Of a DNA stretch of 64,000 nucleotides, positions 1 through 64,000 are shown one piece after another. Both the position numbers and the translations under genes were made by a program. The DNA comes from Acidimicrobiales bacterium (GTDB lineage Bacteria; Actinomycetota; Acidimicrobiia; Acidimicrobiales; SKKL01). Numbering within the stretch: the first letter of the stretch is position 1; the number at the start of each line of letters is the position of its first letter. The notes below the pieces were generated by a model. That model searched no databases, was not told the DNA's origin, and worked only from the letters and a program-made list of their open reading frames with translations. The stretch is taken from assembly GCA_034521975.1 (NCBI GenBank), contig JAXHLR010000009.1, positions 1 to 64,000 on the forward strand. The letters run 5' to 3'.

Positions 1-63
1 CATGGATTATCGGCGTCTCGTCCGGGATGTGAGGGTGTGGTGTGAGGGGCCCCGGTCGGCGAC

Positions 64-69
64 TAGCGT
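64..69 (+). promoter_or_regulatory. -10 box of probable leaderless promoter
   Basis: TAGCGT ends 8 bases before the ATG at 78, leaving no room for a ribosome binding site. The same box-to-start spacing recurs at about 20 genes in this window, so the transcript probably begins at or next to the ATG. Confidence 0.5.
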
Positions 70-77
70 TGCTCCCC

Positions 78-1592
78 ATGCCTAGACGGATCGAGGTTGA
101 GCTCACCAGCCAGCGCGACGACGGGACCTGGACCTGGCGCGCTGCGGGAGCACGTCAACCCAAGGGAACCCTCGATGGGACGTTGCTGTTCGACGGCGCC
201 AAGGTCGGTGACGTCGTGCGCGCCGATGCCGAGTTCGATGTGGACGGAATCGACATCGTGAGCGTGCAGGCCCCCAAGGAGGACAGTCGGCGCGAGCCGG
301 AGCGGATCGAGCTGGTGTCGTCGGGACCCACCGACGATCAGCTCGTCACCACGACCCTGGCACCCAAGGGACGGGGTGGCCGCGGCCGCGGCGACGAAGG
401 TCGGCGCAAGCCCCGAAAGGGTCGTCCCGACGAAGGTGGCGACCGCCCACGTCGCGAGCGCCGCCCCCGCCCCGACGGTGGCGACCGGGAGGGCAAACCC
501 CGCGGTGAACGTCGCAATCGGCCGGCACCACCCCCGGTCCCCGAAAAGCCCAAGCCCAAGCGCCTGCGACCGCTGCGCCACCACCGCAACGCCGTCCTCG
601 ACTCGTTGCCCGAGGCCGAGCGCCCCATCGCCGAACAGGTGCTCCGGGGTGGGGTGCCCGCGGTCCGTCAGGCGGTCGACAAGCAGAACGAGCAGGCCGT
701 GTCCGAGGGACAGCCCACCATCAAGGCCGAGCCGCTGGTGGCCATCGCCGAGCGTCTGCTGCCCCAGCTACGCACGGCCGAGTGGCACGACCGCGCTGAC
801 GCCGCGCTCAAGAACCTCGACGAGCTCGATCTTCGGGATCTGCGCTCGGTGGTGGTGGCCGCCGACACCGCCGCCCGCGATGACGAGACCCGCGAGCTGG
901 CGGCCACACTCCGCGAGGGACTGAACCGTCGGGTCGAAGAAGAGCACCAGGCCTGGCTCGGCGAGCTCGACGAGACCCTCTCCGCCGGTCGGGTCGTTCG
1001 GGCGCTGCGACTCAGCTCCCGTCCACCCAAGGCGGGTGCTCCCCTCCCGCCCGGGCTCGCCCAGCGTCTGGCCGATGCTGCCAGCGCGGCGTTCGGGCCC
1101 GAGGTCACCCAGGAGCGGTGGGCGACCGTGCTCGACGCGGTGACCTACTCCCCCGTCCGCCAGCACGTCACCCCCGCCGCGTTCCCCGAGCAGCCCTCCG
1201 ACGAACTGCTCGCCGCGGTCCGCAAGGTGGCCAGCCGGGTGCCGGCCATCGCCGCCCACTTCGGCATCGAGGCCACCGAGGCCGGCGGCCGGCGCGGCCG
1301 GGGTCGGTCCAAGTCGACCGGCAAGGGCCGTGTGCCCGCTCCGCCGCCCGCGCCCGAACCCGCGCCCGAGGCGGCCGATCAGGACGAGGCGCCAGCAGCG
1401 GAACCCGCGCCGGCTGAGGCCTCCGCGGAGGCCTCCGAGGTGGCAGAGGCCGTCGAGGAGGCCACCGAACCCTCCACCGGCGAGTCCGACACCAGCGAAC
1501 CCTCCACCACCGAACCCTCCACCAGCGAGACCGACACGAGCGAGACCGACACGAGCGAGACCGAGGTTCAGGACGGGTCCGACAGGACCTGA
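78..1592 (+). CDS. Conserved hypothetical protein with OB/TRAM-like N-terminus and charged low-complexity arms
   Basis: 504 residues. Residues 1-58 read like a small beta-barrel (TRAM/OB-like: alternating hydrophobic strands with a G-rich GTLDGTLLFDGAKVGD turn), a fold often used for RNA binding. Residues about 95-165 are an Arg/Gly/Pro-rich basic stretch, 170-410 a mostly helical conserved-looking core, and 415-504 an Ala/Glu/Pro then Ser/Thr/Glu tail with short repeats. I do not recognise a named family; an RNA- or ribosome-associated role is inference from the fold guess and basic arm. The ATG at 78 was preferred over a GTG at 42 because a TAGCGT box lies 8 bases upstream. The last 25 bases overlap the 3' end of the convergent HAD phosphatase gene. 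Confidence 0.75.
   Translation: MPRRIEVELTSQRDDGTWTWRAAGARQPKGTLDGTLLFDGAKVGDVVRADAEFDVDGIDIVSVQAPKEDSRREPERIELVSSGPTDDQLVTTTLAPKGRGGRGRGDEGRRKPRKGRPDEGGDRPRRERRPRPDGGDREGKPRGERRNRPAPPPVPEKPKPKRLRPLRHHRNAVLDSLPEAERPIAEQVLRGGVPAVRQAVDKQNEQAVSEGQPTIKAEPLVAIAERLLPQLRTAEWHDRADAALKNLDELDLRDLRSVVVAADTAARDDETRELAATLREGLNRRVEEEHQAWLGELDETLSAGRVVRALRLSSRPPKAGAPLPPGLAQRLADAASAAFGPEVTQERWATVLDAVTYSPVRQHVTPAAFPEQPSDELLAAVRKVASRVPAIAAHFGIEATEAGGRRGRGRSKSTGKGRVPAPPPAPEPAPEAADQDEAPAAEPAPAEASAEASEVAEAVEEATEPSTGESDTSEPSTTEPSTSETDTSETDTSETEVQDGSDRT
1525..1564. repeat. 15-bp tandem repeat at the 3' end of a coding region
   Basis: The unit gcgagaccgacacga occurs twice in tandem (1525-1539, 1540-1554) and begins a third time. 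It encodes a repeated SETDT motif. A related run of accgaaccctccacc-like units lies just upstream (about 1465-1525). Being a multiple of three, the array can change length without frameshift. Confidence 0.7.
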
Positions 1593-2179
1593 CCGCCAAC
1601 CGCGTCGAGGATCACAGCCGGCGTCGGTGCCACCTCGTCGCCAGGGCGGGGCGAGGCCCTGGGATTCCATCCGGCCAGCACGAACCGGCACCCGACGGCC
1701 GCGGCGGCCGCCCGGTCGTGGTCGGTGTCGCCGACATAGAGCACCTCCCCCGCCGACAAGCCGAGATCCTCGAGCACCACGTCCAGGCGCTTGGATCCCC
1801 CGAAGGCATCGGCGAACCAGGCCCGCTCGGGAACCCAGCCGAGTCTGGCCAGCTCGGCCCGTCCCGAGCGTGGATGCTTGTTCGAGCACAGCGCCCAGCG
1901 GTCGAGGCGGTCCAGCAAGGGCTCGACCCCGGCGAAGGGCTGCGCCGAGGTCGTGTCATAGACATCCAGGTAGGCGGCGAGCGAGAGGCCCAGCCGGGCG
2001 CACTCCTCGGCGATGACGTGGCCGAAGGTGACCGCGGCGCGGGCGACACCGAGGCGCTCGAAGGCGACGGTGAGCGCCTCGTCGGAGTCGAGCAGGGTGC
2101 CGTCGAGGTCGAACAGCACCAATCGCGGCGGTTCGATGCTCGCATGCGGACCTCGCCTGGTCGTCACCGGCAGGAGCAT
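1568..2179 (-). CDS. HAD-superfamily hydrolase, phosphoglycolate-phosphatase-like
   Basis: 203 residues with all four HAD motifs in order: DLDGT at 24-28 (nucleophile and acid/base Asp), the Ser of CSNKH (motif II), the Lys of GGSKR (motif III) and YVGDTDHDR (motif IV, metal-binding Asp). The segment between motifs I and II is long enough for a helical C1 cap. Size and motifs fit small-molecule phosphatases of the Gph/PGP group; the substrate cannot be told. The ATG at 2179 is the first good start before the catalytic Asp. Convergent with the gene at 78-1592, overlapping by 25 bases; divergent from the enoyl-CoA hydratase. Confidence 0.82.
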   Translation of the reverse strand: MLLPVTTRRGPHASIEPPRLVLFDLDGTLLDSDEALTVAFERLGVARAAVTFGHVIAEECARLGLSLAAYLDVYDTTSAQPFAGVEPLLDRLDRWALCSNKHPRSGRAELARLGWVPERAWFADAFGGSKRLDVVLEDLGLSAGEVLYVGDTDHDRAAAAAVGCRFVLAGWNPRASPRPGDEVAPTPAVILDAVGGQVLSDPS

Positions 2180-2226
2180 ATCGGCGACCTCGGCCCCCGG
2201 ACTGGGCGCAGCGTCGTCGGTGCACC

Positions 2227-2232
2227 TAGCGT
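2227..2232 (+). promoter_or_regulatory. -10 box of probable leaderless promoter
   Basis: TAGCGT followed by 7 bases and then the ATG (2240) of the enoyl-CoA hydratase gene. Confidence 0.5.
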
Positions 2233-2239
2233 GGCGCCC

Positions 2240-3001
2240 ATGATCGACTACGAGACCAGAGGGCACACCGCCCTCATCACCATCAACCGGCCCGAGGCGC
2301 GCAACGCGGTCAACGCCGACGTCGCGTCGGGACTCGAGGCCGCCATCGACCGGATGGAGGACGATGACGACATCTGGGTCGGGGTGCTCGCCGGCGAAGG
2401 TCCCGTGTTCAGCGCCGGGGCCGACCTCAAGGCGTTGTCGGGGGGTGGTGGCGGTGGTCTGAGCACCGAGCGTGGGGGGTTCGCGGGACTGGTGCAGCGT
2501 GAACGCTCCAAGCCGATCATCGCCGCGGTCGACGGTCCCGCGCTGGCCGGCGGAACCGAGATCGTCCTCGCTTGCGATCTGGTGGTGGCCTCGTCCCAGG
2601 CCCGCTTCGGCGTCCCCGAGGTGAAGCGCTCGTTGGTGGCCGCCGGAGGTGGTCTGTTCCGGCTCGCCCAGAAGCTCCCCGCCAACGTCGCCACCGAGCT
2701 GGTGGTGACCGGCGACCCGATCAGCGCCGAGCGTGCCCACCACTTCGGGCTCGTCAACGAGCTCTGCGAGCCCGGAAGCGCGGTGAGCGCCGCGCTCGAC
2801 CTGGCCGAGCGGATCTCGGTCAACGCTCCCCTGGCGGTACGCGAGAGCCTGGCGGTGGTGCGGGCCAGCCGCCGGCTCGCCGACGAGGACGCGTTCAGGT
2901 TGTCGAACCAGGCCATGGGTCGGCTGGCATCGACCGAGGACTTCGCCGAAGGGCCCCTCGCCTTCATCGAGAAGCGCGACCCGGTCTGGAAGGGCCGCTA
3001 G
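2240..3001 (+). CDS. Enoyl-CoA hydratase/isomerase family protein
   Basis: 253 residues, normal length for a crotonase-fold enzyme acting on acyl-CoA thioesters in the cytoplasm. The oxyanion-hole segments are visible (FSAGADLKAL and PALAGGTEIVLACD), and both Glu residues used by true hydratases are present, in GGTE and in the following VPEVKRSL segment. Hydratase activity is therefore more likely than a purely isomerase or hydrolase role. A run of glycines encoded by gggggtggtggcggtggt sits just after the first oxyanion loop. Start is the ATG placed 7 bases after a TAGCGT box. Monocistronic: neighbours on both sides are on the other strand. Physiological substrate unknown. Confidence 0.88.
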   Translation: MIDYETRGHTALITINRPEARNAVNADVASGLEAAIDRMEDDDDIWVGVLAGEGPVFSAGADLKALSGGGGGGLSTERGGFAGLVQRERSKPIIAAVDGPALAGGTEIVLACDLVVASSQARFGVPEVKRSLVAAGGGLFRLAQKLPANVATELVVTGDPISAERAHHFGLVNELCEPGSAVSAALDLAERISVNAPLAVRESLAVVRASRRLADEDAFRLSNQAMGRLASTEDFAEGPLAFIEKRDPVWKGR

Positions 3002-3020
3002 CAGCCCGTCGTTGCCGCGT

Positions 3021-3440
3021 TCAGAGCACCCGGTCGATGATCTGGTGCTCGTAGAGGAACTGCTCGAGCCCCGCGGCCAATCGGCGCTCGACCACCTCGT
3101 CGAGGGGGACCCATGCTGCTTCGGCCGCGTCGTCACCAGCGACCGGTTCACCGGGATCGAGGCAGGTGACGGCGAAGTCGAGGATCACGAAGTGGTGGTC
3201 GTCGTCGATGCGTTCGACCCATCCGATGAGGTCGCCGCAGAACCCTTCGATGGCGGTCTCCTCGGCCAGCTCCCGCAGCACGGCCTCGGCGATGGTCTCC
3301 CCGGGGTCGACCCGCCCACCGGGAATGGCCCACTCCCCCGCTGCGGGTCCGTGGCCGCGCCGGATCATGAGCAGCCGATCCTGGTCGACCACGACCGCGC
3401 CGACGCACAGCTCGATGGGTGGGGGGCTGTCCGCAGTCAT
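3021..3440 (-). CDS. Nudix hydrolase
   Basis: 139 residues. The Nudix box G-x5-E-x7-REL-x-EE is clear in the stretch beginning GGRVDPGETIAEAV and continuing RELAEET; the Gly normally before the last hydrophobic residue is Ala. Such enzymes hydrolyse a nucleoside diphosphate linked to another group, binding a divalent metal through the box glutamates. The short strand-rich protein with a VGAVVV start resembles house-cleaning NTP pyrophosphatases or ADP-sugar-type enzymes, but the substrate is not predictable. Its ATG overlaps the TGA of the upstream GNAT gene by 3 bases inside ATGA, so the two are translationally coupled. Confidence 0.85.
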   Translation of the reverse strand: MTADSPPPIELCVGAVVVDQDRLLMIRRGHGPAAGEWAIPGGRVDPGETIAEAVLRELAEETAIEGFCGDLIGWVERIDDDHHFVILDFAVTCLDPGEPVAGDDAAEAAWVPLDEVVERRLAAGLEQFLYEHQIIDRVL

Positions 3441-3937
3441 GGCTCGACGCTCCCGGACGGGTTGGAGCCGGCCAAGGGCCGGTGGACCACGATGGCTCGG
3501 GCCACGAGCCCGAACGATTCGAAGAAGTTCTTGGTCTCGCGGTTCCCGGGCAGGGCAAGACTGTCGATGCCGAGACAACCCCGTTCGTCGGCCCAGCCGA
3601 GCACTGCGTTCATCATCGTCTCGCCAACCCCGACCCCTCGGGCCTCGGGGTCGACGTAGAGGTCGTCGAGCATCGCCAGCAGGCCGCCGTCTCGCAGGAC
3701 CTCGATTCGGACCGCGGCGTAGCCGACGACGACACCGTCGAGCTCGCCGACCACCACGTGGTGGTCCGAGTTGTCGATCGCCGCTGACAGCGAGGCTTCG
3801 ACCGGTGCCGGGCGGGCCTCACGTCGAGCCCAGATCGCTCCGCCGCGGCTGGGTGTCAGCTCGGCGATGGCAGCCGTTGCCAGCTCGGCGATACGCTCGA
3901 GATCGCCGGGGGTTGCGGGGCGGGCCGTCTCCTCCAC
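3437..3937 (-). CDS. GNAT-family N-acetyltransferase
   Basis: 166 residues. The acetyl-CoA pyrophosphate-binding loop is seen as VDPEARGVGVGETMM, preceded by the beta-4 strand LAMLDDLYV and followed by the GCLGIDSLALPGN segment and an NFFESFGL helix typical of GNAT motif B. It should transfer an acetyl group from acetyl-CoA to an amine; the acceptor cannot be deduced. The gene ends in the 4-base ATGA overlap with the Nudix gene, forming a two-gene unit. Confidence 0.82.
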   Translation of the reverse strand: MEETARPATPGDLERIAELATAAIAELTPSRGGAIWARREARPAPVEASLSAAIDNSDHHVVVGELDGVVVGYAAVRIEVLRDGGLLAMLDDLYVDPEARGVGVGETMMNAVLGWADERGCLGIDSLALPGNRETKNFFESFGLVARAIVVHRPLAGSNPSGSVEP

Positions 3938-3940
3938 CGC

Positions 3941-4495
3941 TCAGCTGGCTTGGAGCTGGGCGATGCGGCTGAGGATGGTCATGCGCGAGCGGTGAGCCTG
4001 CTCGTAGGCCTGGACCCGGTCGAGCTCCTCGTCGGCAAGGTCGTCGAGGCGAGGCACGACCTGCGATGCCGACAGGTTGTCGTAGTCGGGGATCGGCAGC
4101 TCGTCGGTCGCAGGGGCGTTGCCGTCGACGACTCGCAGGCCGGGCGAAGGCGTGGTCTCGGGCGACCGAGATGCATCGGTCGGCGGGGAGGGCGATGTGG
4201 AGGCGGTCGAGGACTCGTCGGGGGCGTCGGTTCCGGCCAGGGGCGCGCCCGCGGCTCGAGCCACGGCCGCCAGCACCTCCTCCATCCGCTCGGCGGCGAC
4301 CGATCGCAGCTGTTCGGCCTCCTGGCGACCGCGTGCGATGGCCATGGTGCCCACCGCCCGTGCGTTGTCGAGGTCACCGCGTCCCCGTTCGGCCAGCTCG
4401 CTGACGACCTTGGGTCCGTGGAAGAACGCGCCGATCGGCGCGTAGACGACCACGTCGAGCAACGAGTCGAGCGGGGTACGTCGGGAGGGGCTCAT
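3941..4495 (-). CDS. Actinobacterial conserved protein with C-terminal helical motif
   Basis: 184 residues in three parts: an N-terminal amphipathic helical region (1-80, LLDVVVYAPIGAFFHGP then a long charged helix), a Ser/Thr/Pro-rich linker (about 88-120) and a conserved C-terminal block starting LPIPDYDNLSASQV and ending in a charged helix with YEQAHRSR. That last block is a pattern I recall from many actinobacterial proteins of unknown function, some tied to lipid droplets or the cell envelope. No enzymatic motif is seen. It lies 4 bases upstream in order from the DUF4193 gene's end and 3 bases from the GNAT gene, so it may be in one unit with them. Confidence 0.7.
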   Translation of the reverse strand: MSPSRRTPLDSLLDVVVYAPIGAFFHGPKVVSELAERGRGDLDNARAVGTMAIARGRQEAEQLRSVAAERMEEVLAAVARAAGAPLAGTDAPDESSTASTSPSPPTDASRSPETTPSPGLRVVDGNAPATDELPIPDYDNLSASQVVPRLDDLADEELDRVQAYEQAHRSRMTILSRIAQLQAS

Positions 4496-4499
4496 GGGA

Positions 4500-4967
4500 T
4501 CAAACGCAGTCCTTGCACAACATGGCGTCAGGATCGGCGAGCTGGGAGGGGTGCTTCACCAGGAAACAAGACTGGCACAAGAACTCGCCCGGGCGCCGGG
4601 GTTGGATCCGGTTGCCGGGTTCGGCGTTGGATTCGGGCTCGGGGGTCTCGTCCTCGTCCTCGTCCTCGTCGTCGGTGGCAGCGATGCGATCCTTCAAGAT
4701 GGCGTCGAGATCGGCCTCGACATCGTCGGGATCGACATCCTCCTCCTCCTCGTCGTCCTCCTCGTCGTCCTTGCGCGGGCGACGACGGGCGGCGGCATCG
4801 ACGTCCTCGTCCTCGTCGTCGTCCTCGTCGTCGCTCGCGGTGTCGTCGGCGATGGGAAGCGCCTCGTCGAGCTCGCCGTCGAGGTCGTCGTCGAGATCCT
4901 CGACCTCGGGATCGTCGGGCCCTGCCTCGTCCTCGAGGTCCTCGTCGGGCAGTTCGTCGTCAGCCAT
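4500..4967 (-). CDS. DUF4193-like acidic zinc-ribbon protein
   Basis: 155 residues. About 110 residues of very acidic Asp/Glu-rich sequence precede a C-terminal zinc ribbon with CQSC ... CKDC, the arrangement of the actinobacterial DUF4193 family (usually about 100 residues; here the acidic arm is longer). The conserved FLCQSCFLVKHPSQL phrase supports the assignment. Function is unknown in the family; the ribbon suggests binding to RNA polymerase, ribosome or another protein, which is inference. Codons of the acidic arm form long GAC/GAG runs, visible as cctcgt repeats on the plus strand. Confidence 0.82.
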   Translation of the reverse strand: MADDELPDEDLEDEAGPDDPEVEDLDDDLDGELDEALPIADDTASDDEDDDEDEDVDAAARRRPRKDDEEDDEEEEDVDPDDVEADLDAILKDRIAATDDEDEDEDETPEPESNAEPGNRIQPRRPGEFLCQSCFLVKHPSQLADPDAMLCKDCV

Positions 4968-5058
4968 GTCGTCCTTGGTGCTGGTTCAGGCGTGAGGTGG
5001 ATGCAAGGTCATGCTGGTTGCGGCCGGATCATAGGCACACCGCACCGGGGCGCAGCGA

Positions 5059-5078
5059 ACGGGCAGCGGGCTGCCCGT
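5059..5078. terminator. Hairpin downstream of the ThyX-like gene
   Basis: ACGGGCAG, a 4-base loop CGGG, then the exact complement CTGCCCGT form an 8-bp stem about 50-70 bases after the stop of the minus-strand ThyX-like gene. There is no U-tract, so this may be an intrinsic-like terminator of the GC-rich type or merely a structured spacer. The rest of the 161-base gap to the DUF4193 gene shows nothing else clear. Confidence 0.35.
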
Positions 5079-5128
5079 GTTGCCGGCCTGGCATCGTACC
5101 GGGTCGGGTCAGCCACGCCGCTTCGGTG

Positions 5129-6763
5129 TCAGGATCCCATCCGGCGTTGTTCGGCCCGTCGCTCGGCGTCGAGGCGCTCGAGGTCGGCTTCGCTGGAGTG
5201 GTCCACGAAGCTCATCATGGCGGCGATGGCACGGTGACCGGCGGTGTCGGCGATGTGGTGGTGCATCTGTTGGGCCACCGACCGATACGCGGGATGCCCC
5301 TGAGGGGTGGTGCGCAGCTCGAGCATGTGCATGGCTTCCCGGGCGTTGAGCTGGATCGAGAACCGCACCCGGTAGGCAAGGGCCACCGCGTAGGCAGCCC
5401 GATCCGGAAACGGCCCGACCATGGCGTCGTGCAGCGCGGCGGAGCGCTCCATGGCCTCGTCGAACTCGTCGCCCACGCCGGCGGCGTCGAGCTCGGGAGG
5501 TCGGGTGTAGCCGTGGGCGGGGTTGAGCTGTTGCCACTCGATGGTGAGCATGCGGTGTCGCTGGAGATCGCGGAACGCGCCGTAGTCGGCCACGATGTCG
5601 AAGCGGTACATCGGTCGTTCGAGGGCCCGGCCGGGCTTGTGTCGTCGGTTGGCCCGCTCGCCGGCGTAGGTCGACAGGACCTGGGACCGCTCGGCGTCGG
5701 TCATGTCGGCCACCAGGCGCTCGATCTCGGTCTCGGAGATGGAGAGATAGGGATAGAGCGCAGCCGTGACCAGCTTGATCTCGGCATCGGGGTCGTAGTC
5801 GACGAGGGTCACCTGGGGCTCGCCGACGTTCGAGCTGGGCGGGGTCTGATCACCGACCCCGCTGAGGCGCTCGGCGAACCCCGATGCCAACCGCTCCATG
5901 TCCTGACGGGTGCCGGACAGGTAGTCGCTCCAGACCTCTCCCCTGCCGGGGAGGTCGACGCGCTTGAGGAACGAGGGGATGACCTTGCGCAGCTCGTAGA
6001 GCATGAGATCGGCGTAGGCGCGGGCCTCGGGCAGCGGGTGGGCCCTCATCCGCAACAGCAGCTGCTCATAGCCCTGGCCCGTGCCGTAGATGCCGACGTT
6101 GGACAGCGAGGCGGCGGGCAGGATCCCGCGGAGGGTGTCGAAGGCCTTGGCCCTGATCGCCTGCCGGTAGACCAGATCGGAGTCGCTCGGATCCTTGGGG
6201 TGGACACTGCGATACCACTCCTGCATCCGCGGCACCAGCGAGGCGTAGGTGTCGAACAGGCGATCCATGTCGCCGACGTAGCGGGTGCCGAGCGCAGAGC
6301 TCAACACCTCGGGATCGCGGTGGTAGCGATAGCGCCCGCCGAGCCGGGAGTCATAGGAGATGTAGCGGGTCGACTGTTCGAGGTAGGCCATGAGCCGGCC
6401 CCACTCGAGCACCTTGGTGAGGAGGTTGGACGCCTGTTCGCAGGCCAGGTGGACCCCGCCCAGCTGGGCCACCGAGTCGTCGCCGTACTCGAAGAACACC
6501 CGGTCGTAGAGCTCTTCGGCCCGGCGGAGTCCGACGGTGGCGTCGATGGTCTGGTCGCCCGCGATGTCGAGCTCGCCGACGAACTCGTCGAGGAACAGAC
6601 GGCGCAGGCTCTTGGCCGAGCGCGAGTACCGGGCGAACAGCGCGCCCTTGACGACCTCGGGCAGGTTGACCAGTGCGAACACGGGCCCATCGAGGTTGGT
6701 GAAGTAGCGCCGGAGGATCTCGGATTCCTCGCCGGAGAACTCCTCGGCCACGTAGACGGTCAC
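5129..6763 (-). CDS. Double ThyX-like protein, probably not a canonical thymidylate synthase
   Basis: 544 residues, about twice the size of flavin-dependent thymidylate synthase ThyX (roughly 220-250). Two ThyX-like halves can be seen. The first has FEYGDDSVAQLGG and an EQSTRYISYD segment resembling the ThyX EASxRY nucleotide-binding region. The second contains LQRHRMLTIEWQQLN, matching the start of the RHR-x7-S signature, but Gln stands where the signature Ser is expected. The first half lacks an intact RHR. It is therefore a ThyX-family paralogue whose flavin-dependent methylation activity is doubtful. The GTG at 6763 was preferred over the TTG four codons upstream; neither has a strong ribosome site. 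Confidence 0.72.
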   Translation of the reverse strand: MTVYVAEEFSGEESEILRRYFTNLDGPVFALVNLPEVVKGALFARYSRSAKSLRRLFLDEFVGELDIAGDQTIDATVGLRRAEELYDRVFFEYGDDSVAQLGGVHLACEQASNLLTKVLEWGRLMAYLEQSTRYISYDSRLGGRYRYHRDPEVLSSALGTRYVGDMDRLFDTYASLVPRMQEWYRSVHPKDPSDSDLVYRQAIRAKAFDTLRGILPAASLSNVGIYGTGQGYEQLLLRMRAHPLPEARAYADLMLYELRKVIPSFLKRVDLPGRGEVWSDYLSGTRQDMERLASGFAERLSGVGDQTPPSSNVGEPQVTLVDYDPDAEIKLVTAALYPYLSISETEIERLVADMTDAERSQVLSTYAGERANRRHKPGRALERPMYRFDIVADYGAFRDLQRHRMLTIEWQQLNPAHGYTRPPELDAAGVGDEFDEAMERSAALHDAMVGPFPDRAAYAVALAYRVRFSIQLNAREAMHMLELRTTPQGHPAYRSVAQQMHHHIADTAGHRAIAAMMSFVDHSSEADLERLDAERRAEQRRMGS

Positions 6764-6872
6764 GGCGCCCGACAATAGGCCCTGGGGAGGGCGACACCGG
6801 TGACCACCGGTAGTGACCGGCGTCGGAACCGAGCCACACCAGCCGCGTCAGGGAGGACGGCAGCGGTCGCGG

Positions 6873-8072
6873 TCAGAGCACGGGCGGGTGGTCACCCTGG
6901 GTGGCCGAGCGCCACTCGTCGCGAACCGCCTCCAGGAGCTCGGGTCGGGTCCACAGGTCGATGACGGTGCTGGCCATGATGGTCGCCCCGTCGACCACGG
7001 CCGCGTCACCCGCCGCGCCCCGGGCGTGCTCGGCGAATTCGGTGGTGTGGATCGACACACCGGTCGGGGCGACCGCCAGCATCGGATGGATCGACGGGGT
7101 GAGATAGCTCACGTTTCCCATGTCGGTGCTTCCGACGACCTCACAGGTCTCGGTGGGGACGCGGAGCTGGCGGCCACGGTCCGTTGCGTTGGCGCCGAAC
7201 GCGTCGAGCAGTGCCTCGTTGGCGATCAGGTCGGCATAGGGCGGGTCGTTCCAGCGGTGCGACATCGAGCATCCGGCGGCGTGGGCACCCGCCTCGAGAC
7301 AGGCCAGCACCCGGGCCTTGAGCGGCTCGAGCGAGGTGAGGGTGCGAGACCGCACGTACCACAGGGTGCTGGCATGGCTGGGCACCACGTTGGGCTTGGC
7401 ACCTCCGTCGGTGAACACGCCATGGACCCGTTCGCACGATTCGATGTGCTGGCGCAACGTGGCGACGTTCACATAGCCCAGCACCGCCGCGTCGAGGGCG
7501 TTGCGGCCGAGATGGGGAGCCGAGGCGGCATGCGACGCCTCACCGTGGTAGTCGGCGTGCACCTGGTGGATCGACAACGTGGTCATCGTGGTGAGGTCGC
7601 GGTCGGCGGGGTGGATCATCATCGCCGCGTCGACGTCGTCGAAGGCACCGTTGCGCGCCATGAAGACCTTGCCCCCACCGCCTTCTTCGGCGGGGGTGCC
7701 CAGCAACAGGACCCGTCCCCCGAGCTCTTCGGCCACCCGGGCGGCGGCGATCCCTGCTCCCAGCCCTGCCGCGGCGATGATGTTGTGCCCGCAGGCGTGG
7801 CCGATCTCGGGAAGGGCGTCGTACTCGCAGATGATGGCGATGAGGGGGCCGGTCGTTCCGGCTCGTGCGGCGAAGCCGGTGTCGACGCCGAACGCGTGCG
7901 GTTCCACCTCGAGACCGGCCTCCGCGATCACCCGGCACAACAGGTCGTGGGCCCGCCGCTCCTCGAAGTTCAGCTCCGGGTGGTCGTAGATGGAGTGCGA
8001 CACCCACAGCAGCGTGGGGGCCAGCTGCTCGATCTCGTGTCGGACACGTTCCTTGCCCGCAACGGCATCCAT
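6873..8072 (-). CDS. M20-family metallo-amidohydrolase (aminoacylase / AbgB-like)
   Basis: 399 residues. M20 features are present: the IIAIICEYDALPEIGHACGHN segment split across the metal site (Asp and the HACGHN His), the catalytic Glu pair in TPAEEGGGG, and a C-terminal SIHTTEF segment. The closest group by pattern is the amidohydrolase set containing aminobenzoyl-glutamate hydrolase subunit B and amino-acylases, with SHAASAPHLGRNALDA marking the dimerisation domain. It should cleave an N-acyl or amide bond of a small molecule in the cytoplasm; exact substrate unknown. A TATGGT box ends 6 bases before its ATG. Confidence 0.85.
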   Translation of the reverse strand: MDAVAGKERVRHEIEQLAPTLLWVSHSIYDHPELNFEERRAHDLLCRVIAEAGLEVEPHAFGVDTGFAARAGTTGPLIAIICEYDALPEIGHACGHNIIAAAGLGAGIAAARVAEELGGRVLLLGTPAEEGGGGKVFMARNGAFDDVDAAMMIHPADRDLTTMTTLSIHQVHADYHGEASHAASAPHLGRNALDAAVLGYVNVATLRQHIESCERVHGVFTDGGAKPNVVPSHASTLWYVRSRTLTSLEPLKARVLACLEAGAHAAGCSMSHRWNDPPYADLIANEALLDAFGANATDRGRQLRVPTETCEVVGSTDMGNVSYLTPSIHPMLAVAPTGVSIHTTEFAEHARGAAGDAAVVDGATIMASTVIDLWTRPELLEAVRDEWRSATQGDHPPVL

Positions 8073-8078
8073 GGCGTC

Positions 8079-8084
8079 ACCATA
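8079..8084 (-). promoter_or_regulatory. -10 box of probable leaderless promoter (M20 gene)
   Basis: On the minus strand TATGGT is followed by 6 bases and then the ATG at 8072. Confidence 0.45.
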
Positions 8085-8099
8085 GGGCTGTCGCGATGG

Positions 8100-8711
8100 T
8101 CACACCACGCAGCGCAGCGCGTCGGGCTCGACCCGGATGCTCAGGTGGCGGGCTCGACCCCATCGACCACCGTCGAGGTAGACCTCGGTGGGGCGTTGGA
8201 AGCTGACTTGGAGGGCCCTGACCTGACGGGTGGCGATCCGGGGATGGGGCAGGTGCTCACCGCGTGGGAGCCGCGCCCTGGCCTTGAGACGATCATCGAT
8301 GCCGAGCGAGCCGTCGAGCACATCGAGGCGCCCGTCGTTGGGGTGGGCCCGTGGCGCCATCTTCCACGACCCGAGGTACTCGGCGTTCATCGCGACGACG
8401 AACCGGCCCGCCCACCAACGCTGCCGGGCCACCAGGTGGGCGACGAACCAGTGCAGGGTGCCGTCGATGAGCACCGAACCGAGATCGACCTCAAGCTCGT
8501 GGGCCTGGTCGGACCGCAGCCGCTGTTCGTCACCGGTGGCACCCACCGACCGGGCGAGGTCGCCGGCGACCAGACCGAGCACCGGCACCGGTCGATGCGC
8601 ACGGCGGGCGTCGGTGACGATGTCTCGCGCTTGGGCGTCGCTGGTGATGATGACGCCGTCGTCGGGAAGCGTCGCCGGTCTCCCCCAGTCACGGCCCTTG
8701 CGGATCGTCAC
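8100..8711 (-). CDS. Diacylglycerol-kinase-like protein lacking the GGDGT motif
   Basis: 203 residues. From about residue 80 it matches the C-terminal beta-sandwich domain of the DAGK/LCB5/YegS lipid-kinase family (FVVAMNAEYLGSWKMAP, then LDGGRWGRARHLSIRVEPD near the end). The N-terminal part keeps a segment aligned with the region following the nucleotide site (LGLVAGDLARSVG resembles the LGTANDxAR loop), but there is no GGDGT ATP-binding motif. It is thus a shortened, possibly non-catalytic lipid-kinase relative. Its start overlaps the helY stop by 4 bases, so it is the last gene of the tat-helY unit. Confidence 0.68.
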   Translation of the reverse strand: MTIRKGRDWGRPATLPDDGVIITSDAQARDIVTDARRAHRPVPVLGLVAGDLARSVGATGDEQRLRSDQAHELEVDLGSVLIDGTLHWFVAHLVARQRWWAGRFVVAMNAEYLGSWKMAPRAHPNDGRLDVLDGSLGIDDRLKARARLPRGEHLPHPRIATRQVRALQVSFQRPTEVYLDGGRWGRARHLSIRVEPDALRCVV

Positions 8712-11398
8712 GACCCCACCTCGCCATCGCCGGTGCTCGCGCCGGAGGTACCGGTCTCGGGTGCGGTGACCGCCGACGAGCTGGCGATGACCCCACGGAA
8801 CAGCGCGTCCGCGGCCTGCCTGGCTGCGCTGGCGGTGTCGGGGTCGGGCGCGATGTGGCCGATCTGACGGAGCAGGTCGATGAGTGTCTTGATGTTGCGT
8901 ACGAAGTCCCCACCGGTGATCAGCTCGTCGTCGAGGACGTCGCCGAGTCGGCCACCGGATGCCCAGCCGTGGGCCAGCGCCGAGAACCCCGGGTCGGGAG
9001 GACGGGTGAGCGAGATGCCGGCTGCGGTCTCGTCACGGTTGAGGCGCCGGGCCACGCGTGCGATGTCGCCGACGCGCTGGCGCATCGGCCCGGGCGGGAA
9101 GTAGGGGTCGGGAGGTGGGTGGCTGCTGCGGTGCTCGTAGGTGAACGACGCGACGACCCCGGCCAGGGTCGGCGGGTCGAGACCATCGAGCAGGCCCCGG
9201 TGGAGGCACTCGGCGACGAGGAGGTCGCACTCGTGGTAGACCCGCGCCAGCAGTTCTCCAGAGGCGGTGAGGTTCCAGCGGTCGAGATGGCCCCACGCCT
9301 CGAGCACGCCCAACAGCGACTCGAACTGCGATGACAGCGAGGTGGCATGGTGCTCGAGCCGGCGATCGATGCTGGCGGCTTCGCGGTCGATCCGGTCGAT
9401 CCGACGCAGCGCCCGCAGATGCCGGTCGAGCTCGGGACAGCGGGCGACGGGGTGGTCTCGCACGGCGGCACGCTCGGGCCTCTCACCTGCGGGTCGGGTC
9501 CCCTCGCCCCCGTTCGACGGTGAGCGGTCGGGTCCGCCGATGTCGGCGCGACGAAGCCGCCGGCGCACCTCGTTCACGAACGGTCGCTTCGTGGGGGTGA
9601 ACGGTTCGGGCAGGTCGACGCGTCCGACGACCTCGGGAACGGTCGCGAAGTCGCGGGGGCCGAGGGTGAGCAGGTGGCGGGGTTGTCCCACCGCTTTGAC
9701 CCTCACCCCTCCCCCACGACGCTCGGCCACGCTCAGCACGGCGATGGCGCCGCCACCGGTCCCGCGCGGGGCCATGAGCACGTCGCCGGGTCGGAGCCCG
9801 GCCAAGGCGGCCGCCACCTCGGGTTCGGGTGCACGCGCCGGCCGTCGCGCCTGCCTGGCCTGCTGCTGGATGGTGCGGAAGTCGCGGACGTCGCCCAGTT
9901 CGCACTGCGCCTCGGCTTCGGCGTGCTCACGGGAGCGGGCCCGGTCGTCGAGTCGGCGTCCCAGCGCCACCACCGACCGGTCGGTGCGGAACTGGGCGAA
10001 GGAGCGGCCGATGAGCTCGACCGCTTCATCGGGGTCATAGCGGCGGACCAGGTTGGCCGCCATGTTGTAGGTGGGACGGAACGCCGAGGACAGCTCGAAG
10101 CTGCGGCTCGAGGCGAGGCGGGCGACCTCGTCGAAGGTGACGAACGGCGACCACAGGACCACGGCATGGCCGACGTCGTCGATCCCCCGGCGCCCGGCAC
10201 GACCGGTGAGCTGGGTGTACTCGCCCGGGGTGAGCGACTCGTGGCGCTCACCGCTGTACTTGGAGAGCTTCTCGATCACGACCGAGCGGGCGGGCATGTT
10301 GATGCCGAGGGCCAGGGTCTCGGTGGCGAACACGGCCTTGACCAGGCTCTCGGTGAACAGCGTCTCGACCGCTTCCTTGAACGGCGGCACCATCCCGGCA
10401 TGATGGGCGGCGAGTCCGGCTTCGAGCCCGGCCAACCACCGGTCGTAGCCGAGCACCTCGAGATCGTCGTCGCTCATCCCGCTCACCCGCGCCTCGACCA
10501 CCTCGCGGATGCGTCGGCGCTCGGGGCGGGTGGTGAGCCGGAGCCCCGCGTCGAGACACGCTCGCACCGCCGCGTCGCAGCCCGCCCGGCTGAAGATGAA
10601 GGTGATCGCGGGCAGCAGCTTGCGCTCGGCGAGAAGTTCGATCACCTCGACGCGCCGCGGTGTGTACCAGCGGCGGCCTCCTCCCGGTCCTCGCCTGCCG
10701 CGCTCGAGGGCGACGTCGAAGCGCGAGCCGTCGGGGTTGGGGCGGCCCTCGGGGAGGGTGTCGATGAAGTGCAGGCGCGCGTGGTGGTGATCGCCGACGA
10801 GGTAGTGGTTGATCAGCTCGACCGGTCGCGAAGACTCGGTGACGACGTTGGTGGGGCCCCGCACCGTGCTGATCCACTCCGCCACCTCCTCGGCGTTGGA
10901 CACCGTTGCCGACAGGCACACCAGGCCGACCTCGGGTGCGGCGTGGATGATCACCTCTTCCCAGACCGGGCCCCGGTAGCGATCCTGGAGGTAGTGGACC
11001 TCGTCGAGCACCACCCACCTGAGCTCGACGAGCGCGTCCGAGCGGGCATAGATCATGTTGCGAAGGACCTCGGTGGTCATGACGACCACCGAGGCCGACG
11101 GGTTGATGACGTTGTCGCCGGTGAGCAGACCGACCAGCTCGCTGCCGTGCTGTCTCACCAGATCGCGGTACTTCTGGTTGGACAGCGCCTTGATGGGGGT
11201 GGTGTAGAAGATCCGCCCCCCGTCGGCGAGTGTGCGGTGGACGGCGTACTCGGCCACCACCGTCTTTCCCGATCCGGTCGGTGCGGCCACCAGCACCGAC
11301 CGTCCCTGGTCGATGGTGTCGATCGCTTCGATCTGGAAGCGGTCGAGCTCGAACCCGCAGGCCTCGACGAAGCGGTCGCGAGCTCCTGGGGTGCTCAC
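8708..11398 (-). CDS. helY: Ski2-like DExH RNA helicase HelY
   Basis: 896 residues, near the 906 of mycobacterial HelY. Visible helicase motifs: APTGSGKT (I), TTPIKALSNQKY (Ia), LLTGDN (Ib), LDEVHYLQD (II, DEVH), CLSATVSNAEE (III), FIFSRAGCD (IV), and FATETLALGINMPA with TGRAGRRG (V and VI). An OB/KOW-like segment (LRPGDVLMAPR) and a C-terminal DSHCT helical domain follow, as in Ski2/Mtr4 enzymes. It should unwind structured RNA using ATP, probably in RNA processing or decay. It begins inside the tatC stop (4-base overlap) and ends inside the start of the DAGK-like gene, the tatC-helY order known from mycobacteria. Confidence 0.92.
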   Translation of the reverse strand: MSTPGARDRFVEACGFELDRFQIEAIDTIDQGRSVLVAAPTGSGKTVVAEYAVHRTLADGGRIFYTTPIKALSNQKYRDLVRQHGSELVGLLTGDNVINPSASVVVMTTEVLRNMIYARSDALVELRWVVLDEVHYLQDRYRGPVWEEVIIHAAPEVGLVCLSATVSNAEEVAEWISTVRGPTNVVTESSRPVELINHYLVGDHHHARLHFIDTLPEGRPNPDGSRFDVALERGRRGPGGGRRWYTPRRVEVIELLAERKLLPAITFIFSRAGCDAAVRACLDAGLRLTTRPERRRIREVVEARVSGMSDDDLEVLGYDRWLAGLEAGLAAHHAGMVPPFKEAVETLFTESLVKAVFATETLALGINMPARSVVIEKLSKYSGERHESLTPGEYTQLTGRAGRRGIDDVGHAVVLWSPFVTFDEVARLASSRSFELSSAFRPTYNMAANLVRRYDPDEAVELIGRSFAQFRTDRSVVALGRRLDDRARSREHAEAEAQCELGDVRDFRTIQQQARQARRPARAPEPEVAAALAGLRPGDVLMAPRGTGGGAIAVLSVAERRGGGVRVKAVGQPRHLLTLGPRDFATVPEVVGRVDLPEPFTPTKRPFVNEVRRRLRRADIGGPDRSPSNGGEGTRPAGERPERAAVRDHPVARCPELDRHLRALRRIDRIDREAASIDRRLEHHATSLSSQFESLLGVLEAWGHLDRWNLTASGELLARVYHECDLLVAECLHRGLLDGLDPPTLAGVVASFTYEHRSSHPPPDPYFPPGPMRQRVGDIARVARRLNRDETAAGISLTRPPDPGFSALAHGWASGGRLGDVLDDELITGGDFVRNIKTLIDLLRQIGHIAPDPDTASAARQAADALFRGVIASSSAVTAPETGTSGASTGDGEVGS

Positions 11399-12150
11399 CG
11401 GCGCAGGAAGCGCCCGATGAGGATCGACGCCTCGTAGAACAGATACATCGGGACCGAGAGCACGAACAGCGAGAACGGGTCACCGCTGGGGGTGATGATG
11501 GCGACGGCGAGCATGATGCCCACCAGCGAGTACCGCCGGAGCCCACCGAGCTGCTCGGGGGTGACGATGCCGGCGAGCTGGAGGAAGATCAACACGATCG
11601 GAAACTCGAAGCCGACCCCGAACGCGACCATCATCTTCACGAGGAACGCCAGGTACTCCGATCCACGAAAGAACGGCTCGAACCAATCGCCGCCGATCGC
11701 GGTCAGGAAGTTGAGCGCACGGGGAACGGTGAGGAACGCGAGCCCTGCCCCCATGACGAACAGCGCCGCGGCGGAGCCGACGAAGGGCAGCGCGTACCGC
11801 CGCTCGTTGGGGTGCAGGCCGGGGGTGACGAACTTCCAGAGCTGGAGCAACAGCACCGGCATCGCCAGCGCGATGCCACCGTAGAAGGCGACGGTCAGCC
11901 GGACCGTGAACGCCTCGAGCGGATCGGTCTGGAGGAACTCGCACTCGTCGGTGGGCCGAAGCTCGCAGTAGGGGGCGCTCAACACGTCGAGGATCGCGGG
12001 AAACTGCCAGAAGCAGATCACGGCCCCGGCGAACACGGCGAGGGCCGAGACGAGGATGCGCCGACGCAACTCGGCGATGTGCTCACGCAGGGGCATGTGC
12101 CCCTCGGGATCGACCTCGTTCCGGGGTCCCCGCCGGTTGAGCAGCGTCAC
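11395..12150 (-). CDS. tatC: Twin-arginine translocase subunit TatC
   Basis: 251 residues with about six membrane spans. The TatC hallmark MPLREHIAELRRRI lies at 19-32, and the conserved FVTPGLHPNER and FGVGFEFPIVLIFL segments follow. TatC is the receptor for twin-arginine signal peptides in the cytoplasmic membrane. The periplasmic loop after the first span has CELRPTDEC, with two cysteines 8 residues apart that could form a disulfide. 4-base overlaps join it to the TatB-like gene upstream and helY downstream, indicating one co-translated operon. Confidence 0.94.
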   Translation of the reverse strand: MTLLNRRGPRNEVDPEGHMPLREHIAELRRRILVSALAVFAGAVICFWQFPAILDVLSAPYCELRPTDECEFLQTDPLEAFTVRLTVAFYGGIALAMPVLLLQLWKFVTPGLHPNERRYALPFVGSAAALFVMGAGLAFLTVPRALNFLTAIGGDWFEPFFRGSEYLAFLVKMMVAFGVGFEFPIVLIFLQLAGIVTPEQLGGLRRYSLVGIMLAVAIITPSGDPFSLFVLSVPMYLFYEASILIGRFLRR

Positions 12151-12536
12151 GCCGACTCGCCGGTCGGGCTGTTCGGGTCGACCAGCTCGCTCGAATCGGA
12201 CTCTTCGGTCGGGCTGTTCGGGTCGACCAGTTCGTTCCGAGCAGACTCGCCGGGCCGAGGCCCTTCGTCATCGGCCGTCTCGGCCGTCTCGGCCGTCTGG
12301 GCCGGCAACTCAGGGCCGGCGGGGGTGGGATGCCGTGCGCTCTGGGGGTGCGGGGTCGGGCGGTCCGAGTCGTACATGGCGGTGCGCATCTCGGCCTCGA
12401 AGCCGGCCGAGACCTTGCGGAGCTCGGCGAAGACCTGGCCCGCCTTTCGGGCCACCTGGGGGAGGCGGTCGGGACCGAGCACGATCAGGGCCACGAGCAG
12501 GATCACCATCACCTCGGCGCCGCTGATCCCGAACAT
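12147..12536 (-). CDS. tatB: TatA/TatB-family translocase subunit, TatB-like
   Basis: 129 residues. The N-terminus MFGISGAEVMVILLVALI is a single membrane helix followed by the GPDRLPQ hinge and an amphipathic helix (VARKAGQVFAELRKV). The Glu at position 8 and the GPxRLP form fit TatB rather than TatA, though in some actinobacteria a single protein does both jobs. The C-terminal 50 residues are Pro/Ser/Glu-rich and contain a duplicated SELVDPNSPT unit, encoded by a 25-bp direct repeat. It overlaps tatC by 4 bases. Confidence 0.85.
   Translation of the reverse strand: MFGISGAEVMVILLVALIVLGPDRLPQVARKAGQVFAELRKVSAGFEAEMRTAMYDSDRPTPHPQSARHPTPAGPELPAQTAETAETADDEGPRPGESARNELVDPNSPTEESDSSELVDPNSPTGESA
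12161..12230. repeat. 25-bp direct repeat in the tatB-like gene
   Basis: An identical 25-base sequence beginning cggtcgggctgttcggg occurs at 12161-12185 and 12206-12230, offset by 45 bases. It encodes the duplicated LVDPNSPT unit of the C-terminal tail and points to a recent in-frame duplication. Confidence 0.8.
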
Positions 12537-12545
12537 GGGGTCAGT

Positions 12546-12755
12546 CTACCGAGCCTTGGTGTGCCCCCGAGCGCGGTGAGCGCCGAGAAGATGCAGGTCG
12601 TGGCGCAGCCGCCGGGCCTCGGTGCCCAGCACGGCGAGGCGTGCGATCTCGCCGGTGAGGTCGCGCACTGCATCGGCGACAAGCCGCACCGATGCCACGA
12701 GCGCGGCCAGTCCGATGGCGACCACCACCATCGCGACCGCCAGCCAGGTGCTCAT
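12546..12755 (-). CDS. Small membrane-anchored protein heading the tat operon
   Basis: 69 residues: a membrane helix (about 4-26, VAMVVVAIGLAALVASV) followed by a charged helix (DLTGEIARLAVLGTEARRLRHDL). No family recognised. It ends 9 bases before the tatB-like gene, and a TAGGGT box stands 7 bases before its ATG, so it appears to be the first gene of the transcript running through tatB, tatC, helY and the DAGK-like gene. The position suggests a link to membrane or Tat function, but this is context only. Confidence 0.65.
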   Translation of the reverse strand: MSTWLAVAMVVVAIGLAALVASVRLVADAVRDLTGEIARLAVLGTEARRLRHDLHLLGAHRARGHTKAR

Positions 12756-12762
12756 GTTCGCG

Positions 12763-12768
12763 ACCCTA
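12763..12768 (-). promoter_or_regulatory. -10 box of probable leaderless promoter (tat operon)
   Basis: TAGGGT on the minus strand, 7 bases before the ATG at 12755; the only evident promoter for the five-gene tat-helY unit. Confidence 0.5.
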
Positions 12769-12809
12769 CCTCTGGTCGCGGCGCCGGTCGCGGCGCGATG
12801 GCGGCTCGT

Positions 12810-13157
12810 TCAGCGGGGCCGGGGATCCTCGATGGCGTCGAGCGCGGCCCGCAGCGCCGCCTCGTCCTCCACCAGACGCCCGAAGGCGACCAGCTCGTCG
12901 TGGGTGATCGGCTGACCGGGCTGGAGCTCTCGTTCGACCAGCTCTGCCGGGCGTCGCCAGGTGGTGTGGGTGACCCCCGCAGCGATCAGCAGGTCCATGG
13001 TGGGACGTTCGGCCTGGCGAACCACCGTCGACCGGCAGTGCGGGCAGCTGAAGGTGTAGGTGCCGGTCCCACCGTCCTCGGGCGCGTGCACGGTGACCTG
13101 GGTCGCGGTGAACTCGACATCACCGCAGGAATCACAGCTCGCTCGAATCGTTGCCAT
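12810..13157 (-). CDS. Small zinc-ribbon protein, function unknown
   Basis: 115 residues. CDSC (8-11) and CPHC (38-41) form a four-Cys zinc ribbon around a short beta hairpin; the rest (65-115) is helical with a hydrophobic LLIAAGVTHTTWRRP segment. No further homology recognised. A purine-rich GGAGGGTGA lies just before the ATG as a ribosome site. Divergent from the glycerophosphodiesterase gene; the 120-base gap between them shows no other feature. Confidence 0.68.
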   Translation of the reverse strand: MATIRASCDSCGDVEFTATQVTVHAPEDGGTGTYTFSCPHCRSTVVRQAERPTMDLLIAAGVTHTTWRRPAELVERELQPGQPITHDELVAFGRLVEDEAALRAALDAIEDPRPR

Positions 13158-13277
13158 TCACCCTCCATCGATGCTCCCCTCTCCATCGACACCGCCGCTG
13201 GTGGTCTTGAGCCCCAACGCCTCATCGGGGCCAGGATCGGATGGCGCGAGGCGCTGCGAACGGGCGAGGATGGCGAT

Positions 13278-14009
13278 GTGCCGCAACGACTTCCCTCGCT
13301 GTTGTTCCCGCCCGTCGGCTTCGCCCACCGGGGGGCCAGGGCCCATGCGCCGGAGAACACGCTCGAGGCCTTCGAGCTGGCGCTGCGCCTCGGGGCGACC
13401 GGTCTGGAGAGCGACGTGTGGCTCACCGCCGACGGTGAGGCGGTCCTGGATCACGACGGGGTGGTCGGCTCGCTGCTACGGGGCCGGCGGCGGAAGCCGA
13501 TCGGCTCGATCGAACGCAGCATCCTCCCCCACCACATCCCCACCCTCGCCGAGCTCTACGAGCACTGCGGCACCGATTTTCAGCTCTCGCTGGACGTCAA
13601 GGATCCCGAGGCGGTCCACGAGGTGATCGGCGCGGCTCGCGACGCTGGGTCGCGGGCGGCGACCCGCCTGTGGCTGTGCCATCCCGACCTGGAGGTGGTG
13701 TCGAGCTGGCGCGACGCCGATGCGGACGTCCGCTTGGTCAACTCTGCCCGTCTGGCCGACATCAAAGAAGGCCCGGAGCGGCGTGCGGCCACCCTCGCCG
13801 AGCGCGACATCGACGCGGTGAACATGCACCACACGGACTGGACCGGGGGCCTGGTGACCATGTTCCATCGCTTCGGCCGCTTCGCGCTCGGTTGGGACGC
13901 CCAGTTCGAACGGATGGTGGGCGAGCTGGTCGAGATGGGGATCGACGGGGTGTTCAGCGACCATGTCGACCGCATGATGGACACGATCCACGAGCGCACC
14001 TCGTTCTGA
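13278..14009 (+). CDS. Glycerophosphodiester phosphodiesterase family protein
   Basis: 243 residues, the usual domain length. The GDPD signature is complete: FAHRGARAHAPENTLEAF near the N-terminus (His and Arg of the active site), LESDVWLTADGEAVLDHD (metal-binding Glu and Asp, catalytic His), SLDVK, and a C-terminal GIDGVFSDH. It hydrolyses glycerophosphodiesters to glycerol 3-phosphate and an alcohol. There is no signal peptide, so it acts in the cytoplasm. The GTG at 13278, preceded by GAGGAT about 8 bases upstream, is the only in-frame start close to the conserved N-terminus. Confidence 0.88.
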   Translation: MPQRLPSLLFPPVGFAHRGARAHAPENTLEAFELALRLGATGLESDVWLTADGEAVLDHDGVVGSLLRGRRRKPIGSIERSILPHHIPTLAELYEHCGTDFQLSLDVKDPEAVHEVIGAARDAGSRAATRLWLCHPDLEVVSSWRDADADVRLVNSARLADIKEGPERRAATLAERDIDAVNMHHTDWTGGLVTMFHRFGRFALGWDAQFERMVGELVEMGIDGVFSDHVDRMMDTIHERTSF

Positions 14010-14036
14010 GCGTCGCCCGCTCGGGTGACAACCTGC

Positions 14037-14687
14037 TCAGAGGGTCGCGAGTCGCGACAACGGCCACACCAACGCGAAGGCGCGGCCGACGATCAGGTCC
14101 TGGTCGATGGGACCGAAGAACCGGCTGTCGAACGACATCGCGGGGCCGCGGTTGTCTCCCATCACGAACACGTGGTCGTCGGGCACCTCGACCGGTCCGA
14201 AGTCCTCGGTCGCCTGACCCGCGGGGAGGTAGGGCTCGGCCACCTCCTCCCCATCGATCAGGACGACACCGTCTCGGGCCTGGATGGTCTCACCCTCGGT
14301 GGCCATGACCCGTTTGATGAGATCGTCGACCCCGTCGAGGTCGGTGTCGGGTGGCCGGTTGAAGACGATCACGTCTCCCCTGCTCGGGATCCCGCTTCGG
14401 TAGCTCTGCTTGTTCACCAGCACCCGGTCGCGGTTGGCCAGGGTCGGCTCCATCGAGGCCGATGGGATGACGAAGGCTTGGACGAGAAACGTCTGGATGA
14501 GCCACGCGACCAGCAGGGCCCCGGCAATGGCGACCACCCACTCGATCAGGTTGCGCCGCCGTCGACGACGACGACGAGTAGCGGGGCGGCCCGCGCCGGC
14601 GGCACCGTCACCGTGGCCATGGTGCTCGGCCTCGATCTCCTCCCAGGTGGGTCCGCGACCCGATGGTTGGCCAGATGAGGTGGTCAT
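14037..14687 (-). CDS. lepB: Signal peptidase I (first of two)
   Basis: 216 residues. One N-terminal membrane helix (about 50-70) follows a basic stretch of eight arginines; the catalytic Ser is in PSASMEPTL and the general-base Lys in DLIKRVMATEGE, with GDNR ... DSRFFGP as box E. It removes signal peptides on the outer face of the membrane. The ATG at 14687 fits a TAGCGT box 10 bases upstream; an upstream in-frame ATG at 14711 would precede that promoter. It is a close paralogue of the next gene and lies 52 bases downstream of it. Confidence 0.9.
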   Translation of the reverse strand: MTTSSGQPSGRGPTWEEIEAEHHGHGDGAAGAGRPATRRRRRRRRNLIEWVVAIAGALLVAWLIQTFLVQAFVIPSASMEPTLANRDRVLVNKQSYRSGIPSRGDVIVFNRPPDTDLDGVDDLIKRVMATEGETIQARDGVVLIDGEEVAEPYLPAGQATEDFGPVEVPDDHVFVMGDNRGPAMSFDSRFFGPIDQDLIVGRAFALVWPLSRLATL

Positions 14688-14739
14688 GATATGGCCAACG
14701 CTAACCGCCACGCGGGGAGGCCGACGGCAACGCCGGCGC

Positions 14740-15354
14740 TCAGAGGAATCCCAGCCGGCCCAGCGGCCACACCAGCACGAACGCCCGTCCGACGATCAGG
14801 TCCTGGTCGATCGGCCCGAAGACGCGGCTGTCACGCGAGTTGCCCCGGTTGTCTCCCATGACGAAGACGTGGTCGGCGGGGACGGTGATGGGACCGAAGG
14901 CCTGGGTGAAGGTCTCTGAATTCAGGTAGGGCTCGTTCAAGCCCTGCCCGTCGATGTAGATCGAGCCGTCCCTCGCCTCGACGGTCTCCCCCGGGAGCCC
15001 GATCACCCGCTTGATCAGCTCTTCGATGTCGGTGACCGGCTCGTTCGGTGGTCGGTCGAACACGACGAGATCTCCCCGGTTGACGTCGTGCAAGCGGTAG
15101 CTGAGCTTGTTGACGACGACCCGGTCGCGGTTGACCAGCGTCGGCTCCATCGATTCGGAGGGGATGTAGAACGCCTGGAACAGGAAGGTCTTGATGAGCA
15201 GGGCGACGATCAGCGCACCGACGATGACCACGATCCACTCGAGGACGGTGCGGATCCGCTGGCGGTTCCGCGGACCGATCGAGCCGGTCGTGGGGTCCAC
15301 ATCATGCTTGACGTGGTGCTGGTCTTCGATGTTCTCGACGTCGGGCGTGGTCAC
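14740..15354 (-). CDS. lepB: Signal peptidase I (second of two)
   Basis: 204 residues with a membrane helix at about 37-58, catalytic Ser in PSESMEPTL, Lys in ELIKRVIGLPGE and box E GDNRGNSRDSRVFGP. It shares the domain order and most motifs with its downstream paralogue but has a shorter, less basic N-terminal cytoplasmic segment and an intact GDNRGNSRDSR where the other has GDNRGPAMSFDSR. A GTG start with a TAGCCT box 9 bases upstream. Two copies in tandem suggest divided substrate preference or dosage. Confidence 0.9.
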   Translation of the reverse strand: MTTPDVENIEDQHHVKHDVDPTTGSIGPRNRQRIRTVLEWIVVIVGALIVALLIKTFLFQAFYIPSESMEPTLVNRDRVVVNKLSYRLHDVNRGDLVVFDRPPNEPVTDIEELIKRVIGLPGETVEARDGSIYIDGQGLNEPYLNSETFTQAFGPITVPADHVFVMGDNRGNSRDSRVFGPIDQDLIVGRAFVLVWPLGRLGFL

Positions 15355-15386
15355 GATGGGTCGAGGCTACCCGGAGTCCCTGTGCA

Positions 15387-16331
15387 TCAGCCTTCGCCGT
15401 AGCGGGCGAGCACGCGCCGGGCGGCATCCTGGCCGGCACCGACGAGATCGTCGGGACCATCCACCACGCGTGTTGCCGGGCCGAGCGTGAGCAGCAGTCG
15501 TTCGAGCCATGGGCGCCCGCTGACCGCCAGCGTTGCCCGCACCGTTTCCCCGGTGGTCTCGTGAGCCTCGTCGTAGGGGTACTGGTCGAGGATCCACTGG
15601 GCAGCGGGGTCGAGATCGAGCACGACCCGGGGTTCGGTGGTGCCCGGTTGGTAGCGGTCCCACTCCACATCCTCTGGCGGTGGGTCGATCGTGTCATCGA
15701 GGACGGTGAGCGAGGCGATGCGGTCGACCCGGAAGACCCGCACCCCGGCGGAGCGATGGCACCACCCGATCAGGTACCAGTTCCCGCGGTCGGCCACGAC
15801 CTGGTAGGGGTCGACGGTGCGAACCGAGCGCTGGTCACGGCTGTAGGTGTAGTAGTCGATCTCGACCCGCCGCCCTTCGGTGGCAGCTCCCAGGAGATCG
15901 TCGAGAAGCTGTTCGTGGGCCTCGCCGAGCTCGACGTGCACCTGATCGGGGTCGACGCCGAGCGCGGTGGCCAGCTTGGCCAGCCCCCGCTGGAGCGGAT
16001 CGTCGGAATCGGCGCCGGGAACGTCGCGGATGCTGCGTCCTGCCGCGATCAGGGTGAGCGCCTGTTCGCTGGTGAGCCGCAGGGGCCGGTCGAAGGGCTC
16101 GCTGAGGCGGACGGTGATCTGATCGTCGTCGAAGTCGACGTCGATCAGGGTGTCGGGCGTGTAGGGCGGCACCCCGACGAAGGGCAGGACCGCGAGCTCA
16201 GCGATCAGGGTCGACCGGTCGATCCCGAACCGCGAGCACACCTCGTCGATGGCCACCGGTGAGTGCGTGCTCACCCAGGGGACGAGCGCGAGCAGGCGCC
16301 GCACACGTTCGCTGGCGGTGCTGCGCGTCAC
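15387..16331 (-). CDS. pafC: WYL-domain transcriptional regulator PafC
   Basis: 314 residues: N-terminal winged helix (1-65), a central WYL domain with the DPYQVVADRGNWYLIGWC segment, and a WCX C-terminal extension. PafB and PafC together form a DNA-damage response activator in actinobacteria, and the pair sits downstream of pafA there as here. The GTG start lies inside the pafB stop (GTGA, 4-base overlap), so the subunits are coupled and likely made in equal amounts. Confidence 0.9.
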   Translation of the reverse strand: MTRSTASERVRRLLALVPWVSTHSPVAIDEVCSRFGIDRSTLIAELAVLPFVGVPPYTPDTLIDVDFDDDQITVRLSEPFDRPLRLTSEQALTLIAAGRSIRDVPGADSDDPLQRGLAKLATALGVDPDQVHVELGEAHEQLLDDLLGAATEGRRVEIDYYTYSRDQRSVRTVDPYQVVADRGNWYLIGWCHRSAGVRVFRVDRIASLTVLDDTIDPPPEDVEWDRYQPGTTEPRVVLDLDPAAQWILDQYPYDEAHETTGETVRATLAVSGRPWLERLLLTLGPATRVVDGPDDLVGAGQDAARRVLARYGEG

Positions 16332-17272
16332 CGTCGAGCGCTCCCGGGTGCCGCCGCGCCGGCGCAGGCCTGAAGCCACTCGATGACATCGGCTCGCAGC
16401 TCGGGGGGTTCGAGGACCTCCGCATGATCGAGGTACGACATCACGAGCGAACGAAACGCCGCCCGGTTGGTGACGGTCATCGCGACCACGACGGACCCGT
16501 CCTGGCGGTGCTCGATCACGTGCTCCGGGTCGAACTGGGCCATGGCGACCGGGGCGTGGCTGGGGTCGATGAGCAGTCTCGCCACACGGGGCGGCTCGTC
16601 TCCCAACTCCCACCGGTCCGGCAGGATCTCGGTGCTCCCCCGCTCGTCCTCGGGGATCTCGAAGGTCGTCGCGGGATCGATCTCGATCCCGCCCACGATC
16701 CGGTCGACCCGAAAGACTCGGATGGCGTCGCGGCCCTCGTCGTGACCGCGCACATACCAACGGCCGAACTGGAACCCCAACCGGTACGGGTGCACGACAC
16801 GATGCTGGTCGTGGTAGGTGAACCGCACGGGTGACCGGTTCGACACGGCATCGAAGATCGGGCCGAGGTTGGGGTCCGACGGCAACGACGCGGTCACCGC
16901 CGGCGAGCGATCGGTCGAGCCCCCGAGCTTCCAGAGCGCCTCGACGCCGGCGGGATCGTCGGCCCTGATCGTGGCGGCGGCGAGCTGAAGGGCGACCACC
17001 TCGTCGGGGTCGAGACCAGGGTCGGGCAGGTAGTAGCGGGAGCGAGCGATTCGGTAACCCTCGGCCGGTGGATCGGCTCCCGGGACCGGCACCAGCTCGA
17101 TGGGGATGCCGAGATCGCGCAGGTCGTCCTTGTCCCGCTCGAAGGCCCGACGGAACGCGGTGTCGCTGCCGGGATAGCCGGGCACCTTCTCGCGCACCTC
17201 GGCGGCGGTCAGGGGCCGTTCGGTGTGGAGCAGCACCGCGGTGAGGTTGAGCAGGCGCTCGAGCTTCTGCAC
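16328..17272 (-). CDS. pafB: WYL-domain transcriptional regulator PafB
   Basis: 314 residues with an N-terminal winged helix (MQKLERLLNLTAVLLHTERPLTA split over the first 25 residues), a WYL domain (HPYRLGFQFGRWYVRGHD) and a WCX domain. Its partner PafC follows with a 4-base overlap. In mycobacteria PafBC responds to single-stranded DNA and activates recA-type genes; the domain order here is the same. GTG start with a TAGGCT box 7 bases upstream, so pafBC has its own promoter within the cluster. Confidence 0.9.
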   Translation of the reverse strand: MQKLERLLNLTAVLLHTERPLTAAEVREKVPGYPGSDTAFRRAFERDKDDLRDLGIPIELVPVPGADPPAEGYRIARSRYYLPDPGLDPDEVVALQLAAATIRADDPAGVEALWKLGGSTDRSPAVTASLPSDPNLGPIFDAVSNRSPVRFTYHDQHRVVHPYRLGFQFGRWYVRGHDEGRDAIRVFRVDRIVGGIEIDPATTFEIPEDERGSTEILPDRWELGDEPPRVARLLIDPSHAPVAMAQFDPEHVIEHRQDGSVVVAMTVTNRAAFRSLVMSYLDHAEVLEPPELRADVIEWLQACAGAAAPGSARR

Positions 17273-17279
17273 GAAGGCG

Positions 17280-17285
17280 AGCCTA
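17280..17285 (-). promoter_or_regulatory. -10 box of probable leaderless promoter (pafBC)
   Basis: TAGGCT on the minus strand followed by 7 bases and the pafB GTG. Confidence 0.45.
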
Positions 17286-17314
17286 GCGATGCTGTCGGCC
17301 GGGGCGGAGCACGG

Positions 17315-18343
17315 TCAGTCCGGGTGGCAGCGCCGAGCGGCGACGAGCCCCGCAGCGGCGGCGGCGCTGAAGAAGAGCGGGTCGTCGGCGGGGCCGCGAC
17401 CCATGGTGGTGATCGAGAGCTGGAACCGGCCGAGCATCGCCTCGACATCGGGGACCGCGACCGGAACGACGACGTGTGGTTCGTAGTCCTCGACGGGAGG
17501 TGGAGCGGGCCATGGCAGCTGCACCGGGCCACTGACCAGGTCGAGCACGGTGGCGGTGTGGTGGCTGAGGCCCCGGTGCCGGTGCCGCTCGTCGCCGTCG
17601 GACATGCGGGGAGCGATCAACCCTGCTCCCCCGAGGGCGCGGACCTGGTCGAGGATGGCGGCGGCCTCGATGGCGGTGGTACCGAGGGTGCTGCCCGTAC
17701 CGACCACCCCCGGTCCCATGCCGACGATGATCACCTCGGCGCCGAGATGGTGCTTGGCGAGCGTGAGCGCCGACGGGACCGTGACCGCCTCCAGGTCGCC
17801 ACCGAAAGCGTGACCAGCGGTGATCGTGTGGTGCACGAGGCCGCGGGCGACGAGGTCGGCCACCAGATCGCTGAGCGCCAGCGGCAACGCCGCCCCGTCG
17901 GTCATCACGTAGGCCACCCGGGTCTCGGGCCGCTCGTCGCCGACCGCCGCGGCGACGACCCCGACCTGGCTGTGCAGGGAGCAGACGACGACCTGTGCCC
18001 CGTCGAGGCGGGTCGGCAGGGAGTCGCCGAGCTCCTCCTCGGCCGCGCCGGTGTCGGCCTGCAGGCTGGTGTAGCGCAGCTTCATGATGTGCCCGGGACC
18101 AGGTTCGGACCACTGCTCGCGCTCGAGGTTCCAGTGCACCACGTGCCAGCCACCGGTGCCGAGCCCGAGGTCGACCGCGGTCGTGTTGAGCACCACCCTG
18201 TCCCCGACCGCGACATCGCCGGTGAGCTGGGTGAGCACGTAGGCCCGCTCGGGGTCGTCGTCTCCCATCGTCACGGTGACCCGTTGCAGGCCCCGACGCT
18301 CGGCAAGGATCTCGACCACCCGCCCGGTGCGATAGGACGGCAT
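17315..18343 (-). CDS. DUF3866 family protein
   Basis: 342 residues. The start (YRTGRVVEILAERRGLQRV), VGDRVVLNTTAVDLGLGTGG and HIMKLRYTSLQ are characteristic of DUF3866, a family of unknown biochemical role. A glycine-rich MGPGVVGTGSTLG loop resembles a nucleotide- or phosphate-binding loop. The gene lies 4 bases after pafA and before pafB, a neighbourhood I recall from other actinobacteria, so a link to pupylation or the PafBC response is possible but unproved. Confidence 0.82.
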   Translation of the reverse strand: MPSYRTGRVVEILAERRGLQRVTVTMGDDDPERAYVLTQLTGDVAVGDRVVLNTTAVDLGLGTGGWHVVHWNLEREQWSEPGPGHIMKLRYTSLQADTGAAEEELGDSLPTRLDGAQVVVCSLHSQVGVVAAAVGDERPETRVAYVMTDGAALPLALSDLVADLVARGLVHHTITAGHAFGGDLEAVTVPSALTLAKHHLGAEVIIVGMGPGVVGTGSTLGTTAIEAAAILDQVRALGGAGLIAPRMSDGDERHRHRGLSHHTATVLDLVSGPVQLPWPAPPPVEDYEPHVVVPVAVPDVEAMLGRFQLSITTMGRGPADDPLFFSAAAAAGLVAARRCHPD

Positions 18344-18347
18344 CAGC

Positions 18348-19706
18348 TCACAGCGACGCGATGAGCTTCTCGACCCGCTCGTCGTGGGCCTTGAACGGGT
18401 CCTTGCACAGCACCGTGCGCTGGGCCTGGTCGTTGAGCTTCAGGTGGACCCAGTCGACGGTGTAGTCGCGCTTGCGCTCCTTGGCGCGACGGATGAACTC
18501 TCCCCGCAGGCGGGCCCTGGTGGTCTCGGGTGGATGCTCGACGGCGTGGTTGATCTCGGCGTCGGTGCAGGTGCGTTCGACCAGCCCGCGATCCTGCATC
18601 TTGTAGAACAGCCCCCGGCGGCGGTCGACGTCGTGGTACTGCAGATCGACCAGCGCGACCTGCGGATGGTTGAGCGGGAGGTCGTGGCGGGCTTGGTAGG
18701 CCTCGACGAGCTTGTGCTTGATGACCCAGTCGCACTCGCGATCGAGGCTGAACGGGTCGTGGGCCAGCCCGGTGAGGCAGTGCTCCCACATCTCGAGGGT
18801 CATCTTCTCCTCGGGCGACACGCCCCGCTTCTCTGCATAGCGCATCGCCCGTTCGAGGTACTCGCTCTGGATCTCGAGCGCGCTGGCCTCGCGTCCGTTG
18901 GCCAGACGCACCTTGCGGGTGCAGGTGAGGTCGTGGCTGATCTCGCGGATGGCCCGGATGGGGTTCTCGAGGGTCATGTCGCGCAACACGACTCCCGGGT
19001 CTTCGAGCATCCGCAGCAGCAACGATGCCGCCCCCACCTTGAGGAACGTGGCGTACTCGCTCATGTTGGAGTCGCCCACGATCACGTGGAGCCGACGGTA
19101 GATCTCGGCGTCGGCGTGGGGCTCGTCGCGGGTGTTGATGATCGGTCGGGAGCGGGTGGTGGCCGACGAGACCCCCTCCCAGATGTGCTCGGCCCGCTGG
19201 CTGATGCAGTAGGTGGCGCCCCGTGCCGTCTGCAGCACCTTGCCGGCACCGGCGTAGATCTGGCGGCTCACCAGGAACGGGATGAGCACCTCGGCGTAGT
19301 AGTTGAACTCGTCGCGCCGGGTGGTGAGGTAGTTCTCGTGGCAGCCGTAGGAGTTGCCGGCGGAGTCGGTGTTGTTCTTGAACAGGTAGATGTCGCCCCG
19401 GATGCCCTCTTCACGCAGACGCTGCTCGGCCTGGCCGAGCAGCTGCTCGAGGACCCGCTCACCGGCCTTGTCGTGGACGACCAGCTCGTGGACCGAGTCG
19501 CACTCGGGTGTGGCGTATTCGGGGTGTGACCCCACATCGAGATAGAGCCGTGCCCCGTTGGGCAGGAAGACGTTGGAGCTGCGGCCCCACGACACGACGC
19601 GGCGGAACAGGTAGCGGGCCACCTCGTCGGGGCTGAGGCGACGCTGACCCCGGAGCGTGCAGGTCACGCCGTACTCGTTCTCGAGACCGAAGATGCGTCG
19701 CTCCAT
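18348..19706 (-). CDS. pafA: Pup-protein ligase PafA
   Basis: 452 residues, exactly the length of the mycobacterial enzyme. Gln-synthetase-like fold with the [15 protein letters not shown] start containing metal-binding Glu, [27 protein letters not shown] and NTRDEPHAD motifs. It attaches deamidated Pup to lysines of target proteins using ATP. A TAGCTT box stands 7 bases before the ATG, giving pafA a promoter inside the prcA 3' region. The paralogue Dop is encoded upstream in the same cluster. Confidence 0.95.
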
Positions 19707-19713
19707 GAGCGTC

Positions 19714-19719
19714 AAGCTA
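19714..19719 (-). promoter_or_regulatory. -10 box of probable leaderless promoter (pafA)
   Basis: TAGCTT on the minus strand followed by 7 bases and the pafA ATG; it overlaps the prcA stop codon. Confidence 0.45.
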
Positions 19720-20463
19720 TCCCGGGGATTCGCCGTCGGCGTGGTCACCCTCGTGGGACGGCTGATCGGGCTGCTCGGGAGAGGACGCCTCGGGGACCAG
19801 CGACGCGAGCTCGTCGCCTTCGACTCGCCGGAAGGCCCGGTGCTCGGCCCGGCGGTCGAGGAGGGCCACCTCGAGCTCGTCCGCACCGAGCACGCGGTCG
19901 GGGCCCGACAGGGCCCGGCGAGCGACGTCGAGCGCCTCGCCGAGGTCGAACCCGGCGTGCCAAGCACCCTCGAGGCGGGTCAGGATCGTCTCGGCCTCAC
20001 CGCCGAGAACGGTCACACTGGACTCGTCGACCACGGTGCCGTCGTAGAGGATGCGGTACATGAGGTCGGCATCGGGGTCGGTGCCCACCTCGGCCACGAG
20101 GATCTCGACCTCCATGGGCTTCATCTCGTGGGTGAAGACCTGGCCGAGGATCTGGGCGTACTGGTTGGCGAGGCTGCGGGCGTCGACGTCCTCGCGGCTG
20201 TAGGCGTAGCCCTTGAGATCGGCGTGGCGGACCCCCGCGATGCGCAGCTGGTCGAACTCGTTGTACTTGCCGACCCCGGCGAAGGCGATGCGGTCGTGGA
20301 TCTCGCTGATCTTGCGCAGGCGCTGGGGATTCTCGGCACAGATCAAGATCCCGGGCTCGCACACCAGCGCGACCAGGCTCCGTCCCCTGGCGATGCCCTT
20401 GCGCGCGTAGTCGGCCCGGTCCTTCATCACCTGTTCGGGCGCGACGTAGAACGGCATGCTCAT
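19717..20463 (-). CDS. prcA: Proteasome subunit alpha PrcA
   Basis: 248 residues, the normal length. The N-terminus [20 protein letters not shown] matches the gate-forming segment of actinobacterial alpha subunits, followed by [40 protein letters not shown] and GYAYSREDV. Alpha rings form the outer gates of the 20S particle. The ATG at 20463 has AGGTGG about 8 bases upstream; a second ATG two codons in is possible. It lies 40 bases after prcB. Confidence 0.94.
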
Positions 20464-20503
20464 GGTGCGACCACCTGCCGCTGGAGCGTCTGTGGAGTCG
20501 GGT

Positions 20504-21325
20504 TCATGAGGAGCCTCCTTCGGTTCCGCCCTCGGCTCCGGGCAAGGTGAGGTCGGCGATGAGCGACCGGAAGCGGTCGGACACCTCGTCGTTGCCCACT
20601 CGACCGAACCCGTCGTCGGTGATGGTGGCCACGGTGGGGAAGATGCCCCGCACCAGATCGGGGCCACCGGTCGCCGAGTCCTCGTCGGCGGCCTGGAACA
20701 GCGCCGAGATGGCGAGGTCGATGGCGTCCTCCCGCGACAATCCGTCGCGCCAACCGAGCTTGATCACCGTGCTGGCGTGCAGCGATCCCGATCCGGTGGT
20801 GGCGTGGTTCTGCTCCTCGTAGCGACCGCCGGTGACGTCGTACTGGAACAGTCGGCCGGTGGCGCGCCTCACGTCGTAGCCGGCGAACAGCGGGATCACC
20901 GCCAGACCCTGCATCGCAGCCGGTAGGTGGTTGCGGACCATCTGGGCGAGCTGGTTGGCCTTGCCCTCGAGGCTGAGGGCGTTGCCCTCGACCTTCTCGT
21001 AGTGCTCGAGCTGCAGCTGGAAGAGCTTGACCATCTCGACCGCGGGTCCGGCTGCGCCCGCGATGGCGACGCCCGAGTGACGATCGGCGGGGAACACCTT
21101 CTCGATGGTGCGGTGCGAGATCAGGTTGCCGGCGGTGGCCCGCCGGTCGCCGGCCATGACCGCGCCGTCGCCGTAGCGGATGGCGACCACCGTGGTGCCG
21201 TGGGTGATCGACATCGACGGGTCGAGCGAGCTGGTGAGCGGCGGCGGGACGTGGCCGGTCTGTTGGAGCAGCCCGGTGAAGCTCGGGCCAGGGTCGTGTC
21301 CGGGATCGAAGCGCGGAAGGTTCAC
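20504..21325 (-). CDS. prcB: Proteasome subunit beta PrcB
   Basis: 273 residues including a 43-residue propeptide. Cleavage in HGTTVVAIRYGDG would expose Thr44 as the catalytic N-terminal nucleophile; the GDRRATAGNLIS and Lys-containing EKVFPAD segments fit the active site. Beta rings carry the proteolytic sites of the 20S proteasome. GTG start with a TAGCCT box 7 bases upstream and 17 bases after pup. Confidence 0.95.
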   Translation of the reverse strand: MNLPRFDPGHDPGPSFTGLLQQTGHVPPPLTSSLDPSMSITHGTTVVAIRYGDGAVMAGDRRATAGNLISHRTIEKVFPADRHSGVAIAGAAGPAVEMVKLFQLQLEHYEKVEGNALSLEGKANQLAQMVRNHLPAAMQGLAVIPLFAGYDVRRATGRLFQYDVTGGRYEEQNHATTGSGSLHASTVIKLGWRDGLSREDAIDLAISALFQAADEDSATGGPDLVRGIFPTVATITDDGFGRVGNDEVSDRFRSLIADLTLPGAEGGTEGGSS

Positions 21326-21332
21326 GCCCGGC

Positions 21333-21338
21333 AGGCTA
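21333..21338 (-). promoter_or_regulatory. -10 box of probable leaderless promoter (prcB)
   Basis: TAGCCT on the minus strand followed by 7 bases and the prcB GTG, suggesting that proteasome subunits can be transcribed separately from dop-pup. Confidence 0.4.
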
Positions 21339-21342
21339 CCGG

Positions 21343-21537
21343 CTACTGGCCGCCCTTCTGGATGTAGGACTTCACGAAGTCCTCGGCGTTGGACTCGAGC
21401 ACCTCGTCGATCTCGTCGAGCAGGTCGTCGAGCTCGGCCTTGATCTTCTCCCCGGACTCCGACGTGGCCGGCGCGTCCTCGACCTCTTGCTCCTCGCGGG
21501 CCGGAGCCGGTTTACGGATGTGTTCGCGTTCTGCCAT
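21343..21537 (-). CDS. pup: Prokaryotic ubiquitin-like protein Pup
   Basis: 64 residues, disordered and acidic, ending in GGQ (62-64). The C-terminal Gln must be deamidated by Dop before PafA can ligate Pup to lysines. The helical KIKAELDDLLDEIDEVLESN region (31-50) is the coiled-coil segment that binds the Mpa ATPase. Pup lies 9 bases after dop and 17 bases before prcB. Confidence 0.96.
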   Translation of the reverse strand: MAEREHIRKPAPAREEQEVEDAPATSESGEKIKAELDDLLDEIDEVLESNAEDFVKSYIQKGGQ

Positions 21538-21546
21538 GTCGCACCT

Positions 21547-23058
21547 TCACATTCCCAGTTGCTCCAGCAGTTCAGCCGGAGTCGAGCAACTCTCCAACAC
21601 GCTACCCACGTGAGCCCGCGTTCCACGTGACGGTTCCATCATCGGCACCCGACGCAAGGGATCCTCGCCCACGTCGAAGACGATGGAGTCCCAGTTGGCG
21701 GCGACGATCGCCTCCGGCCACCGCTTGAGGCACATGCCCCGGAAGTAGGCCCGCGTGTCGTCGGGCGGTTCGTCGATGGCGCTGATCGCGTCGTCGTCGG
21801 AGACGAGGCGTTCGAGCCCCACGCGGTCGGCGAGGGACCGCTCGGCCCTGAGGTCGTGGTACTGGAGGTCGAGCGCCGCCAGGCGGGGATCGCCCCACTC
21901 GGTGCCGTCACGCTCGCGATAGCGCTCCATGAGACGCAGCTTGGCCGGCCAGTCCAGCCGGTCGGCGAGGCGCATCGGATCGGCCTCGAGGTCGGTGAGG
22001 ACCTCCTCCCATCGGGTCAGGACCTCCTTGCCGACCTCCTCGCCCACGCACTCGAGACCTCGCTGCGCCGCGTAGGTCTGCGCAGCCTCGAGGAACGACC
22101 ACTGGACCTCCAGCGCCGTGATACGGGTGCCGTCAGCGAGGAGGTGCGCGGCCCGGAGCGACCGGTCGTAGGAGATCTGGCGCAGCGTGGAGACCGGCGT
22201 AGCGAACCGCAGGTCGGCGGTGAGGGCGTCGTCTTCGATCATGGCCAGCACGATCGCGGTCGTGCCCACCTTCAGGAACGTGGCGAGCTGGGACATGTTG
22301 GCGTCGCCGATGATCACGTGCAGCCGGCGATACTTCTGCGCATCGGCGTGGGGTTCGTCGCGGGTGTTGACGATGGGTCGCTTGAGGGTGGTCTCGAGCC
22401 CGACCTCCTCTTCGAAGAAGTCGGCGCGCTGACTGATCTGGAAGGGCACGTCGTCGATCGAGACGCCCTGCGCCTCGGAGCCGACCTTGCCGGCGCCGGC
22501 GAAGATCTGGCGGGTGAGGAAGTGGGGCGTGATGCTGGAGACGATGCGACCGAAGGGCACGGTGCGGTCCATGAGGTAGTTCTCGTGGCATCCGTAGGAG
22601 TTGCCCTTGCCGTCGGAGTTGTTCTTGTAGACCACGATCTCCTGGCCGGGCGGAAGGATCTCCGACGCCGCCTGCATCGACCGACGCAGGATCAGCTCGG
22701 CTGCCCGGTCGAAGCGCACGACCGAGCGGGCGTCGCCGCACTCGGGGGTCGACAGCTCGGGGTGGGCATGGTCGACGTAGTAGCGGGCGCCGTTGGTGAG
22801 CACGGCGTTGACCAGATGGGTCTCGACCTCGGGGGCCATGGCTCCCTCGGCCTGCACGAAGCCGCGGGCGTCCTTTTCGGGGGTCTCGTTCTCGAAGTCC
22901 CAGCCGACGCGACCCGCCCGAGCCGGCCGGTCCCGCTGGGTGGCTGCCAGATAGGCGTTGATGAGCATGGACGAGGCCGCGATGGGGTTCGAGTCGTCGC
23001 TGCCCCGCAGGACGATGCCGTACTCGGTCTCGATGCCGACGATCTTGCGGGTGGCCAC
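21547..23058 (-). CDS. dop: Pup deamidase/depupylase Dop
   Basis: 503 residues. Shares with PafA the KIVGIETEYGIVLRG start, [29 protein letters not shown] and NTRDEPHAD motifs, and has the longer Dop-type loop near residue 40-80. It converts the Pup C-terminal Gln to Glu and removes Pup from substrates. A GTG start with TAGGGT ending 6 bases before it. In most genomes mpa lies immediately upstream; here a cassette separates them. Confidence 0.95.
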   Translation of the reverse strand: MATRKIVGIETEYGIVLRGSDDSNPIAASSMLINAYLAATQRDRPARAGRVGWDFENETPEKDARGFVQAEGAMAPEVETHLVNAVLTNGARYYVDHAHPELSTPECGDARSVVRFDRAAELILRRSMQAASEILPPGQEIVVYKNNSDGKGNSYGCHENYLMDRTVPFGRIVSSITPHFLTRQIFAGAGKVGSEAQGVSIDDVPFQISQRADFFEEEVGLETTLKRPIVNTRDEPHADAQKYRRLHVIIGDANMSQLATFLKVGTTAIVLAMIEDDALTADLRFATPVSTLRQISYDRSLRAAHLLADGTRITALEVQWSFLEAAQTYAAQRGLECVGEEVGKEVLTRWEEVLTDLEADPMRLADRLDWPAKLRLMERYRERDGTEWGDPRLAALDLQYHDLRAERSLADRVGLERLVSDDDAISAIDEPPDDTRAYFRGMCLKRWPEAIVAANWDSIVFDVGEDPLRRVPMMEPSRGTRAHVGSVLESCSTPAELLEQLGM

Positions 23059-23064
23059 ACATCG

Positions 23065-23070
23065 ACCCTA
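23065..23070 (-). promoter_or_regulatory. -10 box of probable leaderless promoter (dop operon)
   Basis: TAGGGT on the minus strand, 6 bases before the dop GTG. The rest of the 169-base gap holds a repeated CGATCGCGG (23084-23092 and 23100-23108) and a TACGCT box at 23158-23163 on the plus strand for the hydrolase gene. Confidence 0.45.
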
Positions 23071-23227
23071 CTGCTGCACGCGTCGATCGCGGGCGTCGCC
23101 GATCGCGGTGGGGCGGCGGGCCGGATGGCTCGTCACCAGCCCCCGAGGCCGTGACGCTACGCTGACCGGGCGGGAAGACAACGCCCATGCGGTGGCGACG
23201 CCGGGGCGTGCAACTGGGGGGAGAACC

Positions 23228-24025
23228 ATGGAGATCATCGACGAGATCTGCGAGCAGGGCGTGGTCGAGCGGCGCTTCGACCTGGCCGTCGAGGGCGAGT
23301 GCGTGCCCGGCCTCTGGTGGTTGCCCGAGGGGGCGAGCGGACCCCGGCCGACGGTGCTCATCGGGCACGGGGGCACACAGCACAAGCGGGTACCGAACGT
23401 GTTGTCGCTGGGCCGCCGGCTCGTGCGCCATCTCGGCTACGCCGCGGTGGCGATCGATGCGCCCGACCACGGCGACCGGATCACCGACCCCGAGGCGGCG
23501 CGAACGGCCCAGCGGAACCTGCAGCGGCGCATCGCCGCCGGTCGGCGCTCGGACGAACCGGCGCCCATGGCCTCGGACCCCGATGCGGCCAGGGCCTGGC
23601 AGGAGCGAACGACCACGGGCGTCGCCGAGTGGAAGGCGGCGCTCGACGAGATGGTGAAGCAGCCCGAGGTCGGCGATGGCCCCTTCGGGTACTGGGGCGT
23701 GTCCATGGGTACCGCCATCGGCTTGCCCTTCGTCGCCTCCGAGCCGCGGATCTCTGCTGCGGTGCTCGGGCTCGCCGGTCTCGGCAACCGCCCCGGGGCC
23801 GACGCGTTCGAACAGGCAGCGCGAAGCCTGACGGTGCCGATCCTGTTTCTCTTCCAGTCCGACGACGAGCTGATGACCCGCGAGTCGGGACTGGCGCTGT
23901 GGGATGCCATCGGCTCGGAGGACAAGACGATGCACCTGAACCCCGGTGGTCACGTCGACATCCCGCTGTTCGAGCGTGACGCGGCCGAGGAGTTCTACCG
24001 CCGCCATCTCGGGGTGCCCACCTGA
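23228..24025 (+). CDS. Alpha/beta hydrolase, dienelactone-hydrolase-like
   Basis: 265 residues. The nucleophile elbow GVSMGTA, an oxyanion segment VLIGHGGTQHKR, a DAPDHGDR segment, and a late FLFQSDDE Asp plus PGGHVDIP His give a complete Ser-Asp-His set. The broad DLH/prolyl-oligopeptidase-like hydrolase group fits; the substrate is unknown. ATG with GGGGGAG about 6 bases upstream. It is alone on the plus strand at the edge of the cassette between dop and the queuosine-type genes, so it may or may not belong functionally to that cassette. Confidence 0.83.
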   Translation: MEIIDEICEQGVVERRFDLAVEGECVPGLWWLPEGASGPRPTVLIGHGGTQHKRVPNVLSLGRRLVRHLGYAAVAIDAPDHGDRITDPEAARTAQRNLQRRIAAGRRSDEPAPMASDPDAARAWQERTTTGVAEWKAALDEMVKQPEVGDGPFGYWGVSMGTAIGLPFVASEPRISAAVLGLAGLGNRPGADAFEQAARSLTVPILFLFQSDDELMTRESGLALWDAIGSEDKTMHLNPGGHVDIPLFERDAAEEFYRRHLGVPT

Positions 24026-24047
24026 GCACACCTCGCTCAGCCAGCCC

Positions 24048-24410
24048 TCAGATTTCGGGGCCTCGATAGGCGCAGCCGGAGGTGCAGGTCTCGCTGATCG
24101 AGACCTGGAACAGGCCAGGAAGCACCGAGACGAGGCGGTTCCAGATCCAGATGGCCAGCATCTCGCTGGTCGGGTTCTCCAGGCCGTCGATCTCGTTGAG
24201 ATAGCGGTGGTCGAGCTGATCGCGCAGTGGGGCAAAGGCCTCGCCGAGGTCGGCGAAGTCGGTGACCCAGCCTCGGTGCTCCTCGACGGACCCCTCGACG
24301 TGGATCCGAGCCCGATAGGAGTGCCCGTGCAGGCGGGCGCACTTGTGGCCTTCGGGCACGTTGGGAAGCCGGTGGGCCGCCTCGAAGGTGAACTCCTTGT
24401 AGATCTCCAT
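24048..24410 (-). CDS. queD: 6-carboxy-5,6,7,8-tetrahydropterin synthase QueD
   Basis: 120 residues, typical of the family. Zinc ligands His13 (FEAAHRLP), His28 and His30 (LHGHSY) and the catalytic Cys24 are present, with [11 protein letters not shown] carrying the Asp-His of the active site. It converts dihydroneopterin triphosphate to carboxytetrahydropterin, the first dedicated step toward preQ0. Its ATG shares one base with the queE stop (TGATG), so the two are coupled. The C-terminal [12 protein letters not shown] supplies the conserved Glu. Confidence 0.92.
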
Positions 24411-25045
24411 CACTGGATCCCGAGGTATTTGTGGGTCTGGATGGTGAGCCTCCAATGCGGATGGGCGAGGCAGTACTCGACCGCCCGCTTCGTGTTGAGG
24501 TCCCGGTCGGGGCCGTCCATGGGTGACAGCAGTCGGTGGGCCGCCGGGAGGTGCTCGACCGATTTGGGCATGAGTCCGGGCTGGGGGAACACCAACTTGA
24601 GCTCGTCGATGCGGTCGACGACCAGCTCGGTGCTCGCCTTGGGGCTGACGCACACCCAGTCGACACCGGCGGGCACCGGCCGGGTGCCGTTGGTCTCGAT
24701 GGCGACCCGGAAACCCCGGTCGTGGAACGCCGACACGGCGGCGTCGTCGAGCTGAAGGGTCGGCTCTCCTCCGGTGCAGACGACGAACCGCTCCCTGGGG
24801 CCCGAGGCCCCCCACTCTTTGGCGACCGCGTCGGCGAGCGCGTCGGCGTCGGTGAATCGGCCGCCACCGGGACCGTCGGTCCCGACGAAGTCGGTGTCAC
24901 AGAAGCGGCAGATCGCGTTCGCCCGGTGCTCCTCCCGCCCCGACCACAGGTTGCAGCCGCTGAACCGGCAGAACACCGCCGGCGTGCCGCTGTTGACCCC
25001 TTCACCCTGCAGCGTGTGGAAGATCTCCTTGACCAGGTAGCTCAT
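24410..25045 (-). CDS. queE: 7-carboxy-7-deazaguanine synthase QueE
   Basis: 211 residues. Radical SAM enzyme with the C-x14-C-x2-C cluster motif (Cys31, Cys46, Cys49), the long-loop variant with [11 protein letters not shown], plus GGEPTLQ and ETNGTRPVP. It rearranges carboxytetrahydropterin to carboxydeazaguanine. Its ATG overlaps the stop of the upstream JmjC gene by 4 bases (ATGA), which physically ties 7-deazaguanine synthesis to the oxygenase genes. Confidence 0.92.
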
Positions 25046-26304
25046 CGTCGAAGCACCTCGTCGTCCTGGTCGGTGACCGTCAGGTGCCCGGCGAGCAGCC
25101 AGTCGACGAGCAGGTCGCGAGCCGACGGGTCGCGCTCGGCCACCTGGTCGACCGACACGGTGTCGCCGTCGAGCAACGGCTCGAGCAGCTTGGCCCGCGC
25201 GGCGTCGATACGAATGGTTTGGCCTTGGGTGCGCACGACGAGGGACGGCGTGTCACACGATGGATCCACCGCCTGGTCGAACTGGAGGCGGCGCGGGTTG
25301 ATCATGCGCACCATCAGCCCCTGCCCTAGGGGGAGGACGTCGCGGGTCGCGCTCCACGGGAGGCTCATCGTCGCTCGTTGGGGCCGCACGTTGACCCGCG
25401 TGTCGGCGAGGAACCGGTCGACCACGGCGTCGTCCCAGTCGGCGAGGGCGAGGTGGCGGAGCCGGTCGAGGTGAGCGGCGCGGGCGACCGGATCGGACTC
25501 GGGGGGCAGGTCGGCGCGGAACTCGGGATGGCGGGCCAGGTTGCGGGTGACCCAGTTGACCAGATCGACACCGGAGCGCTGGTAGACATCCGCGGTGAGG
25601 TGCAGGCAGGGGGTGTCGACGGTGACCGCCTCGTGCCACCAGCCCTGGGGAACGTAGAGCAGATCGCCAGGTTCGAGCACGAGCTCGTCCTGGGTCTCGG
25701 CCTCGCCCATCCCGGAGTGGTCGCCGTCGCCCATCAGCGGCCGGAGCGGGTCGGGACCGAACAGGCGCCATTGCTTGGTGCCCTCGAGCTGCATCACCAG
25801 GGTGTCGTAGCGGTCGCAGTGGGGCCCGAAGCCCTGCACCGCCTTCCAGGTGGCGAAGGCCCGGACCATGATCGGCTCGTCGAGGTCCCGCTCGAGCCCC
25901 TCGGCGAGGCGAGCGAGTGGTTCGTGGACCTTGTCGAGGTGGCGGACCAGGAGGGTGGACCCGGACCGCAACTCGTGGTTGAGCCGCACCGGGTCGAGCT
26001 GGCGGGAGCGGCTGCGGTCGATGCTGTACTCGCCGTCGACGGTGCGATCGACCGATGGCGAGTGCCGGATTCGACCCTGCCGGGACAAGGTGATGGCGTC
26101 GGCGCTGACCACGCCGTCCTCGGTCGACCGGAACCAGTCGAGGTGACGTTCACGGATGAGCGTGTTGAGCCGTGACCAGGGGAAGAGTCCCTCATAGCGG
26201 TCGGGGTCTCCTCGCACGAGAAATGGACGGCATCCGTACCCGTCGACCAGGAAGTCCTCGACGGGAACCGGAGACAAGAGATCGGCCAGGTGGGTCACGG
26301 TCAT
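25042..26304 (-). CDS. JmjC/cupin_4-type Fe(II)/2-oxoglutarate oxygenase
   Basis: 420 residues. A JmjC core at about 105-245 with an intact metal triad: His162 and Asp164 in FGPHCDRYD and His224 in PQGWWHEA. The layout (N-terminal VEDFLVDGYGCRPFLVRG, core, then helical and winged-helix-like C-terminal part) matches the ROX/YcfD group, which hydroxylates Arg or His of ribosomal proteins; here the target is unknown. 4-base overlaps join it to the two-core oxygenase upstream and queE downstream. A role in modifying the 97-residue protein at the head of the operon is inferred from context. Confidence 0.87.
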   Translation of the reverse strand: MTVTHLADLLSPVPVEDFLVDGYGCRPFLVRGDPDRYEGLFPWSRLNTLIRERHLDWFRSTEDGVVSADAITLSRQGRIRHSPSVDRTVDGEYSIDRSRSRQLDPVRLNHELRSGSTLLVRHLDKVHEPLARLAEGLERDLDEPIMVRAFATWKAVQGFGPHCDRYDTLVMQLEGTKQWRLFGPDPLRPLMGDGDHSGMGEAETQDELVLEPGDLLYVPQGWWHEAVTVDTPCLHLTADVYQRSGVDLVNWVTRNLARHPEFRADLPPESDPVARAAHLDRLRHLALADWDDAVVDRFLADTRVNVRPQRATMSLPWSATRDVLPLGQGLMVRMINPRRLQFDQAVDPSCDTPSLVVRTQGQTIRIDAARAKLLEPLLDGDTVSVDQVAERDPSARDLLVDWLLAGHLTVTDQDDEVLRR

Positions 26305-28109
26305 CGGTTCACCTCCTCTGGGCGGTCCCATGCTTCGGCGGCTGCGCCCACCAGCTCGGCCGACCGTTCGGCTCGCGTCGGGCTGCCCGAGGCGAGCCGG
26401 AGCGGTGCACGCGCCCTCGGGTCGCGGGCCATGGACGCGGCGACGGTCTCGGCGACGTCGAGCCCGGTCCGGGCGAACAGTCCGAAACGCAGGTGCAGTG
26501 ATGGCTGGTCGGTTCCCCGTACCCGGTGGTAGCAGCCTCGGGGCACGAACAGCACCTCGCCCGAGCGTACGGTGCCGGACCACCGGACCCTGCTGTCGCC
26601 CCGATCGTGGCCGAAGACCTCCCAATGCTTCTCCCCCGCCACCTGCACGACCACCACGTGGTCGGCATCGGCGTGGGTCGGGAACGCCTGGACCGGCCGC
26701 CACGAGGCGTAGGCCATGACCCGCACCGGGTCGCCGGTGGCGTCCTCGAGGGAACGGGCCAGGCGGCCGACCGCGGGGACCGAGTCCTGGAGGTCGTTGA
26801 CGAGCAGCGTGGCTCCCCCGGCGAGGACGCCTCGGAGCTGCTCGGGATCAAGGGTGAGGTGAACGTTCCCGTCGGGCCGCTCGACGGGAACGAACACCTC
26901 GCGCGGATCGAGCGCGACCCCGTCGACGTTGAGGTGGACTCCGTGGCGGAAGATCTCGGTGTCGCGTCCGGTTCGGAACCATCCAGGACGTCGGGATGTG
27001 ACGACGGTGGCCAGATCGCAAGGCGAGAGCAGGCTCGCGGCGCGATGGGGGTCACCAGGCGTGTGGAGCGACCGGCCTTCGTATCGTGCAGCGGCGAGCT
27101 CGTCGACCGACAGCGGCGCGAAGAGCTCCGACACACTCGCCGGTGGCGTGGGCGCCGCCTCGACCATCATCAGGTCCGGGAGCAGATGTGTCGCGCCGAC
27201 CGGTCGGGGGTCGGGTCGATCGCCGACGGGGACCACCGGGTTCGCTGTCCACGCCGCCCGGGCGGCACCGGCGACCGCCTCACCGACCGCCCTCGCCGAG
27301 GCAGGTCGTGTCGCGCCGACCGGCCGCTGGACCGCGAGGTGTCGGCTCAGCTCCGCTGCCAGCCTGCGAGCCAGGTGCATCCCGGTTCGGCGGTGGACAT
27401 CGAAGGTGATGTGGATCGACGGCTCGCCGGTGCCGGTCACCCGGTGCCACCACCCTCTCGGGACGACCATGACGTCCCCTGCGTGGAGGTCGTCGTCCCA
27501 GTCAGGGGCTCCGGTGGGTTCGGGGCTGTAGGCCACGTCATCGTCCACAGGATCGGGTCGTTCGGGGGCGCGCACCACCCAGTGCTTCGAGCCGGTCACC
27601 TGCACGACGACGGTATCGTGGAGGTCGGCGTGGGGAGGGAAACCGGCTTCGATGCCGTGGGTCGCGAACAGCCGGGCCGACACCGGCGCTTCCGCCAGTT
27701 CGGAGACGGTGCCCACCAGTGCGGCGACGGTCGGGTCGAGCGAATCGAGATCGTTGACGAGCAGGGTTGCGCCGGTCTCGATCTCCTGTTGCACCCGATC
27801 GATGTCGAGGCGCGGATCGGAGGTCTTGGTACGAGGGATGGTCGGTACGGTGAGCGAGGCCACCGAGACGGGACGTCCCTTGCGGGCGAGGGCGAACCGG
27901 CCGCGGGGCTCGTCGGTCCGCTGAGGTCGACCGAAGTCGAGGGGGTGGGCCGCGAGCATGGTCCAGATCTCGGACCAATCGGGCAGTGGCGTGGTGCGGG
28001 CGGGATCACCCCGCTCGCACCACACCGCCCGCCGGTCGACACACCGGTCGAGGGACTCCAGTAGCTCCAAGGTGGAGCTCGCGGTCCCGACCTGTGTTGG
28101 AGCGACCAT
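26301..28109 (-). CDS. Two-core JmjC/cupin_4 oxygenase
   Basis: 602 residues holding two JmjC-type cores. Core 1 has His160/Asp162 (PPHADLHD) and His222 (RGWWHRV); core 2 has His479/Asp481 (PTHADADH) and His528 (RGCYHRV). Each core is preceded by a TLLVNDL phrase (116-121, 434-440) and a SARLFAT or RVMAYAS strand, so this is an internal duplication with both iron sites preserved. A linker around 265-330 separates them. It begins 7 bases after the small leader-like gene and overlaps the single-core oxygenase by 4 bases. Substrate unknown; peptide hydroxylation is the working hypothesis. Confidence 0.85.
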   Translation of the reverse strand: MVAPTQVGTASSTLELLESLDRCVDRRAVWCERGDPARTTPLPDWSEIWTMLAAHPLDFGRPQRTDEPRGRFALARKGRPVSVASLTVPTIPRTKTSDPRLDIDRVQQEIETGATLLVNDLDSLDPTVAALVGTVSELAEAPVSARLFATHGIEAGFPPHADLHDTVVVQVTGSKHWVVRAPERPDPVDDDVAYSPEPTGAPDWDDDLHAGDVMVVPRGWWHRVTGTGEPSIHITFDVHRRTGMHLARRLAAELSRHLAVQRPVGATRPASARAVGEAVAGAARAAWTANPVVPVGDRPDPRPVGATHLLPDLMMVEAAPTPPASVSELFAPLSVDELAAARYEGRSLHTPGDPHRAASLLSPCDLATVVTSRRPGWFRTGRDTEIFRHGVHLNVDGVALDPREVFVPVERPDGNVHLTLDPEQLRGVLAGGATLLVNDLQDSVPAVGRLARSLEDATGDPVRVMAYASWRPVQAFPTHADADHVVVVQVAGEKHWEVFGHDRGDSRVRWSGTVRSGEVLFVPRGCYHRVRGTDQPSLHLRFGLFARTGLDVAETVAASMARDPRARAPLRLASGSPTRAERSAELVGAAAEAWDRPEEVNR

Positions 28110-28116
28110 CGGGGTG

Positions 28117-28410
28117 TCAGTCGTGGTCGACCGGCTTCCAGCCCACGAAGCCCGAACCCCCGTGGCGGATGTCGGGGAACACCTTGATGGAGATCCCTTC
28201 CAGCACCGGCTGCTGGTACACGGTGCGGCTCAGGGTGAGCGAGGTCGGGCTGGAGAACGAGTAGCCGCTCACCTCGTCGTCGGGCTCGTCCACGCTCGCC
28301 CCGAGCGCAGTGGCCAGGATGTCTCGCTGACGGTCGTTGAGACCGGCGGCAAACGCTTCCAGGCGCTCGCTCAGCTCCTCGATGTCCTCTCGGCTGATGG
28401 AATCCGACAT
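28117..28410 (-). CDS. Small leader-peptide-like protein, candidate RiPP precursor
   Basis: 97 residues. Residues 1-40 form an amphipathic helical, acidic leader-like segment (EDIEELSERLEAFAAGLNDR then ILATALGA), 41-49 is a DEPDDEVSG hinge, and 50-97 is a non-acidic, Ser/Thr/Val/Pro-rich tail containing SFSSPTSLTLSRTV, an IRHGGSGFVG double-glycine segment and a C-terminal KPVDHD. This helical leader plus contrasting tail is how ribosomally made, modified peptides often look. It is first in an operon with two JmjC oxygenase genes (7 bases to the next). No known precursor family recognised. GTGGGA about 8 bases upstream could be the ribosome site. Confidence 0.7.
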   Translation of the reverse strand: MSDSISREDIEELSERLEAFAAGLNDRQRDILATALGASVDEPDDEVSGYSFSSPTSLTLSRTVYQQPVLEGISIKVFPDIRHGGSGFVGWKPVDHD

Positions 28411-28454
28411 GTGTGTCCCACTTTCGTCGACGTCGGGCCCGAAGGCCGCCCTGA

Positions 28455-28460
28455 TACTGT
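28455..28460 (+). promoter_or_regulatory. Divergent promoter: -10 box of queC, overlapping a minus-strand box
   Basis: TACTGT ends 7 bases before the queC GTG. On the other strand the same bases read CAGTATCAG, a possible -10 for the oppositely directed peptide-oxygenase operon. The whole gap is 57 bases, so the two transcripts are likely controlled together. Confidence 0.45.
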
Positions 28461-28467
28461 CCGACCG

Positions 28468-29097
28468 GTGTCCGCTGTCGTGCTCTTGTCGGGAGGGATC
28501 GACTCCGCGGTCTGCCTGTCGGTGGCTAGACGCCGCCACGACCGGGTGGTTACAACCGCCTTCGACTACGGGCAGCGAAACCGCGTGGAAGTGGAAGCTG
28601 CCCGGACGATAGCGGAACACCATGATGTCGAGCTGAGGGTCCTCACCCTCGACCTGCCCTGGAGCGGATCGACCCTCACCGGCGACTCCGGCGCCACCGG
28701 CGCCACCAGCTATGTGCCGGGCCGCAACCTGGTGTTCCTCTCGCTCGCGGTCGCGCAGGCCGAGGCGCTCGGGTTCGATCAGGTGTACTTCGGGGCCGGA
28801 GCCACCGACCGCACCTACCCTGACTCGCGGGCCGAGTTCGTCGAGTCGCTCCAGGCCACAGTCGACCTCGCGCTCCAGACCGGGGTGGACGGTCGCCCGG
28901 TGTCGATCCGCACTCCACTGATGCCCCTCAGCAAGCCCGAGGTCATCCGGGCCGGCGTCGCCTACGGCACGCCCCTGCACCTGACCTGGAGCTGCTACCA
29001 GACTGGCCCTCGGCCGTGCCGCACGTGCGGCGCCTGCCGGCATCGGGCAGAGGCGTTCGCCGTCGCCGGGGTGGCTGATCCTCTCGTGTCGGACTGA
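28468..29097 (+). CDS. queC: 7-cyano-7-deazaguanine synthase QueC
   Basis: 209 residues. PP-loop SGGIDS at 8-13 for ATP pyrophosphatase chemistry, FDYGQRN, PGRNLVFLS, GAGATDRTYPDSR and a C-terminal zinc site in WSCY ... CRTCGACRHR. It converts carboxydeazaguanine to preQ0. All four zinc cysteines are present, so it looks like an ordinary QueC and not a diverged QatC/peptide-ligase type, although family placement needs a tree. GTG start 7 bases after TACTGT. FolE, QueF, Tgt and QueA are not in the window. Confidence 0.92.
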   Translation: MSAVVLLSGGIDSAVCLSVARRRHDRVVTTAFDYGQRNRVEVEAARTIAEHHDVELRVLTLDLPWSGSTLTGDSGATGATSYVPGRNLVFLSLAVAQAEALGFDQVYFGAGATDRTYPDSRAEFVESLQATVDLALQTGVDGRPVSIRTPLMPLSKPEVIRAGVAYGTPLHLTWSCYQTGPRPCRTCGACRHRAEAFAVAGVADPLVSD

Positions 29098-29101
29098 CCG
29101 C

Positions 29102-29920
29102 TCAGGGCGCCTCGTACCACCGATCGGCCACGCCGAAGGGTTCGCACGCCTCCCAGACCGTCCGGGCGACGACCGGATCCAAGGTGGTCCGCCACCGCTC
29201 GCTCACCGTGGCGGTCGGCCGGTAGGTGTAGAACGGCGTCGGCGACTCGCCCCCGTCACGGTCGTGCTCGGCGAGGTAGGCGACGAGCCGCTCCTGGTCG
29301 AACGAGCCGTCGAGCCCGGCGGCGACACGAGCCAACTCGGAGACCGGATCGGCGCAGAGATCCTCGTGACGGACGATCCGGTCCTGAGCGTCGAGCTCGG
29401 TGAGCACCAGGTATGTGGCGCCCCAATAGGCACCGAGCGCCCGCCACGGATCGGCTCGGGACGCCTCGAGGCGTTCGAGGTGGGCAGCCAGATGACCCTC
29501 GACGAGTGCGGGCTGGCTCAGCAGCCGTCCGATCGCGTCGCCCGCTCCCCAGCCGAGCCCGCTCCAGCTCGCCGCCACCGGACAGGGGTGGCGCACGAGC
29601 GTCACCGTCGAGCGGACGGGAAAGCGATCGCCGAGGAAGCCGAGTGCCAACAGCGCGTGGACGTCCTTCACCACCACCCGCTTTGCGTCATCGACATCGA
29701 GAGCCCGGAGGGCGTCACGCAGCACCTTGCCGTGGCGCCAGTCGTCGGACCCGGCGGGGAGGTATCGCATCTGATATGGACTGCCGGCGGGGTTCATGCT
29801 CCAGTTGTACGGCTCGAACACCAGCGGGGCATCGAGCGCGGCCGACACCGCTTGGGCGGTCCAGGTCGTGCCGCTGCGCGGGAACCCGGCGATGAGGAGA
29901 ATCTCGGGTAGTCGGACCAC
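29102..29920 (-). CDS. Sulfotransferase family protein
   Basis: 272 residues. The PAPS 5'-phosphosulfate loop is FPRSGTTWTAQ near the N-terminus and the 3'-phosphate region is LVRHPCPVAASW. No transmembrane segment. It should move a sulfuryl group from PAPS to a hydroxyl or amine, or be a related nucleotide-binding protein. It converges with queC (4 bases apart). GTG start 6 bases after a TAGGGT box. Whether it belongs to the peptide cassette is unknown. Confidence 0.8.
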   Translation of the reverse strand: MVRLPEILLIAGFPRSGTTWTAQAVSAALDAPLVFEPYNWSMNPAGSPYQMRYLPAGSDDWRHGKVLRDALRALDVDDAKRVVVKDVHALLALGFLGDRFPVRSTVTLVRHPCPVAASWSGLGWGAGDAIGRLLSQPALVEGHLAAHLERLEASRADPWRALGAYWGATYLVLTELDAQDRIVRHEDLCADPVSELARVAAGLDGSFDQERLVAYLAEHDRDGGESPTPFYTYRPTATVSERWRTTLDPVVARTVWEACEPFGVADRWYEAP

Positions 29921-30094
29921 GCCGAGACCCTATTCGAATGCTGCTCGCTCGGCGCGAGCTGCGTCTACCAGGCACAGAGCCCCGAGGATGTGGTCAGCCA
30001 CGGCGAGTGCGCCAACGTGAAAGTGGACGAGGTGCGCCGCCTGACCGCCATCGACGTGCACCGACCTGATCCGACCACGCTCACCGCGGGCTGA
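29912..30094 (+). pseudogene. Start-less cysteine-containing reading frame, possible gene remnant
   Basis: An open frame of 60 codons runs from a TAG at 29909 to a TGA at 30092. Nearly every third position is G or C, as in real genes here, and the encoded text (FECCSLGASCVYQAQ, later VVSHGECANVKVDEV and LTAIDVHRPDPTT) looks like protein with four Cys. Yet there is no ATG, GTG or TTG before the GTG at codon 29, and the 5' end overlaps the sulfotransferase promoter. It may be the 3' end of a gene truncated when the cassette arrived, or a gene with a non-standard start. The rest of the gap before mpa is empty. Confidence 0.35.
29927..29932 (-). promoter_or_regulatory. -10 box of probable leaderless promoter (sulfotransferase)
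   Basis: TAGGGT on the minus strand followed by 6 bases and the GTG at 29920. Confidence 0.45.
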
Positions 30095-30108
30095 ACCGCG
30101 GGCCGCAG

Positions 30109-31884
30109 CTACAGGTACTGGCCGGTGGCCACCCGTTCGATCGCGCGACCCCCAGCTTGCTCTTCTCTCTCGGAGGAGATGAGGGTGCGCACATAGACGA
30201 TGCGCTCGCCCTTCTTGCCCGAGATCTTGGCCCAATCGTCGGGGTTGGTGGTGTTGGGCAGGTCTTCGTGCTCCTTGTACTCCTGGCGGATCGACGCCAG
30301 CAGGTCGTCGGTGCGGATGCCTGCCTCTCCCCCGGCGATGACCCGCTTGATGGCGAGCTTCTTGGCCCGCCGGACGATGTTTTCGATCATGGCGCCCGAC
30401 GAGAAGTCCTTGAAGTACATGACCTCTTTGTCACCATTCTGGTAGGTGACCTCGAGGAACTGGTTCGCCTCGTCGTCGCGGTACATGGCTTCGACGGTGT
30501 GCTCGATCATGGCTCGGACGGCCTTGTCGGCATCGCCGCCGCCGAGGGACCGGACCTCGGCCGGGTCGAGCGGGAGGTCAGCGGTGAGGTACCGGCCGAA
30601 GATCGAGGCTGCGGCCGCTTCGTTGGGCCGCTCGATCTTGATCTTCACGTCGAGACGGCCCGGGCGCAGGATCGCAGGGTCGATGAGATCCTCGCGGTTC
30701 GACGCCCCGATGACGATGACGTTCTTGAGCGTCTCGACCCCGTCGATCTCGGCGAGGAGCTGGGGCACGATGGTGGACTCCATGTCGGAGCTGATGCCGG
30801 TGCCGCGGGTGCGGAACAACGACTCCATCTCGTCGAAGAAGACGATGACCGGCCAGCCCTCCTCGGACTTCTCGCGGGCCCGCTGAAAGACCAGGCGGAT
30901 CTGACGCTCGGTCTCTCCCACGTACTTGTTCAACAGCTCGGGGCCCTTGATGTTGAGGAAGTAGCTGCGGGCCTCGCGGTCGCCGCTCACCTCGGCCACC
31001 TTGGTGGCGAGGCTGTTGGCCACCGCCTTGGCGATGAGGGTCTTGCCGCAACCCGGTGGGCCGTACAGCAGGATGCCCTTGGGTGCCGGCAGCCGGTACT
31101 CGGAGAACAGGCGCTGGTGCAGGAACGGGAGCTCGACCGCGTCGACGATCGCCTCGATCTGGTCGTCGAGCCCACCGACGTCGGAGTAGGAGATGTCGGG
31201 CACCTCCTCGAGCACCAGCTCCTCGACCTCGGGTCGAGGGAGGCGCTCGAGCAACAGGCCGGAACGGGTGTCGAGGAGCAGCACATCGCCGGACCGCAGA
31301 TGCGAGGTGTCGACGTCGTCGACGAACTCGGCGACCCGTTCCTCGTCGGCCCGTCCGACGATCAGGGCTCGCATGCCGTCGGGCATGAGCTCTTTGAGGG
31401 TGACGACCTCGCCGGTGAGCTCGGCTTGGCGGGCCAGCACCACGTTGAGCGACTCGTTGAGCACGACCTCCTGGCCCCTGACGAGCCCCGCGTCGCGCAG
31501 CTCGGGATGCAGCTCGACTCGCATCTTGCGGCCGCCGGAGAACACGTCGACGGTGCCGTCGTCGTTGCCGCCGAGGTAGGTGGCGTAGGCGGAGGGCGGT
31601 TGGGTGAGCTTCTCGACCTCCTCGCGGAGCGCGGCGATGTGCTCCCGCGCCTCGCGGAGGGTGTAGGTGAGCTTCTCGTTCTGGGAGATGGCCTGGGCGA
31701 GCTGCCCCTTGGTCTCGAGGAGGCGCTCCTCGAGCGTGCGGACGCGCTTGGGCGCGTCCTGGAGGCGGCGCCGGAGCGTCTCGACCTCCTCCGCGTAGGT
31801 CGCCAGCTGGCTGCGCAGCTCGGCCAACTCGTGTTCGGAGGGTTCGCCCGATCCGGGCTGCGGTTCGGACCCCTCGGACCTCAT
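30109..31884 (-). CDS. mpa: Proteasome-associated AAA+ ATPase (Mpa/ARC)
   Basis: 591 residues. N-terminal coiled coil (about 20-95) that binds Pup, two OB domains (about 96-245), an AAA+ domain with [20 protein letters not shown] and [11 protein letters not shown], and a C-terminal GQYL tail (an HbYX-like motif) that docks into the PrcA ring. It unfolds pupylated proteins into the proteasome. The ATG at 31884 has GGAAGG upstream; an ATG 11 codons earlier lacks a ribosome site and sits in a TATGGT box. It is 7 kb away from dop, with the oxygenase/queC cassette between. Confidence 0.94.
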
Positions 31885-31989
31885 GGCGTCAGCGTCACCT
31901 TCCACCTCTCGGACCATACACGGCCCATGGCCAAAGGTGGTGTCCCCGGCGTGGGCGCTCGGCGGACGGCGAATTTCCATGCCATCTCC

Positions 31990-32018
31990 CGTGTTTATTC
32001 GGCCGGCGCCGCTACGAT
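31990..32018 (+). promoter_or_regulatory. Promoter of ferredoxin gene copy 1
   Basis: CGTGTTTATTCG (31990-32001) followed by TACGAT (32013-32018). The same 12-base element occurs at nearly the same distance before ferredoxin copy 2 (about 80 and 77 bases before the ATG), while surrounding sequence differs. AGGAGAGGT at about 32063 is the ribosome site. Confidence 0.5.
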
Positions 32019-32080
32019 GACAACCAGGTGGAGCGGGCATCGCCCACCCTCACCCCCCCCATCAGGAGAGGTTCGCACTC

Positions 32081-32323
32081 ATGGCTATGAAGGTCTGGAT
32101 CGACCAGGATCTGTGCACCGGCGACGGCTTGTGCGAAGAGATCGCCCCCGATGTGTTCACCCTGCTCGACGACGGCTTGGCCTATGTCAAGGAGGGCGAC
32201 AAGGTCATGTCGGACCCCGGCGGAGCCGAGGGCCTGGCCAACGTCCCCGGCGGCCAGGAAGACGCCGTCATCGAGTCGGCCGAGGAATGCCCCGGCGAGT
32301 GCATCTTCATCGAGGTCGACTAG
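32081..32323 (+). CDS. Ferredoxin, single-cluster acidic type (copy 1)
   Basis: 80 residues, very acidic. Cysteines in CTGDGLC and CPGEC give four candidate ligands; spacing resembles the small 3Fe-4S/4Fe-4S ferredoxins that feed cytochromes P450 or other oxygenases in actinobacteria. Its soluble, cytoplasmic electron-carrier role is well supported, the partner is not. 78 of 80 residues are identical to copy 2 at 34384; only residues 2 and 54 differ. No reductase gene is adjacent. It could serve the oxygenases or radical SAM QueE nearby, but there is no direct evidence. Confidence 0.88.
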   Translation: MAMKVWIDQDLCTGDGLCEEIAPDVFTLLDDGLAYVKEGDKVMSDPGGAEGLANVPGGQEDAVIESAEECPGECIFIEVD

Positions 32324-32347
32324 CCCATCGACGCCCATGGCGGGCGC

Positions 32348-32353
32348 TAGCGT
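32348..32353 (+). promoter_or_regulatory. -10 box of probable leaderless promoter (permease operon)
   Basis: TAGCGT followed by 6 bases and the GTG at 32360, so the permeases have their own transcript separate from ferredoxin 1. Confidence 0.5.
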
Positions 32354-32359
32354 CGGGCC

Positions 32360-33322
32360 GTGCCCGCGCCAGTGACCACCCTCGTGGCCGTCGCCGCCAT
32401 CCTCGTCATCGGGGCTGCGGCGACCGCTGTCGCCCGAGCGATCAGCTCGCGGCTCGATCATGACCAGCGCGACCGCTGGTTGCCATGGCTCATGGTCGCG
32501 CCGGTCCTCGCCGTGCTCGGCGTGTGGGTCGTCGTACCCGCCTTCCAGACGGTCTGGCTGAGCTTGGTCCACGATGGACGGTTCGCGGGGGCCGACCACC
32601 TCGGGTGGCTGCTCAGCAGCAGCGGGGCCAGGACGGCGCTGCGCAACACGGTGGCGTGGGCGGTGCTGGTCCCCACCATCTCGGTGTCGGTCGCCCTCGG
32701 CCTCGCGATGCTCGCCGAGCGCCTTCGGTCCGGCCGCCTGCTCGTCACCGTCGTGCTGGCCCCAGCGATGGTCTCCTTCGCCGCGGTGGCGGTCACCTGG
32801 CGCATCCTGCTGGCGTTCCGTCCGGCCGGGACCGACCAGGTGGGACTGTTGAACCAGATGGTGACCACCCTGGGATTGGATCCCGTCGCCTGGCTGGTGC
32901 AACCGCCCGTGAACACCGTGCTGATCGCGGGCGGCCTCGTCTGGGCGACCGCGGGTGTGTGCGTGCTCGTCCTGTCGGCCGCCATCGCTCGCGTCCCCGA
33001 GGAGGTTCGCGACGCGGCCCGGGTCGACGGTGCCGATCAGACCCAGGTCTTTGCACGTGTGACCCTCCCCTCGATCAAGGGAGCGGTCGTGGTCGCAGCC
33101 GCCGTCACCGCCATCATGTCGATCCGGGTGTTCGACCTCGTCTGGATCACCACCGGTGGCGATCACGGGAGCACGGTCGCCGGCACCGCGATGTTCCAGA
33201 CCGCTCTCGTCGAAGACCAGCCCGGCCGGGGGGCCGCCCTGGCGGTGGCGATGCTGGTGCTGATCGTCCCCGCGGCCACGGTCCTGGTCCGCCGGGTCCG
33301 CCGGGCAGAGGCGCTGCGGTGA
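32360..33322 (+). CDS. ABC transporter permease, MalF/UgpA-like
   Basis: 320 residues with about seven or eight membrane spans. The EAA loop that contacts the ATPase is EEVRDAARVDGADQTQVF followed by TLPSIK. Length and order fit the first permease of a carbohydrate-uptake ABC system. An extra N-terminal helix (1-25) precedes the usual start. It overlaps the second permease by 4 bases. No substrate-binding protein or ATPase gene is in the window, so the transport complex must draw these from elsewhere, and the sugar or other substrate is unknown. Confidence 0.85.
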   Translation: MPAPVTTLVAVAAILVIGAAATAVARAISSRLDHDQRDRWLPWLMVAPVLAVLGVWVVVPAFQTVWLSLVHDGRFAGADHLGWLLSSSGARTALRNTVAWAVLVPTISVSVALGLAMLAERLRSGRLLVTVVLAPAMVSFAAVAVTWRILLAFRPAGTDQVGLLNQMVTTLGLDPVAWLVQPPVNTVLIAGGLVWATAGVCVLVLSAAIARVPEEVRDAARVDGADQTQVFARVTLPSIKGAVVVAAAVTAIMSIRVFDLVWITTGGDHGSTVAGTAMFQTALVEDQPGRGAALAVAMLVLIVPAATVLVRRVRRAEALR

Positions 33323-34260
33323 GCAGGTCGCGAGCAGCAGGTCGCGCCCGCCCCATCGCGGGGACCGCACAGGCGGCGCGGGCCATCGGGTCGTTGCCGG
33401 GACGTCTTGTGGTCGCGGTGGTGGTCGTCGTGTGGTCCCTGCCTGCCGCTGGGGTGTTGATCACCTCCTTCCAACCCGCAGACACGGCCACCACCAGCGG
33501 TTGGTGGAGCGTGGTGGGCGATCCCCAGCTCACCGTCGACAACTACCGGCAGGTCTTGGGCGCGGGGTCGGCCGGCGGCGATCTGTTCCAGGGCTTTCTG
33601 GCCTCGGTGGCGGTCGCCGTTCCCGCCACGCTGGCGCCTCTCGGGCTGGCTGCGGTCGCCGCCTACGCGTTCGCCTGGGCCCGCTTCGCGGGACGCGACT
33701 GGCTGTTCCTCGCCGTGGTCGCGCTCGCGCTCGTACCGCTGCAGATGACGCTGGTCCCGCTGGTGTCGGCCTACTCGGACGGGGTCCGGGTGTTCGGGAT
33801 TCCCATCGTCCCCGACCTCGGTCTCGCCGGCTCGTGGCTGGGGCTGTGGATGGCTCACACCGCCTTTGCGCTTCCGATCGCGGTGCTGGTGCTGCGCGGC
33901 GCGATGGCGGCGATCCCCTCCCACCTCGTCGACGCCGCCCGCACCGACGGCGCCAGCCACCTCGACGTGTTCGCCAGGGTGGTGGTCCCGCTCTCGGTGC
34001 CGGCCCTCGCGGCGGTCGCCGCGCTGCAGTTCCTCTGGGTGTGGAACGACTTCCTTGTCGCCAGTGCCCTGCTGGGACGCATCGAGCCCGGCACCTCACC
34101 CATCACCCTGGGGCTCGCCGCCCTGGTCGAGAGTCGGGGCCAAGAGCTGCACCTGCTGAGTGCCGGCACGGTCGTCACCGCCGCGGTTCCCCTGGTGGTC
34201 TTCGTCGTGCTCCAGCGCTTGGTGGTCCAGGGGGCACACGCCGCGACCTTCGACCAGTGA
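33319..34260 (+). CDS. ABC transporter permease, MalG/UgpE-like
   Basis: 313 residues, six membrane spans, with the EAA-loop SHLVDAARTDGASHLDVF and VVVPLSVPALA that follow the MalG pattern. The N-terminus is basic and 30 residues longer than usual. GTG start inside the stop of the first permease (GTGA). Together they would form the membrane channel of a carbohydrate ABC importer. The gene is followed after 35 bases by the promoter of ferredoxin copy 2. Confidence 0.85.
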   Translation: MSRSRAAGRARPIAGTAQAARAIGSLPGRLVVAVVVVVWSLPAAGVLITSFQPADTATTSGWWSVVGDPQLTVDNYRQVLGAGSAGGDLFQGFLASVAVAVPATLAPLGLAAVAAYAFAWARFAGRDWLFLAVVALALVPLQMTLVPLVSAYSDGVRVFGIPIVPDLGLAGSWLGLWMAHTAFALPIAVLVLRGAMAAIPSHLVDAARTDGASHLDVFARVVVPLSVPALAAVAALQFLWVWNDFLVASALLGRIEPGTSPITLGLAALVESRGQELHLLSAGTVVTAAVPLVVFVVLQRLVVQGAHAATFDQ

Positions 34261-34295
34261 ACGATGGCACCGTCGCCGGTTTCCTCGCGAACTTC

Positions 34296-34323
34296 CGTGT
34301 TTATTCGCCCGTGTGCCTAGACT
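34296..34323 (+). promoter_or_regulatory. Promoter of ferredoxin gene copy 2
   Basis: CGTGTTTATTCG (34296-34307) and TAGACT (34318-34323), matching the element upstream of copy 1. Sequence between promoter and gene differs, but the GAGAGGTTCGC ribosome-site region just before the ATG is shared. Confidence 0.5.
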
Positions 34324-34383
34324 GGTGCCAGCGGCCGAACTGCGGCCACCCCCCCACCACCTGGATACGAGAGGTTCGCGCTC

Positions 34384-34626
34384 ATGGGTATGAAGGTCTG
34401 GATCGACCAGGATCTGTGCACCGGCGACGGCTTGTGCGAAGAGATCGCCCCCGATGTGTTCACCCTGCTCGACGACGGCCTGGCCTATGTCAAGGAGGGC
34501 GACAAGGTCATGTCGGACCCCGGTGGAGCCGAGGGCCTGGCCAGCGTCCCCGGCGGCCAGGAAGACGCCGTCATCGAGTCGGCCGAGGAATGTCCCGGCG
34601 AGTGCATCTTCATCGAGGTCGACTAG
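34384..34626 (+). CDS. Ferredoxin, single-cluster acidic type (copy 2)
   Basis: 80 residues, with the same CTGDGLC and CPGEC cluster ligands as copy 1. Differs by Gly2 for Ala and Ser54 for Asn, and by only a few silent bases. Such near-identity across 240 bases, with conserved promoter elements but divergent flanks, points to recent duplication or gene conversion. Partner enzyme unknown. Confidence 0.88.
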   Translation: MGMKVWIDQDLCTGDGLCEEIAPDVFTLLDDGLAYVKEGDKVMSDPGGAEGLASVPGGQEDAVIESAEECPGECIFIEVD

Positions 34627-34637
34627 CAACCCGCCGC

Positions 34638-36563
34638 TCAGGCACCGCTGGCCTCGAACACCCGCACATAGAGCACCGGTCCTTCCTGGGCGCGCGCGTA
34701 GCGGGCGAAGGTTGCCGGCGGGATCTCCGGTGAGATCACCAGGTCGAGTCTGACCAAGCCCAACAGCTCTCCGCGCCGCACCATCGGTCTGGCCGACTCG
34801 GGGGAGATGCGCGGTCGGTCGACGACCACCAACCCATCTGCCGCGTCGATCCGCGCCATGATGGCGTCGTTGGCAGCGGCGAGCTCGTCGAGCGCGGCCT
34901 GATCGGGGTCGTGGGCCGCGATCAGATCCCAGTCCGGAAATGGGGCGGCGACCGGCTCCGACCCGAGCAGGGGCACCAGGAGCGTGTCGACCGCCTCGGT
35001 GTCGTGGGCTCGGTGCGACCCGAAGGAGCCCTCCCACATCGGTGGCACCAGTGCTTCCAAGCCGCGGCGTTCCAGTTCGTGGACCAGCCCCATGGAAACC
35101 GCCGATTGCTCGAGATCGGCCCGCACGTCGACGACCACCGTGGAACCCGGTGGGAGGTCGGCGGCCACCTGATCGGCCACCGCACCGGTCGCCGGCCCAT
35201 GTCGCGGTGCCAGCAGCCCCGTCCTCGCGGCGGATCCATCCGAGCCGATCACGGCCACGGCGACGATGCCCAGGGCCAGGGCCAGCTGGAACCCGATCAC
35301 GGCTCCGCGGGCTGCCACGGGCGCAGGCGGGGTCTGGTCGTCTCGGTGTGGGGCAGTCCGGTCGACGAGGCTGGCAAGTCCACATGCGACCATCCCGACC
35401 CACAACATCGCGGTGAACGGCCACAGCCACAAGAAGTTGTGGAGCGCGTAGATCGACAGCACCTGGTCCGGGATGCGGCTGGCTGCCACCATGCCACCAC
35501 CCAGGCCGGCGAGGCCGACCGCGACCAGCAGCGAGAGGGTCGGCCGGTGTCGCAACTGGGTGCCCGCGAAGATGATGGCGATCGCTAGCAGCGCGAGCGC
35601 GGCCAACTGGCGGGCACCGCCGGCGGGACCGACGAGCTCGAAGGTCGACCGCTCGGCGGTGAGCCACGGCGGGAACACCAGGGCGTGGGAGACGAGATCC
35701 CACGCCCGGCTCAACCCGACGACCGGATCATCCGAGCCCGCCGCTCCGACCAGGGTCCACAGGTTCTTGCGGCCGGTGACCATGTCGAGCGCGACCGGGC
35801 TCCACACCAGAGCCATGGCGATGCCAGCCGCCACCAGGGGCCGCCATTGGGCCCGAACGCCGGAACGAGCCCGGGCGACCACCTCTGACGATCCCGTCCC
35901 GGTGCGCAGGGCCGTGATGCCTGCGAAGCCGAGCACCACCATCGTCGTGGCCGCCACCGGTACGACGAGGCTGACGTGAGCCTGGGCCGCGTAGCTGCCG
36001 GCGAGGACCGCGATCGGCAGCGCCCACAGGCGGCCGCTCGCCGCGACGACCACAGCGACGCCGAAGGCCCCCAATGGCAACCACGCCGCGTAGGGGTTGT
36101 AGGGATCGATGAGGATCTCTCCCCGCAGCGACCAGGTGCAGAGCACCATCACGAGGGCGGCGACGAGACGACCGTTGCGACCCGCAAGCCATCCGGCCAT
36201 CACCACCACCGCCACAACAGCCAGCGCGTTCACCGCGGCCACCGCCAGCATGGGGGCGATGCGGTGGTCCCACACCATCTGGCCCGCGGCGATGACCCAG
36301 AACTCGAGCGGACCGGGATGGTGCACAGCCTGTCCGACACTGTCGCTCAGCGTGGTGGGCATGCCGACCAGGGGGCTGTGGCGGCTGAACACGTCGGTGG
36401 CCCGCAGGACGATCGCCGCGGTGTCCCCCACCGGCCGCCAGGTCGGCGCCGCCCGAGCGGCGCTGCCGAGGATCGGTCCGGAGGCGACGATGCCGAGCAC
36501 GAGGGCCTCGATCCGGGCTCGCGTCCCCGGCGACACCGACTGCGGAGGCGTCACGACAGGCAC
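34638..36563 (-). CDS. Large polytopic membrane protein, possible GT-C glycosyltransferase-like
   Basis: 641 residues with roughly 10-12 membrane spans in 20-460 and a soluble C-terminal domain (about 465-641). HHPGPLEFWVIAAGQ and an acidic residue in the first extracytoplasmic loop recall the GT-C fold enzymes (ArnT/PMT-type) that use polyprenyl-phosphate sugars, but no firm motif proves it. The C-terminal domain contains VVVDVRADLEQSAVSM and looks like an extracytoplasmic globular part. GTG start 13 bases inside the marP gene's 3' end, so it is the last gene of the ttuB-ttuA-trmI-marP unit. Function unassigned. Confidence 0.68.
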   Translation of the reverse strand: MPVVTPPQSVSPGTRARIEALVLGIVASGPILGSAARAAPTWRPVGDTAAIVLRATDVFSRHSPLVGMPTTLSDSVGQAVHHPGPLEFWVIAAGQMVWDHRIAPMLAVAAVNALAVVAVVVMAGWLAGRNGRLVAALVMVLCTWSLRGEILIDPYNPYAAWLPLGAFGVAVVVAASGRLWALPIAVLAGSYAAQAHVSLVVPVAATTMVVLGFAGITALRTGTGSSEVVARARSGVRAQWRPLVAAGIAMALVWSPVALDMVTGRKNLWTLVGAAGSDDPVVGLSRAWDLVSHALVFPPWLTAERSTFELVGPAGGARQLAALALLAIAIIFAGTQLRHRPTLSLLVAVGLAGLGGGMVAASRIPDQVLSIYALHNFLWLWPFTAMLWVGMVACGLASLVDRTAPHRDDQTPPAPVAARGAVIGFQLALALGIVAVAVIGSDGSAARTGLLAPRHGPATGAVADQVAADLPPGSTVVVDVRADLEQSAVSMGLVHELERRGLEALVPPMWEGSFGSHRAHDTEAVDTLLVPLLGSEPVAAPFPDWDLIAAHDPDQAALDELAAANDAIMARIDAADGLVVVDRPRISPESARPMVRRGELLGLVRLDLVISPEIPPATFARYARAQEGPVLYVRVFEASGA

Positions 36564-37717
36564 CGGTCGGTGTCGACTGGCTCGGAGAGGTCGCCTTGGA
36601 GCGCGGCGAGGATCTCGTCGGCGGTCAGGGCGTAGGCGACGGTGTCACGGTCGGGGGCGATGGCAAAGGCCATGCCGACCGCGGCACCATCGGCGGCGAC
36701 GATCGGTGCGCCCGAATCGCCACCTTCGAGCATCGAAGCAATGGCATACACCTCGCGCCGGACTCGGTCGTCGTTGTAGATGTCGCGGCCGGTTGCGGTG
36801 AGGTGGCGGGCGATCTCGAAGGGCGCGATCCGCAGCTCGCCTCCAGCGGGGAACCCGAACGCCCCTCCTCTGACACCGACCTCGCCCGAACGGAGCGCGA
36901 TCGGTGGCCGGTCGAGACCGGAGACCGAGAGCACCGCCAGGTCGCGCCCGGGGTCGAACAGCACCACCTGGGCCTCGAGCTCGACCCCGTCGTCGCGACG
37001 GACGAGGGTGCTGGGCTCGCCGGCCACCACGTGGGCGTTGGTGAGGACGAGGCCGTCGTCCACCACGAACCCGGTGCCCACCTGGATCCGTCGGCAGGCG
37101 AGTCCCTCGACCCGCACGACCGAGCGCGCCACCCCCGCTGCGACATCGGGGCCGAGGCCGGACTCGCTCGGTGGGGCCACGACGTGGGGCGTGGGCTGGA
37201 GCGCATCGAGCACGCGAGGGAACTGGGTGTCGCCCACGATCTGGCCGAGGGCCTGGATGCTGTCGGGCGCTTCGGGCATGACAGCGTCGACCAGCTGGGC
37301 GACCCTCGACCCGCGGGCCTGCTGGGCGGGCCATTGACGGACATCGGCCATCACCGGCACGAGCAGCCACACCACGAGCACGACCCCGAAACAGCTCACG
37401 GCCCCGCCGGCGATCCGGTCCGCGGGGTGGACCCGGGCTCCGGAGACCACGAACCGCAGCCGGTTGCCGATCAGCAGACCGATGACCAAGCCTGCCGATC
37501 CGAGCGCCAGCATGACCAGGCCCAGGGTGATGAACACCCGGCTCGTCGGTGCGCCCTCGAGCCGGTCGACCAACCACGGCAGGAGCCTGGCCCCGAGGAG
37601 CAGACCAGCGGCCAACCCGAGCCACGAGGTGGCCCTGGTGACGAAGCCGAGCTGCCAGCCACCGGCGAAGGCGATGACCAAGCCCGCCACGATCACCAAA
37701 TCGAGCACGTTGGGCAC
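36551..37717 (-). CDS. marP: Membrane serine protease, MarP-like (CvpA domain plus trypsin-like domain)
   Basis: 388 residues. Four N-terminal membrane helices (about 5-125) of CvpA type, then a chymotrypsin-like protease domain outside the membrane with His in LTNAHVV, Asp in DPGRDLAVL and Ser in EGGDSGAPI. This order is that of mycobacterial MarP, which is needed for acid resistance by acting on a cell-wall hydrolase. CRRIQVGTGFVV contains a Cys near the expected stabilising disulfide. GTG start, 12 bases after trmI. Confidence 0.87.
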   Translation of the reverse strand: MPNVLDLVIVAGLVIAFAGGWQLGFVTRATSWLGLAAGLLLGARLLPWLVDRLEGAPTSRVFITLGLVMLALGSAGLVIGLLIGNRLRFVVSGARVHPADRIAGGAVSCFGVVLVVWLLVPVMADVRQWPAQQARGSRVAQLVDAVMPEAPDSIQALGQIVGDTQFPRVLDALQPTPHVVAPPSESGLGPDVAAGVARSVVRVEGLACRRIQVGTGFVVDDGLVLTNAHVVAGEPSTLVRRDDGVELEAQVVLFDPGRDLAVLSVSGLDRPPIALRSGEVGVRGGAFGFPAGGELRIAPFEIARHLTATGRDIYNDDRVRREVYAIASMLEGGDSGAPIVAADGAAVGMAFAIAPDRDTVAYALTADEILAALQGDLSEPVDTDRCLS

Positions 37718-37729
37718 GATCGCTCCTGG

Positions 37730-38503
37730 TCAGGCGCCCATGAGGCGTGCGTGGGTGAGGAACCCCGTGTGGCCCACCATGCGATGGTCGGGCCGCACGG
37801 CCTGGCCGTCGATGTGCCAGCCGCGCTGGAGGATCTCGACGGTGTCGGCGAAGCCGAACGGGCCCTCGGCCAACCGGGCGCGCAGGGAGCTGGCCTGGGT
37901 GATGCTGGGGGTGTAGGCCACGAGGATCCCACCAGGGCGAAGCGCGGCTTCGGCGTGGGGAACGACCCGCCACGGCTCGGGAAGATCGAGCACGACCCGG
38001 TCGTAGCCCACTCCGTCGATGCCGTCGTAGCAGTCGCGCTCTTCGACCAGGTACCGATCGGTGGCCTCGGTGCCGAGGAACGACTCGACGTTCTTGCGGG
38101 CGCGGGCAACGAAGTCGGCCCGCAACTCATAGCCGGTGACCACCGCCCCTGCCCGCAGCAGGGTCATCGACAGCGCGCCCGATCCGACACCGGATTCCAG
38201 CACCCGCGCGCCAGGAAAGATGTCGGCGAGCATCAGGATCGGGCCGAGGTCCTTGGGGTAGATCACCTGGGCGCCGCGGGGCATCTTCAGCACGAAGTCC
38301 GCCAGCGTGGGGCGCACCACCCGATAGCGCGCACCCCGAGTGGAACTCACCGTGGTGCCCTCCTCGGAGCCGATGAGCTGATCGTGGGCGACGAACCCGC
38401 TGTGGGTGTGGAACTCGCCACCCGCCTGGAGGGTGACCAGGTAGCGCCGCTGCTTGTTGTCGAGGAGCAGGACCCGCTCGCCCGCGGCCAGGGGTCGGCT
38501 CAC
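37730..38503 (-). CDS. trmI: tRNA (adenine(58)-N1)-methyltransferase TrmI
   Basis: 257 residues. N-terminal beta domain, then the SAM-binding VLESGVGSGALSMTLL, GYELRADF and the catalytic-loop DLPEPW, all typical of TrmI. It methylates A58 in the T-loop of tRNA. The GTG start lies in the stop of the TtuA-like gene (4-base overlap). In Thermus, m1A58 promotes thiolation of U54 by TtuA, so the pairing here is functionally sensible. Confidence 0.9.
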   Translation of the reverse strand: MSRPLAAGERVLLLDNKQRRYLVTLQAGGEFHTHSGFVAHDQLIGSEEGTTVSSTRGARYRVVRPTLADFVLKMPRGAQVIYPKDLGPILMLADIFPGARVLESGVGSGALSMTLLRAGAVVTGYELRADFVARARKNVESFLGTEATDRYLVEERDCYDGIDGVGYDRVVLDLPEPWRVVPHAEAALRPGGILVAYTPSITQASSLRARLAEGPFGFADTVEILQRGWHIDGQAVRPDHRMVGHTGFLTHARLMGA

Positions 38504-39474
38504 GAACCACCTGCCCGGGTCGGATCGCGGTCGTCGGGGCGGGCACGCCGTGGGGTCAGCTCGACCGGCTGGCTCCCGCCCGCCTGGTCGAGGAGGCGGC
38601 AGAACGCGCACACCTCGCCCGGCGTGGGAGCACCGCAACGCTCGCAGCTTCCGAGCGCGGCCTGCTCCTCGGCCATGCCGTCACGAAACCGCTCCGAGGC
38701 GCGGGCGAGGTACCCGAAGTAGAACTCGTGCTTGGCGCCGGGCGACCGGGCCTCGATGGCGTTGAGCGCTTCCTTGTAGGCGAGGTGGCGGTTGCCGGCA
38801 GCCATGGGGCACTCGTCGACCTGGTAGTCGATGCCCCGTACCAGGCAGTAGGCCGCCATCTCACGCTCGCCCAGTCGGACCAGGGGCTTGACCTTGCGGG
38901 GGAAGCCCTCGCGCGCGGGAAGGACCGGGAGCTGCCGGGCAAGGTACTCGGTGTGCCAGTGCAAGACGTTGCCGAACAGCACCGCCGCCTCGTCGTCGAG
39001 GTTGTGTCCGGTGGCCACTGCGTCGTACCCACCCTCGAGCGCTGCCCGGTCGAACAGGTGGCGCTTCGACAGGCCGCAGGCCGAGCACGGTGCACGCCGG
39101 GCGGCCCTGGACCCGCTGGGGATGTCATATCCGTACTCGGACCGGAGGTCGATCTCGACCAGGTTCGCGTCCCGACCGGCGGCGAAGCGGCGGGCGTGGT
39201 GTGCCGACTCCTCGCTGTAGTCGTCGATGCCCAGTCCGAGGTAGAGCCCGTCGGCCTGGTAGCCGAGCTCGAGCAGGAGGTCCCACAGCGCGAGCGAGTC
39301 CTTGCCACCCGATACCGCCACCAGGACCCGATCACCGGGCTCGAGCATCGAGTGCTGCTTGATCGCCTTGGCGACCTGGTCGCGGCACAGGCGCAGGAAG
39401 TGCTCGGTGCAGAAGTTCGCGTTGTGGCGGCGGATGTCGATGACCGCCGGCTCGCGACAGACCCGGCACTTCAC
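38500..39474 (-). CDS. ttuA: TtuA-like tRNA 2-thiolation enzyme
   Basis: 324 residues. N-terminal zinc finger (Cys3, Cys6, Cys22, His25), PP-loop SGGKDS at 55-60, the CxxC of APCSACGLSK plus a later Cys in DECPMAAG that would hold an iron-sulfur cluster, TGHNLDDEAAV, and a C-terminal CERCG ... CAFC zinc finger. This is the TtuA/NCS6 layout, activating U54 of tRNA and adding sulfur supplied by a ubiquitin-like carrier, whose gene lies immediately upstream and overlaps by 4 bases. Confidence 0.88.
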   Translation of the reverse strand: MKCRVCREPAVIDIRRHNANFCTEHFLRLCRDQVAKAIKQHSMLEPGDRVLVAVSGGKDSLALWDLLLELGYQADGLYLGLGIDDYSEESAHHARRFAAGRDANLVEIDLRSEYGYDIPSGSRAARRAPCSACGLSKRHLFDRAALEGGYDAVATGHNLDDEAAVLFGNVLHWHTEYLARQLPVLPAREGFPRKVKPLVRLGEREMAAYCLVRGIDYQVDECPMAAGNRHLAYKEALNAIEARSPGAKHEFYFGYLARASERFRDGMAEEQAALGSCERCGAPTPGEVCAFCRLLDQAGGSQPVELTPRRARPDDRDPTRAGGS

Positions 39475-39707
39475 GGCGATCCGTCCTCGTCGCCGCGTCG
39501 ATCGACCGGCCCGGATCCGCCGGAGATCACCGGGCGGATCTCGACCTCGTCGGAGTCGTGCAGCTGAGCGTCGCCCGCGATGAGCTCGTCGCCCCTGATC
39601 ACCAGGAACGACTCGCGGTTCAGCTCGAGGCGGGCGAGCAACGTGTTGACCGACATCGTGCCGCTCACCTCGATCGCACGGGTTGGGTTCCGCAACAGCA
39701 CCTTCAC
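39471..39707 (-). CDS. ttuB: Ubiquitin-like sulfur carrier protein, TtuB-like, with C-terminal tail
   Basis: 78 residues. Beta-grasp domain (1-62: KVLLRNPTRAIEV, LLARLELN, LVIRGDEL, DEVEIRPVISGG). The diglycine that should be C-terminal is at 63-64 and is followed by 14 more residues, SGPVDRRGDEDGSP. Sulfur carriers need a free C-terminal Gly for activation, so the tail would have to be removed or an unusual activation used. The tail codons run into the 4-base overlap with ttuA. GTG start, preceded by GGAGG. Confidence 0.82.
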   Translation of the reverse strand: MKVLLRNPTRAIEVSGTMSVNTLLARLELNRESFLVIRGDELIAGDAQLHDSDEVEIRPVISGGSGPVDRRGDEDGSP

Positions 39708-39782
39708 GCCTCCATCATGGCAACTCCACCGGCCCGCGCCGACATGGGAGGCAGTGACGGTCTCGGGGAGGCGGGCCGGGGC

Positions 39783-40016
39783 TCAGCTCCGGGCCTGGCG
39801 ACGGGCCCGGCGGCTGGTCGGCGGAGGAGGCAGGTGATCGATCACCAGCCGCTCGCCGGGGGCGAGGGCCTCGAGGTAGACGGTCTGTGGCTGCTTGGAC
39901 CGCAGCCGGTTCGCCGTCCGGAGCAACCAGGCCGCGGTTCCCACGATGAGCCAGGTTCGACTCCCCTGTCCGTGGAACGCCCTGGCCAAGGCCCGTCGTT
40001 GGACGCCGTGGAGCAT
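39783..40016 (-). CDS. Small basic protein of a three-gene membrane-protein unit
   Basis: 77 residues, strongly basic, with one short hydrophobic stretch (TWLIVGTAAWLL) and an Arg-rich C-terminus (RRARRQARS). No family recognised. Its ATG shares one base with the stop of the preceding small membrane protein (TGATG), so it seems to be the third member of that unit. Confidence 0.55.
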   Translation of the reverse strand: MLHGVQRRALARAFHGQGSRTWLIVGTAAWLLRTANRLRSKQPQTVYLEALAPGERLVIDHLPPPPTSRRARRQARS

Positions 40017-40219
40017 CAGACCCTGCGGATCTCGACGACCGTCGACTGCTTCTTGCCCTTGCGGCGACCGAGCAGGAAGGCGACGATCAGCAGGCCGACG
40101 GCGCCTGCAACCCCGGCGACGAAGATCGCACCCATCGACGACTCGACGGTGTCGTCGACCTCGCTCTGCAGCTCGCGGAACTTGGCCTCGATGTCGTCTC
40201 GGTTGATGGCGGCGCTCAT
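40016..40219 (-). CDS. Small single-span membrane protein
   Basis: 67 residues: a charged helical N-terminus (DDIEAKFRELQSEVDDTVES), a membrane span (about 31-49, AIFVAGVAGAVGLLIVAF) and a basic tail. The ATG lies in a 4-base overlap with the holin-like gene upstream. Likely partner of that protein in a membrane complex; function unknown. Confidence 0.65.
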   Translation of the reverse strand: MSAAINRDDIEAKFRELQSEVDDTVESSMGAIFVAGVAGAVGLLIVAFLLGRRKGKKQSTVVEIRRV

Positions 40220-40533
40220 GCGGACTTCCTTCCCTGGATGGCCTTGACCGCGATGAGCACGACCACGAGGAGCCCGCCCAGCACGATCAGATACGGCAGC
40301 CAGGAGAGGTTGCCGGTGAAGTTCGTGCCGGTCTCGGTCTGCAGCGCCCGCAGCCCTGCGAGGGCGAGCATGATCACGCCGAGGGTGACCAGCAGCGATC
40401 CGGCCATGCCCCATGCCAGGTAGCGACCGATGCCCTTGAGCGGGGTCACGGTCTCCTGTTTGGCGTAGTCGACCAGCATGGTCTTGAGCTCGCCGACGGT
40501 GTCGGTGGTGGCCTTGGGTTCAGATGCGGGCAC
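40216..40533 (-). CDS. Holin-X-like actinobacterial membrane protein
   Basis: 105 residues with an N-terminal amphipathic helix (VGELKTMLVDYAKQETV, KGIGRYLAWG) and two membrane spans (about 45-65 and 77-96). This resembles the Actinobacterial putative holin-X (phage holin superfamily III) group, chromosomal proteins whose holin function is doubtful. No other phage gene is nearby. Heads a unit of three coupled small genes. Confidence 0.65.
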   Translation of the reverse strand: MPASEPKATTDTVGELKTMLVDYAKQETVTPLKGIGRYLAWGMAGSLLVTLGVIMLALAGLRALQTETGTNFTGNLSWLPYLIVLGGLLVVVLIAVKAIQGRKSA

Positions 40534-40596
40534 GGCACTCCTCGGTCACGGGGTTCCTTCTTCCTAGCGGCACCGAACGGTGGTGGCAACCGGGCC

Positions 40597-41340
40597 TCAT
40601 GGGCCGGCCTCCGGCTCGGCCCCCAACCTGAGCTCGAGCAGCTCCCGTTGCTCGCCGAGGAGCCGGCCGGCGAGGTCGAGCCGCTCGCCCGGGCCGGAGG
40701 CCGCGAGCAGGCGTTGACGGTCGAGGGGCCCGATCGGGGCGAGCGCGCTCACCTGGTAGCTCGCGACGACGGGGTCGTCGGACAGCTCGACGGTGGCGTC
40801 GGGGCCCGGATCGCCCAACTCGGTCGCCGCCGCGAGCGTCCTCCTCAGCTCGGCGACCACCGACGGCAGCGCCGTGGTGGGATCGCCATCGGCCGCCTCG
40901 GCGAGGTCGGTGACCACCGCCCGCGGCCAGGGATCGTCCGCGAGCCACTCGATGACCCGGCAGCGTCGGTGTCCGACCGCCAGCAGCCCCCACCGACCGT
41001 CGTCGAGTCGTTGGGCCTGCCTGACCCGGGCGACGGTGCCCAGGTCGCCCCTGGTGTCGCCCCCACCCACCTCGCTGCCCCGGGTGATCAGCACCACGCC
41101 GAACTCTCGAGCATGGGGATGGTCGTCGGATTGGTCGACGAGATGGTCGGCCAGCGCCCGGTAGCGTGGCTCGAAGACGTGCAGTGGCACTACTGCTGTG
41201 GGGACCAAAACCTGGCCGAGGGGGAACATGGCCAGCTCATACGGGGCGGATGCATCCACCCACCCGAGCCTACGGGTCGCTCGGGCCCATCCCCCGGACC
41301 AGGTGACACCGGTCGCACGGGTTGGTGAGGCGATGTCCAT
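40597..41340 (-). CDS. LON substrate-binding-domain protein
   Basis: 247 residues. The LON N-terminal domain runs from ELAMFPLGQVLVP (about 35) through LHVFEPRYR, GVVLITRGSEVGGG and GTVARV to about 240; there is no AAA+ or protease domain. Stand-alone LON domain proteins are common and may present substrates or act in protein quality control, but this is not established. ATG at 41340 chosen because GAGAGG lies 8 bases upstream; a GTG 27 codons later is an alternative. Confidence 0.8.
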   Translation of the reverse strand: MDIASPTRATGVTWSGGWARATRRLGWVDASAPYELAMFPLGQVLVPTAVVPLHVFEPRYRALADHLVDQSDDHPHAREFGVVLITRGSEVGGGDTRGDLGTVARVRQAQRLDDGRWGLLAVGHRRCRVIEWLADDPWPRAVVTDLAEAADGDPTTALPSVVAELRRTLAAATELGDPGPDATVELSDDPVVASYQVSALAPIGPLDRQRLLAASGPGERLDLAGRLLGEQRELLELRLGAEPEAGP

Positions 41341-41360
41341 CTAGTTAGCCTCTCGAAACG

Positions 41361-41405
41361 TTGTCGCTCGCACGCGCCGGGATCGATCGAGGAAGGACGC
41401 CGTGA
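41361..41405 (+). CDS. Possible 14-codon leader ORF before the MFS gene
   Basis: A TTG at 41361, 9 bases after a TAGCCT box (41346-41351), opens a frame of 14 codons whose TGA overlaps the GTG start of the MFS transporter (GTGA). The arrangement resembles the clearer leader ORF before the TauE/SafE gene, but the MFS gene also has a strong ribosome site (GAGGAAGGA), so this may be chance. Confidence 0.25.
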   Translation: MSLARAGIDRGRTP

Positions 41406-42760
41406 GCCAGATCGAGGAACGGGGGCGGGCTCAACCAGGCGCCGGAGCGCCCGAGCCGACGGGGATCGCGCTCGACGCTGCCGCCTCGGCCCAGGGCCAG
41501 GAGACCGGGGACGCCCGGTCGACCTGGCGAGGCACCACCTTCGCCGCGCTCACGATCCCCGTGTACCGATTCCTGTGGGCAGGGTCGGTCCTGGCCATGC
41601 TCTCGGTGCAGATGCAGATGATCGCCCGGAGCTGGCTCGCCTACGAGCTCACCGGGTCGAACTCCATCCTCGGGGCGGTCATGTTCGGCTTCGGCCTCCC
41701 CATGTTGTTGCTCACCCCCTGGGGTGGCGTCGCCGCCGACCGGTTCAACAAGCGCAACCTCATCTTGATGTCGCAGTGGATCCTCATCGCCTCGGGTCTG
41801 ATGATCGCCCTCGCGATCGTCTTCGACGTGTTGAGCGTGCCGCTGCTGATCCTCTCGTCGGTGGCCCAAGGCGTGGCGTTCGCGTTCATGGGCCCGGCCC
41901 GGATGGCCTTCACCAGCCATGTCGTGGGCCGCCGCCTCCTCGTCAACGCCATCGTCCTGCAGCAGATGAGCATGCAGGGGACGCGGGTGTTCGGGCCCTC
42001 GCTGGCCGGAGTGCTGATCGCCTGGCAGTGGTTCGGCGCCGCCGGCGTCTACTTCATGACCTCGGGCTTCACCATCGTCGCCTCGATGCTCACCATGCGC
42101 CTGCCACGGGGCGAACCGAGAGGGGACCGGGTGCCGGCCAGCGCGGTGAGCGAGTTCGCCGACGGCCTGCGGTACGTGCGCCGCAACCCCCACCTGATGC
42201 TGCTGCTCGTGGTCTCGATGATCGTGATCATGACCGCCTTCCCCTACATCGCCTTCCTGCCGACCCTCGCCGAGGACGTGTTCAACATGGGCTCGGAAGG
42301 CTACGGCCTCATGTCGGCGGTGACCGCGGTCGGCGCGGTGTCGGCCAGTCTGCTCATCGCCGGTCGCAGTGGCAGCCCGAACATCTGGAAGCTTCAGGCC
42401 TCCGCCGGGCTGGTCCTCGGCATCGGGCTGGTCATGTTGCGCTTCACGCCCAACATCTGGACCGCCCTCGCCGTGCTGTTGTTCGTCGGTGCCGCCAATG
42501 CCGGGTTCCAAGCGGTCAACAACTCGCTGGTGCTGATGGGCAGCGAGTCCCAGTACCACGGGCGCATGCAGTCGCTGATGATGCTCAGCTTCTCCGGGTT
42601 CGGACTGATGGCGCTACCGCTGGGCATCATCGCCGACGCCATCGGCCTGCAGAACCTGCTCGCCGTGATGGGGTCGTTCACCGCGGCGGCGATGGTCGCG
42701 TACTTCGTGCTGCGGCCCGCGATCGAGCGCCGTCACCCCACGCCGGTCTTCGTCGACTGA
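41402..42760 (+). CDS. MFS transporter, EntS/MFS_3-like
   Basis: 452 residues with about 12 membrane spans. FLWAGSVLAMLSVQMQ, the loop-2/3 sequence GGVAADRFNKRN (motif A of the major facilitator superfamily) and VPLLILSSVAQGVAFAFMGP fit the MFS_3 branch, which includes siderophore and drug exporters. Export of an unknown small molecule through the cytoplasmic membrane is likely. The first 45 residues are a flexible cytoplasmic arm. Divergent from the LON-domain gene, with 61 bases between. Confidence 0.85.
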   Translation: MSQIEERGRAQPGAGAPEPTGIALDAAASAQGQETGDARSTWRGTTFAALTIPVYRFLWAGSVLAMLSVQMQMIARSWLAYELTGSNSILGAVMFGFGLPMLLLTPWGGVAADRFNKRNLILMSQWILIASGLMIALAIVFDVLSVPLLILSSVAQGVAFAFMGPARMAFTSHVVGRRLLVNAIVLQQMSMQGTRVFGPSLAGVLIAWQWFGAAGVYFMTSGFTIVASMLTMRLPRGEPRGDRVPASAVSEFADGLRYVRRNPHLMLLLVVSMIVIMTAFPYIAFLPTLAEDVFNMGSEGYGLMSAVTAVGAVSASLLIAGRSGSPNIWKLQASAGLVLGIGLVMLRFTPNIWTALAVLLFVGAANAGFQAVNNSLVLMGSESQYHGRMQSLMMLSFSGFGLMALPLGIIADAIGLQNLLAVMGSFTAAAMVAYFVLRPAIERRHPTPVFVD

Positions 42761-42773
42761 AGGACGCTGCGAC

Positions 42774-44192
42774 TCAGCGTGGTCGCGTGCCGGCAGGCTC
42801 CAACTCGGCGGGTACGTCGATCTCTTCGATCCCGGTCAGTGTGAGCATCAGGTCGTCCTGCACCTGACTTCCCTCGGGGGGCATGAACTCACCCTCGTCG
42901 AGGTTCGAGATGATCGAGAAGGTGAACACCCGCTCGTCGGCGGCACGGGCGAACCCGGCCAGCGCGGTGACGTGACGCAGCGAGCCGGTCTTGGCCTCGA
43001 CACGGCCGGCTGCGGGCGTGTCGACCAGCCGGTTCCGCAACGTCCCCGACTCACCCACCACGGCGAGTGTCGACGCGAGCGCGGAGTCACTGCCCGCCAC
43101 GTCGAGCACATCGAGCAGGGCCTGGCACGTCGCCCGGTTTCCGAGATCGAGACCCGACCCGTCGGAGATGACCACACCGTCGGTACGCACACCCATCTCG
43201 GCCAAGGTCGCCACGACGACCGACCCGCCCACGGCGGTGCTGCCCTCGCCACTGCCGCGCACGCCGATCTCCTTCAACAACAGCTCGGCGGTGGTGTTCT
43301 CGCTCCACTGCATCATGTGGGCCACGACCGTGCGCACCGGTGGCGAGGAGATCGCGGTGATCTGGACCGCCTCCGGTGGCACCTCACCGGAGCTCGCCTG
43401 ACCGTCGACCGCGACACCGCGGGCTTCGAGCAGATCGGTGAGGACCGCGGCCGCGTGGGCCGGTGGGTCCTCCGCGGGAACGCCGGGGTTCACCGCCACC
43501 CGCTCAGGGGTGAAGGTGACCAGTCCCTGGTTGACCGTCAGACCCGACAGCGGACCCGCTGACACCTGCTGGCGATAGCGGTCGAGCCATGAAGGTACGT
43601 CGCGTAGCTGGTCATAGCGGGTGCCGTCGCCGACGATCGCCCCCTCGACCCGTTCGATGCCGGCGTCGACGACCGCGTCGGCCAGATCCTCGAAACGTGT
43701 GTACACCCGGGGCTCGTCGCCGTTGCGAGCCATGTAGGGCTCGGTGGCCAGCAGCGGATCGCCGCCGCCAACCAGCCACAGGCTGCCGACGGCGCCATCG
43801 ACGGGCGTCTCGGTCGACCAGAGCCCGGTCTCGAAGGTGGCATCGGGGTCGACCAGGTCGAACAGGGTGGCACCCACCATGAGCTTCTGGGTCGAGGCCG
43901 GGATCAGCGGGGCGGCCGGTTGGTGCTCGAACAGGACGCGTCCCTCCTCACTGACCGTGAGGCAGGAGTCGCCGGGGATGCGTTCGGGGAACCCGGCCAG
44001 TGCGGTGGTCACGGCGGCGTCGCGGCGCGGTCGCAGCAGCACCTCGGGAGTGCGTCGTATCGAGAGCACCGGGGTGGTGGCGAGGGCCTCGACCCGGGCC
44101 TCGGGTTCGGGCGCGCGCTCGCTCTGCCACGCTCCCCACCCGCCGCCGGCAGCGAGCGCGGCGACCAGCACCAGCACGACCGCGACCCGCAC
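42774..44192 (-). CDS. dacB: D-alanyl-D-alanine carboxypeptidase, PBP4/S13 family
   Basis: 472 residues. An N-terminal membrane anchor or signal (VVLVLVAALAAGGGW) leads to an S13 domain: SxxK at Ser100-Lys103 (ASTQK), SxN in WSENTTAEL and KTG in EAKTGSL. It trims D-Ala from peptidoglycan stem peptides outside the membrane, with possible endopeptidase activity. GTG start 1 base after the acyl-CoA synthetase alpha gene, so it may share that transcript despite the unrelated role. Confidence 0.9.
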   Translation of the reverse strand: MRVAVVLVLVAALAAGGGWGAWQSERAPEPEARVEALATTPVLSIRRTPEVLLRPRRDAAVTTALAGFPERIPGDSCLTVSEEGRVLFEHQPAAPLIPASTQKLMVGATLFDLVDPDATFETGLWSTETPVDGAVGSLWLVGGGDPLLATEPYMARNGDEPRVYTRFEDLADAVVDAGIERVEGAIVGDGTRYDQLRDVPSWLDRYRQQVSAGPLSGLTVNQGLVTFTPERVAVNPGVPAEDPPAHAAAVLTDLLEARGVAVDGQASSGEVPPEAVQITAISSPPVRTVVAHMMQWSENTTAELLLKEIGVRGSGEGSTAVGGSVVVATLAEMGVRTDGVVISDGSGLDLGNRATCQALLDVLDVAGSDSALASTLAVVGESGTLRNRLVDTPAAGRVEAKTGSLRHVTALAGFARAADERVFTFSIISNLDEGEFMPPEGSQVQDDLMLTLTGIEEIDVPAELEPAGTRPR

Positions 44193-44193
44193 G

Positions 44194-45660
44194 TCAGCCT
44201 GATCTACGTGAGCGGTAACGCGAGTAGCGCCACATGTGGTCGAGCGCCTGCACCGCCCGGTTCGACGACGGGTAGCACATGCGACCCGAGGCGCGGACCG
44301 CTGCCGGTCCAGCGTTGTCAGGATCGGCGACCGCGAGCTCGGTCGCGGTCAGGATGGGCTTGCCGGTTCGTGCCGAGACGTCGGCGGCGGCCTCGGCGAA
44401 GCGGGCGTCCTGGCGCTCGTGGTAGTCGACGATGCGCTCCAGGCCGTGCCCCGGATAGAAGGGGCCGTTGCGCATGAGCTTCGCCTGGTTCGACTGGATG
44501 CCGAGTCCCAGGTAGATGATGGCATCGACCTCGGGATGGCCGGCGACCATCTCCATCACCTCGGGGATGGTGTCGCGGGTCTCGCCGCCTGCCAGATCGA
44601 CGGGGTTGTTTCGGCTCCACCTGGGCGGGAGCTTGGTGTCGATCTCGGCGAGCAGGTCGTCGGGCAGCGCGATCAGCTCGAGGCTGGTGCGGGCGATGGC
44701 ATCGGCGGTGACAACACCCCACCCGCCGGCCGTGGTGAGCACGACCACGCGGTTCCCGCGGGGCAATGGTTGGGTGGCGAAGCTGGCCGCGGCGTCGAAG
44801 GCTTCATCGATGGTCTGGGCCCGGGTGATCCCGGCCTGGCGGCACGCACCGTCGAAGACGCGGTCGTCGGTGGCCAACGAGCCGGTGTGGCTGGCCGCGG
44901 CCCGCTGCCCCTTGGCGGTGGCCCCGCCCTTGACGAGCACGACCGGCTTCTGCTCGGTGACGCCGCGCAGGCGCTCGAGGAACGTCCGGCCGTCGGTGAG
45001 CCCCTCGATGTAGGCCAGTGCGACCGCGGTCGCGTCGTCCTGGCCGTAGTAGTCGAGGTAATCGGCGACGGTGGTCATGGCGGCGTTGCCGGCGCTGACG
45101 CCCCGGCTGAACCCGATGCCGGTCTGGACTCCGAGGTTCATGAACGACGACACGAAGTTGCCGGACTGACTCGCCACCCCGATGTGTCCCGAGGGCGGGT
45201 TGGGGGCAACGATCTGGGCGCACAGCTGGACCGGAGTGGACACCACGCCTTGTCCGTTGGGCCCCGCGATCACCATGCCGAGCTCCTCGGCCAGCTCCAC
45301 GAGCTCGCGCTCGGCCGCCGCTCCCTCGTCGCCGGCTTCGCCGTAGCCGGCCGAGGTCACGAACGCGGCGGTGATGCCCCGCGACGCGCAGTCGCGCAGC
45401 AACTGGAGGTTGGCGCTGGCCGGGGTGCACACGAACACCAGGTCGGCCTCGCCCTCGGGCACGTCGAGCACCGTCGGGACCGTCTGGATGCCCAGCACCT
45501 CCTCGCCGGCGAGGTTGGTGGCGAAGACCTTGCCCTGGTAGCCGGCGGCCAGCAGGTTGTGGAGGCTCACGAACCCGAACTTGCCCGGGTGGGTCGAGGC
45601 GCCGGCGATCACCACGCCACGCGGTTCGAACAGTGCCCGGAACTGGTCGTTGGTGGGCAT
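44194..45660 (-). CDS. Acyl-CoA synthetase (NDP-forming), CoA-binding alpha subunit
   Basis: 488 residues: CoA-binding Rossmann domain (1-130, GVVIAGASTHPGKFG), succinyl-CoA-synthetase-like domains with GIGVASQSGNF-type phosphate loop and the phospho-His in AAASHTGSLA. Partner of the ATP-grasp beta subunit encoded just upstream (1-base overlap TGATG). Together they make or use acyl-CoA with ADP/GDP formation. In many bacteria the two halves are fused; here they are split. The substrate acid is not known. Confidence 0.87.
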   Translation of the reverse strand: MPTNDQFRALFEPRGVVIAGASTHPGKFGFVSLHNLLAAGYQGKVFATNLAGEEVLGIQTVPTVLDVPEGEADLVFVCTPASANLQLLRDCASRGITAAFVTSAGYGEAGDEGAAAERELVELAEELGMVIAGPNGQGVVSTPVQLCAQIVAPNPPSGHIGVASQSGNFVSSFMNLGVQTGIGFSRGVSAGNAAMTTVADYLDYYGQDDATAVALAYIEGLTDGRTFLERLRGVTEQKPVVLVKGGATAKGQRAAASHTGSLATDDRVFDGACRQAGITRAQTIDEAFDAAASFATQPLPRGNRVVVLTTAGGWGVVTADAIARTSLELIALPDDLLAEIDTKLPPRWSRNNPVDLAGGETRDTIPEVMEMVAGHPEVDAIIYLGLGIQSNQAKLMRNGPFYPGHGLERIVDYHERQDARFAEAAADVSARTGKPILTATELAVADPDNAGPAAVRASGRMCYPSSNRAVQALDHMWRYSRYRSRRSG

Positions 45661-46325
45661 CAGGAACGCACCTCCACGAGTGCGTCGACCGCAACGGGCC
45701 GCCCGGCCGACACGATCAGGGGGTTGAGGTCGGCCGACACGATCCGTTGGTCGGCGTCGGCGGCCGCCGACAACCCCAGCAGCACCGCAGCGAGGGCGTC
45801 GCGGTCGACCGGGGGTTCGCCGCGGAACTCGCCGAGCAGGGCCTGGGTGGCGAGCTCGTCGATCATCTCGTCGGCGTCGATGCGATCGATCGGCACCAAG
45901 CGCAGCACGACATCGGCGATGGCCTCGGCGAGGATGCCGCCGACGCCGAGCATGACGGTCATGCCGAACTGCGGATCGTCGGACAGACCGGCGATGAGCT
46001 CACGGCTCCCGCGAACAAGGGGCGCCACGAGCAGCTCGACCTCGCCGTCGTCGGGCGTTGCCAGCCCGAGCAGCTCGGCACCGGCTCGTCGCACCGCGGC
46101 GTCGTCACCCAGGTCGAGGCGGACAAGCCCACGCTCGGTCTTGTGGGCGATGCGGTCGCCGTTGAGCTTGACCACGACGGGATAGCCGATGGCCTCGGCC
46201 GCCTCGACCGCGGCGTCGGGGTCGGCGGCCAGGCGCTCCTCGGCGATGGGCACCCCGTAGGAGGCCAGCAGGCGCTTGGATTCGATCTCGGACAGTGTCA
46301 CAGTGGTCTGGGTTTCGGCAGGCAC
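45660..46325 (-). CDS. Acyl-CoA synthetase (NDP-forming), ATP-grasp beta subunit
   Basis: 221 residues forming an ATP-grasp_5 domain (IESKRLLASYGVPI, GYPVVVKLNGDRIAHKTERG, FGMTVMLGVGGILAE). It binds the nucleotide and accepts phosphate from the alpha subunit's histidine. GTG start with a TAGGCT box 8 bases upstream that overlaps the stop of the TetR gene. Forms a two-gene unit with alpha. Confidence 0.87.
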   Translation of the reverse strand: MPAETQTTVTLSEIESKRLLASYGVPIAEERLAADPDAAVEAAEAIGYPVVVKLNGDRIAHKTERGLVRLDLGDDAAVRRAGAELLGLATPDDGEVELLVAPLVRGSRELIAGLSDDPQFGMTVMLGVGGILAEAIADVVLRLVPIDRIDADEMIDELATQALLGEFRGEPPVDRDALAAVLLGLSAAADADQRIVSADLNPLIVSAGRPVAVDALVEVRS

Positions 46326-46333
46326 GGTGGCCG

Positions 46334-46339
46334 AGCCTA
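46334..46339 (-). promoter_or_regulatory. -10 box of probable leaderless promoter (acyl-CoA synthetase)
   Basis: TAGGCT on the minus strand, 8 bases before the GTG at 46325 and overlapping the TAG stop of the TetR gene. Confidence 0.4.
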
Positions 46340-47041
46340 CTCAGCGCGTGCAGGTGCCACGGAGTCGGTGGTCGGTTCGAGCGCGGCCTGGAAGAACGCC
46401 CGAACGTGCTCGAGCCGGGCCTCGAGCAGCTCGTCGGTGAGCGGGTCGGTGCCGAGCAGCCCTTCCATGAAGGGGAGATCGCTGAAGTAGCTGAGCAGCG
46501 CCCCGTACCCGGTCAACAGCAGCTGGGCGGGGTCCTGTCGGCGGAACCGACCTGCCTGCATCTCGCGCTCGAAGAAGGTGCAAGCCCGCAGGAACAGCGG
46601 CCGCAGCGCCTCACCCAGGTCGATCCCGAGCCGGGTCCCGCCCTCGATCGACTCACGGCGGACCAAGCGGACGAAGTCGGGGTTCTCCATGAAGAAGCGG
46701 AACCCCGCGGTCAGCACGTGGTCGACGAGGATCCAGCCCTCGCGGTGGGTGTCGCTGCTGGTGGCGAGGTCGATCCGTGCGTTCCACTCGGCGAGGGCGA
46801 GCTCGAACACCTCGCGGTAGATGGCGTCCTTGGAGGGGAAGTGGTGCAACAGGCTCGGTCGACGGATCCCGACGCCGGCTGCGATGTCGTTGAGGGAGGT
46901 GCCGTCGAAGCCGTGCTCGGCGAAGCAACGCCGGGCCTCGATCAGGATCTGCGCGCGAGTGGTGAGCACCCCCTCGTTCAGCACATCGTTGGCGGCTCCA
47001 CCGTCGGTCACCTCATGGAGGGTATCGAGTCCCCGGGTCAC
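46337..47041 (-). CDS. TetR-family transcriptional regulator
   Basis: 234 residues. The helix-turn-helix is [18 protein letters not shown] then [20 protein letters not shown] (residues about 37-75); the rest is a helical ligand-binding domain. It lies upstream of the acyl-CoA synthetase genes and may control them. The GTG at 47041 has GAGGGC before it; a start 12 codons later is possible. Divergent from the gene at 47097 with 55 bases between, a natural place for its operator although I see no clear palindrome there. Confidence 0.83.
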
Positions 47042-47083
47042 CCGCCCTCAGCTCCGGCGGTGACCGACCCCGTGCCGGACCGA

Positions 47084-47089
47084 TACCGT
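47084..47089 (+). promoter_or_regulatory. -10 box of probable leaderless promoter
   Basis: TACCGT followed by 7 bases and the ATG at 47097. Confidence 0.45.
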
Positions 47090-47096
47090 CGCGGCC

Positions 47097-47483
47097 ATGC
47101 AGATCCTCGCGGCCCTGTTCATCGACGACATCGAGCTCCGCCAGGTTCCGGGCCCGTCGACGCGGATCGACCTCACCGGCATCCAGTTCTCCGCCGCTGC
47201 TCCCGAACCGGCACCGCTCACGTGGGCACCGCATCTGTGCGTGCTCGTCCACTGCCCCGCCGACGAGGCCGGCACCGGTGCCCTCGAGGTGGTGTATCGC
47301 CGCGGCGACGACGAAATCGCCCGCAACGTCCAACCACTCCAGGTCGAGCCGGGCAAGTTCAACTACCGCCTGGTTCGAGGCGAGGTCGACTTCGACGACT
47401 ACGGCACGGTCGAGGCCCACTGCCGCATCGACCAGGGACCCACCACCGTCGTGCCCTACACGCTGCTGCCCCCGGCGTCGTGA
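47097..47483 (+). CDS. Conserved hypothetical protein coupled to the FIST gene
   Basis: 128 residues, rich in beta strands, one Cys pair candidate (Cys in HLCVLVHCP) and an acidic isoelectric profile. It resembles a small beta-sandwich domain (LTWAPHLCVLVHCPA, GALEVVYRRGDDEI). No family recognised. The stop is one base before the GTG of the FIST-domain gene, so the two are co-transcribed and may interact. Confidence 0.65.
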   Translation: MQILAALFIDDIELRQVPGPSTRIDLTGIQFSAAAPEPAPLTWAPHLCVLVHCPADEAGTGALEVVYRRGDDEIARNVQPLQVEPGKFNYRLVRGEVDFDDYGTVEAHCRIDQGPTTVVPYTLLPPAS

Positions 47484-47484
47484 C

Positions 47485-48630
47485 GTGGAGGTAGCCGCCG
47501 CACTCTCAGAGCACCCCCTCCCGACGCACGCCGTCGGCGACGCCACCGGTGAGGTCCTCGAGCAACTCGGCGGAGCCCCCGACGTGGCCGCGGTGTTCGT
47601 CACCTCCGGACATGCGGGGGCGCTCGAGGACATCGCCGCGGCCGTGCGGGCCATCTTGTCACCCACCCTCCTGGTGGGGGCAGCCTCCACGGCCATCATC
47701 GGCGGCCACCGAGAGGTCGAGGATCGCCCTGGCATCGCCGTGTGGGCCGCACGGTCTCGCGGCATCGCTCCGGTGCGGATCGAGACCCGGCGCACCGACG
47801 AGGGCTGGACCATCCAGGGCTTGCCCCGCCGAGCGGCAGACGGCGATCGCATGCTCGTCCTCTTCGGCGACCCCTTCAGCTTCCCGGCCGAAGGCTTCCT
47901 CGAAGAGCTCCGATCCACCTGCCCCCAGCTCACCGTCGTCGGCGGGATGGCCGCGGGTGCCCAAGGGCCGGGCGGCTCACGTCTGCTCCTCGGAGACCAG
48001 ATCCACACCGACGGCGCGGTCGGTCTCCTGCTCCCCAAGGATGCCGACGTCGCCGCCGTGGTGTCACAGGGCTGCCGTCCCATCGGTGCACCCCTCGTGG
48101 TGACCCGGTCGGAGCGCAACGTCATCTTCGAGCTCGGGGGACGACCAGCGCTGGAGCGCCTCCGCGAGGTCGTCGAGGAGCTCGATCCCGACGATCGGGC
48201 CCGTGCCTCCGCCGGCCTGCACCTCGGACTGGTCATGAACGAGGGCCAGGCCACCTTCGGCACCGGCGACTTCGTGATTCGCAACGTGATCGGCGCCGAC
48301 ACGTCCGCGGGAGCGGTCGGTGTGGCCGAGATGGTCCCCGTCGGCCACACGGTGCAGTTCCACCTCCGCGACGCCGCCACCGCCGACCTCGACCTCCGAG
48401 CGTCGTTGAGTTCGATGGAAGGAGACGGCGCCCTGGTGTTCACCTGCAGCGGACGGGGTCACGATCTGTTCGGCTATCCCGATCACGACGCCGACGTGGT
48501 GGCAGCAGCGCTCGGAACCCGTGCCACGGCGGGCTTCTTCTCGGCCAACGAGCTCGGTCCCGTCGGCGGGCAGAACTTCCTTCACGGCTTCGCCACCTCG
48601 GTCCTGGTGTTCGGCCCCCGCCCCACCTGA
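47485..48630 (+). CDS. FIST domain protein (FIST N and C)
   Basis: 381 residues made up of FIST_N (about 10-210: VGAASTAIIGGHREVED, VVGGMAAGAQ) and FIST_C (about 220-380: GCRPIGAPLVVT, LHLGLVMNEG, SGRGHDLFG, GFFSANELGPVGG). FIST domains are small-ligand sensors, thought to bind amino acids or derivatives; here there is no attached kinase or cyclase domain, so the signal output must lie in a partner. GTG start, 1 base after the small upstream gene. Confidence 0.83.
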   Translation: MEVAAALSEHPLPTHAVGDATGEVLEQLGGAPDVAAVFVTSGHAGALEDIAAAVRAILSPTLLVGAASTAIIGGHREVEDRPGIAVWAARSRGIAPVRIETRRTDEGWTIQGLPRRAADGDRMLVLFGDPFSFPAEGFLEELRSTCPQLTVVGGMAAGAQGPGGSRLLLGDQIHTDGAVGLLLPKDADVAAVVSQGCRPIGAPLVVTRSERNVIFELGGRPALERLREVVEELDPDDRARASAGLHLGLVMNEGQATFGTGDFVIRNVIGADTSAGAVGVAEMVPVGHTVQFHLRDAATADLDLRASLSSMEGDGALVFTCSGRGHDLFGYPDHDADVVAAALGTRATAGFFSANELGPVGGQNFLHGFATSVLVFGPRPT

Positions 48631-48684
48631 TCCCCATCACCGGGGCACGGCCGGTCCGGGCCGAGCGGGGTGCTGCGGCCGAAG

Positions 48685-48690
48685 TAGGGT
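48685..48690 (+). promoter_or_regulatory. -10 box of the transketolase operon
   Basis: TAGGGT about 27 bases before the GTG at 48718. Here a normal leader with AGGAGG (48709-48714) is present, unlike the leaderless genes around it. Confidence 0.4.
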
Positions 48691-48717
48691 TGGCCAGGTC
48701 GCACAACAGGAGGACCA

Positions 48718-50706
48718 GTGACCGACCCAGATCTCGAGCAGCGGGCGATCAACGTCGTCCGCGGGCTGGCCATGGACGCACCGCACGCTGCCAGCTCCGG
48801 CCACCAGGGAACCGCCATGGCCTTGGCTCCCCTGGCCCACGTCCTCTGGACCAGGGTGCTCCGCTACGACGCCTCCGACCCGGCATGGCCCGACCGCGAC
48901 CGGGTCATCCTGTCGGCTGGTCACGCCTCGATCCTGCTCTACTCGATGCTGCACCTCACCGGCCAGGGCCTCACCGTCGACGATCTCAAGGCGTTCCGAC
49001 AGTGGGAGAGCATCACCCCCGGTCATCCCGAGGCCGGCCACGACACGCCCGGGGTCGAGGTCACGACGGGTCCGCTGGGCCAGGGCATCGGCAACAGCGT
49101 GGGAATGGCCATCGCCGAACGCTTCCTTCGGGCCCGGTTCGGTCCCGAGGTGTGCGACCACCGCACCTTCGCCATCTGCAGCGACGGTGACCTCATGGAG
49201 GGGCTCAGCCACGAGGCAGCCTCGTTGGCGGGGCACCTCGGCCTCGAGCGGCTGTGCTGGATCTACGACGACAATCGGATCACGATCGACGGCAGCACCG
49301 ATCTGGCGCTCTCCGACGACGTGGTCCTGCGCTTCCGGGGCTACGGGTGGAACGTCGTCGACCTCGGCGAACCCGGCGACGACCTCGACGCCATCGAAGC
49401 CGGACTCGACTCGGCGACCGCCCACGAGGGCGCCCCGACCCTGGTCGTGCTCCGAACCCGGGTCGGCTACCCCTCCCCCACCTACACCGACCATCACGAA
49501 GCCCACGGCTACGTCCTCAAAGACGACGAGATCGCTGCCACCAAGGAGCGGCTCGGGCTGCCTACCGACACCACCTTCCACGTTCCCGCCGACGTGCTGG
49601 AGCTGTACCGCAGCGCCGGGGCTCGTGGTGCCGAGGCGCACCAGTCCTGGTCGAGTCGGCTCGAGGCGCTCGACCCCGACGCCGGGGCTCGCTGGGCCGC
49701 GTGCCAGGACTCGACCCCACTGGCGGGGACCGCCGCATTCCCCGAGTTCGAGGTGGGCGCGTCCATGGCGACACGGGTGGCGAGCGGACGCTGCATCGAT
49801 GCCTTGGCCGATGCCGTCCCGGGTCTGATGGTGGGCGGCGCGGACCTCACCTCCAACACCGGCACCACCTTTGGCCGCGACGGCGTGCAGAGCCGGTCCG
49901 ATCCTGGCGGACGACAGATCTACTACGGCGTCCGCGAGCACGCGCTCGCCGCAGCGTTGAACGGGATGGCGCTCCACAAGGGTGTGCTGCCGGTCGGGGG
50001 CACGTTCTTCGTCTTCAGCGACTACATGCGCCCAGCAGTGCGCCTCGCCGCGCTCAGCGGCGCCCGCTCGGTGTTCGTCTGGACCCACGACTCGGTCGGG
50101 GTCGGCGAGGACGGTCCGACCCATCAACCCGTCGAGCAGCTCGCGTCGTTGCGAGCCGTGCCCGGCCTGACCGTGCTGCGCCCCGCCGATGCCGAGGAGA
50201 CCGCCGGTGCCTGGCAGATGGTGCTCGACGCCGACGGACCGGTCGGGCTCGTGCTGTCCCGACAGGGCGTACCCACCCTGTCGGGCACCGACCGCGACCA
50301 GGTCGCCCACGGTGCCTACGTGGTCCACGAACCCGATGCCGAACCCGACATCGTGCTGATCGGCACCGGTAGCGAGGTGTCGGTGTGCGTCGAGGCGGCC
50401 ACCACCCTGGCCGCCGAGGGGGTGGCCGCACGCGTGGTGTCGATGCCGTCGTGGGAGCTGTTCCGAGGCAGCGACGGCGCCTATCGCTCATCGGTGCTGC
50501 TCAACGGGGTGCCCCGCCTCTCGGTCGAGGCCGGCGCCACCTTCGGCTGGCACGAGTGGGTCGACGACGCGGTGGGCATCGACCGCTTCGGTGCCAGCGC
50601 CCCGGGCAAGGTCGTTCTCGAACGCCTCGGAATCAACCCCGACCACGTCACCGCCCGGGCTCGCGCGCTCGTTCAACGCAGCGACCCGGCCATCACACCG
50701 GTCTGA
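48718..50706 (+). CDS. tkt: Transketolase
   Basis: 662 residues, standard length. Thiamine-diphosphate motif [19 protein letters not shown] with the terminal Asn in IYDDN, catalytic His in SSGHQGT and [16 protein letters not shown], and a pyrimidine domain with [15 protein letters not shown]. It interconverts pentose and hexose phosphates. GTG start with a strong AGGAGG. Next gene after 31 bases is transaldolase. Confidence 0.95.
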
Positions 50707-50737
50707 CCCCGAATCCGACACCAGAGGAGCAAGCCGC

Positions 50738-51829
50738 ATGGGCCGACTCGCCGACCTGCACGACCGACACGGCCAGAGCCCGTGGTTGGACAACCTGCGC
50801 CGCGACTGGCTGGCCAGCGGCGAGCTGGCCGGCTGGGTCCAGCGCGGGGTTCGAGGCATCACCTCGAACCCCACCATCTTCCAGAAGGCCATGACCGCCA
50901 CCGACGCCTACGAGGCCGACCTCCACCGGCTGGTCGCAGCCGGACACACCACCCTCGACGCCTATTGGGAGCTGGTGATCGACGACATCACCTCGGCGTT
51001 GGATCTCCTCGAGCCGGTCCACACCGCCAGCGGCGGCGAGGACGGCTTCGTCTCGGTCGAGGTGGCCCCGAGCCTGGCCCGCGACACCGACGGCACCATC
51101 GAGGCCGCGCGGGCGCTGCGCCAGCGGATCCCGGCGACGAACCTCTACATCAAGATCCCCGCCACATCCGAGGGGTTGCCGGCCATCACCACGATGATCG
51201 CCGAGGGCGCCAGCGTGAACGTGACCTTGATCTTCGGCCTCGAACGCTACGGACAGGTGATCGACGCGTACCTGGCCGGTCTCGAACAGCGCGAAGGCGA
51301 TCTCTCGACGGTGTCGAGCGTGGCCTCGTTCTTCATCAGCCGCGTGGACACCGAGGTCGATCGTCGCCTCGACGAGATCGGCACCGTCGAGGCGCTCGAG
51401 CTGAGGGGCACCGCGGCGATCGCCCAGGCACGAGCCGCCTACTCGCGGTTCCAGGACCGGTTCCAGGGGCCGCGGTGGGACGCGCTCGGCCGGCGTGGGG
51501 CTCGCCGTCAGCGGCCGCTGTGGGCGTCGACCTCCACGAAGAACCCCGCGTATCCCGACACCCTCTATGTCGACCAGCTCATCGGGCCCGACACCGTCAA
51601 CACCATGCCCGAGTCGACGCTGGCCGCGTTCGACGACCACGGAACGCTCGACCAAACGATCGACCAGGACGACGGCTCGGAGGCCCTCGCCCGCCTGTCC
51701 GCGGTGGGCGTCGACCTCGGTGATGTCGCCCGGGTGCTCGAGGACCAGGGCGTCGACGCCTTCGCCGCCAGCTTCGACGACCTGGTCGCCACCCTCGATG
51801 CATCGGCAGCTGCGGTCAGCCGCAGCTGA
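50738..51829 (+). CDS. tal: Transaldolase
   Basis: 363 residues, the actinobacterial TalB-type. [14 protein letters not shown] near the N-terminus and [16 protein letters not shown] with the Schiff-base Lys, then ASFFISRVD. Transfers a dihydroxyacetone unit in the non-oxidative pentose phosphate pathway. ATG preceded by AGAGGAG. Follows tkt and precedes a 6-phosphogluconolactonase gene after about 48 bases. Confidence 0.94.
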
Positions 51830-51864
51830 TCGGGTGTCGGTCATCCGAGATCTCCGTCGTGTCC

Positions 51865-51870
51865 TATGGT
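51865..51870 (+). promoter_or_regulatory. -10 box of probable leaderless promoter (pgl)
   Basis: TATGGT followed by 7 bases and the ATG at 51878. The box contains an in-frame ATG at 51866, which argues against that earlier start. Confidence 0.45.
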
Positions 51871-51877
51871 GCGGACG

Positions 51878-52561
51878 ATGAACGGCGAGTTGATCGTGGT
51901 CGAAGATGTTGCGGTCGCCTTCGCCGAGCGCGTCATCGAGGCCTATCGCACTCGCCCCGGCGACGGCTTCACCATCGCCTTGTCCGGCGGCGAGACCGCG
52001 CGCCGATGCTATGAGGCCCTGGCCGAGCGTGCCACGAACGTCATCGACTGGTGGAAGGTCGACTTCTACTGGGGCGACGAGCGGGCCGTGCCGCTCGACC
52101 ATCCCGACTCCAACTACCGGCTGGCTCGCGAAGCGCTCCTCGAACGGATCGGGGGAGCCAACATGGTCCACCCCATGGAGTGTGAGCGTGGCCCCGATCC
52201 ATACCACCTCCAGGTGGGAGAGCTCGGAGCGTTCGACGTCGTGCACCTGGGACTCGGACCCGACGGTCACACCGCATCGCTGTTCGCCGAGTCGCCCGCG
52301 CTCGAGGCCGATCCCGGCCGTTTGGTCGTGATGAACCACGATCCCAGCGGAGCCAACCCCTACGAACGCATGACCCTCACCTTCTCCGCGATCGCCCGTT
52401 CGCGCCTGGCCGTGGTCACCGTCAGCGGTGAGGACACCAGCCTTGCGCTGGCAGCGGTTGCCCGCGGCGAGGATCTCCCCGCCGCCCGCCTCGATGCCCC
52501 TGAGCTGGTGTGGCTGGTCGATCCCGCGGCCGCGAGCGCGCTGCCCGAGCACCAACGGTGA
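51878..52561 (+). CDS. pgl: 6-phosphogluconolactonase
   Basis: 227 residues of the NagB/DevB fold. TIALSGGETARRCYEAL, VDFYWGDERAVPLDHPDSNYR and LGLGPDGHTASLF are the family signatures; the latter segment carries the catalytic His/Asp. Hydrolyses 6-phosphogluconolactone in the oxidative pentose phosphate pathway. zwf and opcA, which usually lie between tal and pgl in actinobacteria, are absent from this place. Confidence 0.92.
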   Translation: MNGELIVVEDVAVAFAERVIEAYRTRPGDGFTIALSGGETARRCYEALAERATNVIDWWKVDFYWGDERAVPLDHPDSNYRLAREALLERIGGANMVHPMECERGPDPYHLQVGELGAFDVVHLGLGPDGHTASLFAESPALEADPGRLVVMNHDPSGANPYERMTLTFSAIARSRLAVVTVSGEDTSLALAAVARGEDLPAARLDAPELVWLVDPAAASALPEHQR

Positions 52562-52638
52562 TCGAGCCCCCGCCGAGCTGATCCCACCCGCGACCCCGAC
52601 ACCGGATCACCAACGCGTCGACCGGTGCCTCCGCCGCC

Positions 52639-53220
52639 TCAGCGCTGCGGGGAGTCCCACTCCGGTCGGGTGCGGACCCACTCGACGATCGCGTCGAGAT
52701 CCAGCAGATCCGAGGTGTCGATCTCGAGCAACGACCCCCCGAGGCCGAGCGGTGCGCTGCCCTCGTGCACCAGCTGCTCGAGCTTGTTTCGCGGTTGACG
52801 GTAGTCGAGGTGGCCCGGGTGGCGGTCGGTGTCGGCCCGTTGCTCGAACCGTTCGATCGCGGTCTCGGGGGCACAGCGACAGTGGATCTCGATCAGCGGC
52901 GTGCCCAGCGAATGGAGGTCCTCCATCGCGGCGTCACGCTGGAACACCGCCTCGATCACTGCCGAGGGGCAGTCGGCCGCGAGCCGGTACAGGACGGTGA
53001 TGCTGGCCCGGCCCAACCGCCGGGCCCACAGCCGGTCGCCGGTGCCCAACTCGTCGAACAGCGCCTCTTTGATGTCGTCCTTGCTCAACAAGGGAATGCC
53101 GAGGGCCCGGGCCAGAGGACGGGCCAGCATCGTCTTGCCCGATCCGGGAGGGCCGGTCACCACGACATGGCACCGGAGCCCCGCCGGCGGGAGGTTCTGG
53201 GACTCGCCGTTCAGGCCCAT
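52639..53220 (-). CDS. P-loop kinase-like ATPase
   Basis: 193 residues. Walker A GPPGSGKT at about 23-30, then LLSKDDIKEALFDEL, VIEAVFQRDA and an EIHCRCAPETAIERF segment with an RADTDRHPGH lid; this is the shape of small-molecule kinases such as gluconate or chloramphenicol phosphotransferase-like proteins. Substrate unknown. It is convergent with pgl and divergent from the cysteine-rich gene; the 201-base gap to that gene contains only its TACGGT box. Confidence 0.78.
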   Translation of the reverse strand: MGLNGESQNLPPAGLRCHVVVTGPPGSGKTMLARPLARALGIPLLSKDDIKEALFDELGTGDRLWARRLGRASITVLYRLAADCPSAVIEAVFQRDAAMEDLHSLGTPLIEIHCRCAPETAIERFEQRADTDRHPGHLDYRQPRNKLEQLVHEGSAPLGLGGSLLEIDTSDLLDLDAIVEWVRTRPEWDSPQR

Positions 53221-53407
53221 GCGAGCTCACCACCTCGTCGTTCGGAGCGGCGGGCCGGATCGAGACGCCGGAGAGGGTGGAAGGTCTGGATCATCCGTTG
53301 ATGGAGGCTACGCAGCATCGGGGAGGTGGGGCGAGTCGGGTGCGATCACCGCGCAAGTGTTGCACCAGAACGCGCCCCCATGGCACCGGATGACGCGATG
53401 TGGCAAC

Positions 53408-53413
53408 TACGGT
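53408..53413 (+). promoter_or_regulatory. -10 box of probable leaderless promoter (McrB-like operon)
   Basis: TACGGT followed by 8 bases and the ATG at 53422, the first gene of the three-gene unit running to 56121. Confidence 0.45.
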
Positions 53414-53421
53414 GCCTGCCC

Positions 53422-54171
53422 ATGACTGCAGGTGACCGACCGAACGGCTCCCGAACCCGCCAGTGGGTCTCGTTCGTGGACGATGACGGCGACGAGTGGA
53501 TGTTCGACCTGACGTTCCTCACCAGCTCGTGGACCTGCATCTTCGGACAGGGCTGTCCCGGCATCGGCAGCGAACCAGCACCCGAGCGCGAGCACGGGTG
53601 CTGTTCGTTCGGCGCCCACTTCGCCGATGACGACGACCTCCAGCGGGTGGCCGAAGCGACGAGCCGGCTGACCGATGACACCTGGCAGTTCCGTCGCGAG
53701 GCGCTGCGCCGAGGCGGCCCGTTCAAGCAGTACGGCGAGACGACCGTGTCCCGCCTGGTCGACGGCGCCTGCATCTTCTTGAACCGGCCGGGCTTCGCCA
53801 CCGGTGCGGGTTGTGCTCTGCACTCGGCCGCGCTCGCCGTCGACGAGCGGCCCCTCGACTGGAAGCCCGAGGTGTGCTGGCAGCTTCCCCTGCGCCTCAC
53901 CTACCACGTGGACGACAACGACCGCACCACCCACACCCTCCGCGCCTGGGACCAGGAGGACTGGGGCGTCGGGGGCGAGGAGTTCCACTGGTGGTGCACC
54001 GAGGCCGGCGGCCCCGATGCCTTCATCGCCGAGCAGCCCGTCTATCGGGAGCTTCGCGACGAGATCGTCGCCATGATCGGCGAGGAGCGCTACCAACAGC
54101 TCGTCGACCACATCGAGTCGGCTTCGTCGGTGGTCCCTGTTCCGGCACCAATCCTCAAGAACCGCACCTAG
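53422..54171 (+). CDS. Cysteine-rich protein heading an McrB-like operon
   Basis: 249 residues with Cys clusters CIFGQGCPG, HGCCSFGAH, GACIFLNR, GAGCALH, a Cys in EVCWQ and in HWWCTEAGG. The pattern recalls iron/zinc-chelating (CxxxCxxC) domain proteins and suggests one or two metal centres, possibly an iron-sulfur cluster. Cytoplasmic, no signal peptide. The stop is immediately followed by the GTG of the AAA+ gene (no gap), so it belongs to the same unit. Function unknown. Confidence 0.7.
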   Translation: MTAGDRPNGSRTRQWVSFVDDDGDEWMFDLTFLTSSWTCIFGQGCPGIGSEPAPEREHGCCSFGAHFADDDDLQRVAEATSRLTDDTWQFRREALRRGGPFKQYGETTVSRLVDGACIFLNRPGFATGAGCALHSAALAVDERPLDWKPEVCWQLPLRLTYHVDDNDRTTHTLRAWDQEDWGVGGEEFHWWCTEAGGPDAFIAEQPVYRELRDEIVAMIGEERYQQLVDHIESASSVVPVPAPILKNRT

Positions 54172-55125
54172 GTGACCGACCAAGGACTCGTGGACGGTTT
54201 CACGCGCATAGAGCTGCAACGGGCGATCGACGAGAAGGGGATCCTGTTCCCTCCCCACGTCCTCGATCAGGTCGTCGCCGCCATCGATTCGGGCAAGCAC
54301 CTGATCTTGACCGGCCCGCCCGGCACGGGGAAGACCACGCTGGCCTACGTGGCGGCGGAGGTGGCCCAGCGTTCGATGCTGTGCACCGGCTATCTGCCGA
54401 CCACCGCGACCAGCGAATGGACGACCTTTGAGACCATCGGGGGCCTCCAACCCACCGCTGAGGGTCTGATCTTTCGGCCCGGCCTGTTCGTCGAGGCGAT
54501 CATGACCGGGCGATGGCTGGTGATCGACGAGATGAACCGGTCGAACTTCGACCGGGCGTTCGGCCAGCTCTTCACCGTGTTGTCGGGCTCCCCCGTGGTG
54601 CTGCCGTTCAAGCGGGCCGGCCAGCCCGACCCGTTGTCCATCGTTCCGTCGGGGCTCGAAGCACCGCCCGACACCGACGTCATCCGCCTGCCCGCGTCGT
54701 GGCGCATCATCGCCACGATGAACGTGTTCGACAAGAACCTGCTGTTCGAGATGTCCTATGCCCTGATGCGCCGGTTCGCGTTCATCGAGGTGGGGACACC
54801 CGACGAGGAGAGCTACCGCAAGCTGCTCCACGGGCCGGGTGAGATCGTCAACGAACTGCTGATCCTTCGGCACTTCAGCGACCTGGGGCCCGCGGTGTAC
54901 CTCGACGCCGCCAAGTACGCCGCCCGCAGGGCCCAGGACGGGTGCTCGGACTCACGGTTGCTCTACGAGGTGTTCTACGCCTACTTCCTTCCACAGTTCG
55001 AGGGCATGGACGACGACCGCGCCACCGCCCTGTACCGGGCGGTCGAGCCGCTCTTCGAGGAGGCCGAGCGCCTCGAGGCCCAACGCACCATCGGAGAGGT
55101 GCTCGGCATCGAGCTGACGATCTGA
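54172..55125 (+). CDS. McrB-like AAA+ ATPase
   Basis: 317 residues, AAA+ domain only. Walker A GPPGTGKT at 48-55, Walker B LVIDEMNRSNFDRAFGQL, sensor-1 ATMNVFDKN and MRRFAFIEV. IDEMNR and the ATMN..D..L pattern are typical of the McrB branch. No DNA-binding domain is fused to the N-terminus. In McrBC the ATPase drives a partner endonuclease; here the next gene, 6 bases later, encodes a DUF2357/McrC-like protein. A defence role is possible, but chromosomal housekeeping versions also exist. Confidence 0.85.
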   Translation: MTDQGLVDGFTRIELQRAIDEKGILFPPHVLDQVVAAIDSGKHLILTGPPGTGKTTLAYVAAEVAQRSMLCTGYLPTTATSEWTTFETIGGLQPTAEGLIFRPGLFVEAIMTGRWLVIDEMNRSNFDRAFGQLFTVLSGSPVVLPFKRAGQPDPLSIVPSGLEAPPDTDVIRLPASWRIIATMNVFDKNLLFEMSYALMRRFAFIEVGTPDEESYRKLLHGPGEIVNELLILRHFSDLGPAVYLDAAKYAARRAQDGCSDSRLLYEVFYAYFLPQFEGMDDDRATALYRAVEPLFEEAERLEAQRTIGEVLGIELTI

Positions 55126-55131
55126 TCGGCG

Positions 55132-56121
55132 ATGGCCCCCAAGGCGACCGGTACCTCACCCACCCACGACTTGTGGTCGTTGCTCCGGCGGCCCTTCGAC
55201 CTGGCCGAAGTGGTCGACGCCGCCCTCGGCCTGCCCGAGGAGACCGTCGATCAGCTCATCGGCAGCCGGCTGGCGACCTGCCCCGAGTCCGAACGGCTCC
55301 TCACCCGCATGCCGGTCATCTCCCGGGCGCTGGCCACCACGGTCACCTCGCGGCCCGAACGCTGTCAGGGAGAGCTGCGGGGACCGGTGCTGTGGAGCGA
55401 GACGACCGCGGCGCGCGGAGCGAGCGCGGGAGCTCCCGACGTGTTCGTGTGCTCGGTCCCCCGGCGTGACTACAACCTCGAGGAGAACCGTGTGCTCGTG
55501 GCGGCGCTGGTCGCCATCCGCAACGCCGGGCGGGCCGCCGACCTGCTCCCTGCCGAGGCCTACGACGACGCGACCCTACGGCACGCGAGGAGCAACGGTC
55601 ACAAAGCCGTCCGCTGGCTCCAGTCGGCGCAACTGGCCAAGGTGCCGAGGACACGACCGACCGGGCGCGAGATCCGCCGTGTCCGCGCCGGCACGCGCCG
55701 CTCCACCTACCTCCCTGCGCTCAAGGTGCTCGACGAGGTGTTCGAGCCGCTCAACGCCGACGAGCTCGCCCCCTTCTGCGATCGGCGAACCACCGCCCAG
55801 CACCGTCTGCTGGTCGAACTGGTGCGGCGCTTCGATGCCGCCGGCGTGTTCATCCCCCGCTTTCGGGCCAACCGCGGTGGCCTTCGGGCGGGGCCGATCG
55901 AGTACTACCACCCACGGGTGCGGGGTGAGCGTGACCGTGTGCACGGCGTGCTCGTGCACGACCTGCTGGTCGATGTGCCCGACCCCGGGACACCGTCGCG
56001 GCGCGATGTCGCGACCGAGGCGCTCGTGGCGCGATCCGGTGGCCGTGAGGTGGTGGTGGTCATCGACGACAGCGACATCGATCGGGCGGTGCAGCTGGCA
56101 CTGGACCAAGCACCGGCCTGA
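55132..56121 (+). CDS. DUF2357/McrC-like partner protein
   Basis: 329 residues. The phrase RRDYNLEENRVLVAALVAI is the hallmark of DUF2357 and McrC-type partners of McrB ATPases. The C-terminal part (about 235-329) has a VHDLLVDVPDPG segment and VVVVIDDSDIDRAV, but I cannot see a convincing PD-(D/E)xK nuclease set. It is coupled to the ATPase gene and would be its regulator or effector. Whether it cuts DNA is unknown. Confidence 0.68.
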   Translation: MAPKATGTSPTHDLWSLLRRPFDLAEVVDAALGLPEETVDQLIGSRLATCPESERLLTRMPVISRALATTVTSRPERCQGELRGPVLWSETTAARGASAGAPDVFVCSVPRRDYNLEENRVLVAALVAIRNAGRAADLLPAEAYDDATLRHARSNGHKAVRWLQSAQLAKVPRTRPTGREIRRVRAGTRRSTYLPALKVLDEVFEPLNADELAPFCDRRTTAQHRLLVELVRRFDAAGVFIPRFRANRGGLRAGPIEYYHPRVRGERDRVHGVLVHDLLVDVPDPGTPSRRDVATEALVARSGGREVVVVIDDSDIDRAVQLALDQAPA

Positions 56122-56140
56122 CCGGGCTCAGCCGACGGGC

Positions 56141-56335
56141 TCAGTAGTACTCGGCCTCGTCGTCGTCGTCATCATCATCGGCCAGATCATCGGCCAGGTC
56201 GGACCACTCGGGCGGAACCTCGTCGGATTCCGCGCGGTCGGTCTGCAGGCTTTCGAAGATGTCCTCGATGTTGATGTCCGTGGAGCGCTTCAGTGCTCGC
56301 GCTTCCTCGAACCGCCGGTGGCGACCCTTCTTCAC
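56141..56335 (-). CDS. Small hypothetical protein with acidic tail
   Basis: 64 residues: basic N-terminus (KKGRHRRFEEARALKRS), a short amphipathic segment (DINIEDIFESLQ) and a tail of about ten consecutive Asp/Glu ending EAEYY. The GTG at 56335 was chosen because the basic segment begins there; upstream codons read as non-coding. No family recognised. Converges with the McrC-like gene. Confidence 0.55.
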   Translation of the reverse strand: MKKGRHRRFEEARALKRSTDINIEDIFESLQTDRAESDEVPPEWSDLADDLADDDDDDDEAEYY

Positions 56336-56499
56336 GGGCCAGCTCCTGTGTTGCGAACGTCGATGCTGTCTGCACCATACCGGGTTCGAGGCTGCGTGTC
56401 GCGCACCCCCACCGAGAATTCCGCTCAGACAGCCACGTTCGGTCTCATCCACCTCGTGTCATGGTCATGACACCGACCGACTCCCGCCGCAGGGTCTCC

Positions 56500-56505
56500 T
56501 AGAGT
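56500..56505 (+). promoter_or_regulatory. -10 box before a leaderless leader ORF (tauE/safE)
   Basis: TAGAGT followed by 6 bases and the GTG (56512) of an 18-codon ORF, not the start of the transporter itself. Confidence 0.5.
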
Positions 56506-56511
56506 GGTCGG

Positions 56512-56568
56512 GTGAGCATCAGCACCTCCGAGACGGCCCTTCGATCCGGCTCGGCACCCCGCGGGTGA
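56512..56568 (+). CDS. 18-codon leader ORF upstream of TauE/SafE gene
   Basis: GTG to TGA encoding MSISTSETALRSGSAPRG. The TAGAGT box 6 bases upstream has the spacing of leaderless starts in this window, so this ORF would be at the very 5' end of the transcript. Its TGA overlaps the GTG start of the transporter (GTGA), so ribosomes ending here could restart on the transporter gene. It may simply deliver ribosomes, or sense a tRNA/metabolite; Ser is the commonest residue (5 of 18). Confidence 0.5.
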   Translation: MSISTSETALRSGSAPRG

Positions 56569-57389
56569 GCCCCGATCCGATCCTGGTGATGGTGCTGGCG
56601 GCGGCAGCAGCCACCCTGGGCACCCTCGGAGGGCTCGGCGGGGCCATCCTTTTGGTTCCGGTGCTGGTGGCGACCGGCACCGACCCGCTCGTCGCGGCAC
56701 CCATCGGGCTGGTCACGGTCGGCGCGGGTGCGCTGGCGGCAGCGCCCAACCAGCTGGCCCACGGTCTGGTCCACCACCGGCTCGGACTCACCGTGGAGAT
56801 CCCCGCCTCGACCGCTGCCGTGGTGGCCGCCTGGTGGTCGGTCCACGCCCCCGACACCGCGCTGCGCATCCTGCTGGCGTCGGTGGTCTTCGCGGCATCG
56901 GTGGCCGGCCTGAGCAGGGCACCGGCCCGCAACGTTCCCCAACCCGAGTTCGTGGCCGAACCACCAGCGGAGTGGCCCGGGACCCTGGGCGGGACCTATC
57001 AGAGCCCCGGGGGACCGGTCCCCTACCGTGCCCGGCGCCTCCCGGCGGGGCTGATCGCCATGGTCGGTGCCGGCGCCATCTCCGGATTGGCAGGAGTGGG
57101 CGGTGGCTTCGTCAAGACGCCGGTCATGCGCGAGATCATGTGGATCCCGATCAAGGTCGCCGCTGCCACCTCGACCTTCGCGGTGAGCATCACCACTGCC
57201 ACCGCGCTGCTGGTGTTCGCCGGACAGGGCCGCATCGAGCCCGGCCCCAGCGTCGCCGCCGGCCTCGGAGGACTGGCCGGAGGGCTGGCCGGAGCCCACC
57301 TCCAGGACCGGATGTCGCCGACCGGGTTGCGCCGTGTGCTCTCGGTGGTGCTGATGGTCGTCGCCGTCGTGGTGCTCGTCGGACCGTGA
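56565..57389 (+). CDS. TauE/SafE-family membrane transporter
   Basis: 274 residues with about eight membrane helices in two repeats (GTLGGLGGAILLVPVL and GAISGLAGVGGGFVKTPVM), the double motif of the TauE/SafE sulfite/sulfonate exporter family. A hydrophilic loop (about 120-155) separates the halves. Probable anion export of sulfite or an organosulfur compound; the substrate is unproved. The next small gene overlaps by 4 bases. GTG start is in the stop of the leader ORF. Confidence 0.85.
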   Translation: MSPDPILVMVLAAAAATLGTLGGLGGAILLVPVLVATGTDPLVAAPIGLVTVGAGALAAAPNQLAHGLVHHRLGLTVEIPASTAAVVAAWWSVHAPDTALRILLASVVFAASVAGLSRAPARNVPQPEFVAEPPAEWPGTLGGTYQSPGGPVPYRARRLPAGLIAMVGAGAISGLAGVGGGFVKTPVMREIMWIPIKVAAATSTFAVSITTATALLVFAGQGRIEPGPSVAAGLGGLAGGLAGAHLQDRMSPTGLRRVLSVVLMVVAVVVLVGP

Positions 57390-57682
57390 CCGGTGACCCC
57401 ACCCCGCCCTCGCACCCCTTGGTGGGGCGCCAACGCCGGCTCATCGCCATGCTTCGTCTCGGACTGGTGCTCGGTGCGCTGCTCGCGCTCGCCGGCATGC
57501 TCACTCCCGGAAGGGCGGGTGAGCGGTTGGCCTACGGCTTCGTCGCCCTGATCGTCGCGGTCCCCGTGTTGCGCGTGGGATGGCTGACCCTTCGGTGGTT
57601 CAGGCGTCACGACCTTCGATTCGCGCTCGTCGGTCTCGCGGTGTTGGGGGTCGTCACCTTCGCCGGCGCCACCGCCTGGTAG
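57386..57682 (+). CDS. DUF1634-like small membrane protein
   Basis: 98 residues with three membrane spans (LGLVLGALLALAGML, YGFVALIVAVPVL, FALVGLAVLGVVTF). DUF1634 proteins are often encoded next to TauE/SafE transporters. The GTG overlaps the TauE/SafE stop by 4 bases, supporting a shared complex. Function unknown. Confidence 0.75.
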   Translation: MTGDPTPPSHPLVGRQRRLIAMLRLGLVLGALLALAGMLTPGRAGERLAYGFVALIVAVPVLRVGWLTLRWFRRHDLRFALVGLAVLGVVTFAGATAW

Positions 57683-57691
57683 GAGCCACCG

Positions 57692-58861
57692 TCAGCCCAG
57701 GTCGAGCGCCTGACCGGACCGCGACTCGAGCACCAGGCCGCCTTCGCCGTCGAAGGCCAGTGCCGCCTGCCCCGCGACCAACCGGCGGATGGGTTCTCCC
57801 ACCAGTTCGGCACGCCAACCGACGGCCAGCCGACTGTCGGGGTCGCCCCGCAGCAACGACTCGAGGTCGGCTCTGGTCGCGAGCAACGCCGTGTCGAGCT
57901 CCTCGTCGCGTGCGAGCTGGCTGACCCACGACGACACCAGGCTCACCGCGGGACGGAGATGGCGCGCCAGATCACCCCCGGTGTTCCTGGGTGGACGCTC
58001 GGGAGGTTGCTCGCGGCCCCGCTTCACCGCGTCGAGGACCTGCTGGGCCAGCTCACCCTTGGTGTGGCGGTCGTCGACCCCACGGATCGCTCGGAGCTGG
58101 GCCGCGGTGGTGGGAGCACCCTGAGCGATGGCGACCACGGCGAGGTCGGCCAGCACGAACCGCGGCGGTTGGTCGACCTCGATCGCCCGTTCCTCGCGCC
58201 AGGCCCCGACCTCGCGAGCGATCGAGCGCGCGGATCCGCGGAGCTGGCGCGCTTCTTTGATCCGGGTCCATGCCTCCTGGGGCGGGCGGCTCACCCTCGC
58301 GCGGTCGCGCAGCGCGGCGAACTCGTCCTGGGCCCACGCCAACCGGCCACGGTCGGCGAGCGCCTCACGCTGACGTCTCCAGATCTCGATCAGGTGCACG
58401 ACGTCGGTGGCGGCATAGGTCAGCTGCGCGTCGGTGAGGGGCCGTTGGAGCCAGTCGGTGAGCCGGTCGCCCTTGGGGAGGCGCTCGCCCATCTCGCGCT
58501 CGACCAGGGCGCTCAGCGAGGGAGCCGACATGCCGAGAAAGCCAGCCGCGACTTGGGTGTCGAACAGCTCCCGCGGCACCGTGCCACAGGATCGAAGCAG
58601 CACCTCGAGGTCCTGTGACGCGGCGTGGATGACGGTGGTGGCGTCGCTGTCGAGTACCCGACCGAGCGGGGTGAGGTCGACCTCGAACGGGTCGACGAGG
58701 GCGACCTGATCCTCCCAGCTGAGCTGGAGCATGGCGATGCGGGGGAAGTACGTGCGCTCGCGGTGGAACTCGGTGTCGAGCCCGATCACCGGCTGCGACT
58801 CGAGCACCTCGACCAGCGCGGCGAACTCGCGCTGATCGGTGATGGGAGTCGGAACCTTCAC
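57692..58861 (-). CDS. rnd: Ribonuclease D
   Basis: 389 residues. DEDDy exonuclease domain: GLDTEFHRE (Asp/Glu), IHAASQDLEVL, and YAATDVVHL (Tyr/Asp), then an HRDC domain at about 205-285. 3'-5' exonuclease in tRNA and stable RNA maturation. The GTG lies in a 4-base overlap with the rhodanese gene upstream. An earlier in-frame ATG at 58915 would lie inside the rhodanese gene and is unlikely. Confidence 0.9.
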   Translation of the reverse strand: MKVPTPITDQREFAALVEVLESQPVIGLDTEFHRERTYFPRIAMLQLSWEDQVALVDPFEVDLTPLGRVLDSDATTVIHAASQDLEVLLRSCGTVPRELFDTQVAAGFLGMSAPSLSALVEREMGERLPKGDRLTDWLQRPLTDAQLTYAATDVVHLIEIWRRQREALADRGRLAWAQDEFAALRDRARVSRPPQEAWTRIKEARQLRGSARSIAREVGAWREERAIEVDQPPRFVLADLAVVAIAQGAPTTAAQLRAIRGVDDRHTKGELAQQVLDAVKRGREQPPERPPRNTGGDLARHLRPAVSLVSSWVSQLARDEELDTALLATRADLESLLRGDPDSRLAVGWRAELVGEPIRRLVAGQAALAFDGEGGLVLESRSGQALDLG

Positions 58862-59220
58862 GCCCCGCTGGGTCCGGCGGCCGTGCCGCCGAACGGGCGC
58901 CCCGAGTCGATCCACGCCAGCATCCCACCCGCGACGTTGGTGGCCTCGATGCCGTTGGTCATCAAGAACTCACAGGCCGCGGCGCTGCGCCCGCCGCTGC
59001 GACAGATCACCAGGATCTCACGGTCGGCGGGAAGCTCGTGGACCCGATCGGGGACCTGATCGAGGGGGATCAGGGTCGCGTCGGGGATGTGGGCCTGCTC
59101 GTGCTCGTCGGGGCGCCGGACATCGACGAGCACCGCACCCTGGGCAAGGCGGGTGTCGAGCTCCTCGACGTCGATCTCGCTGGTCTCCACGATTGCGCTC
59201 CCTAGGCTTGGTTGCTCCAT
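58858..59220 (-). CDS. Rhodanese-like sulfurtransferase
   Basis: 120 residues, a single rhodanese domain: LVDVRRPDEHEQAHIPDA and the active-site loop CRSGGRS with the catalytic Cys. Transfers sulfane sulfur to thiol acceptors; single-domain versions act in several sulfur pathways. Coupled to the RNase D gene by a 4-base overlap. A TAGCGT box lies about 18 bases upstream. Confidence 0.9.
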   Translation of the reverse strand: MEQPSLGSAIVETSEIDVEELDTRLAQGAVLVDVRRPDEHEQAHIPDATLIPLDQVPDRVHELPADREILVICRSGGRSAAACEFLMTNGIEATNVAGGMLAWIDSGRPFGGTAAGPSGA

Positions 59221-59290
59221 CGGCGGGCAACGGCCACAACGCTAGTACCTGATCGCACGGCCGACGGCGTCGGCCGCTCCACCCATGCGC

Positions 59291-59914
59291 TCAGGGCAGC
59301 TGCTGGTCCCGGGCCTGCTCGAGGTCATGAGCGGTGTCGAGGTCGACGAGATGGCGCGACATCACACCGTCGACATCGACCACCTCCAAGCCCGACGTGG
59401 CCCCCCGGAAGGACCGGGTCCCCCGTTCGAAGCGAGCACGAAGCGGCTCGAGGGCGGTCGAGACCCGCCAGCAGCCGTGCAGCCACTGGGGAACCCCCTG
59501 GTGCAGCGGACGCGCCACCCCCGCCTCGGGACGCGCGACCAGCGCCCCCACCGTCATGTCGACCGCCGTCGGTGACGGTGCGGCCAGATCACAAGCCAGC
59601 ACCACGACCAGATCGGACCCCTGGCCGGTGTCCAATCCGGTCACCACCCCACCCACCGGGCCCTCGTCCGGGTAGCGGTCGTCGACGACCACCAGACCGA
59701 GCGCCTCGAGCCGGGGGCGATCACCGCCGACCACGCTCACCTCCCGCGCTCCCGCCTCGACCAGGGCGCGGGAGCACCGACTCACCAGTGGCAGGCCGTC
59801 GAGCTCGATGAACGCCTTGTCGTGGCCCATCCGGCGACTCCTCCCGCCGGCGAGCACCACGGCCCGGAACTCCGCCGGTCCGGTCAGGTTCGTTCCTGGT
59901 CGTCGGGTGGCCAC
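59291..59914 (-). CDS. mobA: MobA-like molybdenum cofactor guanylyltransferase
   Basis: 207 residues. Nucleotide-binding VVLAGGRSRRMGHDKAF, VVDDRYPDEGPVGGV and LACDLAAPSP with the metal-binding Asp are the MobA signatures. Attaches GMP to molybdopterin. The GTG at 59914 gives a normal length but overlaps the DUF3151 gene by 31 bases; other starts are possible and no ribosome site is clear. Confidence 0.83.
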   Translation of the reverse strand: MATRRPGTNLTGPAEFRAVVLAGGRSRRMGHDKAFIELDGLPLVSRCSRALVEAGAREVSVVGGDRPRLEALGLVVVDDRYPDEGPVGGVVTGLDTGQGSDLVVVLACDLAAPSPTAVDMTVGALVARPEAGVARPLHQGVPQWLHGCWRVSTALEPLRARFERGTRSFRGATSGLEVVDVDGVMSRHLVDLDTAHDLEQARDQQLP

Positions 59915-60336
59915 TGCGGGTCGAGTTGCCGGAGGAACAGCTCGCATCGCTCCGCTTCGTCGTCTTCGCCGAGCTCGGCGGCCGTGGCGGCCAGGCCGGC
60001 CAGTGCCGCGAGGAACCCACGGTTGTTCTGGTGACGCCAGCGCACGTGGCCCGAGCCACGCCACCCGTTCGCTCTCAACCGGTCGAGCCCCCGGTGGTAG
60101 CCGACCCGATACGCGGCGTAGCGCTCGACCGTGTCCCGACCGGCGTCGCCCAGTCGGGCCCATGCATCGAGGAACGTGGGCCAGCGGGCCACCACCGACG
60201 CGACCGCATCACGCCGCTGGGCCGCATCGGCGTTCATCGCCGCTCTCAACGCATCGAGCGCGTCGGCGGACTCAGGATCGAGCACCGTCTCGGGTGGAGC
60301 TGATCCGCTGAACTGCACCGGTTGCGATTCGGACAT
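59884..60336 (-). CDS. DUF3151 family protein
   Basis: 150 residues. The block beginning ERYAAYRVGYHRGLD, then RANGWRGSGHVRW and NRGFLAAL, is the DUF3151 signature, a family known from actinobacteria with no assigned function. Mostly helical. ATG with a TAGCCT box 6 bases upstream. Confidence 0.85.
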   Translation of the reverse strand: MSESQPVQFSGSAPPETVLDPESADALDALRAAMNADAAQRRDAVASVVARWPTFLDAWARLGDAGRDTVERYAAYRVGYHRGLDRLRANGWRGSGHVRWRHQNNRGFLAALAGLAATAAELGEDDEAERCELFLRQLDPQWPPDDQERT

Positions 60337-60342
60337 GGTTGC

Positions 60343-60348
60343 AGGCTA
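60343..60348 (-). promoter_or_regulatory. -10 box of probable leaderless promoter (DUF3151)
   Basis: TAGCCT on the minus strand followed by 6 bases and the ATG at 60336. Confidence 0.45.
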
Positions 60349-60383
60349 CCGACGGTGACCGTCGGGTTCGGGCAGGCTTGCGC

Positions 60384-61817
60384 TCATGGCACTCGGACCA
60401 GTCGGATGGTGTCGGTGGCCGCCGAGTTCTCACGCGAGCCAGCCAGGACGACGATGACGTCGCCGCTGCGCACCAGTCCCGCGCCCATCGCGTCGCTGAC
60501 TGCCCAGTCGACCATCTCGGTGAAGGTGCCGTGGGCCTCGGAGAAGAGCGGAACCGCGCCCCAGCTCATCGTCAGCTGCTGCACCGTCCGCGGGTCGGGC
60601 GAGTAGGCAAGGATGCGGGATTTCGGCCGGAACCGGGCGATGGCCCTGGCGGTGAAGCCCGACCGCGTGATGCAGATGATCGCTGCTGCCGACATGTCGG
60701 CTGCAGCCTGCCAGGCGGCCATGGTCATGGCGTCGGTGACCCGAGTGTCGAGACCCGACGCCTCGCTCAGCTGACGGAGGCTGAGCGCCTTGGCCCAGCT
60801 TCCGTAGTCGAAACGCTGGTCGGCTGTCTGGGCGATCCGGTTCATGGTCGTGACCACCCGGACCGGATCGTGGCCGATCGCCGTCTCGGCCGACAGCATG
60901 ATCGCGCTGGTCCCGTCGAAGACGGCATTGGCCACGTCGGTCGCCTCCGCCCGGGTGGGCGATGGCGCGTGGACCATCGATTCCAGCATCTGGGTGGCGG
61001 TGATCGCCGGTCGGCCCATGGCGATGCACCGGGCGATGATGTCCTTTTGCAGGTGTGGGATCTCCTCGATGGAGAACTCCTCGCCGAGATCGCCCCGAGC
61101 CACCATGATCGCCCCGGATGCCTCGATGATCCCGTCGAGGTTCTCGACCGCGGCACGGGTCTCGATCTTGGCCACGACCAGCGGCCCGTGAGGATGGGGC
61201 TCGGTGCCGATCCGTCGCACGTCGTGGGCCGAGCGGACGAACGATAGGGCCACGATGTCGACCCCGACATCGATGAACGCGTCGAGGAACTTCAGGTCCT
61301 GGTCGGTGGGCGAGGCCACGCGGAGCCGGTCGCTGGGGATGTGGACCCCGGGTCGTCCCTGCACCCAGCCGCCGTGGGCGACCGTGCCCTGGAGGTGGTC
61401 ACCACCGTGCTCGTGGATCTCGACGATCACCGTTCCGTCGCCGAACATGAGCCGGTCGCCAGGGTGGATGTCCTCGAGCAGCTCTGGATAGTCGATCTCG
61501 ATCAACTCGAGCGTGCTGCCGGTGTTGCCCGGAGCGAGCCGTACGGGAAGGCCCTCGAGCAACATGAGACCCTCATCGTCGCCGAAGGATGCCGCCCTGA
61601 CCTTGGGTCCTGGGAGGTCGACCAGGATGCCGACCGGCCGGCCCACGGCCTTGGCCGCGGCCCGCACCCGGTGGTAGCGCTCCATCTGCTCGTCGAGGGT
61701 GCCGTGGGCGAGACCGATCCTTGCCACGTCCATCCCCGCCTCGATCATGGCCTCGAGGGTTGCTGGCTCATCGGAGGCGGGCCCGATGGTGGCGATGATC
61801 TTGGTCCGACGATGCAT
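60384..61817 (-). CDS. pyk: Pyruvate kinase
   Basis: 477 residues. TIGPAS, the catalytic Lys in [14 protein letters not shown], metal ligands Glu in the same segment and Asp in VARGDLGEE, and TQMLESM are present. The potassium-site segment, normally RLNFSHG, reads RIGLAHG at 33-39, and DTKGPE reads DLPGPK, with Lys at the position that marks potassium-independent enzymes. C-terminal regulatory domain is complete. Converts phosphoenolpyruvate and ADP to pyruvate and ATP. ATG with a TAGCGT box 7 bases upstream. Confidence 0.93.
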
Positions 61818-61824
61818 GGCGTTC

Positions 61825-61830
61825 ACGCTA
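61825..61830 (-). promoter_or_regulatory. -10 box of probable leaderless promoter (pyk)
   Basis: TAGCGT on the minus strand followed by 7 bases and the pyk ATG at 61817. Confidence 0.5.
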
Positions 61831-61890
61831 TCCAGCTTCTGGGGCCCTCGGTTCCATCCGGCTCTCCCCGGCTCGTAAGCTCGCACCCCC

Positions 61891-62487
61891 ATGGAGCTGC
61901 TCTTGATCCGCCACGCCCTGCCCATCCGGATCGACGGAGGCGACGGGCCGGCCGACCCCGACCTCAGCGACGAAGGTCACCGCCAAGCCGAGACCCTCGC
62001 CGGGTGGCTGCACTCCGAGCCCATCGACGAGGTGTGGACGAGTCCGCTCCGCCGTGCCCGCCAGACCGCAGCACCCATCGAGGCCGCGTTCGGCACCGAG
62101 GCCCGCGTCGACGACGACCTTCGCGAGTTCGACGCCGACGAAGAGCACTACATCCCGTTGGAGGAGCTCCGCGGCTCCGACGACCCCCGCTGGCAGGAGC
62201 TGATGGAGCGCCTGGGGGCACCGGAGCAGTTCGCCTTCCGCGACCAGGCCGCGGCCGCCGTCGAACGCATCGTCGAGGCCAATCCCGGGCGACAGGTGGC
62301 GGTGGTGTGCCACGGCGGGGTCATCAACGCCTACCTGTCGACCATCCTGGGCATCGATCGTCCACTGTTCTTCGAGCCGACCTACACCAGCATCAGCCGG
62401 GTGATGGCCTCCTCCCGCGGTGTTCGCTCGCTCGTGAGCGTCAACGAGATCCCCCACCTGCCCGACCTGCGTCGGACCCACCGCTAA
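61891..62487 (+). CDS. Histidine phosphatase family protein
   Basis: 198 residues. The phosphohistidine motif is LIRHA at the N-terminus, followed by LSDEGHRQA, TSPLRRARQTA and the second catalytic His in VVCHGGVINAY. Belongs to the phosphoglycerate-mutase-like phosphatase branch; substrate unknown. TAAGCT (61876-61881) ends 9 bases before the ATG. Confidence 0.88.
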   Translation: MELLLIRHALPIRIDGGDGPADPDLSDEGHRQAETLAGWLHSEPIDEVWTSPLRRARQTAAPIEAAFGTEARVDDDLREFDADEEHYIPLEELRGSDDPRWQELMERLGAPEQFAFRDQAAAAVERIVEANPGRQVAVVCHGGVINAYLSTILGIDRPLFFEPTYTSISRVMASSRGVRSLVSVNEIPHLPDLRRTHR

Positions 62488-62519
62488 CCTCCCGCTAGCC
62501 CGCGGGGTCCCGCAGGGCC

Positions 62520-63731
62520 TCAGTTGCGGGGCACCTCGATCCAGGGCCGGTCCTTGTCGACCCGGATGTCGCCGGGCAGACCCAGGACGCGCTCGCCGAG
62601 GATGTTGCGCATGACCTCGGTGGTGCCTCCCTCGATCGAGTTGGCCCGCATGCGAAGGAACGCCCGTTGGGGTGTGCGTCCCTCGGCCGCGGTGTCGGGG
62701 CGGCGCATGGTGTAGTCGTCGTAGAGCAGGCCCTCGGGACCGAGGAGATCGATGGTGAACGAGGTGATCTCCTTGTTCAGCTCGGCCGACGCCAGCTTGC
62801 CGACCGAGCCCTCGGGTCCGGGAGTGCCCATCTTGCGGTTGTCCGAGGCTCGCATGTTGGTCAGGCGGTGAACCTCGGCCCGGACCCAGAGACTCATGAG
62901 CTGGTCCTTCAGCGCAGACCGGTGCCGTTCGCCACGGGCATCGCGGTGGTCGTGATAGGCCTTGACCGCGGTCGCGATGTGGCCCGACCCGCGGGGTGCG
63001 ACGCCCCCGCCGATCGAGACCCGTTCGTTCATGAGGGTGGTGAGCGACACGCCCCATCCCTCACCGGTGTCGCCGAGGCGCTCGGAGTCGGGGATGCGGA
63101 CGTCGGTGAAGTAGACCTCGTTGAACTCCGCGTCGCCGGTCATCTGGCGCAAGGGCCGCACCTCGACACCGGGGGCCTCCATGTCGACGACGAAGTAGGT
63201 GAGACCCTTGTGCTTGGGCTGATCGGGGTCGGTGCGTACGACCAGCATCCCCCACCGCGAGAGGTGCGCGAGGGTGGTCCACACCTTCTGGCCGTTCACC
63301 ACCCACTCGTCACCGTCGCGCACCGCCCGGCTGGACAGACCGGCGACGTCGGAGCCCGCCCCCGGTTCGCTGAAGAGCTGACACCAGATCTCCTCGCCGG
63401 TGAAGAGGGGGCGCAGGTACCGCTGCTTCTGCTCCTCGGAGCCGTGGGTGACGATGGTGGGCGCCCCCATGCCGTAGCCGATGGGGTTGCGGGCGTAGGG
63501 ACTCGGCGCGTGGACCTCGGCGAGCCTGGCGTTGACGAGGTTCTGCAGCTTGGGCGAGAGCCCGAGGCCGCCGTAGCCCTCGGGGAAGTGCACCCATGCC
63601 AGACCGAGGTCGTACTGCGCCCCGAGGAAGCCGACGGCATCGGAGGTGTCGTGTCCCGAGACGAGCTGTTCGAGCGCGTCGCGCACCCGCTGCTCGTCGA
63701 CCTGTGTGCTTGCTGCGTCGGTGACGGCCAT
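62520..63731 (-). CDS. Acyl-CoA dehydrogenase
   Basis: 403 residues with the usual three domains: N-terminal helical, middle beta-domain (CQLFSEPGAGSDVAG, VNGQKVWTTLAHLS) and C-terminal helical (NSIEGGTTEVMRNI). FAD-dependent alpha-beta oxidation of acyl-CoA. The residue normally the catalytic Glu lies in the C-terminal domain (SIEGGTTE). ATG at 63731 has GGGGAACAGG upstream; a TTG four codons earlier is less likely. Divergent from an acyl-CoA ligase, with a palindrome between. Confidence 0.9.
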   Translation of the reverse strand: MAVTDAASTQVDEQRVRDALEQLVSGHDTSDAVGFLGAQYDLGLAWVHFPEGYGGLGLSPKLQNLVNARLAEVHAPSPYARNPIGYGMGAPTIVTHGSEEQKQRYLRPLFTGEEIWCQLFSEPGAGSDVAGLSSRAVRDGDEWVVNGQKVWTTLAHLSRWGMLVVRTDPDQPKHKGLTYFVVDMEAPGVEVRPLRQMTGDAEFNEVYFTDVRIPDSERLGDTGEGWGVSLTTLMNERVSIGGGVAPRGSGHIATAVKAYHDHRDARGERHRSALKDQLMSLWVRAEVHRLTNMRASDNRKMGTPGPEGSVGKLASAELNKEITSFTIDLLGPEGLLYDDYTMRRPDTAAEGRTPQRAFLRMRANSIEGGTTEVMRNILGERVLGLPGDIRVDKDRPWIEVPRN

Positions 63732-63779
63732 CCTGTTCCCCAAGCCTCTCTTGACATCTCGTCCAACGGAGTGCCGTCG

Positions 63780-63785
63780 ACGCTA
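63780..63785 (-). promoter_or_regulatory. -10 box of the acyl-CoA dehydrogenase gene
   Basis: TAGCGT on the minus strand about 48 bases before the ATG at 63731, giving a short leader. Confidence 0.35.
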
Positions 63786-63820
63786 CTCGCGGCAGGTCCG
63801 GAGGGCGACTCGACGCCGCG

Positions 63821-63847
63821 CCGCGACCGTACGCGGTACGGTCGCGG
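63821..63847. promoter_or_regulatory. 27-bp palindrome, candidate operator
   Basis: A perfect 12-base inverted repeat, CCGCGACCGTAC and GTACGGTCGCGG, with a 3-base centre GCG. The right arm covers the TACGGT -10 box (63837-63842) of the acyl-CoA ligase gene, and the element lies about 36 bases upstream of the acyl-CoA dehydrogenase -10. Position and symmetry fit a repressor site shared by the two divergent fatty-acid-type genes. Confidence 0.6.
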
Positions 63848-63850
63848 ACC

Positions 63851-64000
63851 ATGTCGACCAACTACCCAGGCGCCTTCGCCGAGACCCGGCCCGATCACCC
63901 GGCCTACATCATGGTCTCCACCGGCCAACCCGTGACCTACCGCGAGCTCGACGACGCTGCCAACCAGATCTCCCAGCTGATCCGTGCCTGCGGTGTCGCC
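63851..64000 (+). CDS. Acyl-CoA synthetase (AMP-forming), N-terminal fragment
   Basis: The first 50 residues before the window ends. FAETRPDHPAYIM and VTYRELDDAANQIS followed by a helix are the usual N-terminus of AMP-dependent acyl-CoA ligases (FadD-like). The catalytic motifs lie beyond the window. The ATG follows a TACGGT box by 8 bases. Confidence 0.75.
   Translation, partial: MSTNYPGAFAETRPDHPAYIMVSTGQPVTYRELDDAANQISQLIRACGVA

Follow-up and report, generated by a model that had tools for sequence, protein, structure and literature searches.

The 97-residue peptide pep97, encoded on the minus strand at positions 28117-28410 of the window, i.e. of the whole 64,000-nucleotide stretch of Acidimicrobiales DNA analysed here, is quite likely the precursor of a RiPP-like pathway tailored by JmjC enzymes, in which the adjacent protein J420 would dock the leader of the peptide and three JmjC sites would hydroxylate its tail. 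The earlier note had proposed a RiPP-type precursor with a helical leader tied to JmjC proteins, and this proposal is supported, although not proven, by three independent lines of evidence, namely a leader family to which pep97 belongs, an RRE-like domain in J420 together with intact active sites in the enzymes, and JmjC-peptide pairs that recur in other bacteria. pep97 is thus probably the raw material that the adjacent hydroxylases modify.

The peptide gene and its surroundings

The pep97 frame in the ORF list starts with ATG at 28410, ends with TGA at 28119-28117 and comprises 97 codons. Its translation is MSDSISREDIEELSERLEAFAAGLNDRQRDILATALGASVDEPDDEVSGYSFSSPTSLTLSRTVYQQPVLEGISIKVFPDIRHGGSGFVGWKPVDHD, and the plus strand over 28117-28410 encodes something else. 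With GC contents of 0.64, 0.45 and 0.89 at the three codon positions the frame resembles its neighbours and shows normal coding composition for the genome; a longer in-frame ORF of 308 amino acids covering pep97 is not credible, as it runs antisense into queC. The motifs described earlier are all found in the translation, i.e. DEPDDEVSG at residues 41-49, IRHGGSGF at 81-88, the Gly pair at 84-85 and SGFVGWKPVDHD at 86-97. JJ602 starts 7 nt downstream of pep97, its stop codon overlaps the start of J420 by ATGA, the stop of J420 overlaps queE by 4 nt, and queD is next. By this spacing, these overlaps and the three intact JmjC sites encoded downstream, pep97 has the features of a small ORF coupled to peptide-modifying enzymes. 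Searches with pep97 gave no hit in Pfam, NCBIfam or PDB sequences, and 59 relatives, the genome contigs, plasmids and viral contigs yielded no orthologue. A single-sequence AlphaFold2 model, which at a pLDDT of 54 serves as a guide only, has helices at residues 7-22 and 26-37, low-confidence strands at 46-54, 57-64 and 67-76, and disorder at 78-97. Residues 1-40, taken earlier for an amphipathic helix, are therefore helical as claimed, but are modelled, at low confidence, as two helices instead of one.

pep97 lies in an island (24048-29920, both strands) between arc (30109-31884) and dop (21547-23058). The latter two genes are adjacent in five relatives and are separated in a sixth only by an alpha/beta-hydrolase gene, whereas about 7 kb lie between them in the window, and the island genes have no counterpart at this site in the six relatives. 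Besides pep97, JJ602 and J420 these are queD (24048-24410, minus strand; TIGR03367, 8.7e-28), queE (24410-25045, minus strand; TIGR04508, 4.1e-99), queC, located upstream of pep97 and divergent from it (28468-29097, plus strand; TIGR00364, 4.4e-47), and, at the island edge and convergent with queC, a gene for a sulfotransferase-like Sulfotransfer_3 protein (29102-29920, minus strand; Pfam, 1.5e-6). Elsewhere in the window, near-identical genes for 80-residue ferredoxins (32081-32323 and 34384-34626) flank an ABC sugar-permease-like pair, which suggests a recent duplication.

The JmjC enzymes

JJ602 (26301-28109, minus strand; 602 residues) contains two JmjC_2 (PF08007) domains (Pfam, 3.7e-28), the HxD...H triads of which, H160/D162/H222 and H479/D481/H528, are both intact. 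Its halves are 37% identical to each other, and it has no close relative in the genome contigs. J420 (25042-26304, minus strand; 420 residues) is a JmjC_2 hydroxylase (Pfam, 7.6e-25) with an intact triad, H162/D164/H224, and a C-terminal winged-helix/RRE-like domain. It thus combines the JmjC HxD...H site with a winged helix as ribosomal oxygenases (ROX) do, whereas no winged helix was detected in JJ602. The closest PDB sequence relatives of both proteins are NO66, MINA53 and YcfD.

The C-terminal domain of J420 (residues 324-411; 25072-25335, minus strand) matches the Pfam model ROXA-like_wH (3.6e-4) and is the sole confident part of the J420 model (pLDDT about 80 over residues 370-410), which explains why Foldseek searches with the whole model gave weak results. 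In this single-sequence model the strands 341-346, 353-359 and 362-366 precede the helices 368-378, 385-391 and 393-404, i.e. the domain has βββ-ααα order. Structurally it resembles MINA53 (Z 8.9, 3.2 Å over 85 residues), NO66 (Z about 7), the RRE of ThcOx (Z 7.2, 2.2 Å over 75 residues) and the RREs of TigE, NisB, TbiB1, PbtF, PqqD and MccB (Z 5-6.1), where a Z below 8 on its own may reflect a mere common arrangement. The winged helices of ribosomal oxygenases, which have the same fold and are not RiPP enzymes, are matched at least as well as the RREs. The RRE-like match agrees with passages of a report according to which PF08007 JmjC proteins carry RRE-like βββ-ααα folds and bacterial homologues occur in RiPP-like contexts (PMC12710340). 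J420 shares with the proteins described in these passages the JmjC_2 domain, the C-terminal βββ-ααα domain and the RiPP-like context; the passages give no precursor, and the present analysis adds a candidate for it, the leader family and the Gly-rich peptides that recur as partners of JmjC genes.

The leader family

Residues 1-40 of pep97 (28291-28410, minus strand), which comprise the two predicted helices, are followed by an acidic hinge (residues 41-50; 28261-28290, minus strand) that ends in EVxG[FY]. The same layout, helix-helix followed by an invariant E-x-x-G (E46 and G49 in pep97) that is usually part of EVxG[FY], is found in 10 leaders. Two of these belong to further small proteins of the same genome, L003 (97 residues) and L002 (89 residues), and leader-bearing genes of the phylum were also retrieved from G508, G531, G260 and G403 by a profile search, the profile having pep97 among its sequences. 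Against a profile of seven leaders that excludes pep97, L002 and L003 (search-space setting 6000), pep97 scores E = 4e-6, L002 7.7e-15 and L003 3.5e-14, whereas among 10,000 shuffled versions of pep97 or of its leader the best value is 0.25. Seven weak matches in other frames were dismissed as chance. The family members tested match no Pfam or NCBIfam leader model, and, judged by these sequence comparisons, the pep97 leader belongs to an uncatalogued leader family, absent from both collections.

The genes next to these leaders differ. L003 (contig C6 of the same genome, near 684296), which ends in KDPWVLRAYDEWYPG, is followed by a weakly related ORF of 87 residues and then by a gene for a radical-SAM/SPASM protein, the best NCBIfam models of which are DarW and DarE, both below cut-off; the locus is a candidate cyclophane RiPP cluster. 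pep97 hence has a conserved leader in common with a peptide that adjoins a radical-SAM maturase gene. G508 carries three tandem leader-bearing genes on one contig, one of them interrupted, with matching leaders and diverging tails, two copies sharing 86% of the leader residues and 52% of the 27 alignable tail residues. In G531 the gene that immediately follows the leader gene encodes an FHA-ABC transporter. The gene for L002 (contig C5, near 519570) has a sigma factor gene and an S8 peptidase gene as neighbours. Including this one, five loci of leader relatives have sigma-70 genes nearby, in many cases together with genes for S8 peptidases and GAF proteins, and several of these L002-type loci have a conserved LR[VI]xGL tail, pointing to a recurring system. 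As such relatives keep a conserved tail, the leader family is not exclusively of RiPP type. Among the JmjC genes of relatives none is adjoined by a pep97-type leader, and those of the window are the sole case found. In its occurrence beside different enzymes or transporters (radical SAM, JmjC, ABC transporter) the family resembles the Nif11 and NHLP leaders, from which it differs in that the members tested match no catalogued leader model.

The tail and partner peptides of JmjC enzymes in other bacteria

Residues 51-97 of pep97 (28120-28260, minus strand) form a divergent tail and putative core, which differs from the tails of most leader relatives. Its Gly-rich, disordered part from about residue 78 on is FPDIRHGGSGFVGWKPVDHD, and it ends in RHGGSGFVGWKPVDHD, comprising the motif GGSG (residues 84-87; 28150-28161, minus strand) and a D-x-[DN] C-terminus as in Streptomyces JmjC-adjacent peptides, which end in DGGGTGxSDGND. 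Tails differ among the leader paralogues; GG[ST]G and an acidic end are common to pep97 and the JmjC-adjacent peptides. In all DNA covered by this search, matches to the pattern GG[ST]G-x(2-12)-D-x(1-2)-[DN]-stop were limited to pep97 and nine JmjC-adjacent peptides of Streptomyces type, a result that is suggestive only, as the pattern was written after pep97 and the Streptomyces peptides had been seen and the tail likeness is short; among background ORFs 0.47% have GG[ST]G in their last 20 residues. GG[ST]G recurs at the C-terminal ends of peptides whose genes adjoin related JmjC genes, which suggests that the motif lies within the modified segment. The earlier view that the tail is the part of pep97 likely to be modified is supported. 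The residues that the tail shares most with partner peptides elsewhere are Asp and Asn.

On plasmids of several phyla, relatives of J420 and JJ602 adjoin small Gly/Asp-rich peptides. Such pairs were found in Streptomyces, Nocardia, Nostoc and Acidimicrobiia, and JmjC relatives lie within bacteriocin or YcaO clusters in Acinetobacter, Moraxella, Pantoea and Paraburkholderia. In Streptomyces, J420 relatives are part of a plasmid cassette that consists of a peptide of 45-52 residues, a cupin/JmjC gene, usually an aldo/keto reductase gene and a gene for a further protein. The peptides end in DGGGTG[RKN]SDGND or in DGGGTGKGDGND, the latter being unannotated ORFs at two loci; in one Streptomyces cassette a peptide that ends in DGGGTGKSDGND is paired with its cupin gene. 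Ten Streptomyces loci of this kind were noted, with ends of the form DGGGTGxxDGND. In other Acidimicrobiia and Actinobacteria, Asp/Gly-rich ORFs lie directly upstream of JmjC genes, and at five loci Asp/Gly-repeat ORFs (e.g. DGTDGGDSDGTDGG and GGHDGGADGSA) precede JmjC_2 genes. Nostoc encodes two peptides, ending in NWSGGEGDDNA and ESGENGGEGAESG, upstream of a JmjC gene. An Acinetobacter plasmid carries, in series, genes for a peptide with a double-glycine-type leader, a cupin protein, HlyD and a peptidase-ABC transporter, and similar sets are found on Moraxella and E. coli plasmids; three loci on such plasmids, one of them at positions 3499-8304 of its sequence (L145), have JmjC/cupin genes in bacteriocin-like export operons. 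The JmjC loci of Pantoea and Paraburkholderia contain YcaO, TfuA and ThiF genes.

Discussion

Based on our findings we propose that residues 1-49 of pep97 may serve as two-helix recognition leader ending in the EVxG[FY] hinge, that the C-terminal winged-helix/RRE-like domain of J420 would dock this leader, and that three Fe(II)/2-oxoglutarate-dependent JmjC sites, one in J420 and two in JJ602, would then hydroxylate the Gly-rich tail (about residues 78-97). Ribosomal oxygenases are known to hydroxylate Arg or His residues close to Gly-rich loops, which makes R82 and H83 of RHGGSG attractive, and the hydroxylated residues would most plausibly be His83, Arg82 or Asp/His residues near Gly. The binding of the leader by J420, the choice of the hydroxylated residues and any removal of the leader are steps that we infer.

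Less probably, pep97 would undergo hydroxylation, but neither cleavage nor export, and would act as an intact small protein, e.g. in regulation or metal binding. Such a function would be in line with the predicted strands at 46-76, with the L002-type relatives, which keep their tails and adjoin a sigma factor gene, and with the finding that no leader peptidase or exporter was seen in the pep97 operon or among the ORFs at 20-36 kb. However, the leader could be removed by peptidases whose genes lie elsewhere in the genome, and the disordered Gly-rich C-terminus and the diverging tails of the leader relatives argue against an intact function. That J420 and JJ602 are ribosomal oxygenases of the YcfD/MINA53/NO66 type with a ribosomal protein as substrate, and pep97 an unrelated small protein, chaperone or adaptor, appears unlikely. 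The enzymes do have NO66, MINA53 and YcfD as top PDB sequence matches, and the ROXA-like C-terminus of J420 reaches its highest Z against MINA53, but related JmjC genes repeatedly adjoin small peptides, some of them in bacteriocin or YcaO clusters, the pep97 leader is common to a radical-SAM-associated peptide, and three JmjC domains per operon would be unusual for a single ribosomal site. J420 shares the JmjC fold, the HxD...H site and the winged helix with YcfD, MINA53 and NO66, but ROX enzymes act on ribosomal proteins, whereas the operon of the window couples a peptide gene to the enzymes, one of which, JJ602, consists of two fused JmjC domains. The least likely reading is a bacteriocin with double-glycine leader, in which cleavage after Gly85 would free the 12 C-terminal residues. 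The Gly pair is present, but it lies at 84-85 of 97 residues, within a glycine-rich motif instead of at the end of a short leader, GG[ST]G is also found repeatedly within the tails of JmjC-adjacent peptides, and no peptidase-ABC exporter gene is found among the ORFs at 20-36 kb, so that the cleavage site suspected earlier is not supported.

The que genes allow a further reading, which we regard as very improbable, namely that QueC links a deazaguanine derived from the 7-carboxy-7-deazaguanine of QueD/QueE to the peptide, in the manner of the QueC-family proteins of type IV CBASS. It would be consistent with the shared island, with the 4-nt overlap of J420 and queE and with the precedent of nucleobase-protein conjugation (PMC11996544). 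Yet QueC fits the ordinary equivalog model, and relatives carry queC-queE-queD and queD-queC-queE sets without peptide or JmjC genes: a queE of the window type was found in 5 of 58 genomes searched, and the queC-queE-queD sets of these relatives, as well as that of G145, lack both. Moreover, tgt and queA are located side by side in the same genome, so that queuosine synthesis is the best explanation for the que genes, the peptide-JmjC pair being inserted among them; most likely they are ordinary queuosine genes travelling with this pair. A divergent, repurposed QueC, suspected on the basis of 40% identity to members of the order, was dropped as a relative with 53-55% identity is part of an ordinary queD-queC-queE set. 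Formation of a nitrilobacillin-like C-terminal nitrile by QueC, considered because pep97 has a C-terminal Asp and queC adjoins, was also dropped, as the nitrile enzyme, PesC, is asparagine-synthetase-like and not a QueC.

Returning to the JmjC-tailored precursor, the nearest known systems include the biphenomycin-type RiPPs, where JmjC hydroxylases, BipG/BpmG (Orn hydroxylase), and the cupin-like PbsQ are encoded in RiPP clusters. The window resembles these clusters in this respect, but contains no MNIO, arginase, B12-radical-SAM or FRF core, and has three PF08007 domains. Tentatively, PF08007 JmjC enzymes with RRE-like winged helices and Gly/Asp-rich peptides might constitute a RiPP class that is widespread across phyla, represented here by three sites that would act on one peptide, the helical leader of which would be interchangeable and serve radical-SAM pathways as well, and the eukaryotic ribosomal oxygenases might share ancestry with peptide-tailoring enzymes. 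Should the proposed role of pep97 hold true, a bacterial peptide substrate would be defined for the JmjC/ribosomal-oxygenase fold, a testable tie would link RRE domains to the winged helix of MINA53 and NO66, and the uncatalogued leader family and the recurrent JmjC-peptide cassette, e.g. that of Streptomyces with its DGGGTGxSDGND ends, would become usable in genome mining.
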